A DNA stretch of 64,000 bases, from assembly GCA_016432265.1 (NCBI GenBank), contig CP066681.1:1080342-1144341 (forward strand). Reading direction: 5' to 3'. The stretch comes from Micavibrio aeruginosavorus. GTDB lineage: Bacteria > Pseudomonadota > Alphaproteobacteria > Micavibrionales > Micavibrionaceae. Both the position numbers and the translations under genes were made by a program. Within the stretch, counting starts at the first letter, position 1. Each line of letters starts with the position of its first letter. The notes under the pieces were generated by a model. That model searched no databases, was not told the origin of the DNA, and saw only the letters and a program-made list of their open reading frames with translations. Shown here in pieces: positions 1-64,000 of this stretch.

Positions 1-526
1 GCCATTTTTCGAAAAACTCGCCGGGTACTTTTTCGATCTCCAGACCGAGGAGGTCTTTGACCTGACTGGAAAAGATGATAACGGCGATGCCGGAAGTAAA
101 GCCTGTGACAACTGGTTGGGGGATATACTTGATCCACGTTCCCAGCCTGGCAAACCCGGAGGCGATCAGGATCACTCCGGCCATCAATGTGGCTAGAACC
201 AGCCCGTCGTAGCCGTGTTGGGCAATCACATTAAAGATAACGACGACGAAGGCGCCGGTCGGGCCGCCGATCTGGTAACGGCTGCCGCCCAGCGCGGAAA
301 TCAGGAATCCCGCGACGACCAGCGTTATCAGCCCTTCTGTTGGCGTGGCACCGCTGGCGATCCCAAGAGCCATGGCCAACGGCAGGGCGACGATGGCGAC
401 GGTGAGGCCGGAGATCGAGTCAGAGCGCAGATTTTTAAGGCTATACCCTTGGCGGAGGATGGTTATCAGTTTGGGCACGAACAAGTGCCACCATGGGGAA
501 GCTACTGAAACAGAAGGATTTTTCAT
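1..526 (-). CDS. SulP family anion permease, N-terminal part (cut by window edge)
   Basis: Reading the minus strand from the ATG ending at 526 gives 175 uninterrupted codons that run off the window edge. The product is very hydrophobic from about residue 38 and carries typical SulP N-terminal segments: [20 protein letters not shown], then [12 protein letters not shown] and [12 protein letters not shown]. SulP proteins are inner-membrane transporters of sulfate, bicarbonate or other anions, normally about 500-570 residues with a C-terminal STAS domain. That domain would lie outside this window, so the substrate cannot be judged. The start is chosen because the preceding residues are ordinary SulP N-terminus and no earlier in-frame start is close. 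It is transcribed divergently from the methyltransferase at 647. Confidence 0.9.
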
Positions 527-575
527 GCCATTGATCCTATACCTCTGGCTTGCGCGGCGGCAAGAGGGAATTTTA

Positions 576-604
576 TTGACACAAGATTCGCTCAAGGATA
601 ACGA
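576..604 (+). promoter_or_regulatory. Possible sigma-70 type promoter for the methyltransferase gene
   Basis: TTGACA at 576-581 is a perfect -35 hexamer. With a 17-base spacer it is followed by TAACGA at 599-604, a weak -10; TTATAG-like bases follow just after. It sits about 45 bases before the start at 647. The -35 is good and the -10 is poor, so this is only a candidate. Confidence 0.35.
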
Positions 605-646
605 TTATAGAAAATAAAGGGCGGGGATAATCAGAAGAGATTTTGC

Positions 647-1420
647 ATGGCGACAGCTTGGGACAGGGAGGACTTTGTAAACGCATGGAACCAGACATAT
701 GGTCTGGACATGAGCAAGGCGCCTATTCGTCCTGGTTTGATATTTCCCTTATTGGCCGAGAAAATTGCTTCATTTGAAAATCTGGTGCTTGCCGATCTTG
801 GCTGTGGTAACGGCAATCTGATACGTCATTTTTCCCGGACTGATTTTTCAAAATGGATCGGAGTTGATGGCGGTTCTGCTGTCATTAAATCAGCCGCTGA
901 TAACACCCGAGATTCGCGCGTTGAATATCAACATGCTGATTTAACCCGGCCGCTGGCCGTTGAAACGCATTCAGTGGATATTGTCACGAACGTATTTGTG
1001 ATTGAAGAGATACCATTTCAGGATCTCAAAGGAATGTTTGCCAACGTAAAAGATATTCTGAAGCCTGATGGTCGCGCCTTCTTCTTTACCAACCATCCAT
1101 CACATGCCTTGCTGCAGGATCTCGACGCTGTTCGCACCGGGCAACCGAATGCTAAATTTCCCGGCCATCAGGGATATTTTGATCATCAGGGAACGTCGTA
1201 TGTTTTATCAGTCATGAATGCGCAGGATAAACAGCCTGTCATGGCGAATTACCACCATAAAACCTTTTCGGATATTATGAATGCTGCCGCCTCAGCAGAC
1301 TTGCAACTGGTTGAAATGGGGGAAATTCCTCAAGGAGTTATCCGTCTTGATGACTGGAAAAACCATACTCCCAACGCGGGGGATAGTCCCCGTTTCCTGT
1401 ATTTACAGTTAAAAGCCTGA
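647..1420 (+). CDS. Class I SAM-dependent methyltransferase
   Basis: A 257-residue protein with a class I (Rossmann) methyltransferase core. Motif I is DLGCGNG at residues 50-56, followed by an acidic end of beta-2 at D74 (GVDGG) and a typical post-motif stretch DIVTNVFVIEEIP. The family transfers a methyl group from S-adenosylmethionine. The substrate cannot be read from sequence; the Methyltransf_11/25-like architecture is shared by small-molecule and biosynthetic methyltransferases. It stands alone between the divergent SulP gene and typA, so context gives no pathway. The start has a modest purine-rich site (AGAAGAGA) upstream. Confidence 0.85.
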   Translation: MATAWDREDFVNAWNQTYGLDMSKAPIRPGLIFPLLAEKIASFENLVLADLGCGNGNLIRHFSRTDFSKWIGVDGGSAVIKSAADNTRDSRVEYQHADLTRPLAVETHSVDIVTNVFVIEEIPFQDLKGMFANVKDILKPDGRAFFFTNHPSHALLQDLDAVRTGQPNAKFPGHQGYFDHQGTSYVLSVMNAQDKQPVMANYHHKTFSDIMNAAASADLQLVEMGEIPQGVIRLDDWKNHTPNAGDSPRFLYLQLKA

Positions 1421-1515
1421 TCTTTGGGCTTAAATTCACAATTTTCTAGCCTTTTTCAAGGCGTTCCGGTAGATAGTTCACGCGTTTTAACCCTTTTCAA
1501 GAATGCGTGTACTTA

Positions 1516-3363
1516 ATGTCCGTCGATAAAATCCGTAACATTGCCATTATTGCCCACGTCGACCATGGCAAAACCACTCTGGTCGATAACATCCTGAAAC
1601 AGTCAGGCACATTCCGTGAGAACCAGCAAGTCATGGAACGGGCGATGGATTCCAACGATTTGGAAAAGGAGCGCGGCATCACCATTCTGGCGAAATGTAC
1701 CGCCGTGCAGTGGAAAGATGTGCGCGTTAATGTGATTGATACGCCCGGCCATGCCGATTTTGGCGGGGAGGTCGAGCGCATCATGAATATGGCTGATGGT
1801 GTATTGTTGCTGGTTGATGCCGCCGAGAGCGTGTTGCCGCAGACCAAGTTTGTTTTGGGCAAGGCGCTGAAGCAAGGTCTGCGCCCGATTGTCGTGATCA
1901 ACAAGATCGATCGCCCCGATGCGCGCCCTGACGAAGTTCTCGACGAGATTTTTGACCTGTTCGTCTCGCTGGACGCCAACGACCAGCAACTCGACTTCCC
2001 GGTCGTTTACGCCTCGGGGCGCGATGGCTGGGCAGCGCTCAGCCTCGACGCGCCGCGTGAATCGCTGGCTCCGCTGATGGATCTGGTTGTTTCCCACGTG
2101 CCGGCTCCGGGCCTTAACCCGGATGCGCCTTTTACCATGCTGGCGACGCTGCTTGATCGTGATCCGTATCTGGGCCGTTGCCTGACCGGGCGCGTGACGT
2201 CAGGCCGGGCCAAGGTGAACATGCAGGTTAAGGCCATGAACCTGAACGGAGAAACGGTGGAAACCTTCCGCCTGACCAAGCTGATGTCGTTCCAGGGGTT
2301 GCAGCGCGTGCCTGTTGACAGCGTTGAGGCGGGGGATATTGTTTGCATCGCAGGCATGGCAAGCGCTTCGGTTTCCGATACGATTTGCGATGTGGCTGTG
2401 ACGGAACCTGTCCGGTCGACCCCCGTCGACCCGCCGACGATGTCGATCACGATCACCGTGAACGATTCCCCTTATGCAGGCACGGAAGGCAAAAAACTGA
2501 CATCGACGATGATCCGTGAACGCCTGATGGCTGAAGCGGAAACCAACGTGGCTATCCGCTTGACCGAGAGCGAGAGCAAGGATGCTTTCGAGGTGGCGGG
2601 CCGCGGCGAATTGCAGCTTGGCGTCCTGATCGAGAATATGCGTCGCGAAGGTTTTGAATTGTCGGTATCTCGTCCGCGCGTTCTGTTCAAACGCGATGAG
2701 AATGGCCAACTGCTGGAGCCGTATGAAGAAGTTTTCTGCGATGTGGACGAGGAATACACAGGCGTTGTTGTCGATAAGATGACGCAGCGTAAAGCCGAGA
2801 TGACCGATATGCGCCCTTCCGGCGCGGGCAAGATCCGCATTACGTTCAAAGCGCCGTCGCGTGGCCTGATTGGTTACCAGGGGCAATTCCTGACCGATAC
2901 GCGCGGTACGGGCGTGATGAACCGCTTGTTCCATTCTTATGGCCCTTATAAGGGTGAAATGGCGGGGCGTCGCAATGGCGCTCTTGTTTCAACCGACAAA
3001 GGTGAAGCGGTGGCCTACGCAATCTTCAATTTGCAGGATCGCGGCGTGATGTTTATCGGGCATGGCGACAAGGTGTATCAGGGGATGATCGTGGGCGAGA
3101 ACAGCCGCGACAACGATCTCGACATCAACGTCCTCAAGGGCAAGAAACTGACCAACGTGCGGGCCAGCGGAGCCGATGAGGCGGTCGTTCTGGTGCCGCC
3201 GCGCAAGATGAGCCTTGAAGACATGATTGCCTATATTAACGATGATGAGTTGGTCGAGGTTACACCAAAATCTTTGCGGCTGCGCAAGAGGTTCTTGAAT
3301 CCGACAGATCGTGAGATCGCTCGTAAAAAGGCGAACAAGGAACGTGAGGCGGGTGCAGCCTGA
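1516..3363 (+). CDS. typA: GTP-binding protein TypA/BipA
   Basis: A translational GTPase of about 615 residues, close to the usual 605-615. It binds the ribosome and is needed under stress or low temperature for 50S assembly and for translation of particular mRNAs. Visible motifs are G1 AHVDHGKT (residues 13-20), the G2 region RGITI, G3 DTPGHADF and G4 NKIDRPDA, followed by the EF-G-like domains and the TypA-specific C-terminus (GLIGYQGQFLTDTRG). I place the start at the ATG at 1516 (MSVDKIRN). The GTG at 1507 would add three residues not typical of the family. It converges with the SLOG-like gene, leaving 7 bases between the stops. Confidence 0.97.
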   Translation: MSVDKIRNIAIIAHVDHGKTTLVDNILKQSGTFRENQQVMERAMDSNDLEKERGITILAKCTAVQWKDVRVNVIDTPGHADFGGEVERIMNMADGVLLLVDAAESVLPQTKFVLGKALKQGLRPIVVINKIDRPDARPDEVLDEIFDLFVSLDANDQQLDFPVVYASGRDGWAALSLDAPRESLAPLMDLVVSHVPAPGLNPDAPFTMLATLLDRDPYLGRCLTGRVTSGRAKVNMQVKAMNLNGETVETFRLTKLMSFQGLQRVPVDSVEAGDIVCIAGMASASVSDTICDVAVTEPVRSTPVDPPTMSITITVNDSPYAGTEGKKLTSTMIRERLMAEAETNVAIRLTESESKDAFEVAGRGELQLGVLIENMRREGFELSVSRPRVLFKRDENGQLLEPYEEVFCDVDEEYTGVVVDKMTQRKAEMTDMRPSGAGKIRITFKAPSRGLIGYQGQFLTDTRGTGVMNRLFHSYGPYKGEMAGRRNGALVSTDKGEAVAYAIFNLQDRGVMFIGHGDKVYQGMIVGENSRDNDLDINVLKGKKLTNVRASGADEAVVLVPPRKMSLEDMIAYINDDELVEVTPKSLRLRKRFLNPTDREIARKKANKEREAGAA

Positions 3364-3370
3364 CGCGCCG

Positions 3371-3874
3371 TTAACGGTAATATTGCAAGAGCTTGACGCG
3401 TATTTCCCGCTTGCGCGCGCGCAGGGCGCATATTTCCATGTCTGCGCTGTCGTTGATCTGGAAGGCGATTATCTCATCGACATAATCGGTGACAGCCAGA
3501 TTGCGGGCCATGAGAGACTCCTGGTCGACCGCCGGGGCTTTCATAAATCTCAGGCTGCGCCTGTTTTTAATCTGCAGGTTGTAGAGCAGTTTTACCAACC
3601 TGTCGGCTTCATCTTTGCTGATGACGTAATTAAGGGCGCTTTTGAGAATATGGCTTTTGTAAGCTTCAAGCGGGCAGGGAAGTATGACTTCAATGTTCTC
3701 GGCGCGATTGTCCCACTTCAAGGCTTCTGCGATGGCGGCATGTTCGGCGCCGGGAGATGCCCCAGTATACAGCCTGTCGCCACGCTGTATGACTTGCCGG
3801 GTATATCGCCCGACATCTTCAGCGATGTCGTCCTGTATTGTTTTCCAGGTACCTAGTATGGCAACGCGACTCAT
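3371..3874 (-). CDS. SLOG/Rossmann-like nucleotide-binding protein, function unknown
   Basis: 167 residues. The N-terminus (SRVAILGTW) and TGASPGAE at residues 37-44, followed by an amphipathic helix AAIAEALK, look like the beta-strand and Gly-rich loop of the SLOG superfamily (LOG, DprA, TIR-associated nucleotide sensors). A second strand, EVILPCPLEAYKSH, matches the position after the loop in that fold. The C-terminal part (VDEIIAFQINDSADMEICAL) resembles the last SLOG strand and helix. This is fold-level recognition only; no ligand or enzyme activity can be assigned. The gene is single, facing typA, with no partner that would suggest a signalling or defence system. Confidence 0.65.
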   Translation of the reverse strand: MSRVAILGTWKTIQDDIAEDVGRYTRQVIQRGDRLYTGASPGAEHAAIAEALKWDNRAENIEVILPCPLEAYKSHILKSALNYVISKDEADRLVKLLYNLQIKNRRSLRFMKAPAVDQESLMARNLAVTDYVDEIIAFQINDSADMEICALRARKREIRVKLLQYYR

Positions 3875-3996
3875 GCGCCGGATTCTATCATTTTTCAGCG
3901 TTATTGAAAGACCTTGCAGGTTTTTTATGATCCGTGATGTGCAAAGGAGGGCATTATGGGCTCAATGCGTCGTCAGGGCGAGGAGGCTTTTAATGA

Positions 3997-5091
3997 CTAT
4001 GGTGTGCGTAAGGACTTGACCCATTGCCGGGCGTGCCTGTCTATCTGCTCTTGCAATGCCTCACGGCGGCCCGGGTCAGCCTTGTAGTCGAATATATCCA
4101 AATGGGCCTGCGATCTGCCTGAGAGTGCTTTTATGTATTCGGCTTCGTCGCCGTCATAGCCTTTCACGGTTTTTTCGTCGAGTCCTGTGACCACCACGCA
4201 CTCGGACATATGGCGGCGCGCTTCTGCGGGAAGGTCGCCAAGGTCGAAAGGCTTGCTTGTCATGATAACGGACAAGGTATCAAATCCGGCGTCTTTAAAG
4301 CGCGCATGCAGGCTATCCTGGCACCCTGATTTGTGAGGCTTGCTGCCGAGGATATGGGCGACACCGGCTTGTTGTATGTATAATTGCGCGCCCGTTTGCT
4401 GCAGGTGCTTTTGCGCTTCGTGCGTCATGACAAGATTGCGGATTTTAAAGTCATATGCGCTGGTTCCTTCCTGTCCTTGAGTGCTGTCCCGCCAGCCTGG
4501 CGGGTTGTCTTTCATAATCTGGCCTGTGATGGGATCCTTGGCATCAAGATCCTCGCTGGCGGTTTCGGCGGCGTCAGTAAAACGGGTTGGAATCTCGGCG
4601 CGACGGCAGAAATCCAGTTGTGTATGTCGCGCGACAGGAGCCGAGGCCGGATTGATGTAAGCCAGATAGGTTATCAGTGCCGTTTGCCCTGAAGGGTCAT
4701 CTGTATTCAGGCGGTATTTTTCCTCAGGCGTCAGTCGTGCGCCGGTTTCGATGGTTTCAATCACGCGGGCTGGCGTGGTTCCGGCAATCTCCATGCCGTA
4801 GGCCAACCCCCGGGGTCTTCGGGTGTTCAGTTTCTGTAGCAAGAGGGTTTGAAGGATTTTGTGCGAGGGTAATTCATGATTCTCGCCGACCAATACCACC
4901 AGCGGTCGTTCGTTCAGCGAAGCGCTGACTTTCTCAATGCGCTCCACGATGGCGGCTACGGCAGGGCGCAGGTTCATGGGCTGGCTGGTGCAGGAGATAA
5001 TCTCAGCGCCGTTTTGCGCCGCATCGTCCAGGGTAAACGGCAGGATTTCGGCGGAGCATAGTTTCTTGAGCCAGTTTTTGATTATGCGCAT
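3997..5091 (-). CDS. ChaN/TIKI-superfamily-like protein, function unknown
   Basis: 364 residues from the ATG at 5091; a TTG at 5121 would add ten residues but is a weaker start. A central segment VVLVGENHELPSHK (GENH at about residues 69-72) resembles the GE-x-H motif at the start of ChaN (haem-binding lipoprotein), EreA and TraB/TIKI proteins. Near the C-terminus QQAGVAHILGSK resembles the later G/A-x-x-H-x-x-G motif of the same fold. No signal peptide or lipobox is evident. If correct it is a cytosolic member of that superfamily, which includes hydrolases and haem binders. The assignment rests on two short motifs, so function stays open. Confidence 0.5.
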   Translation of the reverse strand: MRIIKNWLKKLCSAEILPFTLDDAAQNGAEIISCTSQPMNLRPAVAAIVERIEKVSASLNERPLVVLVGENHELPSHKILQTLLLQKLNTRRPRGLAYGMEIAGTTPARVIETIETGARLTPEEKYRLNTDDPSGQTALITYLAYINPASAPVARHTQLDFCRRAEIPTRFTDAAETASEDLDAKDPITGQIMKDNPPGWRDSTQGQEGTSAYDFKIRNLVMTHEAQKHLQQTGAQLYIQQAGVAHILGSKPHKSGCQDSLHARFKDAGFDTLSVIMTSKPFDLGDLPAEARRHMSECVVVTGLDEKTVKGYDGDEAEYIKALSGRSQAHLDIFDYKADPGRREALQEQIDRHARQWVKSLRTP

Positions 5092-5406
5092 ATATTTAAC
5101 ATAAAACACTAACAAGGGCAATGAATTAAGGCCTGTGCGGTTAAATGTATTGGAATATCAGTCCCTTGAATTACAGAGCGCGGGTTTTACGGTTCTAATC
5201 GGCGCTATCGGGCAAGGCGCCGACATCCTATCGGGGGTCTTTTCATGGCGAGGCCTTACCCTCTATCGTCTCTGGTGAGAAAGCTTCCCTCTGAAGAGCC
5301 GCGGGGTATGTCTTTAGGGGCGGATAGCCGTCGTATGGTGGCAAGCCCGTAGAATCAGATTATAAATATGAAAGATAAGAACAGACGAGCGAATACAGGA
5401 GTTTTG
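5092..5406. other. 315-bp intergenic region with potential RNA structure
   Basis: No credible coding sequence. On the plus strand TCGGCGC (5199-5205) and GCGCCGA (5217-5223) form a perfect 7-bp stem with an 11-base loop, followed by CTTCCCTCTGAAG and a TACCC...GGGTA pairing. The stretch 5190-5350 is G/C-rich compared with its flanks and leads straight into the PepSY gene, so it could be a structured leader or a small RNA. It does not match a riboswitch class that I recognise. Confidence 0.3.
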
Positions 5407-5979
5407 ATGATGTTGATGAAAGGTTATCGCGGATGGTTGCTATTGGCCGGGCTTGCTGTTTTAGGACTGATGGCGGTTGTTCCGGCGAATGCGGATACGG
5501 CAAAACTCTCAATGGCTGAAGCGCGCGCGGCCGCTCTTGAAAAAGAGGAAGGCAAGGTCGTTGATGTTGAAAAATACAAGGCGGATGATGATGAGATACT
5601 TGTTTTCTATATCGAAAAAGAAGACGGGAAGGTCATGAAGGTAGAAGTCGGGAGGCAGGCGGCCAAAGTGCTGAAATCGCAACTCGATTATATCAAGGCT
5701 GATACACCGTTGCCTGAAGGGTCTATAAAATTGACGCAGGCGCGTGAGATTGCCAAAAGCCATGTGGCAAGATTGAGCGGCATGCCTGATCGTCCGGTTG
5801 CGCTGGGGGCAAAACTTACGCTTCATGCGGATAAGCCTGTTTACTACTTCAAGGTAAGCGTGGGGAAAACGACCTACGATGTGAAAGTGGCGCCGGAAGA
5901 CGGCAAGGTTGTGTCGGCGGTTAACAAACAAACGGGGGCAGAATTGAAGGAACCAAGTTCCGCGCCGGTCAAGCCATGA
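5407..5979 (+). CDS. Exported protein with two PepSY-type domains
   Basis: 190 residues from the ATG at 5407, which has AGGAG five bases upstream; an earlier ATG at 5368 lacks such a site. A signal peptide (hydrophobic WLLLAGLAVLGLMAVV, cleavage probably after PANA) directs it to the periplasm. Two PepSY-like repeats follow, each beginning with an S/T-x-A-x-A-R-x-x-A helix (LSMAEARAAALEKE and IKLTQAREIAKSH) and ending in a beta-hairpin with GKV. PepSY domains occur in peptidase propeptides and in small periplasmic proteins that are thought to inhibit proteases or sense envelope state. It is a paralogue of the protein at 10641. A DUF350 gene follows after about 120 bases. Confidence 0.85.
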   Translation: MMLMKGYRGWLLLAGLAVLGLMAVVPANADTAKLSMAEARAAALEKEEGKVVDVEKYKADDDEILVFYIEKEDGKVMKVEVGRQAAKVLKSQLDYIKADTPLPEGSIKLTQAREIAKSHVARLSGMPDRPVALGAKLTLHADKPVYYFKVSVGKTTYDVKVAPEDGKVVSAVNKQTGAELKEPSSAPVKP

Positions 5980-6099
5980 GGATATGAACGCGGGGATGGT
6001 TTGATTTTTCTCAATACCCATCCGGCGCACTCTTCTATAACCTACAAAGAAACGGCGGGAACCCGTGTTTCCACCTTCGCAAGTCAACAGGAAACATCC

Positions 6100-6984
6100 A
6101 TGAATTTGATATATTGGGATCATTATTATAACGGCGTTCTGCTTTTGAACCTGGCTATTGTTGTTGGGGTTCTGGTGTCGCTCAAATTTTTTTCGGCGGC
6201 GATCATCCACGTCAATCCGACCAGAGAGTTGTCCGTCAGGGATAACCCGGCTTTCGGTATTTCTCTGGCCGGTGCGACGCTGGCGATTGCCATTATGCTG
6301 GGCGGGGCGATTTACGGCAGTCCGGAGAATAATCTGATGCACTCTTTGATGGCTGTTGCCGGGCTGGGGTTGCTGGGAATTTTGCTGATGACGATCACGC
6401 GGTTGATTTTCACCAAGGTGACGTTGCCGGCTATATCGCTGCGCGCGGAGATTCTTGCCGGTAACAAGGCGGTGGCGATTGCTGATGCCGGCAACGTGAT
6501 TGCGGCGGCGATCATTGTTTATGTTGTCATGATATGGGTGCCCGGCTATTCCATCGAGTCCATGCTCGCTTTGCTCGGTGGTTATGCCATTTCGCAGATC
6601 TTCCTGACGGCCTTGACCGTGGCGCGGATCAAGGTGTTCGCTAAAGTGCGGCAAGGCGATTGCCTGCAAACGCAATTGAAACAGGGCAATATCGCGATTG
6701 GGTTGCGTTTCGCCGGACAGAAGATCGGTACGGCGCTGGCGATGAGCACCGCCGCGCATATCGTGGTTTATGAAGAGTACAGCGTTCTGCCGATTCTGCT
6801 GGCGTGGATGGTCGCATCGGCCATCGTCGTGGCGGTTTGGGAGGCCCTGTGTCTGGTAGCGCAAAGAATTATCTTGCCGGGGATGGATTTGAACCACGAG
6901 GTCATTCAGGACAAAAATATAGCTGTCGGCGTATTGCAGGCGGTGATCTGCATCAGCATCGGCTTGCTGATTTCTCAGCTTTAA
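6100..6984 (+). CDS. DUF350 family integral membrane protein
   Basis: 294 residues from the ATG at 6100, which has AGGAA at 6089-6093; upstream in-frame TTG codons have no site. The protein has about eight hydrophobic segments arranged as two similar halves. Each half has the DUF350 pattern of a long helix, a polar R/D-containing loop (RELSVRDNPAFGISLAGA; NHEVIQDKNIAVGVLQAV) and a Gly-rich helix. DUF350 proteins are small inner-membrane proteins often tied to envelope stress or glutathionylspermidine-like operons. Their activity is not established. It lies between the PepSY gene and the beta-CASP nuclease, all on the same strand and possibly co-transcribed. Confidence 0.85.
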   Translation: MNLIYWDHYYNGVLLLNLAIVVGVLVSLKFFSAAIIHVNPTRELSVRDNPAFGISLAGATLAIAIMLGGAIYGSPENNLMHSLMAVAGLGLLGILLMTITRLIFTKVTLPAISLRAEILAGNKAVAIADAGNVIAAAIIVYVVMIWVPGYSIESMLALLGGYAISQIFLTALTVARIKVFAKVRQGDCLQTQLKQGNIAIGLRFAGQKIGTALAMSTAAHIVVYEEYSVLPILLAWMVASAIVVAVWEALCLVAQRIILPGMDLNHEVIQDKNIAVGVLQAVICISIGLLISQL

Positions 6985-7003
6985 CGCCGGATGGGGTTTG
7001 TTT

Positions 7004-8368
7004 ATGAAACTTACCTTTCTTGGGGCCGCCGGAACAGTCACGGGATCCAAATATCTCCTCGAAGAAGAGGGGGCGCGCGTTCTGATCGATTGTGGATTGT
7101 TTCAAGGGCAGAAGGAACTACGACTGCTGAACTGGGCGGAATTGCCTTTCAATCCATCCGGCATTGACGCCATATTGCTGACCCATGCTCATATAGATCA
7201 TAGCGGTTATATCCCCAGGCTGGTGAAATCTGGTTTTTCCGGCCCGGTTTACTGTTCCAAGGCGACGTTCGATCTGTGCCGCATTTTGCTGCCGGATTCT
7301 GGTTTTTTGCAGGAAGAGGACGCCGCTGCCGCCAATAGCCATGGCTGGACTGCTCACCGTCCGGCGATGCCGCTTTACACCGAGGCTGAAGCTGAGGCTT
7401 GTCTTGAGTATTTCAGGCCCGTGCCGTTCGGTCAGCCGGTTCATATAGATGAGGGTCTTCGTTTCACCCTGCATCGCGCCGGGCATATTCTGGGTGCCTC
7501 TTTTATTCGCGTGGCGGGGGAGACATCCTCAATCTTGTTCTCGGGCGATATAGGCCGTCTGCATAACCCGGTGATGAAGCCGCCAGCCACGATACAGGAT
7601 GCCGATTATATCGTCGTTGAATCCACATACGGCGACCGCCTCCATAACACCGACGACCCGACCGAGGATTTATATAAAATCATTCATCGCACTATTGCCC
7701 GAGGCGGGAATCTGATTATCCCGGCGTTTGCTGTCGGTCGGGCGCAGGCCTTGCTCTACCATCTTTATGTGCTTAAAAGCGAACGTCGTATCCCCGACAT
7801 ACCGATCTACCTCGACAGCCCGATGGCTATTCGCGCCACCGATCTCCTTCTTGAGCACATGAACGATCATCGACTCTCGCAGGAAGAATGCGATGCGGTG
7901 TGCAGTATTGCGCAATATGCGCGCACGTCCGAGGAATCGAAAGCGATCAATCAGAACCGCCATAACGGTGTGCCGAAAATCATTATCTCCGCAAGCGGCA
8001 TGGCGACAGGCGGGCGTATCCTGCATCATCTGAAGCATTATCTGGGCGATCCGCGCAATACGATCTTGCTGTCCGGCTATCAGGCGGCGGGAACGCGTGG
8101 CGACCGTTTGGCGCGGGGTGAGACCGAAATCAAGATTCACGGCGCGATGTGGCCGGTCAAGGCCGAAGTGGCGATGCTGGACAGCATGTCGGCGCATGCC
8201 GATTATAGTGAACTGTTATCATGGCTGGGGCATGTCCATGATGCGCCGCGCCGCGTTTTCGTCACTCATGGTGAAAAAAACGCGGCGGAAGCGATGAAGG
8301 GCCACATAGAAGAGGCGTTTGGCTGGAACGTCAGCGTCCCGGCTTACCTTGAGGAAGCCGATCTTTGA
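7004..8368 (+). CDS. Beta-CASP metallo-beta-lactamase RNA-processing nuclease
   Basis: 454 residues from the ATG at 7004, preceded by GGATGGGG. The metal-binding motif HAHIDH lies at residues 61-66, followed by GHILGAS, FSGDIG, the beta-CASP segment with SASGMATGGRILHHL, and a C-terminal RMMBL part with SMSAHADYSELL and THGE. This is the layout of prokaryotic CPSF73-like nucleases, zinc-dependent endo/exoribonucleases of the cytoplasm. Such proteins act in RNA turnover or 5' end processing; the RNase J-specific C-terminal domain is absent. The end overlaps the convergent DEAD-box helicase gene by 25 bases. Confidence 0.92.
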   Translation: MKLTFLGAAGTVTGSKYLLEEEGARVLIDCGLFQGQKELRLLNWAELPFNPSGIDAILLTHAHIDHSGYIPRLVKSGFSGPVYCSKATFDLCRILLPDSGFLQEEDAAAANSHGWTAHRPAMPLYTEAEAEACLEYFRPVPFGQPVHIDEGLRFTLHRAGHILGASFIRVAGETSSILFSGDIGRLHNPVMKPPATIQDADYIVVESTYGDRLHNTDDPTEDLYKIIHRTIARGGNLIIPAFAVGRAQALLYHLYVLKSERRIPDIPIYLDSPMAIRATDLLLEHMNDHRLSQEECDAVCSIAQYARTSEESKAINQNRHNGVPKIIISASGMATGGRILHHLKHYLGDPRNTILLSGYQAAGTRGDRLARGETEIKIHGAMWPVKAEVAMLDSMSAHADYSELLSWLGHVHDAPRRVFVTHGEKNAAEAMKGHIEEAFGWNVSVPAYLEEADL

Positions 8369-10089
8369 GCGCTGCCCTTGCGGCTGTGCCCTTTAAAGAC
8401 GAATGGTTTCTTGCCTGTCGCTGCCTTCTTGGTTTTTCCCGCCGGCGCCCCGCTGCGCGGTTTTACGCCGAAGCTGCTGCGGTTGTTGCCTTCGTAGCCG
8501 TCGCCGCGCCCTTGGTAATAGTTACGGCCTTCGTTCCCGGCGTTATCGTTGTGTGGCGCGCGCTGTTCGCTACGGTCATGGCCGCGTTTTTCATGGCGGC
8601 GCGGGGCAGGGCGTTCATGCAGGTCGTTGCGGAATTCGCTGCGATATTCCTTGCGGCCCTCCTTATTGTTCCAGTGGCGGTCGGTCGGAGCGCGTTTAGT
8701 TTCCTTGTTCGGTGAATCGCGGAAGTCGCCGTTGCGGAACTTTTGCTTCTCGGAGCGTCCGGCGCCGCGGCTTTCGTAGCCTCCTTCATCGAAACTGTGC
8801 GGCTTGGCCTTGCGATTGTTGAATCCGGAAGCATTTCTGTAGTCGCGCTCGCCGCCGCGTTTGGGGCGTTGCCCGCGATTTTTTTGCCTGCCTTCTGAAC
8901 GTTCTTTACGCTCGGGCGCCGCGCCCGGGTTCAGGATGCGGTTGATGGCGTTCCACTTGCCCAGCTCCGAAGGGATGACGAAGCACATCGCGTTTCCTTC
9001 AGCGCCGTTTCTCGCGGTGCGGCCGATACGGTGGATGTAATCCTCAGCCACTTGCGGCAGGTCATAGTTGATGACGTGTTCTATGTGTGGAATGTCGAGG
9101 CCGCGCGCCGCCACGTCTGTGGCGATCAGGATGCGGGATTTCTGCTGACGGAACTCGCGCACGGCGCGGTCACGCTGCGCCTGACGCAATCCGCCATGGA
9201 TGACGATGCTGGGCAGGTTGTCGTTATGCAGGCGTTTGGCCAGACGTTCGGTGCCGTGCTGGGTTTTGACGAAAACCAGCACCGAGCCCTGACGAAGTTC
9301 CAGTTGGTCGATCAGGCCGCTGTATTTTTCCCCGTCGGAAATACGGATCATTTCATGCTTGATCTTGGGTGCGTTGACTGTCTCGGTGCTCACGGCCACG
9401 CGCTCCGGGTTGCTGAGATAACTGCGGGAAAGACGGATGATGCCTTCAGGGAACGTGGCTGAGAACAGCAAGGTCTGGCGTTGCTTCGGCAGATTTTTCA
9501 GAATTTCATCGATTTGTGGGGCAAAACCCATGTCGAGCATGCGATCCGCCTCATCGATAGCGATAAAGTTAGCCTTCGCCAGCAATTTGCCATTGCGGCG
9601 CAAATGGTCGTTGATGCGGCCCGGTGTGCCGATGATAATGCGCGGATTCTGGCGCAACTGATCAAATTGCTTACCCATGCTTTCCCCCCCGATCAGCAGG
9701 GCGGCCTTCAGGTCGCGCTGGCCATGGGTGAGTTTGCGCACGACATCGAGCGTTTGAGCGGCAAGCTCGCGCGTGGGGGCGAGCACCAGCGCCATCGCTT
9801 GCGAATTGTTCATCAGGTGCGCGATCATCGGGATCGAAAAGGCGGCGGTCTTGCCTGTGCCGGTCTGGGCCGAACCCAGAATGTCGCGGCCCTGAAGGGC
9901 GACGGGAATGGCCATTGCCTGAATTTTAGTGGGTGTTTCGTACTTCATTTTAACAAGCGCGGTATGGATGGCCGCAGGCAGGCTGAAATCGGCAAAACTG
10001 ATACCCACGGCCTTGGCAGATTCTGGCAGGTTATCAACAGAATTGTCCACAGGCAGGGGTGCCGCGGCGGGAGGGGAAGACATGTTCAT
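8344..10089 (-). CDS. DEAD-box ATP-dependent RNA helicase, RhlE/DeaD type
   Basis: 581 residues. The helicase core is complete: Q-motif region (FSLPAAIHTALVK), Walker A AQTGTGKT (residues 74-81), PTRELAAQ, DEAD at 179-182, SAT, and HRIGRTAR. It unwinds RNA during ribosome assembly or mRNA decay. From about residue 385 the chain becomes a long basic tail rich in Arg, Gly, Lys, Asn and Glu. This RG-rich, probably disordered region is typical of RhlE/SrmB/DeaD-type proteins and binds RNA. The long leader upstream contains a hairpin and may serve autoregulation. The neighbouring beta-CASP nuclease, encoded convergently, also acts on RNA. Confidence 0.93.
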   Translation of the reverse strand: MNMSSPPAAAPLPVDNSVDNLPESAKAVGISFADFSLPAAIHTALVKMKYETPTKIQAMAIPVALQGRDILGSAQTGTGKTAAFSIPMIAHLMNNSQAMALVLAPTRELAAQTLDVVRKLTHGQRDLKAALLIGGESMGKQFDQLRQNPRIIIGTPGRINDHLRRNGKLLAKANFIAIDEADRMLDMGFAPQIDEILKNLPKQRQTLLFSATFPEGIIRLSRSYLSNPERVAVSTETVNAPKIKHEMIRISDGEKYSGLIDQLELRQGSVLVFVKTQHGTERLAKRLHNDNLPSIVIHGGLRQAQRDRAVREFRQQKSRILIATDVAARGLDIPHIEHVINYDLPQVAEDYIHRIGRTARNGAEGNAMCFVIPSELGKWNAINRILNPGAAPERKERSEGRQKNRGQRPKRGGERDYRNASGFNNRKAKPHSFDEGGYESRGAGRSEKQKFRNGDFRDSPNKETKRAPTDRHWNNKEGRKEYRSEFRNDLHERPAPRRHEKRGHDRSEQRAPHNDNAGNEGRNYYQGRGDGYEGNNRSSFGVKPRSGAPAGKTKKAATGKKPFVFKGHSRKGSAQRSASSR

Positions 10090-10347
10090 AGAAGGTCTAC
10101 TTTCAAAACAAAGGGTTACCCACGCACTGACTTGTCCAGTGCGCTTTCAGGGTTTCGCAGGCGGTTGATGCCGGAAACCATTTAACCCTTTGACTTTAAA
10201 GGAAAGTTGCCGAGATCGCGGGCGGCACGTCTGGATTACCAATAAAAGCGAGGTAATGCGCGGCCCTAAAACCATTATGCTGGCGCTATTAACCACAGAG
10301 CTGTGGATAAAGTCAAGGCAAATCAGACTCTGTAAATTAAGAGACGA

Positions 10348-10431
10348 GCTTATCATCCTTTTATTGACGGCAACAAGCGTACGGCGCTGGCTGCTGGTGA
10401 TTTATCTGAAGACGAGCTGGCGGCGCGGTAA
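10348..10431 (+). pseudogene. Remnant of a death-on-curing (Doc/Fic) toxin gene
   Basis: Translated in one frame the stretch reads AYHPFIDGNKRTALAA followed directly by GDLSEDELAAR and a TAA stop. HPFIDGNKRTA is the Fic/Doc catalytic motif (HPFxDGNKRxA). LAAGDLSEDELAA matches the last helix of Doc proteins, which in intact proteins lies some 30 residues further on. The middle part is therefore deleted in frame. The reading frame is closed upstream by a TAA at 10333-10335, and I find no start, no N-terminal Doc sequence and no phd antitoxin. This is a dead fragment. Confidence 0.75.
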
Positions 10432-10437
10432 TTTTTT

Positions 10438-10473
10438 ACCACGAAGACATAAAGAACACGAAGAAACACAAAG
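10438..10473 (+). repeat. Degenerate CACGAAG-type short tandem repeat
   Basis: The stretch reads as imperfect copies of a 7-11 base unit: ACCACGAAGACATAAAG, AACACGAAG, AAACACAAAG. Sequences of this kind recur in intergenic DNA of many unrelated bacteria, often near accessory genes. Here it begins seven bases after the stop codon of the Doc remnant. Confidence 0.5.
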
Positions 10474-10640
10474 TTTTGTCATCTCGGCGCAGGTCAGCAT
10501 CAGCCAGTGGTGCAGTTTTGATCAGGAAGGAGGTGTCAGTCACGCTGGATCATTCCTCATAGCCTTTTGTGAGTGGGCTGTTAAGCAATCTCGCTATATG
10601 TTAAAGTCTATGGATATATCTATTAATTGGAGGATGCAGT

Positions 10641-11138
10641 ATGAAATTCTTTAGTTTTATATTTTCTTCTGTTTTTTTGCTTCCGACTATGGCTCTGGCG
10701 GTTCCGGCTGTAACTCTTGAACAGGCACGGGCCATTGCTCTTTCTCAAGAACCAGGTGAGGTGATTGAAGTCGACAAAAAATCCTTTTCCTCAGGCACGG
10801 TCTATGAATTTGAAATCCGCAAGGATGACGGCACGGTGATGGAAATTGAAGTCGACGGCGGTAGCGGCGCTATCATTGAACGCAAAATCGATAGGCTGGG
10901 CCCCGACGCCAAGTTGCCTGACGCGCTCGTTTCTCAGGCGCAGGCTGAAGATGCGGCGAAGAAAAAGATTGTCGAAATGAAAGGAAATGGCGCGCGTCCG
11001 GCCATTAAGGAAGTCAAATATACTTTATCGGATGGGAAAACCGCCTACGAGATTGATGTTAAGGAAGGGTTTACTGAGTATGTCGTGTTCGTTGATGCGA
11101 CGACCGGAACTGTTCTATCAGCAGAAAAAGAAGATTAG
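10641..11138 (+). CDS. Exported PepSY-domain protein
   Basis: 165 residues with a clear signal peptide (MKFFSFIFSSVFLLPTMALA, cleavage probably after ALA) and a good ribosome site GGAGG. Two PepSY-like units follow: VTLEQARAIALSQEPGEVIE with the strand pair YEFEIRKDDGTVMEIEV, then QAQAEDAAKKKIVEMKG with YEIDVKEGF and ATTGTVLSAE. It is a shorter paralogue of the protein at 5407 and is presumably periplasmic. PepSY proteins are thought to bind and restrain proteases or envelope factors; no partner lies beside it. The gene sits between two decayed copies of a dispersed repeat, so it may have been gained or moved. Confidence 0.85.
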   Translation: MKFFSFIFSSVFLLPTMALAVPAVTLEQARAIALSQEPGEVIEVDKKSFSSGTVYEFEIRKDDGTVMEIEVDGGSGAIIERKIDRLGPDAKLPDALVSQAQAEDAAKKKIVEMKGNGARPAIKEVKYTLSDGKTAYEIDVKEGFTEYVVFVDATTGTVLSAEKED

Positions 11139-11151
11139 CTCTGGAACTTGA

Positions 11152-11182
11152 TCTTATCCCGGCACAGGCCGGTATCCAGTCT
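11152..11182 (+). repeat. Copy of a dispersed palindromic intergenic element
   Basis: TCCCGGCACAGGCCGGTATCCAG belongs to the widespread GTCATCCCGGCGnAGGCCGGGATCCAG-type palindromic element found between genes in many proteobacteria. A more decayed copy lies at about 10477-10506 on the other side of the PepSY gene. It could also act as a weak hairpin terminator for that gene. Confidence 0.45.
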
Positions 11183-11217
11183 ATTTAAATCGTAGGGTCA
11201 TAGAGGATGTAAAGTCT

Positions 11218-11931
11218 CTACAACCTTGGCACGGGTGGATCAAATCTCATGCCATTTTGGGGAATCAAAAAATACCCTCCGAATTGTGGTAATGCATAGC
11301 CGCGCTCGGCCTTTCTAAGATCAACAATTTTCTGTCCAGACTCATCTGTATCCCGCGCTTTCGTATTCCCTGGTTTGTGAGTCCAAAACAGATTACCTTG
11401 ATCGTCTGCATCCAGCCGATACCAATGAAACCCACCCATAAAAAACACCCCCGGCCTTACAAAAAGCGCTGCTAGATAATACCCTTCCGGCACTTTTTCA
11501 TTCTTATCAATGGGAATTAATCCGTCCTGAACCGCTCCCGCTCTTATGGAGCCGCGTGATGTAAATAAAATAGGAAAAAGCTTATGTCGAAGCTGTTCTC
11601 CTTCGGATATCTTTCCATTTATGCCGGGTACTGGGAATGAGTACTTGTCTTCCGATATTCGATTATTAACAACGTAGGCATAGCAGTTTGAATGGATCTG
11701 AATGGATTTTCGTATATTTTTTTTGTCCGTATGCAAATCATTCCACAAAGCGGGATTAAAGCGTGGTGCTGCCTGAGCATATTTCACTCGATCTATTTCG
11801 GGCATATCTTCAACTGTATCTGGGTTGTTAATAGCGTGGATTGTCCATCCGCCTGCTGCAAGAGCAAAGCTGGCCGCCAATCCATAAGTGATTATTTTAT
11901 AATTAAGTGTTCTTTTTCCGCCCGTATTCAA
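11218..11931 (-). CDS. Membrane-anchored protein with conserved Cys/His motifs, function unknown
   Basis: 237 residues. It begins with TTG at 11931, and the TTG overlaps the rimO stop (TTGA), so it is probably translationally coupled to rimO. A single hydrophobic segment (about residues 12-30, [17 protein letters not shown]) is a signal anchor or signal peptide. The body holds NCYAYVVNN, then [34 protein letters not shown] and YFLIPQ. A Cys in a short helix followed much later by a His in a strand (HWYR) and a downstream polar residue recalls papain-like or CHAP-like cysteine hydrolases. I have no proof of activity. The family occurs as small uncharacterised proteins in several phyla. Confidence 0.7.
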
Positions 11932-13277
11932 ACCACAACCCCAAACAAATCATATTCATCCGCGTCTTCAACTAACACGTTGACGATATCGCCTTGTTTG
12001 ACGCTTGCGGGAACATCGCGTAGATAGACTTTTCCGTCGATCTCGGGGGCGTCGCCTTGTGATCGTCCATCGGCGCCGCCTTCGCCGTCGGCCACATCGA
12101 TGATCACAGGAATGGTGCGCCCGACCTTGCGTTGCTGGCGGGCGAGGCTGATTTCTTGCTGGGCTTCCATGAAACGCTGATAGCGTTCTTCCTTGATTTC
12201 TTCGGGTACAGCGCCTTCGAGTTCATTAGCGACGGCACCTGCGACGGCTTCGTATTTGAAGCAACCGGCGCGATCGATCTGCGCGTCCTTGATCCAGTCG
12301 AGCAATATCTGGAAATCTTCCTCGGTTTCTCCGGGGAAGCCGACGATGAAGGTCGAGCGGATGGTGAGGTCAGGGCAGATTTCGCGCCATTTTTTAATGC
12401 GCTCTGTGACCTTTTCAACATTACCCGGGCGCTTCATAGCCTTCAGTACTTTCGGACTGGCGTGCTGGAACGGAATATCAAGATAGGGCAGAATTTTGCC
12501 TTCGGCCATCAGCGGGATCACGTCATCCACATGCGGGTAGGGGTAAACGTAGTGCATGCGCACCCATACGCCGAGTGAGCCCAGTGCTTCGGCGAGATCA
12601 TAGAACTTCGCCTTGATGACTTTATCTTTCCATTTGCTTTCGGCGTATTTGATGTCAACGCCGTAAGCGGATGTATCCTGCGAGATGACGAGGATTTCCT
12701 TCACGCCCGCCTTTACCAGATTTTCAGCCTCATACATGATGTGGTTGGCCGGGCGGCTAACCAGGTCGCCACGCAGGGAGGGGATGATGCAAAACGTGCA
12801 GCGGTTGTTGCAACCCTCCGAAATTTTCAAATAAGCGTAATGGCGCGGGGTCAGGCGCAGGCCCTCGGGCGGCACCAGATCGACATACGGGTCATGCACG
12901 GGCGGCACGACGTCATGCACAGCGTTGACCACCTGTTCGTATTGCTGCGGGCCGGTGACGGCCAGCACTTTGGAGTGCACGGATGTAATTTGTTCGGGTT
13001 CTGCCCCCATGCAGCCGGTGACGATCACCTTGCCATTGGATTCGATAGCTTCGCCAATCGCCTCAAGGGACTCGGCCTTGGCAGAATCGAGGAAGCCGCA
13101 GGTATTGACGATCACAACGTCAGCACCGTCGTAACTACCTGAAATCTCATAACCTTCGGAGCGGAGCTGGGAAAGGATGCGTTCAGAATCGACCAGCGCC
13201 TTGGGGCAGCCGAGGCTAACCATGCCCACTTTAGGGGTTTTGAGGGTTTTTTTGGCGTTGATGTTCGATGCGCTCAT
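11928..13277 (-). CDS. rimO: Ribosomal protein S12 methylthiotransferase RimO
   Basis: 449 residues, family-typical. RimO is a radical-SAM enzyme that adds a methylthio group to the conserved aspartate of ribosomal protein S12. The N-terminal UPF0004 domain supplies three cysteines for one 4Fe-4S cluster ([29 protein letters not shown]). The radical-SAM domain has [15 protein letters not shown] (CxxxCxxC). The C-terminus is a TRAM domain ([20 protein letters not shown]). The start has AAGGAA upstream. It is part of a minus-strand gene run and overlaps the next gene by four bases. Confidence 0.96.
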
Positions 13278-13341
13278 CTCAAAGGTTCCTTTTCGCGCGG
13301 TTTTATACTCTGAAAAGGCTCAAAAAGCGAGTTTTTTCATA

Positions 13342-14061
13342 TTACGGCAGGGGCGATGCCACAGGCGCTGCGCAGACTATCAGCGGCTGAATGGGGAGAA
13401 CCTGTTTCAGCAGGCTTTCATATTGCCGGGCCTCCTTGCAATCGCTCATCAGGGTTTGGCGCAGATGAATCTGTTGCATGATTTCCGGCGGGCGGGCGGC
13501 AATGAAACTTTGCAGGTCTTGTATATCGCGTCTTTTCTCAAAGTAATGATGCACGATTTCGGCCTGCTGCTCGATGTTGTAGGAAGGAAAGGGGGTGTCT
13601 GGATTGAGTGTAAAATCATACTCCAGATCACTTTTGATGTTAGGGCGGCCAAAACGCTGATATTGCCAGACGTGAGTGAGCTCGTGAACAAAAACACCTG
13701 CGTGGTCTTTGTAGCGGGGCAAGGTTTCTATCCATGAGGGATGGCGGGCATAGCCGTAATCGTCACGGTGAGGAGCCATGTTGGGGCCAAGGTAGATATT
13801 GTTGCCGTGGGTCAGTGCTATAGCGCTGCTGTTGAATATCCTATTAATCGGCAGGCGCTGAAAGACGAGAACCTTGTCGTACGAGAGGCTGTCGCCGAAA
13901 ATGGGCCGAGCCATAGCAACTTCATCAACCGTCATCTTGCGACAGGTCGGGTCGACTGTGCAGATCAGGGGCCCTGTATCGGCGACGTGATCAACCATCA
14001 TCGCTCCGGCGACCGACCAGGCGAAAATACGCGCTAGACGGTGTGCGGTCTTCTTGTTCAT
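13342..14061 (-). CDS. Zincin-like (HExxH) protein of the vgr-related type, copy 2
   Basis: 239 residues from the ATG at 14061, which overlaps the stop of the upstream paralogue as ATGA; this coupling decides the start. An N-terminal hydrophobic segment (RIFAWSVAGAMMV) is followed by ICTVDPTCRKMT, then FGDSLSYDKVLVFQRL, a GNNIYLGP strand, and HELTHVWQYQRFG with the HExxH zinc-peptidase motif. Downstream NIEQQAEIVHHYF may supply a third ligand (Glu). Similar small proteins are common in alphaproteobacteria and are often labelled vgr-related. Their substrates are unknown. Probably periplasmic or membrane-tethered. Confidence 0.75.
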   Translation of the reverse strand: MNKKTAHRLARIFAWSVAGAMMVDHVADTGPLICTVDPTCRKMTVDEVAMARPIFGDSLSYDKVLVFQRLPINRIFNSSAIALTHGNNIYLGPNMAPHRDDYGYARHPSWIETLPRYKDHAGVFVHELTHVWQYQRFGRPNIKSDLEYDFTLNPDTPFPSYNIEQQAEIVHHYFEKRRDIQDLQSFIAARPPEIMQQIHLRQTLMSDCKEARQYESLLKQVLPIQPLIVCAAPVASPLP

Positions 14062-14900
14062 GGGAACGATGGAAGGGTAAAGGGTTGCGAGAGTTGTTCG
14101 AAAGATCCCGGCCACAACTGGCGACTCTCCAGATGGAATCCCTGAGGCGGTTGCGCAGAGGAATTGATTCCGGATTTTTTTGAATCCGGGCGGCATAATT
14201 CTTCGGGCAGGATAGGAAAATAGACGCCGAGCTTTTTCTCATAGTCGGCGAGTTCCTTGCATTGCTCCTTGATCCACTTGTCACCCATCGTATAGACGCG
14301 GTACAACGCCTGGCCGTTCTCCGGCTTGTAGGTGGTCATGTCTATGAATTCCTGCCGTTTGGAGAAGTAGTCTTCCATCATTTTCGCTTGTTGCTCGAGA
14401 TTGTACTCATCAAAGGCCAGCGGAGCGTGAATGGAGTATTCGTAGGCGGCGGCATAGTTGAAGCGGTGTTTGACCAACTCGCTGAGCGCCATTTTTTGCA
14501 CGTTATATCCACCCTGCCACTGCGCTACGTGGGTCAGTTCGTGGATCAGCAGTTTTTGGGTTTCCGGCCCTTCCTGCGCGTAATCGCGCAGGCGGCGGCT
14601 TTCAGCCACCATGTAAATATTACCGTTCGGTGCGATGGCGGCATAAGTTTGCCCCAGAAAACCCATAAAAGGCCTGTTGAAGACCTTGATCTTGTTATAG
14701 TCGATGGTCCAACCGAAATATTGCCGGGCGAGGGCGATTTCGCCCTTGGTCAACTGACGGCAGCCGGGGTCGGTGGTGCAGAGCCAGTTATTGCCTTCCT
14801 TACGGTCAAAGAGGCTGTAGCCTGTCCATTCGAGATGTACGGCTGCGGCAAAGGCAAGAGAGAGGGCAGAGGCAATAAAAAGCCTCTTCTTATTTTTCAT
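14058..14900 (-). CDS. Zincin-like (HExxH) protein of the vgr-related type, copy 1
   Basis: 280 residues from the ATG at 14900 (AGGGAT upstream); upstream in-frame codons add a poorly composed extension. It starts with a signal anchor (RLFIASALSLAFAAAVHL). It then shows the same plan as the next gene: LCTTDPGCRQLTKGEIALAR, FGWTIDYNKIKVFNR, a GNIYMVAES strand, IHELTHVAQWQGG (HExxH) and NLEQQAKMMEDYF. The two genes are a tandem duplication and probably one transcript. The shared C-x5-C at the N-terminal side could form a disulfide outside the cytoplasm. Peptidase activity is an inference from the motif. Confidence 0.75.
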   Translation of the reverse strand: MKNKKRLFIASALSLAFAAAVHLEWTGYSLFDRKEGNNWLCTTDPGCRQLTKGEIALARQYFGWTIDYNKIKVFNRPFMGFLGQTYAAIAPNGNIYMVAESRRLRDYAQEGPETQKLLIHELTHVAQWQGGYNVQKMALSELVKHRFNYAAAYEYSIHAPLAFDEYNLEQQAKMMEDYFSKRQEFIDMTTYKPENGQALYRVYTMGDKWIKEQCKELADYEKKLGVYFPILPEELCRPDSKKSGINSSAQPPQGFHLESRQLWPGSFEQLSQPFTLPSFP

Positions 14901-14968
14901 ATCCCTGTTACTCGTTGTTCTTATTTTATCGGTTGATAATAAAGAGACAGGGGATGAGGTCAAACAGA

Positions 14969-15217
14969 TTATTCGGAAGGGGGATTTTTTGCGGTGCAGC
15001 GTTGCTGACAGGCCTGTTTGCGGGTCTTCATCTCATCCGTCAAACGGCAAATCATGTTGCTGCCTGTGTGGGTGAAGACGAAAGGGAAGAGACCGTGGAT
15101 CATGACAATGACCCCGGCGGCGATCAGGGTGCTGCCGGCTTTGATAGTAAAGACCAGGTGCTCGATATAGCTTTCATTGGCATCGTGCAGATGTTTTGTG
15201 AAGAAGGATTCGCTCAT
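14969..15217 (-). CDS. DUF6356 family small membrane protein
   Basis: 82 residues from the ATG at 15217 (MSESFFTKHLHDANESY). The pattern of a polar N-terminus with ESYIEHLVF, one or two membrane segments (GSTLIAAGVIVMIHGLFPFVF) and THTGSNMICRL is that of the DUF6356 family, common in alphaproteobacteria. It is likely an inner-membrane protein with an amphipathic start. No function is known. The longer reading from 15256 adds 13 residues that are not family-like. Confidence 0.75.
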   Translation of the reverse strand: MSESFFTKHLHDANESYIEHLVFTIKAGSTLIAAGVIVMIHGLFPFVFTHTGSNMICRLTDEMKTRKQACQQRCTAKNPPSE

Positions 15218-15252
15218 AAGGTGGATATTACTCAAAGCGCGGATTAAAAAAA

Positions 15253-16206
15253 TCACAAATATGTGATGCGAGGCAGCATGGGATGTTGTTGGCTACGGCT
15301 TTGTGGATGCTGTGCAAACTCGTCAATGCGCCTGTTTACTTCATTGTTCAGCGGGTCGAATATTTTTTCTTTCAGTTCTGCGAGCTTATCATAGTTAATC
15401 CCGATTCTTTCTAGTCGATTGCTATTATCACGGTCGTGCTGACGCAACTCATCACTGAATTCAACGTACTTGATAACATTGACCATGTTCTGGTAACGGG
15501 TGAGTTGATCATAAGACATGCTGCTTGGATCTGGCGCTGTCTGCAGGGCGGCAACAGCCTCTTGGCCTGCGGAGAAAGCCAGGCCAATTTTCTCATTATT
15601 GTTTCTTTCTGTATCAATGCCTGACATTTGTGCGCCATATGTGGCGTTATATGTACCATCATCCATTAGGGATATGTTCTGAATGGCTATCCGAATAAGA
15701 TTGACTTTCATAAGTTTGTCGAAGTCTGTTGCCGGAGTCTGGGCCTGAATCTCGGGCAGTGCCTGATATGCGGTATCTCTGATAAGGCGAGCCAGTTGTG
15801 CCGGCTGCATACCAATCAGGTATGCATTCTTGATATCGCCCTTTAGACTATCAAGGACAAACCCGATACCATCAAATTTTCCGAGGGCTGTTGTTGCCGT
15901 TGCATATTTATCTAAAAAGAAACGTGCTTCTCTTTGCATTGTTGCGGCGTTTTTGTCGAGGGCGGGTTCTGCTGCAGAATTCTGTGGAACGGTTTGAGCG
16001 GGTGGATGCATTTCATCCTTGTTCTCACTATGAGGAAGAGAGCTTGTTTTAAACGGGTTCGATATGATGCCGCCATGCAGGGTGGGGGTGTTGTCTGTCC
16101 GGTTGGGTTTGTTTTCATCGTCCGCACCCAGTAATTGTACACTCGCAAATAGGACGCCTAATGAAGCTGATCCCGCTGCAAGCCATGCCTTCCAGTTCTT
16201 TGCCAT
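15253..16206 (-). CDS. Exported or membrane-anchored protein, unrecognised
   Basis: 317 residues, start preceded by GGTGAG. A positively charged start and a hydrophobic stretch (WLAAGSASLGVLFASVQLLG, about residues 8-27) indicate a signal peptide or anchor. A low-complexity Asn/Pro/Thr-rich linker follows to about residue 85. The rest is a mostly helical domain rich in Ala, Gln, Asp and Asn (REARFFLDKYATATTALGKF; LGFAS-type helices; NEVNRRIDEFAQHPQSRSQQ). I recognise no family or catalytic motif. It heads the minus-strand run that includes DUF6356, the zincin pair and rimO. Confidence 0.7.
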   Translation of the reverse strand: MAKNWKAWLAAGSASLGVLFASVQLLGADDENKPNRTDNTPTLHGGIISNPFKTSSLPHSENKDEMHPPAQTVPQNSAAEPALDKNAATMQREARFFLDKYATATTALGKFDGIGFVLDSLKGDIKNAYLIGMQPAQLARLIRDTAYQALPEIQAQTPATDFDKLMKVNLIRIAIQNISLMDDGTYNATYGAQMSGIDTERNNNEKIGLAFSAGQEAVAALQTAPDPSSMSYDQLTRYQNMVNVIKYVEFSDELRQHDRDNSNRLERIGINYDKLAELKEKIFDPLNNEVNRRIDEFAQHPQSRSQQHPMLPRITYL

Positions 16207-16280
16207 GTTATCTCACCATTGTGCTAAAACATGGTACTAACAAAGTATTATTATGTCATTAACGTGAGTTGACTGGAAGA

Positions 16281-17789
16281 TCACTTCATTGTCGGCATGA
16301 CGAATTCAGCGCCTTCGCGGATTCCTGTGGGCCAGCGCGAAGTGACGGTTTTCAGGCGGGTATAAAAATTCACGCCTTCCGGCCCATGGACGCCATGGGC
16401 GCCGAAGGCCGAATTTTTCCAGCCGCCGAAAGTATGGTAAGCGATCGGCACCGGAATGGGTACGTTCACGCCGACCATGCCGACCCTGATCTGGTTGACG
16501 AAGGTGCGCGCGGCATCGCCGTCGCGGGTGAAGATCGCTGTGCCGTTGCCGAATTCATGGTCGTTGATCAGTCGGGCGGCCTGATCGAACGTTTCCGTAC
16601 GAACGACACAGAGAACAGGGCCAAAGATCTCTTCCTTATAGATGCGCATATCCGGCTTGACGTGGTCGAACAGGCAGCCGCCCATATAAAAGCCGCTCTC
16701 ATAACCCTGATGTTTCGATTTATACCCGCGCCCATCGACAAGCAACTGCGCGCCTTCCTTCACGCCGAGATCGACATAGGACAGAACCTTCTGCAGATGC
16801 TCGCGCGTAATCAGAGGGCCCATTTCCGATTGTGGGTCGGTGCCCGGGCCGATTTTCAGTGTTTCGACCCGCGGCTTCAGTTTCTTCATCAGGCGATCGC
16901 CGACATCGCCTACGGCGACGGCCACAGAAATCGCCATGCAGCGCTCTCCCGCCGAACCGTAGGCCGCGCCCATCAGGGCATCGACCGCCTGATCCAGGTC
17001 GGCATCGGGCATGACCACCATATGGTTTTTGGCGCCGGCCAGCGCCTGCACACGCTTGCCATGCGCAGCCGCTGTTGAATAGATGTAATGGGCAATCGGC
17101 GTCGATCCGACGAAGCTGACGGCTTGCACACGCGGGTCTGTCAGCAGGACATCGACAGCCTCCTTGTCGCCGTGCACCACGTTAAGCACACCGTCAGGCA
17201 GTCCCGCTTTCTTGAACAGGTCGGCAATCAGCAACGATGCTGACGGGTCGCGTTCCGAAGGTTTCCAGACAAATGTATTGCCGCAGGCAACCGCCATCGG
17301 GAACATCCACATGCCGACCATCATCGGAAAGTTGAACGGTGTGATCCCTGCGCAAACGCCCAGCGACTGACGGATCGAGTAGGTGTCAATGCCGCCGCCG
17401 ACGTTTTCGGAATACTCGCCCTTCAACAGATGCGGCGCGCCGCAGGCAAATTCGACGACTTCGATCCCTCGCGTCACTTCTCCCTTGGCATCTGAAAGCA
17501 CCTTACCGTGTTCGGCGGTGATGATTTCCGCCAACTGATCGGCGTGTTGATCCAGCAAATGCTTGAAGTTGAACAAGATGCGCGCCCGCTTCAAAGGGGG
17601 TGTGGCCGCCCATGACGGATAGGCGGCTTGAGCAGCGGCAATTGCGTCTTGAACCTCCGTAACCCCGGCAAGGATAACCTTGCCGCTAATTTCGCCGGTC
17701 GCTGGGTTGTAGACATCGCCGTAACGCCCCCCCGGGAGGGTTTCCGTCCTGCCATTGATGTAATGTGAAATCTGTCGGGGCGCGGGCAT
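16281..17789 (-). CDS. mmsA: Methylmalonate-semialdehyde dehydrogenase (CoA-acylating)
   Basis: 502 residues from the ATG at 17789, chosen because AAAGGA stands before it; an ATG at 17816 would add nine residues. It is an aldehyde dehydrogenase of the MmsA group, which converts (methyl)malonate semialdehyde and CoA to propionyl- or acetyl-CoA with NAD reduction, in valine and thymine breakdown. Visible are the N-terminal HYINGRTE, the cofactor region [31 protein letters not shown] and the catalytic cysteine in [17 protein letters not shown], plus [11 protein letters not shown]. No other valine genes adjoin it, but the leucine set lies 8-18 kb away. Confidence 0.94.
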
Positions 17790-17922
17790 AAATCTGTCCT
17801 TTGAAAAATGAGCCATGCTATGGTTTTAGCATTTCCTTAAAAAATATTTAACCACTTTCCTGTATCTTTGTATTCGTAAAAGAGGGGCTGCCAACGGACA
17901 TATCCGGGCAGGAAAAAGGAAA

Positions 17923-18285
17923 ATGTTGAATCCGTTTTCTGAGGATTTATCGTCTGCAACCACGGAAACGGTGGATATCCCAGTATGGCCGGGTTCGGTT
18001 TCGGCGCGGATGAAAGTCGATGTCGCGGTCAGCCCCCATGGTCAGGTTCTGGTTTTGCACGACCAGCCGTTTCCCTCCTATCTTGAATGGATTGAATTTG
18101 ATGCCGAGAGCGGTGAGATGACGTTCGTCACGGCCGGGGGAAAAATTCAGGGGCTGGGTTTGACGATTTTCGCGCCGATGAACAGGCACGTCGCCAAGGC
18201 GCATGAAGTTTGTACCATCTGTATACGCAATAACGAAATACGGGATATGGGCCTGGTGCCGATGACCGTTAGAAACAAGCATTAA
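17923..18285 (+). CDS. Small protein, unrecognised
   Basis: 120 residues, start supported by AAAGGA. The sequence looks like a compact beta-rich domain (VDVAVSPHGQVLVLHDQPF; GEMTFVTAGGKIQGLGLTIF) with two cysteines in EVCTICIR near the end. No signal peptide, membrane segment or known motif. It is followed after 15 bases by the coiled-coil protein at 18301 and probably shares its transcript. I do not recognise the family. Confidence 0.65.
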   Translation: MLNPFSEDLSSATTETVDIPVWPGSVSARMKVDVAVSPHGQVLVLHDQPFPSYLEWIEFDAESGEMTFVTAGGKIQGLGLTIFAPMNRHVAKAHEVCTICIRNNEIRDMGLVPMTVRNKH

Positions 18286-18300
18286 GCCGGGGTGTGAGTC

Positions 18301-19065
18301 ATGAATAACAGCAAAATGGACAAGAACGAGGCGTGGCGCTTTCCAGATGGGAGTCAGCTTTCATGGACGGCGCTGAACCAGATGGGCATGACCCCCGGAG
18401 ACGTGGGTGAAGTCATGCGTCGGATGTATCAAGATCCAGACCCTGAGGCGATCCGTAATCTGGGTTTGAAAGGGACATCCCTTTTGAAAGATGAAGCTAC
18501 GCAGGATTCTAATCAGGATCATCTGGATGAATTGCGTGAAACGAACGAGCGCGTTCTGGAGCAGCAGCGTCAGGAGCAGGCGCGACTCGACGAGCAGCGC
18601 CGCATGGAGCAAAAGCTTGCGGATGAAAAGTTTCAGGAAAAGAAAGACGCAGAAGAGAAGCTGGCGGCTGAGAAGCGTCCGCAGGAAGATGCGTTGAATA
18701 TGCGTATTCTATCCTTGCCGCTAGGGCTGGCCACTTTTGGCTTAGGGTTGGGGTTTGGCAAGGAGGTACTGCAAAATGTAGGCGGCATGATGTCGGGCGC
18801 GGTCAACTCCATGAACGACCCTATGATGGTTGCCAGCAATAACGGTGGTGGCTTGCTGGCTATGGCGCGCGGCGCTTTCGATATGCTGGGCCCCGGCACC
18901 GACAAGGATATTCAGTTGAAAGGCCCGGGCCTGACGGCGAACTTCACGCCGGGTGCTCCTGAAGCGGAGTTTGGCATGGGTGAGGGGATGGCCCCCAATT
19001 CCCCGATGAAGAAAATGAGTATGGGCCTATCCGGCCCCAGCCTGATGCCGCCGGGTATGAACTGA
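18301..19065 (+). CDS. Coiled-coil protein with Met/Gly/Pro-rich tail, unrecognised
   Basis: 254 residues. Residues about 70-135 form a highly charged helix rich in Glu, Arg, Gln and Lys, which is probably a coiled coil (ERVLEQQRQEQARLDEQRR). A hydrophobic segment follows (ILSLPLGLATFGLGLGFG), and then a Gly/Met/Pro-rich tail ending GPSLMPPGMN. The arrangement of cytosolic coiled coil, one membrane or buried helix and flexible tail suggests a structural or scaffold role, but that is only inference. It is paired with the 120-residue protein just upstream. No known domain is visible. Confidence 0.65.
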   Translation: MNNSKMDKNEAWRFPDGSQLSWTALNQMGMTPGDVGEVMRRMYQDPDPEAIRNLGLKGTSLLKDEATQDSNQDHLDELRETNERVLEQQRQEQARLDEQRRMEQKLADEKFQEKKDAEEKLAAEKRPQEDALNMRILSLPLGLATFGLGLGFGKEVLQNVGGMMSGAVNSMNDPMMVASNNGGGLLAMARGAFDMLGPGTDKDIQLKGPGLTANFTPGAPEAEFGMGEGMAPNSPMKKMSMGLSGPSLMPPGMN

Positions 19066-19190
19066 TTTAATTCCGCATCGCAGCATTATGACGCTTCCCC
19101 TTGAGACGCCTCCCGTTTCATCTTATATTATGTCTTTAACAACGCAGAGGCAGGCGCAAGCCTGCTTTTCACATCCCGTACTTGGTCGTC

Positions 19191-20456
19191 ATGAAAAAAA
19201 ATCGCCCCGGTGGACATTCCCACATCGTTCTGACTTCTCACCCGCAAAAGGACAGCAAGGTTCCCAAGGTCAACTGGGGGGCGGCGACGGCTGAGGAACG
19301 CGGCCCGTTGATCGCGAGCATGGCCGACCATGAATCGTCAAACGTGATTGGCGCTTATGCCGGGGCTTACTCGGTTTACCGCGCGATGGCTGTGGCGATT
19401 GGTGTTTTGGATCCGCTGCATGTTCCTGACTTGCGCAATACTGCCCCGGCGGAGCGTATCGGCCCGCATCCGCAATGGGCTGATCCCGATAAAATCGTCA
19501 GCCTTGACCCGTGGGGGCATATGGCAGGCGAAGTTTTCGGTAAGTACCGTGATCAGGGTTTGGATGTACGTCCGACGATCGCCGTGACCAAGGCCCATAT
19601 CAATGTTCCTGAAATCCACGATGCCATGCGCGCCGGACGACTAAAACCAGACGGAAAAATTCTGAAGGAGAATGGCGATGTGCGCGTAACCAAGGCCGCG
19701 ATCGACCCGGTGTGGTATCTGCCTGGCATAGCCAAACGCATGAATATCGATGAACGGGATTTGCGCCGTTCGCTGTTTGAGCATTCAGGAGGCATGTTCC
19801 CGGAACTGGTGACGCGCCCTGACTTAAAAGTATTCATGCCGCCTATCGGCGGGCATACGCTCTATTTCATGGGCGATGTTGAAACCATTCACGATCCGAA
19901 CGTGCCGCTTGCGTGCCGCCTGCATGATGAATGCAACGGCTCCGATGTTTTCGGTTCGGATATCTGTACCTGCCGCCCGTATCTTTGCCATGGGATCGAG
20001 CTTTGCATCGACATGGCGCAGAAGGGCGGTAATGGCTTGATCGTCTATAATCGCAAGGAGGGTCGTGCGCTGGGTGAGGTTACGAAATTTTTGGTCTATA
20101 ACGCCCGCAAGCGTCAGGAAGGCGGCGATAGCGCTGCCAAGTATTTTGAGCGCACGGAATGCGTGGCCGGGGTGCAGGATATGCGCTTTCAGGAACTGAT
20201 GCCGGATATTTTCCACTGGCTGGGCATCACCAAAATCGATCGTTTTGCTTCCATGAGCAATATGAAGCATGATGCTCTGGCCAAGCACGGCATCAAGGTG
20301 ATTGAGCGTGTGCCGATCCCGCCGGAGTTGATTCCAGACGATGCTTCGGTCGAAATGGAAGCCAAGAAAGCGGCTGGCTATTATGTCCCCGATCCGGAGC
20401 AGGTTCTGGATGAAAAAGGATTGGAAACCGTCAAAGGCCGCGATCTCGACGAATAA
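19191..20456 (+). CDS. GTP cyclohydrolase II homologue, URC1-like
   Basis: 421 residues from the ATG at 19191 (a TTG at 19182 is also possible). The C-terminal half is a RibA-type fold. Zinc cysteines are spaced as in RibA (HDEC-x10-CTC), followed by GLIVYNRKEGRALGEV, the D-x-R pair in QDMRFQELMPDIFHWLG, and HGIKVIERVPIP. Unlike RibA (about 200 residues) it has a long N-terminal domain of about 200 residues (ADHESSNVIGAYAGAYSVYR) and no DHBP synthase part. This architecture plus the adjacent upp gene fits URC1 of the uracil-catabolism (URC) pathway rather than riboflavin synthesis. Other URC genes such as URC4 are not in the window. Confidence 0.8.
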   Translation: MKKNRPGGHSHIVLTSHPQKDSKVPKVNWGAATAEERGPLIASMADHESSNVIGAYAGAYSVYRAMAVAIGVLDPLHVPDLRNTAPAERIGPHPQWADPDKIVSLDPWGHMAGEVFGKYRDQGLDVRPTIAVTKAHINVPEIHDAMRAGRLKPDGKILKENGDVRVTKAAIDPVWYLPGIAKRMNIDERDLRRSLFEHSGGMFPELVTRPDLKVFMPPIGGHTLYFMGDVETIHDPNVPLACRLHDECNGSDVFGSDICTCRPYLCHGIELCIDMAQKGGNGLIVYNRKEGRALGEVTKFLVYNARKRQEGGDSAAKYFERTECVAGVQDMRFQELMPDIFHWLGITKIDRFASMSNMKHDALAKHGIKVIERVPIPPELIPDDASVEMEAKKAAGYYVPDPEQVLDEKGLETVKGRDLDE

Positions 20457-20468
20457 GAAAGATTTACC

Positions 20469-21098
20469 ATGAAAAACGTACATATACTCGATCATCCGCT
20501 GATCCGTCATAAACTCACGTTCCTGCGCGACAAGCGCACCTCGACCAAGGAATTTCGCGATATCATGCGGGAGATGTCGATGCTGATGGGATATGAGGTG
20601 ATGCGTAACCTCCCGACAGAGCAAGTCGAGATTGAAACGCCGATGGAGATAATGCGTTCCGATGTTCTGGCGGGGCAGGGGCTGTGTATCGTTTCGATTC
20701 TGCGGGCAGGCAACGGTTTGCTTGATGGTTTGTTGCAACTGGTGCCGACGGCTTCTGTGGGCCATATCGGTTTGTACCGCGATCCTGATACCCTGATCCC
20801 GGTCGAATATTACCTGAAATTCCCTGAAGATGTGGCCAGCCGCAGCGTCATTGTTGTCGATCCGATGCTGGCCACGGGACACTCTGCGGTGGCGGCTATC
20901 GACCGGGTGCGGGATATGGATGTCACCGATGTCAAATTTCTGTGCATTGTGGCCTCGCCCGAGGGGTTGCGCGTGTTCCAGGATGCGCACCCCGACGTAC
21001 CTGTTTACACCGCGTCCATAGATCGTCAACTGGATGACCATGGATATATACTGCCCGGCATCGGCGATGCAGGCGACAGAATATACGGAACTAAGTAA
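20469..21098 (+). CDS. upp: Uracil phosphoribosyltransferase
   Basis: 209 residues, typical length. It makes UMP from uracil and PRPP. Motifs include [39 protein letters not shown], the PRPP loop [11 protein letters not shown] and the uracil-binding C-terminus [16 protein letters not shown]. It begins 12 bases after the GTP-cyclohydrolase-II-like gene, clearly as one operon. In the URC route a UPRT (URC6) supplies UMP for the next step, so the pairing suggests uracil breakdown as well as salvage. Confidence 0.96.
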
Positions 21099-21110
21099 AA
21101 GGCATGCCTC

Positions 21111-22949
21111 ATGCCCGGCAGGCTTCTCCTCAGTGTTCGTGACGCTCACATTTCGTTTGGCGATAAACCCTTGTTTGAAGGGCTATCCTTCAATCTTGCC
21201 GAGGGTGAGAAGATATGCCTGGTGGGGAAGAACGGCTCCGGCAAGACCACGTTGATGAATATCATTACGGGCGCGCGTGAACTGGATCATGGCGAGAGAT
21301 GGCAACTTGAAGGAACTACTATCGGCTATCTGCAGCAGGAAATAGACATCATTCCCGGTCAGACCGTATTCGATTTTGTTTTCGCGCAACTGAGCGGCGA
21401 GGAGCGCGAGGCGCAATCCTATAAGGTCGATATGGTTGTGCAGCCGCTGGGACTGGACATCCACGACCGTATGGAAAAACTTTCCGGAGGACAGATGAGG
21501 CGTGCGGCGATTGCGCGCGCGCTTGTTGAAGACCCCGATATTCTTTTAATGGATGAGCCCACCAACCATCTGGATTTGGATGTGATTGAATGGCTGGAGG
21601 GGTACTTGAAATCGTGGCGCGGCACTTTGATCGTGATCAGTCATGATAAAAGGTTCTTGGCTAACGTTTCGGATCGGGTTTTCTGGCTGGATCGCGGGCG
21701 CTTGCGCGTCTGTCCGAAGGGATTTGCCTATTTCGATGAGTGGTCTATGCAGCTTCTCGATCTGGAAGAGAAAGAATTGCAGGCGCGAGAGAAGAAGCTG
21801 GAACAGGAAATCGCCTGGGCCAGCCGTGGGGTCAAGGCGCGATTGAAAAGAAATGTCAGCCGCCTCGACAGGATGGAAGCGGAGCGCGAAAAACTCAAAC
21901 GCGACCGTTACGCGTTTAATTGCATGATGGCCAAGATCGAGATGGCGCCGGCTGAATATGAAGAGTTGTCGTCTAAAACCGTAGCTGAATTTTTCAAGGT
22001 CAGCAAAAACTTTCAGGACGGGGCGCAGGAGAAAGTTATTCTGGACAAGCTGAGTCTGCGGATCGTGCGTGGCGACCGTATCGGCGTTCTGGGCCTGAAC
22101 GGTTCGGGAAAAACCACATTCTTGCGTCTGCTCGTGGGCGAGCTTGAGCCGGATGCGGGCAAGGTCAAGCTATCGCCTGCTGTGGAGTTTTCCTATTTCG
22201 ATCAGAAGCGTCAGGATCTGAACCCTGAGTTTTCATTGTGGCGCACGTTGTGCCCGAACGGTGACCATATCGATGTGCGGGGCAAATCGAGGCATGTGAT
22301 CGGCTATCTGAAAGATTTCATGTTCGAGGCCGATATGGCGCATCAGCCGGTGAAAACATTATCCGGCGGGCAGAAAAATCGCCTGATGCTGGCGAAAATT
22401 CTGGCCAGTCCGAAGAATTTCCTGATTCTCGACGAGCCTACGAACGATCTCGACATGGAAACCCTCGATATGCTGGAAGAAATGCTGGCCGATTATGAAG
22501 GTACGCTGATTGTCGTCAGTCACGACCGGGACTTCCTCGATCAAACGGTGACAAAAATCCTTGCCTTCGAGGGGAATGGCGTTGTCGAGGGGTATATTGG
22601 AGGGTATTCCGATTATCTGGTGGCGCGCAAACCGCGGCCCGGTATACAGCCTGCGGCTAGAAAGGCGGAGAAGCCTATTGCAGAGGAAGCGGTTATTGTA
22701 AGAACACCCGCGAAAAAACTATCCTATAAGCTGCAATACGAACTTGATCGCCTGCCGCAGAAAATGGCTGATCTGGAATCGGAAATCAATACGCTGGAAA
22801 ATCAGTTAAGCGATTCCGATTTATATAGCCGCAATCCTGCGGCCTTCCAGAATGCCTCGCGCCGCCTCGGACTGGCGCGGCGTGAACTGGAGGAATCAGA
22901 AACACGCTGGCTTGAACTTGAGGACATGAAAACCGCGCTGGAGGCTTAG
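21111..22949 (+). CDS. ABC-F family ATPase, Uup-like
   Basis: 612 residues, soluble, with two ABC modules: Walker A GKNGSGKTT and GLNGSGKTT, signature LSGGQMRRAAIARAL and LSGGQKNRLMLAKIL, and Walker B LLMDEPTNHLDLDV and LILDEPTNDLDMET. A linker rich in Arg/Lys joins them (the ABC-F crosstalk helices). The C-terminus is a coiled coil (about residues 540-610), as in Uup. ABC-F proteins bind the ribosome; Uup also binds DNA and limits tandem-repeat deletion. Translation start MPGRLLLSVRDAHISFG matches the family. It follows upp by 12 bases and overlaps the convergent EndoU gene by four bases. Confidence 0.93.
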   Translation: MPGRLLLSVRDAHISFGDKPLFEGLSFNLAEGEKICLVGKNGSGKTTLMNIITGARELDHGERWQLEGTTIGYLQQEIDIIPGQTVFDFVFAQLSGEEREAQSYKVDMVVQPLGLDIHDRMEKLSGGQMRRAAIARALVEDPDILLMDEPTNHLDLDVIEWLEGYLKSWRGTLIVISHDKRFLANVSDRVFWLDRGRLRVCPKGFAYFDEWSMQLLDLEEKELQAREKKLEQEIAWASRGVKARLKRNVSRLDRMEAEREKLKRDRYAFNCMMAKIEMAPAEYEELSSKTVAEFFKVSKNFQDGAQEKVILDKLSLRIVRGDRIGVLGLNGSGKTTFLRLLVGELEPDAGKVKLSPAVEFSYFDQKRQDLNPEFSLWRTLCPNGDHIDVRGKSRHVIGYLKDFMFEADMAHQPVKTLSGGQKNRLMLAKILASPKNFLILDEPTNDLDMETLDMLEEMLADYEGTLIVVSHDRDFLDQTVTKILAFEGNGVVEGYIGGYSDYLVARKPRPGIQPAARKAEKPIAEEAVIVRTPAKKLSYKLQYELDRLPQKMADLESEINTLENQLSDSDLYSRNPAAFQNASRRLGLARRELEESETRWLELEDMKTALEA

Positions 22950-23410
22950 GGATCGTTCGCTGGTTTTGCGGGGCACGGGTTGCGCGGCACATTGGTGGGA
23001 TAGGCGGTGATGATCCGGCTTTGATCCTGGTTAAGGATTACGCGCACGCGGATATCATCGATCGTCTGCTCGGCAACGTGATAACCGTTATCCTGTTGCC
23101 GCCAGTTGATGTTATCGTTTGCGGCGATGTTTTGCACACGGTCGATGACGGCGGCGGCGTCCCATGAGGCTGGAAATTCGGATTTACAGGGGCGACCGGC
23201 ACCGTGGAGGTGCCCCCCGCCACGTTCATCGCCGTAGAGCAGGTGCTGTCGTCCCTGCGCGGTCAGGACGGGCGCGGTTTCTGGTCTTGGTGGCAGACTG
23301 GAGGCGGGAGGCATCAAAGCCCCGGCTATCAGCCAAAGGGTGGCGGCGGTTGCCAGCGCGAAGGGGATAAGACGCCGGGGTTTCATGGCTAATAATTTGA
23401 TTTTCATCAT
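22946..23410 (-). CDS. Secreted EndoU-type endoribonuclease
   Basis: 154 residues from the ATG at 23410 (a start at 23386 is also possible). A signal peptide (RLIPFALATAATLWLIAGAL) is followed by an EndoU core: LLYGDERGGGHLHGAG at residues 58-71, PCKSEFPASWDAAAVIDRVQ, DIRVRVILNQD and ITAYPTNVPRNP at 134-145. The GGGHxHG, KSEFPASW and TxYPTNVPRNP signatures are those of bacterial EndoU toxins (PF14436), which cut RNA and usually form the tips of large CdiA or polymorphic toxins. Here the domain is alone behind a signal peptide. Candidate active residues are H67, H69, H111, K76 and Y137. No immunity gene is adjacent: the downstream gene is the opposite-strand ABC-F gene. Confidence 0.8.
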   Translation of the reverse strand: MMKIKLLAMKPRRLIPFALATAATLWLIAGALMPPASSLPPRPETAPVLTAQGRQHLLYGDERGGGHLHGAGRPCKSEFPASWDAAAVIDRVQNIAANDNINWRQQDNGYHVAEQTIDDIRVRVILNQDQSRIITAYPTNVPRNPCPAKPANDP

Positions 23411-23474
23411 ATTTTTCTTCAAATGCCGAAGCGGTGCGTGTAAATGCGGGTTGCAGGGTGATTGTATATTTGAT

Positions 23475-23504
23475 TTGACGTAATGAAAAATCAATGTGTA
23501 GAGT
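23475..23504 (+). promoter_or_regulatory. Candidate sigma-70 promoter of the FtsH-like gene
   Basis: TTGACG at 23475-23480, an alphaproteobacterial-type -35, is followed after 18 bases by TAGAGT at 23499-23504. It lies 43-72 bases before the start at 23547, where GGGAGGG is the ribosome site. The spacing is right and the -10 is moderate. Confidence 0.5.
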
Positions 23505-23546
23505 ACCCTTTAATAAAAAATAAGCAAGCCCGCAGGGAGGGCCACT

Positions 23547-25562
23547 ATGTCTGATAAATCACCACAACCGGCAGCCTCCGCACTTGCGCAAAAACCGGGC
23601 ATGTCAAAGGGCAAAAAATGGGTCATCGGAGGCGCTCTGGCGGCTGTCGGACTGGCGGGGGCGTTCTACTGGGCATCGCGGAACGAGCCTGCGCCGCCTG
23701 CAGAAGTGACCTATACCCAGTTCAAGAACATGATTCAAAGCAAGGCGATCACGTCATTTAAAGAAGTGACGGATCCTGCGACGGGTCAGGTCAGTTATAT
23801 AGGTCAAAGCGATACCAGCAGATTAAAGGTTATTACGCATGACGTGAAGAACAAGGAATTGGCGGCCGCGATAGAATCTGCAGGGGGGAATGCGCGTGCG
23901 GAGCGCATCCAGCCGCCCAGCCAGTGGGCTGGGTATGCTATGATGTTCCTGCCAGTCCTACTGCTGATAGGCGCCATGATCTATATGCAGCGCCGCGTTG
24001 AAGAAAAGCAGGAGGCCATGCTGGCCAGCATGACGGGCAGTTCGGCCGACCGGGCCGCCAAGCACAATGCCTCCAAAGCAAAGCTCGTGAAGCCGGAAGA
24101 CAACAAGACAAAATTCAAGGATGTGGCCGGGGTCGATCAGGCCTTGGACGAAGTGAAAGAGGTCGTCGATTTCTTGAAAAACCCTGTCAAGTATTCAGCC
24201 ATGGGAGCCCGCATCCCTCATGGCATGTTGCTATCGGGCCCGCCGGGTGGCGGTAAAACGCTTTTGGCTAAGGCGATTGCCGGAGAAGCGGGCGTGCCGT
24301 TTTTTTGGATTACCGGGTCGGATTTCACCGAGATGTTCGTTGGTGTTGGCCCTGCGCGTGTCAGGGCGATGTTTGAAGAGGCCCGCAGGAATTCGCCCTG
24401 TATCATATTTATTGATGAGATCGACGCCATGGGGCGTGCCCGTGGAAATTTCAATTCCAACAGCGAACAGGAAAACACCCTGATTCAGATGCTGACGGCA
24501 ATGGACGGGTTTGAGGATAATCCGGGAATTATTTTAATGGCGGCAACTAACCGCCCCGATATTCTGGATCCCGCGATCTTGCGGCCAGGGCGTTTTGACC
24601 GTCATGTTCACGTGCCGCTGCCAGATCTGATGGGGCGCTATAGAATCCTGCAGGTTCATGCCCGCAACAAGCCGTTGGACGCGAAAATAGACTTGTTGCA
24701 CGTAGCCAAGGCAACCCCTCATTTCTCGGGGGCGGATCTCGCGAACCTGATGAATGAGTCTGCGCTTTTTGCTACGCGCCGACGGGCGCGCATGATCCAG
24801 ATGGACGATATGAACAAAGCCATGGACAAGATCATGTTTGGAGACGAGCGAAAAAACCTTGTCATGACGGCGCAAGAGCGTCGCGAAACGGCCGAACATG
24901 AAGCGGGGCATGCTGTTTGCGCTTACTTCCTGAAAAACCTTCTGGGCTTGAAAGTGAACAAGATGACGGTAATGCCGCGATCGAAATCGCTGGGTTTAGT
25001 GCATATTGTCAACGAAAAGGACATGCTGTCCTATAACCGTGAGCAGATGAAGGGTATGCTGGCATTCGCCTTGGGCGGACGTGCGGCCGAGATCATATGT
25101 CGCGGCCAGATGACGACGGGAGGTTCTCAGGATATTGAAATGGCCACGCAGCGCGCGCGCGACATGGTGACCCGTTACGGCATGTCCGATTCTTTGCCGC
25201 CGAGAAACTATGTTCCTCAGCAGACCGGTTATGGGCTTAGCCCCACGATGTCCGAAGAAATGGCGCGCCGCGTCGATGATGAAATCGGCAAAGTTCTTAG
25301 TGAGGCGGATGAGGCGGCTCGTAAGATAATCACTGACCATAAGGTTGAGTTCGACCTTTTGGTTGATGCTGCCCTCACATACGAGACCTTGGAGAAGGAA
25401 GATATAGAATGCCTGATGGTCTATAAGGATATGGAGAGGCTTAAAAGAATGCGTGAGCAGCGCGATGCCGAACTGCAAAGAGTAATTGCGGCGCAGAGGG
25501 TTCAAAGTGTGGCCGTGCCTCAAAGGCAGCAAATCCACCCTAATCTGGATCATCCCCTCTAG
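23547..25562 (+). CDS. FtsH-like membrane AAA+ zinc metalloprotease (divergent)
   Basis: 671 residues. Two membrane helices (about 25-45 and 130-150) flank a short periplasmic part. Then come the AAA+ domain with Walker A GPPGGGKT (from residue 231), Walker [16 protein letters not shown], pore loop FVGVGPARV and [23 protein letters not shown], and the peptidase domain with HEAGH (451-455) and the third ligand Asp in [16 protein letters not shown]. All catalytic parts are present. It differs from canonical FtsH: Walker A reads GPPGGGKT rather than GPPGTGKT, and the loop has PAR for SR. It is likely a second, specialised FtsH paralogue of the inner membrane. A terminator follows. Confidence 0.9.
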
Positions 25563-25590
25563 GGGCTGGCAAAACCTGTCTAAAAATAGA

Positions 25591-25620
25591 CGCCCGACGG
25601 ATTGTCGGGCGCTTTTTTTT
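25591..25620 (+). terminator. Rho-independent terminator after the FtsH-like gene
   Basis: CGCCCGAC (25591-25598), loop GGATT, GTCGGGCG (25604-25611) form an 8-bp perfect G/C-rich stem, followed by eight T residues (25613-25620). It separates the protease gene from the liu operon. Confidence 0.93.
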
Positions 25621-25662
25621 CATCTAAACTGCTGGCTTGATTGATTTTTTAGGGGATTGCCC

Positions 25663-27270
25663 ATGACCCGTCTAAGCAGCGCGATCGATACCGCCAGCCC
25701 TGAATTTGATGCCAATCGAGCACGGATGAAGGCTTTGGTGACCGACCTTCAGGAGAAGGTTGGAAAAATAGAATTGGGCGGCGGGGAGAAAGCGCGTGAA
25801 CGCCATACGGCGCGCGGTAAGCTGCTGCCCCGTGATCGCATCAATCATTTGCTGGATACAGGTACGGCGTTTCTTGAATTCTCGCAATTGGCGGCGCACG
25901 GCGTTTATACGGATGACGTGCCCGCGGCGGGCATTATTACCGGGATAGGGCGCGTTTCCGGGCAGGAGTGCGTGATTGTCTGCAATGATGCTACGGTTAA
26001 AGGCGGAACCTACTACCCGCTGACTGTCAAGAAGCACCTGCGTGCGCAGGAAATCGCTGAGCAGAACAACCTTCCTTGCATCTATCTGGTTGATAGCGGC
26101 GGCGCTAACCTGCCCAATCAGGATGAGGTTTTTCCGGATCGCGACCATTTTGGGCGCATCTTCTACAATCAGGCGAACATGTCATCCCGGGGGATTGCGC
26201 AGATCGCTGTCGTGATGGGGTCTTGTACGGCAGGCGGTGCTTACATTCCGGCTATGAGCGATGAGAGTATCATCGTCAAAGAACAAGGCACGATTTTCCT
26301 TGCCGGGCCGCCTTTAGTGAAAGCGGCGACGGGGGAGGAGGTCAGTGCCGAGAATCTGGGCGGCGGCGATGTCCATACCCGTATCTCGGGCGTGGCCGAT
26401 CATCTGGCGGAAAATGACCAGCATGCGTTGGAGTTGGCGCGACGGGCGATCGCCAACCTGAACCGGACGAAGAGGCATTCTCTGGCCTGTATCGATTCGC
26501 GGGAGCCGGCTTACGACCCCGCCGAGCTACATGGTGTTGTCCCGGTTGACTTGAAAACGCCCGTCGACGTCCGTGAGATTATTGCTCGCCTTGTCGACGG
26601 CAGCGAGTTTGATGAGTTTAAAAAGCGCTATGGCACAACGCTGGTGTGCGGTTTCGCTCATATATACGGCATGCCGGTCGGGATTGTGGCGAATAATGGC
26701 GTTTTGTTTTCGGAAAGCGCGTTGAAAGGGACGCACTTCATTGAGCTCTGCAGCCAGCGCGGCATACCGCTTGTGTTCTTGCAGAACATTACCGGGTTTA
26801 TGGTCGGGCAAAAATACGAAAACGGAGGGATTGCACGCGACGGGGCCAAGATGGTCACTGCCGTATCCTGCGCCCGCGTCCCGAAATTCACCGTGATCAT
26901 TGGCGGGTCGTTCGGGGCGGGCAACTACGGCATGTGCGGTCGCGCTTTCAATCCGCGTTTCTTGTGGATGTGGCCGAATGCGCGCATATCGGTCATGGGC
27001 GGCTTGCAGGCGGCCAACGTTCTGGCAACGGTGAAGCGCGCCGGGCTTGAGCGTGAAGGCAAGGCATGGAGCCCGCATGAAGAGGAAGAGTTCAAACAGC
27101 CGATTCTTGAACAATATGAAACCGAGGGGCATCCGTACTATGCTTCGGCCCGCCTGTGGGATGACGGAGTGATCGACCCTGCCGATACACGGCGTGTTTT
27201 GGGACTGGCGATTTCCGCATCTCTGAATGCGCCGGTGGAGGAAACCCGTTATGGCGTATTCCGGATGTAG
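25663..27270 (+). CDS. mccB: Methylcrotonyl-CoA carboxylase, carboxyltransferase (beta) subunit
   Basis: 535 residues from the ATG at 25663 with AGGGGA upstream. It transfers CO2 from biotin to 3-methylcrotonyl-CoA in leucine breakdown. Typical segments include [24 protein letters not shown]-type [55 protein letters not shown] and [19 protein letters not shown]. The GAGNYGM strand and the [11 protein letters not shown] motif separate it from propionyl-CoA subunits. It is the first gene of the liu cluster; liuC follows after nine bases. The biotin subunit lies 4 kb further on at 31475. Confidence 0.94.
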
Positions 27271-27279
27271 GGTGCAAAA

Positions 27280-28065
27280 ATGAAAAACGATATCGTCTTG
27301 ATGAATGTCTTGGATGGCGTGGCAACGATTACGCTTAATCGCCCTGATACGCACAATGCGTTCGACGAGCATATGATTGCTGCGTTGAGCGGTAAACTTG
27401 ACGCCTTGCATGTGGAAAAGGATGTTCGTGCCGTAATCTTGAGCGGGAACGGAAAGTCTTTTTCGGCCGGAGCCGACTTGAACTGGATGAAGCGGGCGGC
27501 GAATTTTTCAGAAGAACAAAATAAGGCGGATGCTCTGGCGTTGGCTGAAATGCTGCACAAACTATATACCTTGCCGGTGGTGACGATTGCTTGCGTGCAG
27601 GGCGCGGCAATGGGCGGCGGCATGGGGTTGGTGTCCTGCTGTGATTTTGTAATTGCGGATGAAAACGCTTTATTCGCCTTATCGGAAGTCAAGCTGGGCC
27701 TGATTCCAGCGACGATTGCCCCTTATGTCCTGCGGGCCATCGGAGAGCGGCAGGCGCGGCGTTATTTCCAGAGCGGGGAGAGAATCAATGCCGCACAGGC
27801 TTGCGAGATCGGCCTTGCCCATGAGATCGCTGGCGGCCCTGAGGACATGGCGGACAAGCTGGAATCTTTTATCAAGGGTATTCTGGTCAACGGGCCCGAA
27901 GCCATGAAGGCAGCCAAGAAGCTATGTCTTGACTTGGCCGGGAAGCCCTTGACGCCATCGCTGATGGAAGATACGGCCTCTCGCATTGCCCATACGCGCG
28001 CCGGAGCGGAAGCAAAAGAAGGTTTAAGCGCCTTCCTTGAGAAGAGAAAAGCCACCTGGGTTTGA
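27280..28065 (+). CDS. liuC: Enoyl-CoA hydratase family, probable methylglutaconyl-CoA hydratase
   Basis: 261 residues of the crotonase fold. The oxyanion-hole segments are ARAVILSGNGKSFSAGADL and GAAMGGGMGLVSCCDFVIAD. The acidic residue region FALSEVKLGLIPATIAPYV matches the catalytic Glu site of hydratases. In the liu pathway it hydrates 3-methylglutaconyl-CoA to HMG-CoA. The assignment to that step comes from its place directly after mccB, since crotonase sequences alone do not tell the substrate. The next gene is on the opposite strand, so the first liu transcript probably ends here. Confidence 0.85.
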   Translation: MKNDIVLMNVLDGVATITLNRPDTHNAFDEHMIAALSGKLDALHVEKDVRAVILSGNGKSFSAGADLNWMKRAANFSEEQNKADALALAEMLHKLYTLPVVTIACVQGAAMGGGMGLVSCCDFVIADENALFALSEVKLGLIPATIAPYVLRAIGERQARRYFQSGERINAAQACEIGLAHEIAGGPEDMADKLESFIKGILVNGPEAMKAAKKLCLDLAGKPLTPSLMEDTASRIAHTRAGAEAKEGLSAFLEKRKATWV

Positions 28066-28089
28066 TGTGGCAAGCCTTGGATAATGTTC

Positions 28090-28896
28090 CTAGGCAATCA
28101 GCGGTCGATAGTACAGGGGTTTCTTTTCCTGCGGACGCTCAAGGTCGATGGCTATCCTGTGCAAATGGCCATTGCCTGTCATGAATGACCAAAGATCCGC
28201 GTTTCGTTCCTTAAGGCGTTCGAAATTTCGCAGGTAATTGAACGAAAAAGCCTGACGCATGCCGTGATAATCGACAGGCTCGCCAAGGGCTTCATGTTCG
28301 GAAAGCCCCATCATGGATAGTGCGCGCAACAGTTTGGGTTCCACGATAAAAAAGGCATTGCCGGTTTTATTTTCGAGCGATGTCTTTAATGCGCCCTGAA
28401 CCAATCCCAGGATGACAAAGGTTGATACGGGCATGCCGTCGATGTGGTTTTTATATGAGTCCCCGCTTTGGGTACGAAAATCCTTGATCAGGCCCAAGCG
28501 GCTGATTTCACAAAACTCATGTTGAGACGCCAGCACACGCACACGCGGCGTATCGACGGCGCGTTGGAAGGGGAATTGCGCGCGCGCATCCGCCTTGTCT
28601 GGCAGTACGACGCGGATAACCCCGATATATTCCCCGCTGTTCTTGTGGCGGATCAGCGTATGGATTGAACGGTTGTCATAGTCATCACGCTCGCGGCCAT
28701 CGTGATGGTGATCGGGGTTTTCATACCCTGGGTTCTCAAGGCAGTAAATGCGGTAACGCAGACGATGGGCGGCATCTTGCAAATCCGGTGTGTCGGCCAC
28801 AACGGTTTGGAAGTAATGGCTGTAAACTCTCCCGAGGGAGCAATGCTTCTTGCTCTCGTCGCGGTCTGGCCAAAGCTGTGTTAGTGAATTCGGCAT
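28090..28896 (-). CDS. PEP-CTERM/exosortase-associated acyltransferase (autoinducer-synthase-like GNAT)
   Basis: 268 residues. The pattern LRYRIYCLENPGYENPD, DGRERDDYDNRSIHTLIRH, GEYIGVIRVVLPDK, FCEISRLGLIKDF and the C-terminal NYLRNF match the FeeM/LuxI-related acyltransferases that accompany exosortase systems. They use acyl-ACP or acyl-CoA to acylate a small amine or amino acid. No exosortase, PEP-CTERM protein or regulator is present in the window, so its partners are elsewhere or it acts alone. It is followed by an A/T-rich upstream region (28897-29043) with the hyphenated palindrome GTGC-GTTAA-GCAC. Confidence 0.8.
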   Translation of the reverse strand: MPNSLTQLWPDRDESKKHCSLGRVYSHYFQTVVADTPDLQDAAHRLRYRIYCLENPGYENPDHHHDGRERDDYDNRSIHTLIRHKNSGEYIGVIRVVLPDKADARAQFPFQRAVDTPRVRVLASQHEFCEISRLGLIKDFRTQSGDSYKNHIDGMPVSTFVILGLVQGALKTSLENKTGNAFFIVEPKLLRALSMMGLSEHEALGEPVDYHGMRQAFSFNYLRNFERLKERNADLWSFMTGNGHLHRIAIDLERPQEKKPLYYRPLIA

Positions 28897-29043
28897 GATA
28901 CACCCTTGTGATTTTTATCATTCTTACCGAAGCCAAACGTTGTTTTTTTGTAACACCATACAGGTGCGTTAAGCACACTAATTTTCCCGTTTTCCTTATT
29001 TTTGTAATAAAATAATAAAAGTTAACCTCGTGGTTGCGGAATT

Positions 29044-29928
29044 TCAGCGGATTTTCAGGAAGGCCAGCGCTAGTGCCGCCAGCACAATGCCAAGAGTTGC
29101 GATTTTGTTACTGCCATCTTTCCAGCCGGAGAGGCGTGAGAGAATCATCAGCCAGACGACATCCAGCATGGCGATCATCGTAACGAAAGCGGGGTGGTCG
29201 ACGGATTGAAAGGCGTAAGTGCGCAAGACCACCCCCAGCAACAATAATCCCCCGGCAACGCTGCCGCTGCGCCATCCGGCCCGGCTGAATACATCCTTCC
29301 AGCCGCTATGCCGCCTGAGAGTGAAGTAAAGGCCGTAAAAAGCCAGCATCAGGCTGGCTTCAAACCCGATATAGCCGAAAACGCCCTGATCCTCAGGGGC
29401 GTAATCGACCGCCGATTTCAGACAGATGATGCCGATGGCGGCCGCGATGATAATTGGCCAGATGGCTTTGAGCGCCATCCATGATACCGCGCAGCGTTTC
29501 AGGAAAATTGTGCAGCCGACGGTCAGAAGCAAGGTTGCGCATATGCCCAGAAATCGGGGCGTGTCTTCAAGATACCGTCCCAGCAACTCCGGCTTGATGG
29601 CAAACCACGCGATAAAGCCGAGGATAAGGCCGAGCGGCGAAAGTCGCGCCACCAAAGCGCCGCCGTGGTTCTTTACGGCTTCGAAATAGACCAAGTCGTT
29701 ATAGCACCAGATAAGGGCCGCGCCCGCTGTGAACAGGTAAAAGAGGGGATGCGTGGGTAAACCCGTTTGCCACAGGACAGGGGCAGCCAGCGCGACGGCA
29801 AGAATTTTGAGCCATACGGCTGTGGCTGCGTTGGTGCCGCCCAGGCGCTGATGCATATAGACGCCAAGGGCAGAACAGGCAGAAGAGCCAAGGGCCAGGA
29901 AAAACCATAAGGGAATCATCTTTGCCAT
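29044..29928 (-). CDS. EamA-like (DMT superfamily) small-molecule transporter
   Basis: 294 residues with about ten hydrophobic helices and short loops, as in two-EamA-domain DMT transporters. Examples are the first helix WFFLALGSSACSALGVYM, the helix TAGAALIWCYNDLVYFEAVK and the last helix IATLGIVLAALALAFLK. It is an inner-membrane permease for a metabolite or nucleotide-sugar-like compound; the substrate cannot be told. It lies between the acyltransferase and a lipoprotein gene on the minus strand. Confidence 0.8.
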   Translation of the reverse strand: MAKMIPLWFFLALGSSACSALGVYMHQRLGGTNAATAVWLKILAVALAAPVLWQTGLPTHPLFYLFTAGAALIWCYNDLVYFEAVKNHGGALVARLSPLGLILGFIAWFAIKPELLGRYLEDTPRFLGICATLLLTVGCTIFLKRCAVSWMALKAIWPIIIAAAIGIICLKSAVDYAPEDQGVFGYIGFEASLMLAFYGLYFTLRRHSGWKDVFSRAGWRSGSVAGGLLLLGVVLRTYAFQSVDHPAFVTMIAMLDVVWLMILSRLSGWKDGSNKIATLGIVLAALALAFLKIR

Positions 29929-29966
29929 TTTATACGCGGAAGGCGGGGCAGGTAAGCGGGATTTTT

Positions 29967-30329
29967 TTACGGCGCGCGCGTAATGGTCAGGACGGGATGA
30001 TCGCCCGATTTGCAGGTACGTGCGTTTTCCACGTGGGCGCTGAAAATTTCTTCCTGCATCTGGTCACGCAGGGTCAGTTCGCGGATGAACGAATGTTCAC
30101 GCTCGTCAGGTGACATTCTGCTGATGTCGTCGCGTGTGGCAAATTGCGCTTCATAGCGGGCATTGATGGCTGTTTCCGATTGTTCGTTTGCAAGTCTTAT
30201 GCAGTCACGGACGCCGATTCTGGCTGGAATTCCCGGGTTGTCGGAAGGTTTTTCCTGCGGGCTGCAAGCCGTCGCCAGGAAGGCGAGGGCCAGTGCTGAA
30301 ACCGTGCCGTTAATCCATTGACCGTTCAT
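29967..30329 (-). CDS. Small lipoprotein, function unknown
   Basis: 120 residues with a lipoprotein signal peptide: GTVSALALAFLATAC, lipobox LATAC, Cys at about residue 22. The mature part is short and polar, with two further Cys residues (VRDCIRL and ARTCKS) and a probable helix QFATRDDISRMSPDEREHSF. Likely an envelope lipoprotein. No family is recognised. The Cys pair may form a disulfide. Confidence 0.7.
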   Translation of the reverse strand: MNGQWINGTVSALALAFLATACSPQEKPSDNPGIPARIGVRDCIRLANEQSETAINARYEAQFATRDDISRMSPDEREHSFIRELTLRDQMQEEIFSAHVENARTCKSGDHPVLTITRAP

Positions 30330-30385
30330 GGGCGCTCTCTCCGTCTAGCGAACAGAGCCAGCATATATCAAGTTTACATATTGTG

Positions 30386-31327
30386 TCAAAAATTGCTGGT
30401 GAGGGCGGCTAAAATTGGCCGCAAATGGCTGTGGTGCCGGGTCAGCAGGGATCTGGCCTGTTCCAGGGGTAACCCCTTGGCCAGCAGGATCGCCAGTTTG
30501 ATGTTGTTTTCCGTCACTCCGCCATAGGCTTCATGTGCGCTTTCCAAGGCTTGTCTTGCGGTCGGCTCCGGGCAGGCGGCAATCGTGGCGACGATGGAAA
30601 CGGCGCGGTGGCGCAGTTTCTCATTGGTAGGGATCAGGTTGACCATCAAACCGTCATGCACCCGCCCCAGCCGTGTCATGATGGCTGTCGAGAGCATATT
30701 GATGGCAGCCTTTTGCGCGGTGCCGGCATTCATGCGCGTGGAGCCTGAAACGGGTTCTGCGCCACTATTCACAAATACGGGAAATTCGGCAGTCTGTAAC
30801 AAGGGGGAGTGCGGATTGCTGGCGATCCCGATGGTAAGCGCTCCTGCATTGCGGGCGGAGCGGCAAGCGGCGACCGTATAAGGCGTCACTCCGCTGGCGG
30901 CGACGGCGATGCATACATCGTGCAGGTCGACCCCGAGTTCGGTTACGCGCCTTATGGCATCTTCGGCGCTGTCTTCAGCATTTTCTATTGCTTGACTGAG
31001 GGCAATAGCGCCTCCGGCGATCATGTGCTCCACGCGGCTGGCGGGCCAGCCGAAAGTCGGCGTAAGTTCGGTGCCATCTTGTACGCCGATGCGGATCGAG
31101 GTTCCCGCCCCGGCATAGATGATCCGGCCTTTCTCGCTGGCTTCAAGACGGCGGGCGGCTGCTTCAGCAGCAGCGGCCAGCATCGGCACGGCTGCCCGTA
31201 CGGCTTGCAGGCTGCGGGTCTGATCGTCCAGCAGCGCGTCAATCATCTGGCGCAACGGCCATTCGTCGACGCCTTGATAGTGGCTGTTATAGCTTTCGGT
31301 AGCGATTTTCTCGCGGGGTTGGCTCAT
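30386..31327 (-). CDS. murQ: N-acetylmuramic acid 6-phosphate etherase
   Basis: 313 residues from the ATG at 31327; 26 further codons upstream are non-family. MurQ splits the lactyl ether of MurNAc-6-phosphate to GlcNAc-6-phosphate and lactate in peptidoglycan-sugar recycling. Motifs are YAGAGTSIRIGVQDGTELTP with the catalytic Glu, AGGAIALSQAIENAEDSAED with the second Glu, ASGVTPYTVAACRSA and the SIS-domain segment PVSGSTRMNAGTAQKAAINM. GTSIRIG replaces the usual GTSGRLG, a small deviation. It is alone on its strand between a lipoprotein gene and mccA; no anmK or PTS transporter is near. Confidence 0.95.
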   Translation of the reverse strand: MSQPREKIATESYNSHYQGVDEWPLRQMIDALLDDQTRSLQAVRAAVPMLAAAAEAAARRLEASEKGRIIYAGAGTSIRIGVQDGTELTPTFGWPASRVEHMIAGGAIALSQAIENAEDSAEDAIRRVTELGVDLHDVCIAVAASGVTPYTVAACRSARNAGALTIGIASNPHSPLLQTAEFPVFVNSGAEPVSGSTRMNAGTAQKAAINMLSTAIMTRLGRVHDGLMVNLIPTNEKLRHRAVSIVATIAACPEPTARQALESAHEAYGGVTENNIKLAILLAKGLPLEQARSLLTRHHSHLRPILAALTSNF

Positions 31328-31474
31328 AACGTTATTAAGCGCACAAACGGAGGTGGGAAACAAGGCCGGGAAGCGGTGAATTGCCGTTTTCTTGCACTGC
31401 GGCATACCGGGTTTCCGGGCTTTTGTAACCGGGGGGATTTTGCTAGACTCTGGCCCTGTTTAACGGGGTTTCCT

Positions 31475-33400
31475 ATGTTCACAAAAATTCTGATAGCCAA
31501 CCGTGGCGAGATCGCCTGCCGCGTGATGTTGACGGCCCGTGCCATGGGGATCAAGACCGTGGCTGTGTATTCCGATGCCGATAAAGGCGCGCGTCATGTG
31601 CGCATGGCCGATGAAGCGGTGAGGATCGGGCCGGCTGCCTCGCGTGATTCCTATCTGCGCGGCGATGTGATCATTGAGGCTGCGAAGAAAACAGGCGCGC
31701 AGGCCATTCATCCCGGTTACGGTTTCTTGTCGGAGAATGAGGATTTTGCAGCGGCCTGCGAGAGTGCCGGGATTGTCTTCATCGGCCCGTCGCCCGCGGC
31801 GATCAATGCCATGGGCCTGAAAGACAAGGCGAAGGAGATCATGAAAAAGGCCGGGGTGCCGATTGTGCCCGGCTATATGGGGGATAATCAGGAAACCGAT
31901 TTCCTCAAGAAAGAGGCCGACAAGATCGGTTATCCCGTCTTGATCAAGGCGGTGGCGGGTGGCGGTGGCAAGGGCATGCGCCGCGTCGATGACGGCAAGG
32001 ATTTCATCGAAGCGCTGGCGTCTTGCAAGCGCGAGGCGCTGGCCTCTTTCAGCAACGATCGTGTATTGATTGAAAAATACGTCAACAAGCCGCGCCATGT
32101 TGAAGTGCAGGTGTTTGGCGATACCCACGGCAACGCGGTTTATCTGTTCGAACGCGACTGCAGCCTGCAACGCCGCCACCAGAAAGTGGTTGAGGAGGCC
32201 CCCGCGCCCGGCTTGCCGAGCAAGGTGCGGAAGTCGCTGGGCGAGGCAGCGGTCAAGGCGGTCAAGGCGCTGAAATACACCAACGCCGGCACGATTGAAT
32301 TCATCATGGATGCCGTTACCCATGAATTCTATTTCATGGAAATGAATACGCGCCTGCAGGTCGAGCATCCGGTCACGGAAATGATCACGGGGCAGGATCT
32401 GGTTTATTGGCAGTTGCTGGTGGCTGCGGGCGAAGAATTGCCGCTGGAGCAGGATGAACTGGAAATCGACGGGCATGCGTTTGAAGTGCGCCTTTATGCC
32501 GAAGACCCGGCGAATAATTTTCTGCCGCAGATCGGGACGGTGACGGGGTTCCGCGTGCCGGAAGATGTGCGGGTGGACACCGCCGTCGAAGAAGACGATC
32601 CGGTGACAATTCATTATGACCCGATGATTGCCAAGCTGATCGTGCGCGGTGAGACGAGGGAAGATGCGATCGCTGAAATGCAATCCGCCCTTGAAGAGAC
32701 TGTCCTTTCAGGATTGATCACCAATCAGGAGTTCCTCTATAATATTTTTCTCTCCGAAGATTTTGTGAACGGCGATGTCGATACCGGATTCATTTCTCGT
32801 CATGAAAAAGAGCTGCTGCCCGATAGTTATGGCCGCCCTGATATTCAGGATCTGGCCATCGCGGCAGCCTTGTGCCTGAGCGGCGATCATAACGCCGATC
32901 CGTGGAGCATCACGGATAACTGGCGTTTGAACGGAGCGTTGACCCGGACGATTGATTTCGTATCGCGCGGTGAATTGATCAAGGTGGCGGTTACGTGTCG
33001 GGGCGATGAATTTGAAGTCTCTTACGGCGCCGAGAAAACGGTTATCAACCGTGCCGCTACCGACCGGATCAACCTGGTCGCAGACGAGCGCGATATCACT
33101 ATTTTCCGCGATGGCCGTGTCGTGCGCCTGCATCTTTATAAACCGGGCGCAGCAGGCGAGGAGTCCGGTGGCGAAGGCCGCATTACCGCGCCGATGCCGG
33201 GCAAGATCGTCAGCGTTCTGGTGCAAAAGGGCTGGAGCGTCGATAAAAACCAGCCGCTTTTGATCATGGAAGCGATGAAAATGGAAATGACCATTCGCGC
33301 CGGTTGTGCCGGTATCGTGGATGAATTGCCCGTCAGCGCCGGACAGCAGGTGGTCGATGGCGCGCTGCTGGTCGCCATCGCGCAGAAGGAAGCGGCATAA
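31475..33400 (+). CDS. mccA: Acyl-CoA carboxylase biotin-containing alpha subunit (methylcrotonyl-CoA type)
   Basis: 641 residues from the ATG at 31475 ([17 protein letters not shown]). A longer in-frame reading from 30809 covers murQ antisense DNA and is not real. It has the biotin carboxylase domain ([11 protein letters not shown]-type start, ATP-grasp [48 protein letters not shown]) and ends with a biotinyl domain containing MEAMKMEM, the biotinylated lysine, near residue 605. The gene is directly followed by HMG-CoA lyase and isovaleryl-CoA dehydrogenase, which fixes the substrate as methylcrotonyl-CoA. Its stop overlaps the next start by one base (TAATG). Confidence 0.93.
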
Positions 33401-34326
33401 TGATCCTTCCCAGAACAGTGAGAATCTATGAGGTTGGCCCCCGCGATGGTTTGCAGAATGAAAAAATCGTTCTGCCGGCTGAGGTGAAGATTGATTTTAT
33501 TAACCGGCTTTCGGAAACCGGGTTGACGCACATAGAAGCAACGTCTTTCGTTTCCCCAAAATGGGTACCGCAGATGGGTGATGCCGCCGTTGTGATGGCC
33601 GGCATTGCCCGGGCTCCGGGGGTCAGTTATCCCGCACTGGTGCCGAATGAGAAGGGTATGGAAGGGGCGTTGGCTGCGGGGGTCACGGAAATTGCCGTGT
33701 TCGCGGCGGCTTCCGAGAGCTTCAGCCAGAAGAATATCAATTGTTCGATCGCTGAAAGCCTTGAACGGTTTAAGCCTGTGATCGCCGTAGCGCAGAAAAA
33801 TCGTATCAAGGTGCGTGGCTATGTGTCTTGCGTGGTGGGGTGCCCATACGAAGGCGTGATCGCACCCGGCCGCGTGGCCGATGTGGCGGCAACGCTTGCC
33901 GATATGGGTTGTTACGAGATTTCATTAGGGGATACAACCGGGGTTGGCACGCCGAACAAAATTCTCGATATGCTGAATGATGTCTTGAAACTGGTTCCGG
34001 CGGAGCAATTGGCGTTACACTGCCATGATACATACGGACAGGCATTGGTGAATATCTACGCGGGGTTGCTTGCTGGAATTGCCGTGATCGATTCCTCAGT
34101 GGCGGGCTTGGGTGGATGCCCGTATGCTGAAGGGGCGTCGGGGAACGTCGCCACGGAAGATGTTTTGTACATGCTGGAGGGGCTGGGTATTCGCACAGGG
34201 GTTGATATTGCCTGCGTGATCGATGCGGCATGGTTCATATCCGGACATCTGAACAGAAAACCAATATCAAAAGTGGCAAACGCCATGAAGGGAGAGCATC
34301 ATGAAATCATCTGCCGCGCGTGCTGA
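33400..34326 (+). CDS. mvaB: Hydroxymethylglutaryl-CoA lyase
   Basis: 308 residues, an HMGL-like TIM barrel. It splits HMG-CoA to acetyl-CoA and acetoacetate, the last step of leucine breakdown. Motifs: [16 protein letters not shown] with the catalytic Arg/Asp, [50 protein letters not shown] and the GxGGCPYAxGASGN loop with the catalytic Cys ([19 protein letters not shown]). Its ATG shares an A with the mccA stop, so translation is coupled. The isovaleryl-CoA dehydrogenase gene starts 25 bases beyond its stop. Confidence 0.95.
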
Positions 34327-34351
34327 ACGCTCATCACAAGGAGTACAAGCC

Positions 34352-35515
34352 ATGTCTTATCCCACATTGAAATTCGCGCATCCGGAAGAGATCGAGATGC
34401 TGCGCGAGGAAGTGCGGAAGTTTTGCGCTGTCGAACTGGCGCCGCGCGCCGCGCAGATTGACGAGGAGAATGAATTTCCTGCCGATATGTGGAAAAAATT
34501 CGGCGATATGGGTTTGCTGGGCATGACCGTGCCGGAGGAATTTGGCGGAGTGAACATGGGTTACCTCGCGCACGTTGTGGCGATGGAAGAAATATCCCGT
34601 GCATCGGCCTCGGTGGCGCTGTCTTACGGCGCGCACTCGAACCTGTGCGTGAACCAGATCAACCGTAACGGTAATGCAGAGCAGAAAAAGAAATATTTAC
34701 CCAAGCTGATTTCCGGGGATCATGTCGGTGCGCTTGCCATGTCGGAGCCGGGAGCGGGTAGCGATGTCGTTTCGATGAAACTGCGCGCTGATAAAAAAGG
34801 TGACTGTTATATCCTGAACGGCAATAAAATGTGGATCACCAACGGCCCCAACGCCGATACGCTGGTGGTTTACGCCAAGACCGATACGGCGGTCGGGTCA
34901 AAGGGCATTACGGCTTTTATCGTTGAAAAGGGCATGAAAGGGTTCTCAACGGCACAGAAGCTCGACAAGCTCGGCATGCGCGGCTCCAACACCTGCGAAC
35001 TGGTGTTTCAGGATTGTGAAGTGCCGGAGGAAAATATTCTTGGTGAAGTCGGCAAAGGCGTAAAAGTGCTGATGAGCGGTCTTGATTATGAGCGCGTGGT
35101 GCTTTCGGGCGGGCCGCTCGGCATCATGCAGGCCTGCCTTGATGTGGTTATCCCTTATATCCATGACCGCAGGCAGTTTGATCAACCGATTGGCATGTTC
35201 CAGTTGATGCAGGGCAAGGTCGCCGACATGTATACGACGCTCTCCAGCCAGCGCGCTTATGTTTACGCGGTGGCACAGGCCTGCGACCGCGGCGAAACGA
35301 CACGCAAAGATGCCGCCGGATGTATTCTCATGAGCGCGGAAGCCGCAACGCAGATGGCGCTGCAAGCCATTCAATGTCTGGGCGGGAATGGATATATCAA
35401 CGAATTCCCGACCGGGCGACTCCTGCGCGATGCGAAACTCTATGAAATCGGCGCGGGGACAAGCGAAATCCGCCGCATGCTGATTGGTCGGGAGTTGTTT
35501 GAGGAGACGAAGTAA
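34352..35515 (+). CDS. ivd: Isovaleryl-CoA dehydrogenase
   Basis: 387 residues from the ATG at 34352, preceded by AAGGAG; earlier in-frame codons give a poor extension. FAD-dependent acyl-CoA dehydrogenase of leucine degradation. Signatures: [37 protein letters not shown], the IVD-specific [20 protein letters not shown] with the catalytic Glu, [16 protein letters not shown] and [19 protein letters not shown]. It completes the liu set (ivd, mccAB, liuC, mvaB). Its last 50 bases are repeated 842 bases downstream, beyond a small accessory module. Confidence 0.95.
35466..35515 (+). repeat. 50-bp direct repeat, left copy (ivd 3' end)
   Basis: Last 16 codons and TAA stop of ivd ([16 protein letters not shown]). 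Pairs with 36308-36357 at an exact offset of 842, with 46 of 50 bases identical. The repeat includes GAGGAGA, which serves as the ribosome site of the next gene. See the right copy and the island entry. Confidence 0.9.
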
Positions 35516-35519
35516 GTAC

Positions 35520-36110
35520 ATGCCGCAGGGTAAAAAAAACGTTACTGATTATTGCGGGTGCAAGCGGATCCGGAAAAACGACTCTCGCTGAATATGTTTT
35601 GCCAAAGAGTAAAATAAAAGAGTTTGTCAACGCGGATGAAATTGCACGCGGGTTATCCCTTTTAACCCGACCGGCCAGCGCGTCAAAGCGGGGAAGCTTG
35701 TTTTGCAGCGCGTTTCAGAGTTGCTTTCCAAAAATGAAAGTTTTGCGATTGAAAGCACGCTGTCCGGGAATTCTCTTGCTTCAATCATAAAAAAAGCCAG
35801 GAATAAAAAATACAGAATTAAAGTTCATTTCATATATACGTCCGATATAGCCATCAATTTGCGACGGATCGAAATGCGCGTCAGGCAAGGAGGGCATGAT
35901 GTCCCGAAAAAAGACGTGACAAGACGCTATGAGAGGGGTTTGAAAAATTTCTTCAATCTTTATGAAGGATTGTCTCATGATGTTGATATATATAATAATA
36001 CAGAAGGTCTTATGATTCCTGTCGCATCTAAAAGTTCCGTGACGCCGACGGTCTATCTGGTTTATGATGAAACAGTGTGGGATGAGATGATTGGCAAGGC
36101 TGGAAAATGA
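35520..36110 (+). pseudogene. Zeta-toxin-like P-loop kinase with two compensating frameshifts
   Basis: Start ATG at 35520 follows GAGGAGA in the ivd end. The protein would read TLLIIAGASGSGKTTLAEYV (Walker A GASGSGKT), KEFVNADEIARGLS, then PFNPTGQRVKAGKLVLQRV, FAIESTLSG and YRIKVHFIYTSDIAINLRR. This is the plan of zeta toxins and related UDP-sugar or AMP kinases. The frame is broken twice: an extra A in the eight-A run at 35532-35539, and a missing base near 35657-35659 (CCC before TTTT). The two shifts cancel, so the start and the C-terminal 140 residues share one frame. Either the gene is decayed, or both shifts are homopolymer sequencing errors. The stop overlaps the next start as ATGA. 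Confidence 0.75.
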
Positions 36111-36289
36111 GAAATTTTCGAATCAAACGGGCAAAGCCCAAAAAATCAAAACACATGGCCGGTGCTGTCATGATTGCAGTGCAGAAGGCCTTGCGATTTG
36201 AAACCCCTATGGTCGTCCGTGCTCATAACGGGCGCATTGTTGAGATATCCCCCAAGACTCTAAAACAGCGCCTGAACCGCGTCCCTTAG
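36107..36289 (+). CDS. Small protein coupled to the zeta-like kinase, candidate antitoxin or partner
   Basis: 60 residues, starting at an ATG that overlaps the kinase stop (ATGA). Very basic N-terminus (RNFRIKRAKPKKSKHMAGA), then a helix AVMIAVQKALRFETP and a short strand pair VVRAHNGRIVEISP. Small proteins of this size with a pattern V-x-x-x-G-R/K-I-V commonly follow zeta-like kinases of the COG4185 type. By position it could be the antitoxin or a companion, but the epsilon antitoxin of the classical pair is unrelated in sequence, so this is inference. Confidence 0.65.
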   Translation: MRNFRIKRAKPKKSKHMAGAVMIAVQKALRFETPMVVRAHNGRIVEISPKTLKQRLNRVP

Positions 36290-36307
36290 ACGTATCTGCG
36301 ATTTTTC

Positions 36308-36357
36308 AAATCCGCCGCATGCTGATAAGTCGGGAGTTGTTTGAGGAGACGAAATAG
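36308..36357 (+). repeat. 50-bp direct repeat, right copy of the ivd 3' end
   Basis: Encodes [16 protein letters not shown] plus a TAG stop in the ivd frame, though it is not joined to any gene now. It differs from 35466-35515 at four places (ATT/ATA, GGT/AGT, AAG/AAA, TAA/TAG): three are silent and one is Gly to Ser. The mainly silent differences suggest it was once the end of a functioning ivd gene from a related genome. Confidence 0.88.
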
Positions 36358-36792
36358 TCAGATCAACGATCGCTCGATCAATCGCCCGAGTCCGTTCAGT
36401 TTCTTCTGTTCCGCGTAGCGCAGGGCGGCCGGGCATACCATGTCATGGGGTAGCTTGCGGCGCACATGGTCAGTGCTGTAGCCGTCTGATATCAGCAAAC
36501 GCTGTGCAATGTTGTCGGCGAATTTTATCGCGATCCGGTCTTGCCGCGCGGCGATAAGGGCTTTCGGGAATGAAAAGGGCACCAGCAGCATCAGCAGGGC
36601 CAGCAGGGTGTCTTCGCTAAAGAAGGCCGATGCCTTCGCCGCAAAGAGCATGTTGTCCTTTTCCGCTTTCCAGCTGGTGGCTCCGTATTCCCGAGTCAGC
36701 ACATCCGAAACCAGAGGAGCTGCCGAGTCGATGAAATCGCGGCACAAATTGGCATAAGCGCGGCGGCGGAAGGGGGATGGCGTCCCGTCCAT
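36358..36792 (-). CDS. Protein of unknown function
   Basis: 144 residues. The start has AGGGAGA upstream. The sequence is a mostly helical protein (AYANLCRDFIDSAAPLV; LLALLMLLVPFSFPKALI; NGLGRLIERSL) with one hydrophobic stretch that could be a membrane helix or a buried core. It ends immediately beside the right repeat copy of ivd, the stops abutting. No family recognised. Confidence 0.6.
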   Translation of the reverse strand: MDGTPSPFRRRAYANLCRDFIDSAAPLVSDVLTREYGATSWKAEKDNMLFAAKASAFFSEDTLLALLMLLVPFSFPKALIAARQDRIAIKFADNIAQRLLISDGYSTDHVRRKLPHDMVCPAALRYAEQKKLNGLGRLIERSLI

Positions 36793-36882
36793 TCGTGATC
36801 TCCCTGTAAGATCGCATGATTATCGATATTAACCAGATTGGTTGCATAATCTGGCATCGGGCGTCAATTGTGAATTGTGATT

Positions 36883-37146
36883 TTATTGCTGCGGGATGCG
36901 GATGGGGCGGCCGCTGACGTATGATCCACCGCCGTTGCCGCCGCCTAAACCGCTGGAAATATCAAAATGGGGGCCGCCGTCAAGCGAGCCGTAAATCAGG
37001 TTCTCGGTTGTGTTTTTGATTTTGCCGAATTCGCTGTTCCGGGCGGCGTAGTCATCGGTCATGCTCAGCATGAACGGAACGATGATGAAGAACAAGGTTC
37101 CCAGGGAAAACAGTTCCTTGGCCAGCAATTTGAACAAACCACCCAT
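36883..37146 (-). CDS. Small membrane protein with Gly-rich tail
   Basis: 87 residues, with a strong ribosome site (AAGGAGA). Residues about 8-28 form a membrane helix (ELFSLGTLFFIIVPFMLS). The tail is rich in Gly, Asn and Ser (SSGLGGGNGGGSYVSG) and looks disordered. It may be anchored with the tail outside the cytoplasm. No function can be given. It is separate from its minus-strand neighbour at 36358. Confidence 0.6.
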   Translation of the reverse strand: MGGLFKLLAKELFSLGTLFFIIVPFMLSMTDDYAARNSEFGKIKNTTENLIYGSLDGGPHFDISSGLGGGNGGGSYVSGRPIRIPQQ

Positions 37147-37362
37147 ATGGTATCTCCTTTTATCTTCCCTGATTATGCCGCAGAGCCGTTAATGCCCTTT
37201 TAACGGTCGGTCGAAATTGCCTAAAATTTTAAGGACTTAGCGCTGGAATGGCAGGGTTTGGCACTGCACCAATTCTGCAGTCCCTGTCTGGAAAAACCCT
37301 TTAGAATCCATTAGGTTGGTAACATTCTTTCAACAGGGATTCGGGATACAGGAATAGACAGA

Positions 37363-40300
37363 ATGTCGTCATCAGCTGCGCTGCGTCATGTTTCGCTCAA
37401 AGATAAATTTGAACTGGATGACGGGATTGCCTACATGTCAGGTTTGCAGGCTTTAACGCGCTTGCCGATCGTGCAACGTCGGCGCGATATCGCCGCAGGC
37501 CTCAACACAGCCGGGTTTATTTCAGGTTATCGCGGATCGCCGCTCGGCGGGTATGATCTGGCGCTGGAGCGCGCCAGGAAATACCTTGACCAGTTGAACA
37601 TCAAATTCATTCCTGGCGTGAATGAGGATCTGGCGGCGACAGCCGTCTGGGGTACGCAGCAAGTCGGCTTTTATCAAAATCATAACGTTGATGGCGTTTT
37701 CGGCATCTGGTATGGCAAGGCGCCTGGTGTTGACCGTTCCGGCGACGTGATCCGCCACGCGAACGCCAACGGCACAGCGCCTTTGGGCGGCGTGCTGGCG
37801 ATTTTCGGAGACGACCACGCCTGCAAATCGTCGACTCTCCCCTGCCAGAGCGATCATGCGTTATACGCGATGCAGGTGCCGCAGCTTTATCCGGCCAGCA
37901 TTCAGGAGTTTGTCGAGTACGGGCTGCTTGGTATCGCCATGTCCCGTTATTCCGGCTGTTGGAGCGCGTTGAAGGTCACGTCGGAAACGGTGGAGACGTC
38001 TGGCACGGTCGATTTGTCGCGCGAAAACCGCTCGATTGTTCTGCCTGGTGACGATGAATTCACCATGCCGCCCGGCGGATTGCATGTTCGCATGAACGAT
38101 ACGCCGCGCGAAATTGACTACCGTCTGCAGAATTTTAAACTGTTCGCCTGCCATGCGTTTGCACGAAAGAATAATATTGACCGCGTGGTATGGGATTCTC
38201 CCAAGCCGCGTTTTGGCATTATCACCTCCGGTAAATCATACGGCGATGTGCGTCAGGCCTTGATCGAACTCGGTATCACCGAGCAGGTAGCCAGGGATAT
38301 CGGCCTGCGCCTTTATAAAGTCGGCATGACATGGCCGCTTGAGCCCAAAGGCGTGCAGGCCTTCGTTGAAGGACTGGAAGAAATCCTGATCGTCGAGGAG
38401 AAACGTGAATTTATCGAATATCAGCTCAAGCAGCAGATATTCAACTGGGATGAAAAGCGCCGTCCGGTGGTGGTGGGTAAATACGACGAAAACCGCAACC
38501 GCCTTTTGCCCCTGCATAACGACCAGTCGGTGGGATTGGTGGCCCGGATCATCGCACAGCGTATCAGCCGCTTCTATAAAAGCCCGCAAGTCGACCGGGC
38601 GCTGACGTTCTATGCCGAGTACGAAAAAAAGATGGAGGGGTATGTCCCCGTGTCTCTTCGCCGCCCGTGGTATTGCTCGGGTTGCCCGCATAACACATCC
38701 ACCAAAGTGCCGGAAGGCAGTTTCGCGATGGTAGGGATCGGTTGTCATTACATGGTGCAGTGGATGGATCGTAATTCATCGCTATGCACGCAAATGGGCG
38801 GGGAAGGCGTGCCGTGGATCGGGGCTGCGCCGTTCACCGGCACTAAACATATCTTTGCAAACCTTGGTGATGGCACCTATTTCCATTCCGGCACGCTCGC
38901 CATTCGCGCGGCGGTGGCCGCCAGGGTCAATATTACCTACAAAATCCTCTATAACGATGCGGTCGCCATGACCGGCGGTCAGCATGTCGATGGCGACATG
39001 CCGGTTTACCGTGTGGCGCAGCAGGTGATGGCCGAAGGTATTGCGAAATGCTGGATCGTCACTGAAAATCCTGAGAATTACGCTGACCGCAAGGGTATCC
39101 CGGCGGAAGTGCCCGTGCTGCATCGCCGCTGGATGGACAAGATTCAATTGGAGGCGCGCGACACACCGGGCACAACGGTTATTATTTATGACCAGACATG
39201 CGCCGCTGAAAAACGCCGCCGCCGCAAGCGCGGGCAATATCCCGATCCGGCCCGGCGCGTAATGATCAATTCTGCCGTGTGCGAAGGGTGCGGTGATTGC
39301 TCGGTGCAATCGAACTGTGTCTCTGTCCAGCCCTTGGAAACGGAATATGGCCGCAAGCGCCAGATTAACCAGTCGGCTTGCAACAAGGATTTTTCCTGCC
39401 TGAAAGGATTTTGCCCGTCATTCGTGACGATTGAGGGCGGATCCCTGAAAAAGACCAGGGGCAGTGATGCCGCCGCTGTATTTGCGACGATCCCGTCGCC
39501 GTCAGTGCCGGCGCTGAACGCCGCATGGAATGTCATGGTGACGGGTATCGGTGGCACGGGTGTTTTGACCGTGGGGGCGCTGATGGGCATGGCCGCGCAC
39601 CTGGAGGGCAAACGTTGCGCGATTCTCGATTCAACAGGATTGGCGCAGAAGGGCGGGGAAGTTCTATCTCATGTGCGATTGGCTCCGACACAAGATGAAT
39701 TGCGTACCGGCCATATCATTACCGGCGGCACTGATTTGCTATTGGCTTGCGATATCGTTTCCGGTGTGGGGAAGGCGGCTTATGAGACGCTGAACCCCGA
39801 GCGCACTCATGCCATCGTCAATGCGGAAAATACGCCTGTCTCGGCTTTTGTTCTCGATAATAAAATGGACTTCCACGATGCGGATATCCGCAAGGAACTG
39901 GAACGGGCGGTTAAAGATTTCTTTTATGTTGACGCCACCACGGTGACCGGAACCCTGCTGGGCGATGAAATGGGCACCAACGTCTTTATGATGGGCTATG
40001 CATGGCAGCGTGGCCTCGTACCTTTGTCAGAGAGCGCTTTGATGAAGGCCATCGAACTGAACGGCGTGTCCATAGAGGAAAATGTAAAGGCCTTCAATTA
40101 TGGGCGTCTGGCTGCTCATGATCCTGAGAAACTGTGTTCCCTGGTTAAGGAAGTTGCGGGTGGCGTTCTGGAAGAGCCCGCAGCGCGCAATCTTGATGAA
40201 GTCGTTGCCCGGCGCATCAAATACCTGACCGACTATCAGGATGCCGCGTATGCCGACCGCTATCGCCTGACGGTGGATAAATTCCGCTCGGTGGATATGG

Positions 40301-40836
40301 AAATGGCTGAAGCGGTGGCGAAAAATTACCACAAGCTGCTGGCCTATAAAGATGAATACGAGGTCGCGCGCCTTTATACCAATGGCGATTTTATCCGGCA
40401 GTTGAAGGCGCAGTTCGAAGGCGATTACAAGCTGAAATTCAATCTCGCGCCGCCGATCATGGAAGTGACTGATCCGGCTACGGGGCGTCCGAAGAAGAGA
40501 GAATTCGGCCCGTGGATGATGACAGGGTTCCGGATTCTGGCGAAACTCAAATTCTTGCGCGGCACGCCGCTGGATATTTTCGGTTATCATCGTGACCGCA
40601 AGGAAGAGCGCGCCCTCATCAAGGATTATGAGGAAACGGTCGAACTGGTTCTTTCCAGATTTGAGAGCGGCAACCGCGATATTTGCCTGGAGTTGCTGAA
40701 TCTGCCCGACATGATCCGCGGCTACGGCCCGGTCAAGGAAGGCAACATCAAAAAGGCCAGGGGGTGGAAGCAGGCTTTGCTGGTGCGGTTGAATGGTGCC
40801 GCCCATGCGGACAAACCCGCCAAGGCGGCGGCCTGA
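37363..40836 (+). CDS. Indolepyruvate ferredoxin oxidoreductase family protein, fused alpha-beta-gamma form
   Basis: 1157 residues, the usual size of the single-chain proteobacterial form. It oxidatively decarboxylates aryl or branched 2-oxo acids to the acyl-CoA with ferredoxin. Segments in order: pyrimidine-binding region GYRGSPLGGYDLALERARKYL-like at about 50; YCSGCPHNTSTKVPEG (about 437) and GDGTYFHSG for TPP; 4Fe-4S cysteines CEGCGDC (from about 640) with later CNKDFSCLKGFCPS; and the gamma domain VTGIGGTGVLTVGALMG (about 724-740) with AQKGGEVLSHVRL. The C-terminus is the DUF6537-like extension. It works with leucine and valine breakdown nearby. A 216-base leader without a gene precedes it. 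Confidence 0.93.
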   Translation: MSSSAALRHVSLKDKFELDDGIAYMSGLQALTRLPIVQRRRDIAAGLNTAGFISGYRGSPLGGYDLALERARKYLDQLNIKFIPGVNEDLAATAVWGTQQVGFYQNHNVDGVFGIWYGKAPGVDRSGDVIRHANANGTAPLGGVLAIFGDDHACKSSTLPCQSDHALYAMQVPQLYPASIQEFVEYGLLGIAMSRYSGCWSALKVTSETVETSGTVDLSRENRSIVLPGDDEFTMPPGGLHVRMNDTPREIDYRLQNFKLFACHAFARKNNIDRVVWDSPKPRFGIITSGKSYGDVRQALIELGITEQVARDIGLRLYKVGMTWPLEPKGVQAFVEGLEEILIVEEKREFIEYQLKQQIFNWDEKRRPVVVGKYDENRNRLLPLHNDQSVGLVARIIAQRISRFYKSPQVDRALTFYAEYEKKMEGYVPVSLRRPWYCSGCPHNTSTKVPEGSFAMVGIGCHYMVQWMDRNSSLCTQMGGEGVPWIGAAPFTGTKHIFANLGDGTYFHSGTLAIRAAVAARVNITYKILYNDAVAMTGGQHVDGDMPVYRVAQQVMAEGIAKCWIVTENPENYADRKGIPAEVPVLHRRWMDKIQLEARDTPGTTVIIYDQTCAAEKRRRRKRGQYPDPARRVMINSAVCEGCGDCSVQSNCVSVQPLETEYGRKRQINQSACNKDFSCLKGFCPSFVTIEGGSLKKTRGSDAAAVFATIPSPSVPALNAAWNVMVTGIGGTGVLTVGALMGMAAHLEGKRCAILDSTGLAQKGGEVLSHVRLAPTQDELRTGHIITGGTDLLLACDIVSGVGKAAYETLNPERTHAIVNAENTPVSAFVLDNKMDFHDADIRKELERAVKDFFYVDATTVTGTLLGDEMGTNVFMMGYAWQRGLVPLSESALMKAIELNGVSIEENVKAFNYGRLAAHDPEKLCSLVKEVAGGVLEEPAARNLDEVVARRIKYLTDYQDAAYADRYRLTVDKFRSVDMEMAEAVAKNYHKLLAYKDEYEVARLYTNGDFIRQLKAQFEGDYKLKFNLAPPIMEVTDPATGRPKKREFGPWMMTGFRILAKLKFLRGTPLDIFGYHRDRKEERALIKDYEETVELVLSRFESGNRDICLELLNLPDMIRGYGPVKEGNIKKARGWKQALLVRLNGAAHADKPAKAAA

Positions 40837-40864
40837 TTGTTAATGATTGTATCCTGAGGGTTAA

Positions 40865-41566
40865 ATGACAAAGCCGGATTCGCCCGACATAAAAAAGCCC
40901 CATAGAACGGTTCTGGACGAGCAGTTTGAACATGGAAAGAGCGGTTTCTTCAGCCATATACGCGCTTATTTTCTAGCCGGGGTGCTGGTGACGGCTCCGA
41001 TAGGAATTACGCTTTATCTGACTTGGTCGTTCCTGAGCTTTATCGATACGCGTGTGCGTTCTATTTTGCCAGCGCGCTACTATGAACAATATTCCGACCT
41101 GGCCTTGCCCGGGGTCGGGATTGTCGTAGCCCTGTTGTTTTTTATCCTGATGGGCTGGTTTGCCAAGAATTTTCTGGGTCGTCTGTTTATCGATATGTCT
41201 GAATATATTGTGCACCGGATGCCGATTATCCGTTCGATCTACTCAGCGGTAAAACAGGTTTTTGAAACTGTCATGACCACGCAATCGCAGGCCTTCCGCG
41301 AAGTGGTGATGTTTGAATTCCCGCGTAAAGGCATATGGGCGATGGGTTTTGTCACGGGTGCGACGAAAGGGGAAGTCCAGCGTTTGACTGAGGATGAGGT
41401 CGTGAATGTTTTTTTCCCCACTACGCCGAACCCGACCTCGGGCTTCCTTCTTTTTATTCCGCGCAATGATTTAGTGTTCATGGATATGAAAGTGGAAGAG
41501 GCTTTAAAGATGATCGTATCGGGTGGTATTGTGACGCCGCCCGACAGGGACGGGTTCGCAGACTGA
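40865..41566 (+). CDS. DUF502 family membrane protein
   Basis: 233 residues with two membrane helices (AGVLVTAPIGITLYLTW; PGVGIVVALLFFILMGWF) followed by the DUF502 conserved cytosolic part (RMPIIRSIYSAVKQVFETV; AFREVVMFEFPRKGIWAMGF; TGATKGEV). Members are common in proteobacteria and plants (COV-like). The molecular role is unknown. It starts 28 bases after the IOR gene and a strong terminator follows, so the two are probably one transcript. Confidence 0.9.
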   Translation: MTKPDSPDIKKPHRTVLDEQFEHGKSGFFSHIRAYFLAGVLVTAPIGITLYLTWSFLSFIDTRVRSILPARYYEQYSDLALPGVGIVVALLFFILMGWFAKNFLGRLFIDMSEYIVHRMPIIRSIYSAVKQVFETVMTTQSQAFREVVMFEFPRKGIWAMGFVTGATKGEVQRLTEDEVVNVFFPTTPNPTSGFLLFIPRNDLVFMDMKVEEALKMIVSGGIVTPPDRDGFAD

Positions 41567-41586
41567 TCTTCACGTTTGCTCCCTGA

Positions 41587-41619
41587 ATGGAAAAGGCCGG
41601 GTTATCCGGCCTTTTCCAT
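41587..41619. terminator. Bidirectional rho-independent terminator
   Basis: ATGGAAAAGGCCGG (41587-41600), loop GTTAT, CCGGCCTTTTCCAT (41606-41619): a perfect 14-bp stem whose outer part gives A-runs and T-runs on both strands. It lies between the DUF502 gene (plus) and the Ala-rich gene at 41641 (minus) and serves both. Confidence 0.92.
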
Positions 41620-41640
41620 GAATCTTGCTCATGATTGTAG

Positions 41641-42990
41641 TTAGATGACTGGCGAAGTGCCTGCAGGCCGGAAGCCCGGCGCGGTATAGACCGGCAGGAT
41701 CACATCGTCCGACTTGTTCAGCAGGCCTTCAGCGGCCATGGCCTTGAGAATGGTCGCCGCCTTTTTCGAACCGACGCCGGCGCTCTGGAATTCACTGACC
41801 AGGCTGCGCGGGTGTACGATACCCTCGCTGTCCGGCAATGTGGCCTGATTTTCGAGGTAGAAGGCACGGGCCTTGAGGTAGGTCGCCGCTGATACATCGC
41901 CCTCGGCCAAAATGGGCAACAATTCCGGTTTTACGCCTTCTTCAACGACATCGGTCAGGACGGGGATGCCATCGTCCACCACAGCAGCTTTATCAGGCGC
42001 GGTGTCTACGGCTACAGGTTCTACGACTGCCTCTACGACCGCGGCAACAGGTGTATCGGCGTCAGCGGCGGCGGCAACTTCAGGCGCGGCTGCCTGCGTA
42101 GTGGCTTCAACAACGGCCTCGGTTTCGGCTGCTGCGGGTTCAATACCTGCTTCCGCCAGCAGGGCGGCAGCCTGATCAGCCGGTATTTCCTGCACTTCAA
42201 CGCCATCGGCCAGTTCGCGCAGCGTCGGTTCAACGATTGCTGATACAGCGGCGGCTGGCGCTTCTTCAGCAGCCGGAGTTTCTTCAGCCGGGGCGGCGGT
42301 CGTCAGGCGTCCCGCTTTCAGGGTTTCCCATTCGGTTTTGGCAGCGGCCAGAACGGCTTCCGGAATGTCGGTGGGAGCGTTGATGATTTTCAGGCCCACG
42401 TCTTCAGCCGCCAGCAAGAGCAGCGCCTGATCTTTTTGCGTGCCGAAGACGTTGACGCCTTCGTTGCGGATCGTGTCGCTGGTCATGGCCAGCAGCGCGC
42501 GGCTATAGGCTTGCGCGGCGGTGATATTGTCCTGCCCCGAGACGACATGGCGCCCATCCTGCGTGACGCCGGCTTCCATTTCATCGTTCGATGCCGGATC
42601 GGCCAAGCGCAAGGCGCTGATCGCTGTGGCAGGTTCGACAATCTTGAAGCTTTTGATTTTTTCGAAGGCGTCGTCGTCGACATTATCCTGTCCCCAAGCC
42701 CCGGCAACTTCAAGGCGCAAGTCTTCAAGGGTGAAGATGTAGGATTCGTCGCCGAACTGCGGTTCGGCGCGGGCGCCCTCATCGAAGTCCGGCAATGTCG
42801 CAGAGCTGATAACAGGCGAGTCCGGATGCAGTCGGCCTCCGGCCATCTTGTTCAGGATATCAAAGGCGCTTTCCTCAGGGGTATGGGCCCCACGCTTTAC
42901 AGGTTCGCCGGTGGCAAAACCCGCAGTGCCTTTTTCCACTTGCGCGGTGCTGTCGATATCTTGATCACGATCGAGGACAATGGCGTTCAT
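41641..42990 (-). CDS. Large Ala/Glu/Pro-rich protein with LPD7-like domain and winged-helix-like end
   Basis: 449 residues, start supported by GAGGGGA. Residues about 165-215 (AAQAYSRALLAMT, NVFGTQKDQALLLLAAEDVGLKI) resemble the small alpha/beta domain seen in LPD7-type polyvalent proteins, and a similar segment occurs in the next gene. Residues about 220-345 are low-complexity Ala, Glu, Pro and Val and are probably disordered. The last about 80 residues (ATYLKARAFYLENQA; RSLVSEFQSAGVGSKKAATI; LKAMAAEGLLN) look like the winged helix of FtsK gamma. These matches are by eye. No signal peptide. A function in DNA-linked biology is only a guess. Confidence 0.7.
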   Translation of the reverse strand: MNAIVLDRDQDIDSTAQVEKGTAGFATGEPVKRGAHTPEESAFDILNKMAGGRLHPDSPVISSATLPDFDEGARAEPQFGDESYIFTLEDLRLEVAGAWGQDNVDDDAFEKIKSFKIVEPATAISALRLADPASNDEMEAGVTQDGRHVVSGQDNITAAQAYSRALLAMTSDTIRNEGVNVFGTQKDQALLLLAAEDVGLKIINAPTDIPEAVLAAAKTEWETLKAGRLTTAAPAEETPAAEEAPAAAVSAIVEPTLRELADGVEVQEIPADQAAALLAEAGIEPAAAETEAVVEATTQAAAPEVAAAADADTPVAAVVEAVVEPVAVDTAPDKAAVVDDGIPVLTDVVEEGVKPELLPILAEGDVSAATYLKARAFYLENQATLPDSEGIVHPRSLVSEFQSAGVGSKKAATILKAMAAEGLLNKSDDVILPVYTAPGFRPAGTSPVI

Positions 42991-43017
42991 GTTTTTATTC
43001 CCCTCTGCTTATTAGAT

Positions 43018-43809
43018 TTAGCCTGGCATATACTGGAACGGGCTGAGTGTCGGTTCACGACGCTCGGGTTTTGGTTGCGTTGCCTTGGCATCCGGTTTAG
43101 CGGTTTCGGCGGGTTGCCCCAGATATTTTTCCACCTTGCTGTCGCTCAATCCGGCAGCTTGTTCGAAAACGTGGAATTTCTCGGCCAGCACACCGATTTT
43201 ATCTTCGGCGATCTCGGGGATGCTCTCATCCGTGACGTCCAAATCGAAATGCTTGGCGGCCCAGAACAGCATCGCGCGGTCTTCATCGTTGCCGCTTAGG
43301 GTGAGGGTTTTCATCGCCGGATTGGCGGCGGCGGCGGCGGCCAGTTTATAGGCGAGTGCCGGCGTCATCGGGCCTGCGGCCTCATCGGCCAGTACGGAGT
43401 CTTTGGTGATTTCAACGGATACGCCCTCGCACAAGGCATAAAGCGTGTCGTTATAGGTTTGCGGCAAAGGTCTTGCGTTATCGAGTTTGAAAGACTCAAG
43501 CTGGGCTTTGTATTCCGTCGGGATGGCGCGAATGCCATAGATCATCGCCAGCAATTCCATGAAGCGCGTATTGTCGAAGTCTTCAGCCAGTTTCGATTTG
43601 GGCGCGACTGTGGCGGCGTCTTCACCGTTTTTGATGCGTTCCAGATGATCGACCACATCCATATCCGGGCCGGTCAGGTGGCCTTTTTTAACCGGGGCAG
43701 CGTGAGCCGATACAAACCCGGCCATACCGGCGGGAACCCCTGCCGATGCCGGTTTTGGCTGTTCTTGTGATGTCGGTACTTCGGTTGCGAAGCCAGCGGA
43801 TGCAGTCAT
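43018..43809 (-). CDS. Protein related to the downstream Ala-rich protein, function unknown
   Basis: 263 residues, start with GAAGGTGTG upstream. The N-terminal about 55 residues are Pro/Ala-rich. Residues about 155-200 (TPALAYKLAAAAAANPAMKT then LTLSGNDEDRAMLFWAAKHF) share the plan of the small domain in the protein encoded at 41641: an A-x-A-Y-x-x-A helix, a strand with G-x-x-x-D and an AA-x-x-x-L helix. The C-terminus is Pro/Lys-rich. Both genes are adjacent and presumably co-transcribed, with 27 bases between them. No family assigned. Confidence 0.7.
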   Translation of the reverse strand: MTASAGFATEVPTSQEQPKPASAGVPAGMAGFVSAHAAPVKKGHLTGPDMDVVDHLERIKNGEDAATVAPKSKLAEDFDNTRFMELLAMIYGIRAIPTEYKAQLESFKLDNARPLPQTYNDTLYALCEGVSVEITKDSVLADEAAGPMTPALAYKLAAAAAANPAMKTLTLSGNDEDRAMLFWAAKHFDLDVTDESIPEIAEDKIGVLAEKFHVFEQAAGLSDSKVEKYLGQPAETAKPDAKATQPKPERREPTLSPFQYMPG

Positions 43810-43930
43810 AATTCACACCTTCTATAAATGCGCCCGATTTTTAATTTGTCGTAATATTATACTTCCCGAAGCTTAATTACAACTTTATTTTTACCCATAA
43901 TTATCAGGGTTTTGGAGCCTTTTCGGATAT

Positions 43931-46063
43931 CTATCCCGAACGCAGGTAGGCAATTGCCTGGTCGCGCTCGAACAGGTAAAGCAGGTGGCGCAGGGCGTTC
44001 CCTCTAACACTCTGTAATTCAACATCTTTTTCTATAATTAAGCGAGCATCGTCACGGGCGGCGGCCAATAATTCGCCGTGGAATGCCAGATCGGCAAGGC
44101 GGAACTGGACAAGGCCGCTTTGCCGGGTGCCGAGGATTTCCCCGCTGCCGCGCAGTTTCAAGTCTTTTTCCGCGATCAGGAAGCCGTCCTCGGTTTCACG
44201 CATGGTTGAAAGACGCTCCTTTGCCGTTTCTGAAAGGGGGGAGGCATAGACAAGGAAACAATAGGATTTAGCGCCGCCGCGCCCGACCCGTCCGCGCAGT
44301 TGGTGGAGTTGCGCCAGACCGAACCGCTCGGCATGTTCGATAACCATGATGGTGGCTTCGGGCACGTTGACGCCGACTTCGATCACCGTGGTGGCCACAA
44401 GGGCAGAAAGCTCCCCGCTTGCGAATTTGCGCATGACATCGTCTTTTTCATCCGGCTTCAGCCGGCCATGGATCAACCCGACTCTATCGCCGAAGCGTGC
44501 CTGCAGGATTTCATAGCGCTCCGTAGCGGCGGCCAGATCCAGCGCTTCGGATTCTTCAACCAGCGGGCAAACCCAGTAGACTCGTTCTCCTGTTTTTGTT
44601 TGTTTAAACAGGCTTTCGACAAGGTCTTCGGCCTTGTCCTGCGACAGTAATAAGGTTTTGATCGGCTTGCGGCCCGGTGGTTTTTCATCAAGGCGGCTGA
44701 CATCCATGTCACCGTAAGCGGTCAGGGCCAGCGTGCGCGGGATGGGCGTGGCCGTCATCACAAGCACATCGGTTGCCTTGCTTTTGGACGATAGCTGCAA
44801 GCGTTGATGCACGCCGAAGCGATGCTGCTCGTCGATGACGGCCAATCCCAGATCGGCGAATTCAACGCCTTCCTGAAACAGGGCATGAGTGCCAATCACA
44901 ATCTGCGCTGCGCCATTCGCGATCTGTTGCAGCAAAACCTCGCGCGCTTTGCCTTTGTCGCGCCCTGTCAGCACGACATGGCGCACCCCGGCCGCCTCCA
45001 GCCAGGGCTTGAGCGACTCCGCATGCTGCCGCGCGAGGATTTCCGTCGGTGCCATCAGCGCGGCTTGCGTTCCGCACTCAACGGCATTCAGCATTGAAAG
45101 CGCCGCCACCACCGTCTTGCCGCTGCCGACATCGCCCTGCAGCAGGCGCAGCATGCGCGTGGGGTCTTTCATGTCGGCATAGATTTCCTTGAGCGACCGC
45201 TCCTGCGCGCCTGTCAGATTGAACGGAATCGCTTTTAGCAGAGCCGCCCGCAATTTCCCATCGCCTTCAAGGCTGCGTCCGCTCTGGCGGCGGCTATGGT
45301 GGCGCACCAGCGCCAGCGTCAACTGGTTGGCCAGCAATTCATCATAGGCCAGGCGCATCCGCGCCGGGTGTTCAGGGCTGATGCCGTTCAGTCCCGGCGG
45401 ATGGTGCAGTGTGTGGAGGGCTTCCTGCCATGTGGGCCAGTTATTCTTCTTCAACCATGCCGCCTCCTGCCATTCCGGCAGCGCGGGGGCTTTATCGAGC
45501 GCCGCCAGCACAGCCTTGCGAAGGGGCTTCGTGGTCAGGCCTTGCGTCATCGGATAAACAGGCTCGACCGCTGCGATCTCGTCAATCTCTTCGATGGAGC
45601 CTATGGCGTCCGGGTGCACGATCTGGGCGCGGCCTTGATAATGATCGACACGCCCGCTGACGATGACGGTTGCCCCGACAGGGAGGTGTTTTTCAATATA
45701 ATCTTTATGGGCATTGAAAAAGACAAGGTCGAGCGGCCCTGTCTCATCCTTGCAGCGCACGCGATAGGGAATATGGCGGCGGGTGCTCGGCGTATGTTTT
45801 TCGACGGTGAGGGTGAACGTAGCGATATGGCCGCTTGGGGCGTCTTTCACGGCAGGGCGCAAACGGCGATCAACGATGTCGGTTGGCTTGTGCCACAGCA
45901 CGTCCAGCAGTTTCGGCCCCCCGACCAGTTTTTCCAACAGCTTACCGTTCCTGGGCCCGATTCCAGGCAGGGTGGTCAGCGGCGTGAACAGCGGATCAAG
46001 CGCAAACGGGCGGCCCGTTTTGCGCGTTGCTTCTGGAGAAGCTTTTTTCAAAGCCTCAGGCAT
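43931..46063 (-). CDS. recG: ATP-dependent DNA helicase RecG
   Basis: 710 residues, family-typical. RecG drives branch migration and reverses stalled replication forks. There is an N-terminal OB-fold wedge domain (about 60-150), then SF2 helicase motifs: QGDVGSGKTVVA (Walker A), MAPTEILARQH, IDEQHRFG (DEAH-like box), TATPIPRTLAL, and the C-terminal QLRGRVGRGGAKSYC plus the TRG motif region GSGEILGTRQSG. The start overlaps the end of the upstream DUF2157 gene by eight bases, so they are likely co-transcribed. The recG-sdhE-mfd neighbourhood is typical for alphaproteobacteria. Confidence 0.97.
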   Translation of the reverse strand: MPEALKKASPEATRKTGRPFALDPLFTPLTTLPGIGPRNGKLLEKLVGGPKLLDVLWHKPTDIVDRRLRPAVKDAPSGHIATFTLTVEKHTPSTRRHIPYRVRCKDETGPLDLVFFNAHKDYIEKHLPVGATVIVSGRVDHYQGRAQIVHPDAIGSIEEIDEIAAVEPVYPMTQGLTTKPLRKAVLAALDKAPALPEWQEAAWLKKNNWPTWQEALHTLHHPPGLNGISPEHPARMRLAYDELLANQLTLALVRHHSRRQSGRSLEGDGKLRAALLKAIPFNLTGAQERSLKEIYADMKDPTRMLRLLQGDVGSGKTVVAALSMLNAVECGTQAALMAPTEILARQHAESLKPWLEAAGVRHVVLTGRDKGKAREVLLQQIANGAAQIVIGTHALFQEGVEFADLGLAVIDEQHRFGVHQRLQLSSKSKATDVLVMTATPIPRTLALTAYGDMDVSRLDEKPPGRKPIKTLLLSQDKAEDLVESLFKQTKTGERVYWVCPLVEESEALDLAAATERYEILQARFGDRVGLIHGRLKPDEKDDVMRKFASGELSALVATTVIEVGVNVPEATIMVIEHAERFGLAQLHQLRGRVGRGGAKSYCFLVYASPLSETAKERLSTMRETEDGFLIAEKDLKLRGSGEILGTRQSGLVQFRLADLAFHGELLAAARDDARLIIEKDVELQSVRGNALRHLLYLFERDQAIAYLRSG

Positions 46064-47000
46064 GAATCTGCGCAGCCTTGATCTGCCGTCCGAGTTTGAC
46101 CGCCCAGTAACTGATGGCGATCAGCATGAACCCCATGAGCATCAGGGCAACTGGCCAACCGATCGTATCCGCGAAATATTCGCCGGTGAAATAACCAAGA
46201 TAACCGAGAAGTGAAAAAGTGCTGACGATCAGTAATGTGCGGCTGTGCATGCGCACGCTTAGGAACATCATGCCCACAGCGGCAGCAAGGAAACCGACAT
46301 CGGCGGGAGTGCCTTCAACGGCATCGAAAACCGACCATAAAAGTCCGACGGATCCTAGAAAATAAAAGAAGGGAGCGATGGGGCGGTGTACTGTCGTATC
46401 CATCGACCAGGCTGTTGCCATGATGGAGAGGCCCAGTCCTATTCCCAGCGCATCGCCAGGAACGTTAGCACGATCCATCAGGATGCCGACAGAGGCGTTC
46501 CAAAACAAGAAGCCAAAAAATAACAGGCTGGTTCGGGGGAATACTTTAAATGTTGCGATAAACTGCATAGCCAGCAACCCAAAGACAATCAAAGCCGCGA
46601 GCTGTGAATCGTCTCCTTCAGCATATTCCTGCAGATAAACGAACATGCCTGTTGGCAGGAGAAGGGCGCTTTTCAGAAAAAGCGGCGTGGAAGCCCTGAT
46701 AAAACGCTCGTCCTTCAACGTGATAATACCTAGAACGAAGGCCATTAATCCGGGGCCATACGTAATAATCACGCGCGCAGGGCTGTTTAAATCATCCCAC
46801 TTCATGCTGATAAAGAGGGCTAGCCCACAAAAAATAAAAGCAGCGCCCAGATATCCCAGAACACGGGGGAGCCATTTCTCGCCTTTCTGGTGAGCGGCGT
46901 CTTTCGTCAGGCGCGCGCCGATATCGTCAAGGCCCAGGTTGAATTCCTCAGATAGTCGTGAAATGAGGTCAAGCGCCTGTTCTTTCGTTTGTGGATTCAT
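46056..47000 (-). CDS. DUF2157 domain membrane protein
   Basis: 314 residues. A cytosolic N-terminus (DLISRLSEEFNLGLDDIGARL) is followed by about eight hydrophobic helices beginning with RVLGYLGAAFIFCGLALFI and SPARVIITYGPGLMAFVLGI, the pattern of DUF2157. In many bacteria it is paired with a GDYXXLXY protein; here the neighbour upstream is a different small exported protein. The function of the family is unknown. It overlaps recG by eight bases at its end. Confidence 0.85.
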   Translation of the reverse strand: MNPQTKEQALDLISRLSEEFNLGLDDIGARLTKDAAHQKGEKWLPRVLGYLGAAFIFCGLALFISMKWDDLNSPARVIITYGPGLMAFVLGIITLKDERFIRASTPLFLKSALLLPTGMFVYLQEYAEGDDSQLAALIVFGLLAMQFIATFKVFPRTSLLFFGFLFWNASVGILMDRANVPGDALGIGLGLSIMATAWSMDTTVHRPIAPFFYFLGSVGLLWSVFDAVEGTPADVGFLAAAVGMMFLSVRMHSRTLLIVSTFSLLGYLGYFTGEYFADTIGWPVALMLMGFMLIAISYWAVKLGRQIKAAQIHA

Positions 47001-47015
47001 TGTGACATTCCCTCA

Positions 47016-47567
47016 TTACTCCGTATACCAGCCGATAAAGCGGCAACTATAGTCGCGAGCCTGTGGAACGTCATGACGGTATCCGCCTTTGCGAAGAACG
47101 CAATTGTCTCTATAGCGGGATCCGCCGCCAAAGATGTCTGTCATTATATTGGATCTGCCGCTGCTATAGGCAGCCTCGAATGTAAAACCGTCAGGGCTTT
47201 GTTCTTTGGTGTCGATATTCTGCCCGGTTTCTTCAATAATGGCGGATGACCCTTCTTTCGTATCGAGAGAGGGCAACTCTATTTCACGACTGGCGTCCTT
47301 ATCCGGCTCATAAATAAAGAGGCGCGGTTTTTCCTGATTATAGTCCTGTGCAGGATTTGAATAGCTGAATGTCAGTTGACCGTTCTCAACCTGAAAATTA
47401 TAACCGGCTGTCCGTTGATAATATCCGGTAGTGAAAATGACGGCTGTTGTTGGCTTTTCAACACCCATGACACTGACGCGCGTGGCGATAAAAAAGACTA
47501 GAGCCAGGGCCAGAGGTAGGGTAATGCCGGCGACCAGGACAAAATTCTCTTTGAAAAAATGCTTCAT
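47016..47567 (-). CDS. Exported or membrane-anchored protein, unrecognised
   Basis: 183 residues with a hydrophobic N-terminal segment (VLVAGITLPLALALVFFIA) acting as anchor or signal. The rest is polar and beta-rich (YNFQVENGQLTFSYSNPA; RLFIYEPDKDASREIELP), with Cys in RDNCVLRKGG and YSCRFIG. It precedes the DUF2157 gene by 15 bases on the same strand. In place and size it resembles the periplasmic partner often found beside DUF2157, but it lacks the GDYxxLxY signature, so I leave it unnamed. Confidence 0.65.
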   Translation of the reverse strand: MKHFFKENFVLVAGITLPLALALVFFIATRVSVMGVEKPTTAVIFTTGYYQRTAGYNFQVENGQLTFSYSNPAQDYNQEKPRLFIYEPDKDASREIELPSLDTKEGSSAIIEETGQNIDTKEQSPDGFTFEAAYSSGRSNIMTDIFGGGSRYRDNCVLRKGGYRHDVPQARDYSCRFIGWYTE

Positions 47568-47597
47568 AGCGTGGGGCCTTTATATTAAGAAAGTGTC

Positions 47598-47867
47598 ATG
47601 AGTGTAGAGGAAGTACAAAACTGGCGCAAACGGTTGATATTCAGGTCTTGGCACCGGGGAACCCGGGAAATGGATCTGATTATGGGTTCGTTTGCTGATG
47701 CCCACGTTCCTGGCTTTACGGAAATCGACCTTGAGGCGTATGAAGTCCTGCTCGATACCAGCGATCCTGACCTTTATAACTGGATCGCCGGGGTGGAGCA
47801 GCCCCCGGCTAATCTGATGACGCCTTTGCTTGAAAAGCTGATGGCCCATCAATATACCAAGGGCTGA
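47598..47867 (+). CDS. sdhE: Succinate dehydrogenase flavin assembly factor SdhE (DUF339)
   Basis: 89 residues. The motif RLIFRSWHRGTREMDLIMGSF contains the RGxxE signature needed for covalent flavin attachment to SdhA. The acidic DLEAYEVLLDTSDPDLYNWI and the C-terminal helix follow the family layout. It acts in the cytosol. It lies one base before mfd and shares its transcript, a typical alphaproteobacterial order. Confidence 0.93.
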   Translation: MSVEEVQNWRKRLIFRSWHRGTREMDLIMGSFADAHVPGFTEIDLEAYEVLLDTSDPDLYNWIAGVEQPPANLMTPLLEKLMAHQYTKG

Positions 47868-47868
47868 T

Positions 47869-50800
47869 ATGTCCCAGCCTGTTGAAAAACGCTCTCTGTC
47901 GGTTCTTGCCCATCCGGTCATTCATGGCGCGCCGGAAGGGCAGGATGCGCGCCTCCTGATCGAACGCGCCCGCGCCATCATGCCTGATGACCGTGTGTTG
48001 ATTCATGTCGCCATGGATGATGCCCGTGTGGCTGGACTGCAGGAACTGATCGCGTTCTTCGCCCCCGATGTGAAGGTGATGTCTTTTCCGGCATGGGATT
48101 GCCTGCCTTATGATCGCGTGTCGCCGAACGTTGAGATCGTGGCGCAGCGCGTGGCTGCGCTTTGCGCCCTGATCGGTTGGGAACGGCAGCGCGAACGCCA
48201 CCCGCGCATTTTGCTGACGACCGTCAATGCCATCACGCAGAAGGTCACGCCGAAAAGCGTGATCGCCGGCGCAAGCCTGGTTGCCGAGCGCGGAGGCAGC
48301 CTGAAACAGGAGCATTTGCAAACCTTCCTGCATAATAACGGCTATAACCGCACAGACACGGTGCGCGAACACGGCGAGTATGCTTTCCGCGGCGGCATCG
48401 TCGATATTTTCCCGCCGGGCTATGACGAGCCTGTGCGTCTCGATCTGTTTGGCGATGAGATCGAAAGCATCCGTACTTTCGACCCCGCCAGCCAGCGCAC
48501 GGATAAAAAATTGTCCAGACTGGTGCTGCATCCGGCGACGGAATTTTTCCTTGACGACGATTCCATTGCGCGGTTTCGCGCTGGCTACCGCGAATTGTTC
48601 GGTGTGATTCACGATAACGATCCGCTCTATGAGTCGATCAGCGCCGGTCGCCGTTATAACGGCATGGATCATTGGTTGCCGCTGTTTTTTGAGCGCATGG
48701 ATACGCTGTTCGACTATGCGCCGAACGCCCTGGTGACGATGGATCAGGCGGCGGAGCAGGCGCGCACCGAGCGCTTGACCCAGATTGCAGATTTCTACCA
48801 GGCTCGCCGCACGCTTGAGGATGCCGGAGCCAAGCGTAAACTTAAAAAAGATGGAGCGGATGTCTCCTTAAGCGGCGCGATATACCATCCGCTGCCGTGG
48901 CCGCGGTTGTATCTGAATGACGAGGAATGGGCGGCATTCCTGAAAGAGGCGTTTGCGTTCTCACCTTTTGGCGCCATGAATGATGCGGAGGAAGGGGCGC
49001 GCAGAGGGCGTGACTTTGCCGATATCCGCGCCTTGCCCAACGGCGATATTTTCAAGGCGCTTTCCGATCATGCTTCGGAGCTAGGCCGGAGCGGTCGCAA
49101 AATATTGATAGCGGCCTACAGCATGGGGTCACGCGAACGTCTGCGCAGTCTGATGCTGGCGGCGGGTTTCGCCGGGCTTTCCGACATCGCTGGCGCTGAA
49201 GACCTGAAGAGACTTGATCGATTCCAGATCGGCATGTGCGTCTTGGCTCTGGAGCATGGGTTTATAGCCCCCGATCTGGCGGTTATCACCGAGCAGGATA
49301 TCTTGGGTGATCGTCTGGCGCGCGCCTCGAAAAAACGCAAGAAAGCCGATAATTTCCTGCGCGAGGTGTCGTCGCTGGCGCCGGGCGATCTGGTCGTGCA
49401 TATTGATCACGGTATCGGACGTTTTGAATCGTTGGAGACGGTCGAGGCCGCGGGAACGCTGCACGACTGCTTGAAACTGGTCTATGACGGAGGCGACCGG
49501 CTCTTCGTTCCCGTCGAAAATATCGAGGTTCTTTCGCGTTTTGGCGGCGAGGGAGATGCCACACAGCTTGATAGGCTCGGCGGGGTTGGCTGGCAGGCGC
49601 GTAAGGCCAGGGTCAGGAAAGACCTGATGATCATGGCTGAGGGGTTGCTGAAAATCGCCGCTGCCCGCCAGTTGCAGCGCGGCGAAGTGATGGAAGCTGT
49701 GCCGGCTTATAACGACTTTGTAGCGCGTTTCCCGTATCAGGAAACAGAAGATCAGCAGCGCGCCATTGATGACGTGCAGAAAGACCTGATAAGTGGCCAG
49801 CCGATGGATCGTCTTGTCTGTGGCGATGTCGGTTTTGGCAAGACCGAGATTGCATTGCGTGCCGCGTATGTGGCGGCCATGCATGGGGTGCAGGTGGCCG
49901 TCGTTGTGCCGACTACATTACTTGCGCGCCAGCATTACAACAACTTCAGCCAGCGTTTTGCAGGAACGGGCATTCGCGTGGGGCAGCTTTCGCGCATGGT
50001 GTCGGCGCGCGACGCCGAACTGACGCGTAAAGGCCTGACCGATGGCAGCGTCAATATCGTGGTCGGCACGCACGCCATTCTGGCTGAGAAAATCAAATTT
50101 GCTCATCTGGGCTTGCTCATCGTCGATGAGGAGCAGCGATTCGGCGTGAAGCAGAAGGAAAAGCTGAAAGAGCTAAAAGCCAATGTTCATGTGCTCACTT
50201 TGACAGCGACGCCGATCCCGCGGACATTGCAAATGGCGCTCACCGGGGTGCGGGATATGAGCGTTATTGCGTCGCCGCCAGTGGACAGGCTGGCGATCCG
50301 CACTTTTGTTTTGCCGTTCGATCCGGTGGTGATCCGTGAGGCAATCCTGCGCGAGCATTATCGCGGCGGTCAGTCTTTTTATGTCTGTCCGCGCGTCAAG
50401 GATATTCAGGATGTCGAGGACATGCTCAAAGAACTGGTGCCGGAAGTGAAAATCATCAGCGCTCATGGCCAGATGGGCGCGCAGGAACTGGAAGATCGCA
50501 TGACAGCGTTCTATGATGGGCAGTATAACGTTCTGCTGGCCACCAATATCATCGAAAACGGTATCGATATTCCCACCGCCAATACGATGATCGTGCATCG
50601 CTCCGATTTGTTTGGCTTGGCGCAGCTTTACCAGATCCGGGGCCGTATTGGTCGCTCCAAGGTGCGCGCTTACGCCTACCTGACTTATGAAGCGAACAAA
50701 CGCCTGACCGATCAGGCGCAAAGACGCCTTGAGGTTTTGGAAACGCTCGACACGCTCGGTGCGGGCTTCCAGCTTGCCAGCCATGACATGGATATTCGCG

Positions 50801-51393
50801 GCGCGGGCAATCTGCTGGGTGAGGAACAATCCGGGCATATCCGCGAAGTTGGCGTCGAGCTTTATCAGCAGATGCTGGAAGAGGCCGTCGCCGCCGCGCG
50901 CGAGGGCTCTGATATTGCAGGAGGGGAAGCGATTCCGGATAAATGGTCGCCGCAGATCAATCTGGGAACTTCCGTTCTTATTCCTGAACATTATGTGGCT
51001 GACCTTAATGTGCGGATGTCGCTCTATCGCCGCCTGTCCGAACTCGAAGACAAGCCGGCGATTGAAGGTTTTGCTGCCGAGATGATCGACCGTTTCGGCC
51101 CGCTGCCCGAGGAATTTGAAAACCTGCTTTCCATTGTGGCGATCAAGCAATATTGCCGTATGGCGGGCGTTGACCGTCTGGACGCCGGCCCCAAAGGTGT
51201 GGTCATCGGCTTTTATAAGGATAGTCCGCCCAACGTGCCGGGTTTGATGAAATGGATGCAGGAGAAGGGCGGTTCGGTGAAACTGCGCCCTGACCAGAAG
51301 TTATTCACGCCGCGCCAGTGGATGAGCACCCAGCAGCGCGTCAAAGGCGTTGAATCTCTGGTAAAGGAGCTGGCCGCCGCGCAGGCCGTTTGA
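47869..51393 (+). CDS. mfd: Transcription-repair coupling factor Mfd
   Basis: 1174 residues. Mfd removes RNA polymerase stalled at DNA damage and recruits UvrA. N-terminal UvrB-like region (FPAWDCLPYDRVSPN; REHGEYAFRGGIVDIFPPG), then the RNA-polymerase interaction domain with LAPGDLVVHIDHGIGRF, the SF2 motor with CGDVGFGKTEIALRA (Walker A), VDEEQRFGV, LTATPIPRTLQMAL and DIPTANTMIVHRSDLFGLAQ, and the TRCF C-terminal domain (MSLYRRLSELED). The translocation TRG region DMDIRGAGNLLGEEQSG is intact. No truncation. Confidence 0.97.
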   Translation: MSQPVEKRSLSVLAHPVIHGAPEGQDARLLIERARAIMPDDRVLIHVAMDDARVAGLQELIAFFAPDVKVMSFPAWDCLPYDRVSPNVEIVAQRVAALCALIGWERQRERHPRILLTTVNAITQKVTPKSVIAGASLVAERGGSLKQEHLQTFLHNNGYNRTDTVREHGEYAFRGGIVDIFPPGYDEPVRLDLFGDEIESIRTFDPASQRTDKKLSRLVLHPATEFFLDDDSIARFRAGYRELFGVIHDNDPLYESISAGRRYNGMDHWLPLFFERMDTLFDYAPNALVTMDQAAEQARTERLTQIADFYQARRTLEDAGAKRKLKKDGADVSLSGAIYHPLPWPRLYLNDEEWAAFLKEAFAFSPFGAMNDAEEGARRGRDFADIRALPNGDIFKALSDHASELGRSGRKILIAAYSMGSRERLRSLMLAAGFAGLSDIAGAEDLKRLDRFQIGMCVLALEHGFIAPDLAVITEQDILGDRLARASKKRKKADNFLREVSSLAPGDLVVHIDHGIGRFESLETVEAAGTLHDCLKLVYDGGDRLFVPVENIEVLSRFGGEGDATQLDRLGGVGWQARKARVRKDLMIMAEGLLKIAAARQLQRGEVMEAVPAYNDFVARFPYQETEDQQRAIDDVQKDLISGQPMDRLVCGDVGFGKTEIALRAAYVAAMHGVQVAVVVPTTLLARQHYNNFSQRFAGTGIRVGQLSRMVSARDAELTRKGLTDGSVNIVVGTHAILAEKIKFAHLGLLIVDEEQRFGVKQKEKLKELKANVHVLTLTATPIPRTLQMALTGVRDMSVIASPPVDRLAIRTFVLPFDPVVIREAILREHYRGGQSFYVCPRVKDIQDVEDMLKELVPEVKIISAHGQMGAQELEDRMTAFYDGQYNVLLATNIIENGIDIPTANTMIVHRSDLFGLAQLYQIRGRIGRSKVRAYAYLTYEANKRLTDQAQRRLEVLETLDTLGAGFQLASHDMDIRGAGNLLGEEQSGHIREVGVELYQQMLEEAVAAAREGSDIAGGEAIPDKWSPQINLGTSVLIPEHYVADLNVRMSLYRRLSELEDKPAIEGFAAEMIDRFGPLPEEFENLLSIVAIKQYCRMAGVDRLDAGPKGVVIGFYKDSPPNVPGLMKWMQEKGGSVKLRPDQKLFTPRQWMSTQQRVKGVESLVKELAAAQAV

Positions 51394-51480
51394 TTTCGCA
51401 CTTGCAAACCCGCCCCCTTGGCGGCCCTGTCCTATGGGCGTATCCTCAAAAAAACTTTGTAGGAATACGGGAGTATAAGC

Positions 51481-52692
51481 ATGAGTGCCGCATTGAAAGT
51501 GCCACAGCAAGTCGGTGATTTCGAAGAACAGTTGCGAGATCTCAAGGGGCGTTTCGCGGCAATGATGCCTGAATTGGAGAGTATCGTCCGGGATCCGGCT
51601 TTGGGTGTCGAAGGCTATATCGTGGTTTGGAATACGGGGATCAGCGTTGGCGGGCCGATGGAACGCAGTGGCAAGGGCGGAACCCGGATCACCCAGAATG
51701 TGACGCTGGATGAAGTCAAGATGCTGGCGCGGACTATGGCATTGAAAAACGCCGCGGCAGGTCTGCCGCTCGGCGGTTCCAAGTCGGGTTTGCGGGCTGA
51801 TCCGTCTGCGCCCGATTTTGAAAAGAAATATCGCCGTTTTGTTAAACTGTGCGCACCGTTTCTGCGCGAGAATGGCGGCCCGTTTGGCGGTTTCGGCTTT
51901 GACATCGGGGGACGCCCCGAACACGCGTTGTGGGCCTGCGATGAATTGAAATCGACAACCTGCTTCACTGGAAAGCCCGTCAGCATGGGCGGTACGGATT
52001 ACGATCGCGAGGGTATTGCCGGTCTGGGTGTGGCTGTGGCGGGCAGAACCATGATGGAGATTCAAGGCGTCAAACCGTCAGAGAGCATGTTTGCTGTGCA
52101 GGGCATGGGCGCGATGGGGGCTGCGGTTTTCCGCTATTTCAGCGAAACCGGAGCGCAACTGCGGGCTTTGGCAGATCCCAAATATGGCGGGACATGGATG
52201 ATGCGTTCGTCGCCCGGCGCGGAACTGAAGCATGCGCTCATATGTCAGGATAAGGATGCCGTTATAAAGCTTCTGCCACAGGAGGCGGACAAGCTCTCGG
52301 ACGATTGCGAGAGCGTCCTTTATCTCGACGCCGATATTCTTTTTCCATGCGCCGTTCAGAATGTGTTGACCGAAACCAACTCGGTCAAGGTCAAGGCGCG
52401 ATTCGTTTGCGAAGGGGCAAACGGCCCCTGCACGGAGGAAGCCCGCACAAAGCTTCATGAACGCGGTATTCATCTGGTGCCTGATTTTATTGCCAACTCG
52501 GGCGGGGTGATTGCCGCTTTTGTCGAATTGACATCCAAAAGCGCGGCTAAAGCCGAGGAAGCCAAAGCCATGACCCGTCAAAAGGTAGAGGCCAACGTCA
52601 GAGAGTTGTACGATCTGGTTGCGCGCCACCGCTGCGAGCCGCAACAGGCAGGGCTTTATATGGCGCTGAGTAAAATTCTGGCGTCGGCGTAG
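51481..52692 (+). CDS. Glu/Leu/Phe/Val family amino acid dehydrogenase
   Basis: 403 residues, start supported by GGGAG. The substrate-binding segments GKGGTRITQNVTLDEVKMLA and AAGLPLGGSKSGLRADP carry the two lysines of the GDH active site. The NAD(P)-binding half has FAVQGMGAMGAAVFRYFSE. The C-terminus has EGANGPCTEEARTKLHERGI and DFIANSGGVIAAFVE. It oxidatively deaminates glutamate or a branched amino acid. Sequence alone does not separate glutamate from leucine or valine use; the many catabolic genes around make a degradative role plausible. Confidence 0.9.
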   Translation: MSAALKVPQQVGDFEEQLRDLKGRFAAMMPELESIVRDPALGVEGYIVVWNTGISVGGPMERSGKGGTRITQNVTLDEVKMLARTMALKNAAAGLPLGGSKSGLRADPSAPDFEKKYRRFVKLCAPFLRENGGPFGGFGFDIGGRPEHALWACDELKSTTCFTGKPVSMGGTDYDREGIAGLGVAVAGRTMMEIQGVKPSESMFAVQGMGAMGAAVFRYFSETGAQLRALADPKYGGTWMMRSSPGAELKHALICQDKDAVIKLLPQEADKLSDDCESVLYLDADILFPCAVQNVLTETNSVKVKARFVCEGANGPCTEEARTKLHERGIHLVPDFIANSGGVIAAFVELTSKSAAKAEEAKAMTRQKVEANVRELYDLVARHRCEPQQAGLYMALSKILASA

Positions 52693-52815
52693 ATTTTTAT
52701 GAAAATATAATAATCTTGCCAGTATCAGGGCGGCGTGGGGGAGAGTGTTGGTCTTTTCAGCTTTTGTATGAGAAAATGAAAAGGAAAGTTCTGACCCTGA
52801 AGCCCGGGATTATCC

Positions 52816-53241
52816 ATGAGCCGTGAATACGCTGAAAAACGCATCCTCGAAGCCTTGACCATGAGCAAGGGCAATAGCACCAAGGCGCGGCAGCAGGTCA
52901 TCGCCTGGTGCAGCCAGGATCATAAGTTATTGCAGGCGCTGGCGCAGCCGCATTTGACCGGGATTGTGGCTCATGCGATCAGCCGCGTGGTATACAAGCA
53001 GGAAACTGTAGAGAATGAGGATGATATCCCCGAAACGCCGCAATCGCTGGATATGGCGCCAGATACTTTTGGTAAAGAGATATTGAAAGCGCTCTCCAGC
53101 GATAATGCTGTACTTTTCGGGCGCGATACGGGTGCGGCCCCGGTGCGCCGCAAACAGGCATCGCAATCGCATATCGATGCCCTCAGGCAGATGGCCAGCA
53201 AAAGCAAATCCACCCATAAGGACAATGGTGAAGATGGCTGA
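52816..53241 (+). CDS. Protein of unknown function
   Basis: 141 residues, soluble and Gln/Lys-rich. The N-terminus YAEKRILEALTMSKGNSTKARQ is a plausible helix pair, and the C-terminus (RRKQASQSHIDALRQMASKS) is basic. A Cys/Trp pair WCSQDHKLL is present. No domain recognised. It stands between the amino-acid dehydrogenase and the AmgK-like kinase on the same strand; its ribosome site is weak. Confidence 0.6.
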   Translation: MSREYAEKRILEALTMSKGNSTKARQQVIAWCSQDHKLLQALAQPHLTGIVAHAISRVVYKQETVENEDDIPETPQSLDMAPDTFGKEILKALSSDNAVLFGRDTGAAPVRRKQASQSHIDALRQMASKSKSTHKDNGEDG

Positions 53242-53304
53242 TAATAGGGTTTTTTCCTGAAAATTCCCGTTTGTATTTACGGCCATCCGCTATAGTTTGT
53301 ATCC

Positions 53305-54396
53305 ATGTCGCAAGCGTTGCCTAAAATTCAGGATTGGTTCGATGCCCGTGATCGGCTGCGTGCCGATTTCCTCAACCGACACGGATGGTCACCATCGGCT
53401 ATGGTAGCGGTCGGGGATGACTGCGCGTTTCGCCGCTACTTCCGCATGCAGGCGCAAAACGGGAAGAGCGCCATCCTGATGGAGGCCGTGCCCGATGGCA
53501 GCGCTTTCGTCACGCCAGGCCATAACATGAACGACTTTATTCGCATCAGCGAATATTTGCGCAAGCTTGGCCTGACGGCCCCGGAAGTCTATCACAAAGA
53601 CATGAAGGAAGGTTACCTGTTGCTGGAAGATTTCGGCAGCGCGTCTTTCAAGATGGCTTTGAATTCCGGTGTGGATCGTCAGGAGCTTTATGCGCTGGCG
53701 ACCGATGTCCTGAAATTTCTGCGCCTGAACGCGCGTGTCGGCGATATCGCGTTGCCGCGCTATTACGACAGCCATGTTCACGCCGGGCGCCGCCGTTTGG
53801 TCGACTGGTTTGTGGCCGCGCAAAAAGGAACGTTGAATCCCGACGGCATGGTTGAGGAATATCTTGCCGTATGGGATGCGATCGAGAAATCGCTGCCCCC
53901 TGTGCCTGAAGGTTTTTTGCATATCGACTATCATTTTGAAAACCTGATGTGGATGCCCCAAAGGCAAGGGCTGTCCCGGTGCGGGATTCTCGATTTTCAG
54001 GGCGCTATGACCGGGCCTGTGCCTTATGATCTGGCGAACCTGCTGGAAGACGCCCGGGTGGACGTTCCGGCGAATCTGCGCCGCGACATGCTGGATCGTT
54101 TTTGCGAGGGCATGACCCAGACAGAGGAGGATTCTTTCCGGGCATGGTACCGTGTGCTGGCAACGCAGTTCCATTGTCGTGTAATCGGCCAGTTCATCCG
54201 TTTGGCTGTGCGTGACGGGAAAACGCGCTATCTGCAGCATATGCCGCGCGTAGCGGGGTATATCTCGGAAGCTCTCAAGGATCCTGTCCTCTCGCCCCTG
54301 CAGGCATGGCTGCAGAAGAATGATATCCGGTTCGATACAGTGCCGATGATCGATCCTGCCAGGACATCCCAGTTTATCAGGCTGGATGCCTTCTAG
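53305..54396 (+). CDS. Aminoglycoside-phosphotransferase-fold kinase, AmgK-like
   Basis: 363 residues. The N-lobe has GDDCAFRRYFRMQ and ILMEAVPDG; the catalytic segment is LHIDYHFENLMWMPQRQGLS, followed by CGILDFQGAMTGPVPYDLAN with the metal-binding Asp. This is the COG3178 pattern of AmgK, which phosphorylates MurNAc and GlcNAc at C1 for peptidoglycan recycling. In many genomes it adjoins murU; here no murU is adjacent, so the sugar specificity is not certain. murQ at 30386 offers another recycling route. It converges with the O-antigen ligase gene, overlapping by four bases. Confidence 0.78.
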   Translation: MSQALPKIQDWFDARDRLRADFLNRHGWSPSAMVAVGDDCAFRRYFRMQAQNGKSAILMEAVPDGSAFVTPGHNMNDFIRISEYLRKLGLTAPEVYHKDMKEGYLLLEDFGSASFKMALNSGVDRQELYALATDVLKFLRLNARVGDIALPRYYDSHVHAGRRRLVDWFVAAQKGTLNPDGMVEEYLAVWDAIEKSLPPVPEGFLHIDYHFENLMWMPQRQGLSRCGILDFQGAMTGPVPYDLANLLEDARVDVPANLRRDMLDRFCEGMTQTEEDSFRAWYRVLATQFHCRVIGQFIRLAVRDGKTRYLQHMPRVAGYISEALKDPVLSPLQAWLQKNDIRFDTVPMIDPARTSQFIRLDAF

Positions 54397-55718
54397 GATT
54401 GCCTTTCGGCGGCAGGCAGCGCCAGTGCCATCCCCATGAAGAACCACAGAAAACGGGTATAGAGCAATTCGTGCGTCAACGACATGATGGCGAAAACCAG
54501 CATGATCATCAAGGCGCCGAGGTAAAATCCGTCGGGGTCTTTCCGCTTTCTGATTCGTGCGAAAAGATTCCACAGGGCCAGCGCGAAAAAAACGGCGAAG
54601 AGGGTAAGTCCGATGATCCCTGTCTCGGCGAGCAGCCAGAGTGCAGTGAAATCTATAACATCGCTATAAGTGCCGCGCTTGCTCTCCTGGTAATCCCGGA
54701 ACGCTCCCAGTCCTCCGCCCCAGATGGGATGAGCGTGCCATACCGCGAGCGCGTCGCTGTAGGTGTCTATGCGTACTTGATCCCCGTCATAATTCAGCTT
54801 TTCTTGAACATCCGTAGCGGGCATCTGGCTGAGCATGCTGAGTTGGGCGGTCTCATGAACCCGGCTGAATGTAATGTCGAGAGCCAGCGAGTCTTTGTGC
54901 CAGAACGTATAGGCAGTCGTCAGCGCTGCGCCCAGCATAAGCGGCAGCAAGATGTGGCGCAGAGACCATTTGAGGTTTGTAGCCAAAAAGGCCATCACGA
55001 TGAATATCAGAGCCACCAGCCCGGCACGTGAAGCGTTGTATATATAAAAGAGCGGTATGGCAGCCCAAAGCGCGTGGAAATATATCGGCGCCGGCGCGGG
55101 CTTCTTCATCGTGACAGCGGTCAGGAAGGCCAGTGCACAGAAACTTAAAAAGGCATAGGCGTTGCGATTGGCCATCAATCCTTCAAGCGGGTAGAGATTG
55201 TAAATGCGGTGGCTGTTATCGCCCAGGTCGACATGGATCATGTAAAACAGGAAGAGCGGCATGGTGGCCGCCCAGAATCCGGCAAAGGAAACGAAAATCG
55301 CCTTTTTCCAATCGCATCTCTCTTGCCCTGAAAGCCAGGCGCCGACGCCCATATAGGCCAGCAAAACAAACCACCCGACATATTTGTTGATCAGGGCCCA
55401 TTGGTTCCAGTGTCCTGTATTCAGGTAACCGTTGACCAACGCCAGCGACACCAGGGCGGTGAGGGCGGCTATCCAGCCATAGGTGTAAGGGATTTGCCAT
55501 TGCGGCCACGGATCGCGTTTCAGCAAAAGCCTCCCTGTGATCAGGCAGCCCAGAACCGGCAGCAACAGGTCGGCAGCATTGATCCGCAAACCCAAATACG
55601 TGTCGGTCTCGAACAAGGTGATCTGTATTTGCAGAGCTATACCCAGCAGCAGGGCGGGAAGCGCATAAATCCAATCCTGAGACGCTATGCGTAGCCGGTG
55701 CAAAGGCGGCGCGCTCAT
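54393..55718 (-). CDS. O-antigen ligase / polymerase family (Wzy/WaaL-like) membrane protein
   Basis: 441 residues with about eleven hydrophobic helices and a large outer loop between helices (SLALDITFSRVHETAQLSMLS to GAFRDYQESKRGT). The motif AHPIWGGGLGAFRDY and the helix LLAETGIIGLTLFAVFFA are typical of the O-antigen ligase/polymerase family, which joins or lengthens surface polysaccharides at the periplasmic face. The specific glycan is unknown. Six bases after its upstream neighbour, the flippase-like gene, so an operon. Confidence 0.87.
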   Translation of the reverse strand: MSAPPLHRLRIASQDWIYALPALLLGIALQIQITLFETDTYLGLRINAADLLLPVLGCLITGRLLLKRDPWPQWQIPYTYGWIAALTALVSLALVNGYLNTGHWNQWALINKYVGWFVLLAYMGVGAWLSGQERCDWKKAIFVSFAGFWAATMPLFLFYMIHVDLGDNSHRIYNLYPLEGLMANRNAYAFLSFCALAFLTAVTMKKPAPAPIYFHALWAAIPLFYIYNASRAGLVALIFIVMAFLATNLKWSLRHILLPLMLGAALTTAYTFWHKDSLALDITFSRVHETAQLSMLSQMPATDVQEKLNYDGDQVRIDTYSDALAVWHAHPIWGGGLGAFRDYQESKRGTYSDVIDFTALWLLAETGIIGLTLFAVFFALALWNLFARIRKRKDPDGFYLGALMIMLVFAIMSLTHELLYTRFLWFFMGMALALPAAERQS

Positions 55719-55724
55719 AAGCCT

Positions 55725-56711
55725 TCAGCCTTCCTGGTGGGCCGAGCCCTTATGCATCAGGGCTTTGATGTCGCGGCTGATTTTCTTCATGTCCATGCTC
55801 AAAAGTGCCGGGATACCTGCAAGGATCGTTGCCACCATCGTCAAGAGGCCGATCTGGATCGAGATCATGAAAGCGGTTTCCTCCGGGACGCCGATCAGCG
55901 CAAGGCCGAAGACAAAGGCCCCTTCGCGCACACCCCAGCCGCCGAAGCTGACCGGTAGGCTTGCCACCAGTGTGATCACAGGCAGAACGCTGAGCAGGTC
56001 GAAGAAAGAAAAAGCGGCGCCCGACGATAGAGCGATGAAATAAACCGAAATAAAATAGAAAATCTGTGCCGTCAGGCTGTTGATGACAATCCTGATCAGA
56101 ACTGTCCGGTTCTGGCGCGCTGAGGCCAGGTAATCCATGCAGGAACGCAGTTTAGGATGACTGCTGATTTGTTCACGGATGTTCTTGCTGTAAAAAAGCG
56201 GAATAAAAATCATCACTGTAAAGACCAGAACGGCGACCGTCGCGTAGGCGGTATCATGCAGGGCGTTGCTGACGAAGCGGTCGAAGAACGGTACAAACAA
56301 GGCTGCCAGAATCATAAGGGCCAGAAGGGTCATGAGGCGGTCAATGATGGCAGCGCAGATCGCTTTTGTCATTTCAACGCCCTTATGGATGGTCAGGCCA
56401 ACGCGGACAACCAGCCCGCTGATCGAGGTGATGAACAGGACATTCGCCAGCAAGCTGGCCAGCGTGATCTGTAACGATCCTTTATAGCTCAGCGCCGGTT
56501 GCTGGTGATCGAGGTTGATCAGATCCGACCAGCGCCAGGCCAGCAAGCCGATTTGCATCAAGATGAAGAGTCCGGCCCATATCATACCGCTGAATTGGAC
56601 TTGCGCGAATTGGTCACCGAGCGCGCCCATGTCCATGCGCGACAGCAGAAAGATCACGATAACGGCTGAAATCATCAGTTTCAGAGGGATATTCAGGGCA
56701 GGCAAACGCAT
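55725..56711 (-). CDS. Lysylphosphatidylglycerol-synthase-TM (flippase-like, UPF0104) protein
   Basis: 328 residues, about eight membrane helices. Recognisable UPF0104/AglD2-like parts are RMDMGALGDQFAQVQFSGMI at the start, NVLFITSISGLVVRVGL, IDRLMTLLALMILAAL and the later SLPVSFGGWGVREGAFVFGL. Members transfer lipid-linked compounds or aid polysaccharide export. Together with the O-antigen-ligase-like protein it suggests a cell-surface glycan or glycolipid step. No glycosyltransferase is adjacent in the window. Confidence 0.88.
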   Translation of the reverse strand: MRLPALNIPLKLMISAVIVIFLLSRMDMGALGDQFAQVQFSGMIWAGLFILMQIGLLAWRWSDLINLDHQQPALSYKGSLQITLASLLANVLFITSISGLVVRVGLTIHKGVEMTKAICAAIIDRLMTLLALMILAALFVPFFDRFVSNALHDTAYATVAVLVFTVMIFIPLFYSKNIREQISSHPKLRSCMDYLASARQNRTVLIRIVINSLTAQIFYFISVYFIALSSGAAFSFFDLLSVLPVITLVASLPVSFGGWGVREGAFVFGLALIGVPEETAFMISIQIGLLTMVATILAGIPALLSMDMKKISRDIKALMHKGSAHQEG

Positions 56712-56791
56712 CAGGGCACCTCGCAGGATTTTACAACAGGCTCAGGCTAGGGGCTTGAAGTGATTCTGGCAAGTTATTATTAGGGATTTAA

Positions 56792-58081
<1,290 letters not shown>

Positions 58082-58089
58082 TTTTCTGG

Positions 58090-59721
58090 TTAGGCCGGCT
58101 GATTGTGGAGATAGCGCGCCACGTTGGGATAATGCGTGGCGATAAAGAGGTCTTTTTCCATCGCGGCCTTGACGCCCAGACGATCGGTTACGCGGTCGAA
58201 TTTTTCTTTGTCCATCAAGCCCAGCAGATAAAGATTGTCGGCCAGCATTTGACAGATACGGTTGATTTTCTTCTCTTCTTCAGTAATCAACTGCCGCGCG
58301 CGGCGCTCAATTTTTTCCATGTTTTCCGGCGTGGCGTCTGTGATGTCGGCCGATGGAAATTCCAGGAACTCGTCCTCGTTGCGCCATGACATGCGCGGCG
58401 AGATGATGAAAATGTTGTCTTCGCCGATCAGGTTGGCGGCGGCCATATTCGCCGTTGTGTTGGCATAAGCCTTGGCTTCCTCGAGAATGCGTTCGTTGCC
58501 GATTTCATTGTTCTCGGCATAGTGGTCGAACAATTCGTCGTCGTCTATGTCGTCGGTTACGTATTCGCCCGTACCCAGCGTCACGGAAATGACATCGGCA
58601 TCTTCAGGCTTATGGCGGATGATGTCGGAAATGACGAAGATCGAAGTGTGCAAAGTGGCCTTGTCCGCGGCGATCACGCCGCTTTCCGTGCGGTGAGGCG
58701 GATAAGCTAGCAGATTGGCCGATGTGGCCATTGCCGCGTCCCAGACCTTCATGTCATGCGGGAAAGTCGTAGCCGGCGCATTCATACCGGTATCGAACAG
58801 GTTTGTCTTGCGGGCGTAGAAGGGCAGGAATGTCATGCGGCGCGTGTCGAACGCGGCAAAATAAACCGAGCCGATGCATTCACTGATGCGGGCGTCACCC
58901 ATGGCTTCCTGAAAGATCGTGCGGCGCATGTCCGGGTCGTGCATGCGGCTTTCCCGTGGCGCCCAATGCCGCTTTACCATGTCCATGCTGGCGATCGCCG
59001 CGCGCTTAAACAACGTTGTCAGTTCGCCGTGCTTGGATGTGCTGCGCTTGGTGATCAGTCCGCCGATGCGCGCGGTGAGTTCCAGTGTGGTGGACGAAGG
59101 CTCGTAGGCAAGCAACTTCTTTTTGCTGTCGCCGGAATCGGGAAGGCCCAGCCTGCCGCATATCTTCAAGGCGGCCTGCGTGTCGGCCCGCGTCAGCCAT
59201 CGTTTGGTTGATTTGTCACGCAGCGTATACACCAAAGGGGCCTTTTCCTGCGGCAGTTCCACCAGCAGCGCATCGCAATGCTTCTTGATGGAATCGATGA
59301 ACATCTGGTCGGCCTTGACCTTGGCCGGGTCAATCATGCGCTCGGCGATATTGATCGCGTTGGCGGCAAACATCTTGTATAAACGGTTGGGTTTCTCCGG
59401 AAACAGGATGGGGCAGTCCTCAACATAGCGGCGATCCAGTTGTTCGCACGAGTATTTAGGAAGGTGCGGATCGACCGGGTGGGGGATGCTGATCCCCGCG
59501 ACCAGAGGCCCTGACGTGGAGGCGCCTTCCTTGACTTGAAAGGCAATCCCAAGCGGTGTTTCGATTTTCTTTTCGATGTCGGCACCGACCAGAATGGGGA
59601 TGCGGCCCAGTACGCCACCCCCTTGACCGTACAAGTGAAATATTGCGCGGCGCTTGAGCAAGACGGTATGCTTTGCCCTGCTTTCAATCGTGTCGGTATC
59701 AGACGCATGGCCTTGCGTCAT
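58090..59721 (-). CDS. Patatin-like protein with altered nucleophile elbow
   Basis: 543 residues. The N-terminal GQGGGVLGRIP (residues 32-42) corresponds to the GGGxxG oxyanion loop. The expected GxSxG nucleophile motif reads GASTS at 66-70, with the second Gly replaced by Ser. The dyad Asp region is AADKATLHTS (D353) where the neighbour has DGC. The stretch ATSANLLAYPPHR and the C-terminal helix (TPENMEKIERRARQL) align with the protein at 59879, so the two are tandem paralogues. Ser68 and an Asp are present, but DG is changed to DK, so activity may be altered or absent. No signal peptide; a cytosolic or injected lipase is possible. Confidence 0.7.
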   Translation of the reverse strand: MTQGHASDTDTIESRAKHTVLLKRRAIFHLYGQGGGVLGRIPILVGADIEKKIETPLGIAFQVKEGASTSGPLVAGISIPHPVDPHLPKYSCEQLDRRYVEDCPILFPEKPNRLYKMFAANAINIAERMIDPAKVKADQMFIDSIKKHCDALLVELPQEKAPLVYTLRDKSTKRWLTRADTQAALKICGRLGLPDSGDSKKKLLAYEPSSTTLELTARIGGLITKRSTSKHGELTTLFKRAAIASMDMVKRHWAPRESRMHDPDMRRTIFQEAMGDARISECIGSVYFAAFDTRRMTFLPFYARKTNLFDTGMNAPATTFPHDMKVWDAAMATSANLLAYPPHRTESGVIAADKATLHTSIFVISDIIRHKPEDADVISVTLGTGEYVTDDIDDDELFDHYAENNEIGNERILEEAKAYANTTANMAAANLIGEDNIFIISPRMSWRNEDEFLEFPSADITDATPENMEKIERRARQLITEEEKKINRICQMLADNLYLLGLMDKEKFDRVTDRLGVKAAMEKDLFIATHYPNVARYLHNQPA

Positions 59722-59878
59722 AGTGATCCCCTGTCAGGCTACGTTTTGTATGTAAATTATTGAAGGGGAATATAGAGGAAAAGCAAGGGCTTGTCATGGG
59801 TTCCGCATTGTGCGTTGCCGTGGCGGCGTGGATAAGTCCATAAAATTATGAAAAAACAAAGACTAACCTGTTCTTTGC

Positions 59879-61150
59879 CTATTCCACGGTTTCACGCTCG
59901 CCGAAAAAGGTGAAGTATTTCTTCATCCGGTCGCCAATGCTGCTTTGGTGGCGTTCTTCTTCGCGGCGGTCGCGGTTGCTCGTCAGGATGTGGCAGATGT
60001 CATCCAGTTGGCGGCTGTTTTCTTCCATCAGGGCTTCGGCGAAAAGGCGCATCCTCTCAAGATTTTCGGGGCTGGCGTCGTCGATTTGCGGGCTGGGAGT
60101 ATATGCGCGACCGCTTTCCGGCAGGATGGAGCCGTTGAAGACGTGAAGATCCTTGCCCAGATCGTCGACGAAACTTTCCATCAGCGCGGATTCGGAGGCG
60201 TGGAAAAAGATATTGATCAGCGGCAGATCATTGACCGGGTCGACGACGCCCAGCGCGCCGTAGCTGTTCCAGTCGTCTTTCTTGATAGCTTTGTTCGTGT
60301 ATCCCGTGCCGAGCACCAGCATGACCAGTTTGTTATGTGGCGGAATCATCTTGCGGATAGTGCCTAGATAACTGATGCAGGGGTTATCGAAGACGCAGCC
60401 GTCAATACCGGTGTAGGAAATCTCCCTTTTCCCCGGGTAGCGCACTTTGAAGTGGTGGCAAGGGAAATATGTTGGCGCGGCGCAACTGGCCATGACGGCG
60501 TCATAAAGGCTGACATCCGGCGTACGCAGACTGGGGCCGTTCTGGGGCATATGCCGGATGTTGCTCATCCAGAGCGCGTGGCCGCCGTAATCATCCAGTG
60601 AAGCCCTGCCGCGCGCGACCCAGTCATGGCCGCCGCCTTCCGGCGTTTCGAGAATCCTGAGCTGTTCGCCGTCGATATTATATGTCGGGACGACAAGCGT
60701 TCGTAATGAATCTGCCAGGCGGGCATCGCCATAGAGCGCCTTGAGGGCGCGCCCGAGGTTGGACGGGTCATAATGGCCATGGCGGAACAGCCAATTCAAC
60801 TGATTGAGTTTAAGTGTGCGGTTGTTGAAGTCGTGCACGATCCCGCGGAATTCGCGGAAACGATCGGAAGGAAAAATCTTGTGACCTTCGCGTTCGTAGA
60901 ACTTCACCATGTGCCGGGCGCGGAAGCGGGGGCTGCTGGTATGCTCGGGATGACGCAGGGTCATGGCGGCATTCAAGATAGCGCCTGTCGAGGGGCCGGT
61001 GAATATGTCGACCATATCCGCCATCCGCAGTCCGGTCTTGTCTTCTATGCGGCTCATGATGTGAGCGGGGATCAGCCCGCGCATACCCCCGCCATATGTA
61101 AATAGGGCGATAGTGGTTTTTTGCGGGACGCTGTCGCTAGTGTTACTCAT
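59879..61150 (-). CDS. Patatin-like phospholipase
   Basis: 423 residues. The oxyanion loop is YGGGMRGLIP (GGGMRG at 20-25), the nucleophile elbow FTGPSTGAIL (GPSTG, 52-56, Ser54), and the Asp dyad is in GIDGCVFDNP (D250). All three are intact, so acyl-hydrolase activity on phospholipids or similar is likely. The C-terminal region ends in a charged helix (ASPENLERMRLFAEALMEEN). The gene precedes its paralogue at 58090 by about 157 bases on the same strand. Patatins of this type appear in bacterial effectors and in defence systems, but no sensor or partner is seen here. A candidate small RNA lies upstream. Confidence 0.87.
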   Translation of the reverse strand: MSNTSDSVPQKTTIALFTYGGGMRGLIPAHIMSRIEDKTGLRMADMVDIFTGPSTGAILNAAMTLRHPEHTSSPRFRARHMVKFYEREGHKIFPSDRFREFRGIVHDFNNRTLKLNQLNWLFRHGHYDPSNLGRALKALYGDARLADSLRTLVVPTYNIDGEQLRILETPEGGGHDWVARGRASLDDYGGHALWMSNIRHMPQNGPSLRTPDVSLYDAVMASCAAPTYFPCHHFKVRYPGKREISYTGIDGCVFDNPCISYLGTIRKMIPPHNKLVMLVLGTGYTNKAIKKDDWNSYGALGVVDPVNDLPLINIFFHASESALMESFVDDLGKDLHVFNGSILPESGRAYTPSPQIDDASPENLERMRLFAEALMEENSRQLDDICHILTSNRDRREEERHQSSIGDRMKKYFTFFGERETVE

Positions 61151-61253
61151 TCTGCCAGTCTATCAGGAAGTGTTTGTATTTATTCATAATTGTACGGCAA
61201 AGAGGGGTAAAAGTCAGCTTGCGCCGCAGCAAACGTCAGGGGTATCGGCAGAG

Positions 61254-61360
61254 CAAAAAAAAACCGGGTCTTTATGACCCGGCGAGTTGAACAGGGAGGT
61301 TTCACGTCTGGGAGACGTAGGACCCCGAAGGATCCCATCGACATCGGAATGTCGATGGCC
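61254..61360 (-). ncRNA. Candidate small RNA with anti-Shine-Dalgarno segments
   Basis: Read on the minus strand from about 61360: CCATCGACAT-TCCG-ATGTCGATGG (10-bp stem), GGATCC-TTCG-GGGTCC-type stem with a UUCG-like loop, ACGTCT-CCC-AGACGT (6-bp stem, loop CCC), then a single-stranded AAACCTCCCTG, then a terminator CCGGGTC-ATAAA-GACCCGG followed by nine T residues (61255-61263). CCUCCC in the free segment is complementary to Shine-Dalgarno sequences, and CCC is also presented in the third loop. Alphaproteobacterial sRNAs of the cuckoo/alpha-r14 kind show such CCUCC loops. Length about 105 nt. Expression is not shown by sequence. Confidence 0.65.
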
Positions 61361-61361
61361 G

Positions 61362-61368
61362 CTTTATA
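61362..61368 (-). promoter_or_regulatory. Candidate -10 box of the small RNA
   Basis: On the minus strand TATATAA lies immediately before the first hairpin, at the distance expected for a start near 61360. A -35 is not clear; GGCACT stands some 15 bases upstream. Confidence 0.4.
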
Positions 61369-61562
61369 TACTGGGACGACTCCGCAGTGCCAGAAGTAAT
61401 TATGCATGACAGGCCTGCGGTAAATGCATATCTAGGTTGCGGTGCAGAAAATGACGATTTCTTTAGTTAAATCAGAGCATTGTCTTTTTGGGCCGGGTTC
61501 CGCGGAAAAATAACAGCGCAGTAAACTGCAACTTAAACGCTATTTTATTTTCAGCTCAATTA

Positions 61563-62453
61563 TTAGAACTCGGTTATGCCGACATGTTTCAATAGAAAAT
61601 CACGGAATATGGCAAGTCTTTGTGAATGGCGGCGCTCTTCCGGATAGACAAAATACATATCGACACTGACCGGTTGCAGATTCGGCAGGACGCTTTCCAG
61701 CGAAGCGTCCTCATTTGCCATAAAATCAGGCAAGAGTCCGAGCCCTGCGCCGCCTTCCACGGCCTGGCGAATGGCATAAAGCGAATTCATCATGATCAGG
61801 TTGTTATGCTCTTGCGGATCGACCCCGGCAACGCGGAATAGCCAGTTCGAGTCCATAAACGGTTGCGGCGCGTTTTCCGGATAGCCGATCAGGACATGGT
61901 CGCGCAGATCCTTGGGTTCGCCCGGTCGTCCATGTTTGTCGAAGTAAGCCTTGCTGCCGAAGATGTGGAACTGGATGGTTGCGAGGTGCCGCTGGATCAA
62001 ATCGGGTTGTTCAGGCTTATAGAGGCGGATGGCGGCATCGGCTTCGCGCATCGACAGATTGAGCACCCTGTCGTCCATCAGCAGGGTGAGTTGAATATCA
62101 GGGTGCTGGCTGCGTAAATCGGCCAGACGCGGTGCCAGCCAACTGGCGCCGATGAATTCCGTGGTTGTGATGCGGAGCGGCCCTTCAGGCAATTGGCGTG
62201 AATCGATCAACTGCCCTTCGATCATCGCCAGCTTGCCGAAAATATCCTTGGCCGCCTTTTGCAATAGCTCGCCTTGCTCGGTGAGCAACAGTCCCCGCGC
62301 ATGACGGTGGAAAAGGGTCACCCCGAGAGATTCCTCAAGCGTGCTGATTTGCCTGGATATTGCCGATTGGCTGAGATTCAGGGCTTCACCGGCATGAGTA
62401 AAGCTGCCGGCTTCGGCGACAGCATGAAAGATACGCAGCTTGTCCCAGTCCAT
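61563..62453 (-). CDS. LysR family transcriptional regulator
   Basis: 296 residues. The N-terminal winged helix-turn-helix (AVAEAGSFTHAGEALNLSQS, AISRQISTLEESLG) is followed by the effector-binding domain with LRITTTEFIGASWLAPRLADL. Target genes are unknown. It is last in an apparent operon trxB - VOC - lysR with three-base gaps. That suggests control of its own operon or of a redox gene, but no operator can be read. Family length normal. Confidence 0.92.
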   Translation of the reverse strand: MDWDKLRIFHAVAEAGSFTHAGEALNLSQSAISRQISTLEESLGVTLFHRHARGLLLTEQGELLQKAAKDIFGKLAMIEGQLIDSRQLPEGPLRITTTEFIGASWLAPRLADLRSQHPDIQLTLLMDDRVLNLSMREADAAIRLYKPEQPDLIQRHLATIQFHIFGSKAYFDKHGRPGEPKDLRDHVLIGYPENAPQPFMDSNWLFRVAGVDPQEHNNLIMMNSLYAIRQAVEGGAGLGLLPDFMANEDASLESVLPNLQPVSVDMYFVYPEERRHSQRLAIFRDFLLKHVGITEF

Positions 62454-62456
62454 GTT

Positions 62457-62891
62457 CTATGCTCCGTTCCACTGAAACTGGCCTTCGGGGCCGAGTGGCG
62501 AGAAAGGATTATAAGCTATTTCCCACAACTGACCATCGGGATCTGCAAAATAACCGGAATAACCGCCCCAATGAGTCTGGGCGGCTGGCTTTACAATGCG
62601 TCCGCCAGCTTTCCTGGCAAGGTCTAATGTTTTATCGACTTCCGCGGCGCTGCGCACATTATGGGCAAGAGTAATAGCTGAATACCCGCTGCGCTCCATA
62701 GGCACATTCGCGTCTGCTGCAAGCATTTCCCACGGATGAAGGGCAAGGGCCATGCCTGGCAAGTCGTAGCAAACAATATCAGCCTCCCGTTCTTTACCAG
62801 AGGCCGCCCGCCAGCCAAGCGCATCATAAAAGGAACGGGCGCGCTTCATGTCCTTTACGCCAATCGTAATTAGGCTGACTCGCGGTTCCAT
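62457..62891 (-). CDS. VOC (glyoxalase/bleomycin-resistance fold) protein
   Basis: 144 residues. The VOC pattern is MEPRVSLITIGVKDMKRARSFYDALGW, AITLAHNVRSAAEVD and YSGYFADPDGQLWEIAYNPF with the conserved Asp-Pro-Asp-Gly. Members bind metal and act as lyases, dioxygenases or drug-binding proteins; a general assignment only. It starts 3 bases after the trxB stop and ends 3 bases before lysR, so translation is coupled or nearly so. Confidence 0.87.
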   Translation of the reverse strand: MEPRVSLITIGVKDMKRARSFYDALGWRAASGKEREADIVCYDLPGMALALHPWEMLAADANVPMERSGYSAITLAHNVRSAAEVDKTLDLARKAGGRIVKPAAQTHWGGYSGYFADPDGQLWEIAYNPFSPLGPEGQFQWNGA

Positions 62892-62894
62892 GAA

Positions 62895-63878
62895 CTACTC
62901 GGCGGCAGCCGCATGCGCGGCTTCCTCGGCGGCGATAAAGCGGTCGGCTTCCAGTGCTGCCATGCAACCCATGCCGGCGGCTGTCACAGCCTGACGGTAA
63001 ACCTTGTCCTTAACGTCACCGGCGGCAAAGACGCCGGGAATATTCGTTGCCGTTGAATCGGGCGCCGTCGTGATGTAGCCGTGTTCGTCCATCGCGATCT
63101 TGCCTTTGAATATCTCGGTAGCCGGATCGTGACCGATGGCGATGAAAACACCATGCGCGTTCAATGTTGAGGTTTCGCCGGTCTTGACGTTCTTCAGCTT
63201 TATGCCGGTGACGCCGGGATTGTCATGTTCTTGCGGGTTGCCCAATATCTCCTCGACAGCGCTGTCCCAGATCACATTGATTTTCGGATTGCTGAACAGC
63301 CTGTCTTGCGCGATCTTTTCCGCCTTTAGCGAGTCGCGGCGGTGGATCAACGTCACTTTGCTGCAGAAGTTGGTCAGGAACAACGCTTCTTCGACGGCGC
63401 TGTTGCCGCCGCCGATCACGGCGACCTCTTTGCCGCGGTAGAAAAAGCCGTCGCAGGTAGCGCAGGCTGAAACTCCGAAGCCCATAAAGGATTTTTCTTC
63501 CGGCAGGCCCAGCCAGCGCGCTTTGGCGCCGGTGCATATGATCACTGTATCAGCGATATATAGAGCGCCTGAATCACCTTTGCAGACAAAGGGGCGCTTG
63601 CTGAAATCGACTTCGGTAATGTAGTCGTAGACCATCTCCGTCCCGACATGCACGGCTTGCGCCTTCATTTGCTCCATCAGCCACGGCCCCTGAACCATCT
63701 CGGCGAACCCGGGGTAGTTCTCGACGTCTGTGGTGATGGTCAGTTGCCCCCCGGGTTGCAAACCCAGAACCTGGACGGGCTTCAGGTTGGCGCGGGCGGC
63801 ATAGATGGCTGCGGTGTAACCGGCGGGGCCTGAACCGATAATCAGGACTTTCGTCCGGATGTCTTTGTCCTTACTCAT
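62895..63878 (-). CDS. trxB: Thioredoxin-disulfide reductase
   Basis: 327 residues, FAD- and NADPH-dependent. FAD site GSGPAGYTAAIYAARANLKP, redox pair CATC in SACATCDGFFYRG, NADPH site GGGNSAVEEALFLTNFCS, and the C-terminal GVFAAGDVKDKVYRQAVTAA. It reduces thioredoxin in the cytosol. AAGGAAG precedes the ATG at 63878. It leads the operon with the VOC protein and the LysR regulator. Confidence 0.96.
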   Translation of the reverse strand: MSKDKDIRTKVLIIGSGPAGYTAAIYAARANLKPVQVLGLQPGGQLTITTDVENYPGFAEMVQGPWLMEQMKAQAVHVGTEMVYDYITEVDFSKRPFVCKGDSGALYIADTVIICTGAKARWLGLPEEKSFMGFGVSACATCDGFFYRGKEVAVIGGGNSAVEEALFLTNFCSKVTLIHRRDSLKAEKIAQDRLFSNPKINVIWDSAVEEILGNPQEHDNPGVTGIKLKNVKTGETSTLNAHGVFIAIGHDPATEIFKGKIAMDEHGYITTAPDSTATNIPGVFAAGDVKDKVYRQAVTAAGMGCMAALEADRFIAAEEAAHAAAAE

Positions 63879-63910
63879 AAATTCACTTCCTTTGGTAATA
63901 AGATAGTCTT

Positions 63911-63950
63911 AATTGCCGGCAGGCAACCCGTAAAGCCCCGTTCGGGCGCT
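63911..63950 (-). terminator. Weak hairpins between the edge gene and trxB
   Basis: Minus-strand order: GCCC-GAACG-GGGC (63935-63947, 4-bp stem), then TTGCC-TGCC-GGCAA (63913-63926, 5-bp stem). T-runs are short. They may end transcription of the gene that enters at 64000, or form part of the trxB leader. Confidence 0.3.
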
Positions 63951-63951
63951 T

Positions 63952-64000
63952 TTAGCCGGCATTCCCCATTTTTCGCCGGATTTCATCTGCAATCAGGCCT
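63952..64000 (-). CDS. Probable C-terminal end of a gene continuing beyond the window
   Basis: A minus-strand frame reading GLIADEIRRKMGNAG and TAA enters at the right edge. The composition is protein-like and it is followed by hairpins. Only 15 codons are visible, too few to name a family. Confidence 0.4.
   Translation of the reverse strand, partial: GLIADEIRRKMGNAG

Follow-up and report, generated by a model that had tools for sequence, protein, structure and literature searches.

A small RNA gene downstream of an LsrB/VtlR orthologue in Micavibrio aeruginosavorus and its relatives across the Alphaproteobacteria

The locus and the parts of the gene

The window analyzed here, a stretch of 64,000 nucleotides of DNA from Micavibrio aeruginosavorus, contains a small RNA (sRNA) gene that we located by sequence inspection on the minus strand, at about 61358-61255 (~103-105 nt), between genes for a patatin-like phospholipase and a LysR-family regulator. 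The element comprises four hairpins, a TATATAA box and a U9 terminator, and its core can be written as ACGUCUCCCAGACGU-GAAACCUCCCUGUU-terminator. The parts of the gene and its 3' neighbor are the following.

61255..61358, minus strand: small RNA gene, from the predicted start to the end of the T tract, with the 5' end placed from the -10 box
61358-61335, minus strand: hairpin H1, CCATCGACAT-TCCG-ATGTCGATGG, a 10-bp stem with a TCCG loop (from the sequence; 5 of 7 scored pairs changed on both sides)
61335-61320, minus strand: hairpin H2, GGATCC-TTCG-GGGTCC (4 of 6 pairs changed on both sides)
61318-61304, minus strand: hairpin H3, ACGTC-TCCCA-GACGT, with the CUCCCA loop motif at 61314-61309 (nearly invariant across the class)
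61290..61299, minus strand: single-stranded linker CCUCCCUGUU, an anti-Shine-Dalgarno segment (nearly invariant in 67 aligned members; the same string occurs in the SorX model)
61255..61283, minus strand: intrinsic terminator GCCGGGTC-ATAAA-GACCCGGT, then T9 (terminator scan; covarying pairs)
59879-61150, minus strand: patatin-like phospholipase gene, 3' of the sRNA and on the same strand

An earlier sequence-only reading had described four hairpins, including one with a 10-bp stem, a TATATAA and a terminator with nine T residues, and all of these are present on the minus strand (terminator at 61283-61263, the nine T at 61263-61255). The TATATAA occupies 61370-61364, so that the promoter begins just beyond the range 61254-61368 to which that reading had assigned the RNA. 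It had also put C-rich motifs in exposed loops. This holds for CUCCCA, which is in the loop of H3 (as drawn, its first C closes the stem and UCCCA forms the loop), whereas CCUCCC, at 61299-61294, lies in the linker between H3 and the terminator and not in a loop; the linker letters in the window are GAAACCUCCCUGUUCAACUC.

The patatin-like gene stays beside the sRNA, on the same strand, in most members of the order. After it comes a gene for a 543-aa protein (58090-59721, minus strand) that has no Pfam match.

Fold, covariation and distribution of the RNA

Measured against 200 dinucleotide shuffles, the fold energy has a z of -4.46 for 61254-61368 and of -4.71 for 61254-61358, and none of the 200 shuffles folds as well as the sRNA region. 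The minimum-energy fold of the single sequence pairs GGGGU (61326-61322) with ACCUC (61300-61296), which would mask the linker motif; H2, favored over this pairing by covariation in relatives, keeps the motif unpaired. In an alignment of 12 close members, 96.8% of cells are paired in the four-helix structure, and this value drops to 27-45% in a control in which the partner is slid by 1-3 columns. Covariation in relatives, which the earlier reading had named as a check, was found in the same alignment: 11 of 26 pairs are changed on both sides compared to 5.5 in shuffles, and none of 500 shuffles reaches as high a count.

The covariation is located in H1 and H2. Across 67 diverse members, the most conserved letters are those of H3 and the linker, both of which lie outside the terminator, and such near-invariance is expected if these letters pair with targets; by itself, the invariance of H3 is no evidence for base pairing inside this hairpin. 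These patterns also bear on a simpler explanation, that the region is just a strong terminator accompanied by chance hairpins and devoid of trans function. Weak matches to our covariance model are dominated by terminators (e.g., G000:C1:1395885), as this explanation would have it, but covarying helices in H1 and H2 and strong conservation outside the terminator argue against it, and this already disfavored reading seems to us hardly credible.

The sRNA was found by BLASTN in 38 of 58 relatives. Wider searches relied on a covariance model (R2) built from 67 members, whose E-values are rough and whose matches near 20-27 bits are to be disregarded; it replaced an earlier model (R1) with a poor consensus structure, in which the linker was paired with the terminator end. 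At E 0.01, R2 matches 130 of the 241 sampled alphaproteobacterial genomes, and the matches are strong (best E <1e-7) in roughly 110 of the 241. Strong matches within the class score 35-94 bits, compared to a maximum of 27.3 bits in control genomes from the same phylum outside the class. The Rfam model for SorX, which was built independently, detects many of the same loci across the class. The suggestion of an alphaproteobacterial sRNA with anti-Shine-Dalgarno segments, made from the letters alone, is thus supported by the conservation of the gene within the order and more widely in the class.

In its own genome the RNA scores 94.5 bits with R2 and is present as a single copy in the 2.46-Mb chromosome. 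Two secondary matches there were rejected, one at 413044 (18.7 bits) that has no CCUCCC and G000:C1:1395885 (24.8 bits), a mere terminator after another gene.

The upstream LysR gene and the promoter region

Upstream of the sRNA, the window carries the following features.

61364..61370, minus strand: -10 box TATATAA (from the sequence; a TATA-type box is at the same place in most relatives)
61393-61388, minus strand: weak -35 element CTGGCA, with a spacer of 17 to the -10 box
61406..61418, minus strand: GCAGGCCTGTCAT, a near-match to the VtlR box GCAT-N3-TG-N3-T (one mismatch to the published box)
61416..61428, minus strand: predicted LysR-type recognition dyad TGCATTTACCGCA (T-N11-A), with 8 of 8 dyad letters and its center at about -65
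61563..62453, minus strand: LsrB/VtlR orthologue of the LysR family, presumed activator of the RNA (Pfam HTH_1 and LysR_substrate; PDB 9HH1; tree)
62457..62891, minus strand: glyoxalase-family gene between trxB and lsrB (Pfam)
62895..63878, minus strand: trxB, thioredoxin reductase, the upstream gene of the lsrB locus (Pfam Pyr_redox_2; trxB-lsrB order kept class-wide)

The best PDB match of the LysR protein is Agrobacterium tumefaciens LsrB (9HH1; PMC11975290), with 273 bits compared to 125 bits for the next entry. In a tree whose long outgroup branches leave the rooting unsure, 9HH1 clusters with proteins of Labrenzia, Faunimonas and Pleomorphomonas (100/100), within the trxB-linked LysR set of the class. 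Judged by its sequence, the window protein is an orthologue of LsrB/VtlR. It contains zero cysteines: C144, C236, C244 and C273 of A. tumefaciens LsrB are all replaced, and these four redox cysteines are absent in most of 136 aligned orthologues. A cysteine-based peroxide switch is therefore unlikely in the window LsrB. While LsrB has been stated to be unique to Rhizobiales (PMC11975290), the trxB-vtlR arrangement has been called well conserved in the class (PMC7486931); we found trxB-lsrB pairs in many orders of the class, which argues against the former statement and agrees with the latter.

Among 68 class loci picked from the model matches irrespective of lysR (the strongest ones and a selection of weaker ones), an LsrB orthologue in the same orientation lies upstream in 45, at a median distance of 217 nt, and the sRNA usually lies 130-490 nt downstream of this gene. 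The region in between often contains a dyad of the form TGCR-N5-YGCA. Within 120 nt upstream, it occurs in 26 of 37 order members and 24 of 42 members from other orders compared to 0.7-0.9 in shuffles, a count that is partly post hoc because the form was spotted in these sequences beforehand. The exact form of the box GCAT-N3-TG-N3-T, published for VtlR of Brucella and Agrobacterium (PMC7486931), is present over the same 120 nt in 12 of 37 order members and 11 of 42 others (shuffles 0.6-0.8), and it is often fused to the dyad, mostly at the dyad's downstream half. In most members with a clear -10 box, the dyad center lies 51-54 nt before this box; the spacing is constant and puts the dyad near -65 from the predicted start. 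The recognition site of LysR-type regulators is usually at about -65. Some relatives lack the dyad (family f2 and loci L025, L031, L040 and L041).

This arrangement allows two further explanations to be weighed. The sRNA could be independent of LsrB, with its own promoter and anti-ribosome-site activity, and have remained next to lsrB because conservation acts on the trxB-lsrB region as a whole. Consistent with this, 23 of the 68 class loci have no LsrB orthologue within 1.6 kb upstream (some merely have short flanks), relatives carry copies elsewhere in the genome, and RpoH-type control has been described for SorY and AbcR2 in other species (PMC5036791, PMC8844928). However, the dyad at about -65 and the published VtlR box occur far above chance and at a fixed spacing to the sRNA promoter, and we consider independence from LsrB unlikely. 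Alternatively, the region could be the 3' untranslated region (UTR) and terminator of the lsrB mRNA, perhaps processed into an sRNA like SorX. It lies on the same strand about 200 nt past the lsrB stop, SorX is cut from a 3' UTR in Rhodobacter sphaeroides (PMC6238624), and the window RNA shows weak similarity to SorX; against this, a -10 box and a LysR dyad stand between lsrB and the RNA with fixed spacing in most relatives, as for a separate promoter, which makes an origin from the lsrB transcript highly unlikely in our judgment.

Known RNA families and proposed action

The window gave no match to Rfam at gathering cut-offs. The alpha-r14 and cuckoo (CcsR) families, to which the sequence-only reading had pointed, found no backing in Rfam, as alpha-r14 (NfeR1) and CcsR/cuckoo RNAs are absent among the matches up to E 10. 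The best Rfam match of the window RNA is SorX of Rhodobacter (RF02784), with 30.5 bits (cut-off 46.6) and an E of 2.1e-5 in its own genome, a score that proves little alone because matches to this Rfam model at around 25 bits may consist of nothing but a terminator. Both RNAs have a ACCUCCCUGUU linker before a GC-rich terminator, but SorX derives from an OmpR-type gene, whose 3' UTR contains it, and not from the lsrB locus, whereas the window RNA follows a LysR regulator gene and is separated from it by a promoter-like site. G187 has a second SorX copy after an OmpR-type gene, as for true SorX. An OmpR-type gene also precedes SorX in L158.

SorY (RF02651) of Rhodobacter matches the window RNA with only 16.5 bits (cut-off 111). 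Like the window RNA, for which this is a prediction, it has its own promoter, and the two share CCUCCCUGUU and a terminator. Within the class, the SorY model scores highest (62.1 and 52.8 bits) in the Rhodobacterales-like genomes G075 and G187, at loci that immediately follow an LsrB orthologue and carry the same dyad. These loci thus occupy the same site as the window RNA, although the two copies are shorter and have no CUCCCA hairpin. MmgR/suhB (RF00519) reaches 20.4 bits (cut-off 41) and has the same plan of hairpin, CUCCCU linker and terminator, and it shares an Rfam clan with ar15; its gene neighbors differ from those of the window RNA.

The AbcR/ar15 model (RF02345, cut-off 40 bits) has no match in the window's own genome up to E 10, and its class-wide search, which returned no match anywhere, controls included, is uninformative. 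In a directed search of named loci, ar15 matches were obtained downstream of lsrB in Pleomorphomonas and Labrenzia, with 44.3, 35.8 and 29.6 bits, only the first of them above the cut-off, and TTGCATAGCAGATTTGCA-like sequence is found upstream of these sites. AbcR1 and AbcR2 of Rhizobiales (alpha-r15), for which the window RNA shows no sequence or covariance match, nevertheless resemble it in their position downstream of trxB-lsrB, in a CUCCCA (motif M1) in a hairpin loop (61314-61309 in the window), in a second C-rich segment between hairpins, in an LsrB/VtlR box at the promoter (a predicted near-match in the window) and in a Rho-independent terminator. They differ in that M1 is in the first hairpin and not the third, that M2 between the hairpins is GUUCCC where the window RNA has CCUCCCUGUU, and that they form a tandem pair, whereas the window-type RNA is usually present in one copy. 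By sequence, SorX and SorY are thus the nearest known RNAs, while gene position and logic point to AbcR. The window RNA is a real sRNA gene that position and logic place with AbcR, SorY and SorX, and no Rfam family formally includes it. One site, one regulator and one kind of RNA recur across the class.

AbcR carries CUCCCA (M1) in a hairpin loop together with a C-rich linker and blocks the ribosome sites of transporter mRNAs (PMC5461406). The window RNA likewise places CUCCCA in a loop and has CCUCCCUGUU as its linker, so that the simplest interpretation is that it acts in the same way. Expression of abcR1 is activated by LsrB/VtlR in Agrobacterium and Sinorhizobium (PMC7486931, PMC8844928), and SorY limits malate import while SorX regulates spermidine uptake (PMC5036791). 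We therefore think it probable that the window RNA is a trans-acting sRNA of the AbcR/SorY type, activated by LsrB and blocking ribosome sites through CUCCCA and CCUCCCU, with transcription, LsrB dependence, Hfq use and targets all being predictions. In the proposed mechanism, LsrB (VtlR) would most likely bind the predicted T-N11-A dyad at about -65 and would activate the weak sigma-70-type promoter of the sRNA. Both unpaired C-rich segments, CUCCCA in the H3 loop and the linker CCUCCCUGUU that precedes the terminator, would then pair with purine-rich ribosome-binding sites. This might block the translation of sets of mRNAs that, by analogy, would encode proteins for nutrient uptake. The earlier reading had put forward repression of many mRNAs under stress, which for the window RNA is a prediction.

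The target pattern AACAGGGAGG-N3-12-ATG occurs at 29 places in 58 genomes compared to 5 for the reversed pattern. This search of the 58 genomes with the linker seed yielded no consistent gene, and none recurred among short frames. The place in the window's own genome opens a 29-aa frame only, and two places are the other strand of the sRNA gene itself.

Common descent of AbcR, SorY and the window RNA is plausible. Whether AbcR in Rhizobiales, SorY in Rhodobacterales and the window RNA all stem from one ancestral sRNA under LsrB control in an early alphaproteobacterium seems to us evenly balanced; no sequence test run here joins AbcR to the other RNAs. If they do, the class would have inherited the LsrB-sRNA circuit from its ancestor, LsrB would, contrary to the published view, occur beyond Rhizobiales, and the redox cysteines of this protein would have been acquired later. 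Our results suggest that the LsrB/AbcR circuit for control of nutrient transport, familiar from plant symbionts and Brucella, has a much greater age and a much broader distribution than the literature indicates, and they bear on whether AbcR-type circuits arose with host association or came from a free-living ancestor. The family, widespread and below Rfam cut-offs, connects the separately studied AbcR (symbiosis, Brucella virulence) and SorY/SorX (photo-oxidative stress); among the papers searched, none names AbcR1 together with SorX.

Several members depart from the form seen in the window. Sneathiella has three tandem copies, one of them above the SorX cut-off, and two or three tandem copies are seen in L152 and, downstream of lsrB, in L097 (4042-4660), L099 (4045-4630), L149 (3027-3646) and L150 (3051-3337). 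A second, shorter RNA elsewhere in the genome, with a CUCCCUGUUCAACU segment and a terminator and without the CUCCCA hairpin, is found in L190 (reverse strand, near 1617), L191 (near 1529) and L192 (near 1074). In members from other orders (L048, L055, L058, L091, L108 and L112), a near-perfect palindrome like GATGTTGC-N-GCAACATC stands in place of H1, upstream of the core and near the predicted RNA start, and could form a hairpin at the 5' end or serve as a second operator.
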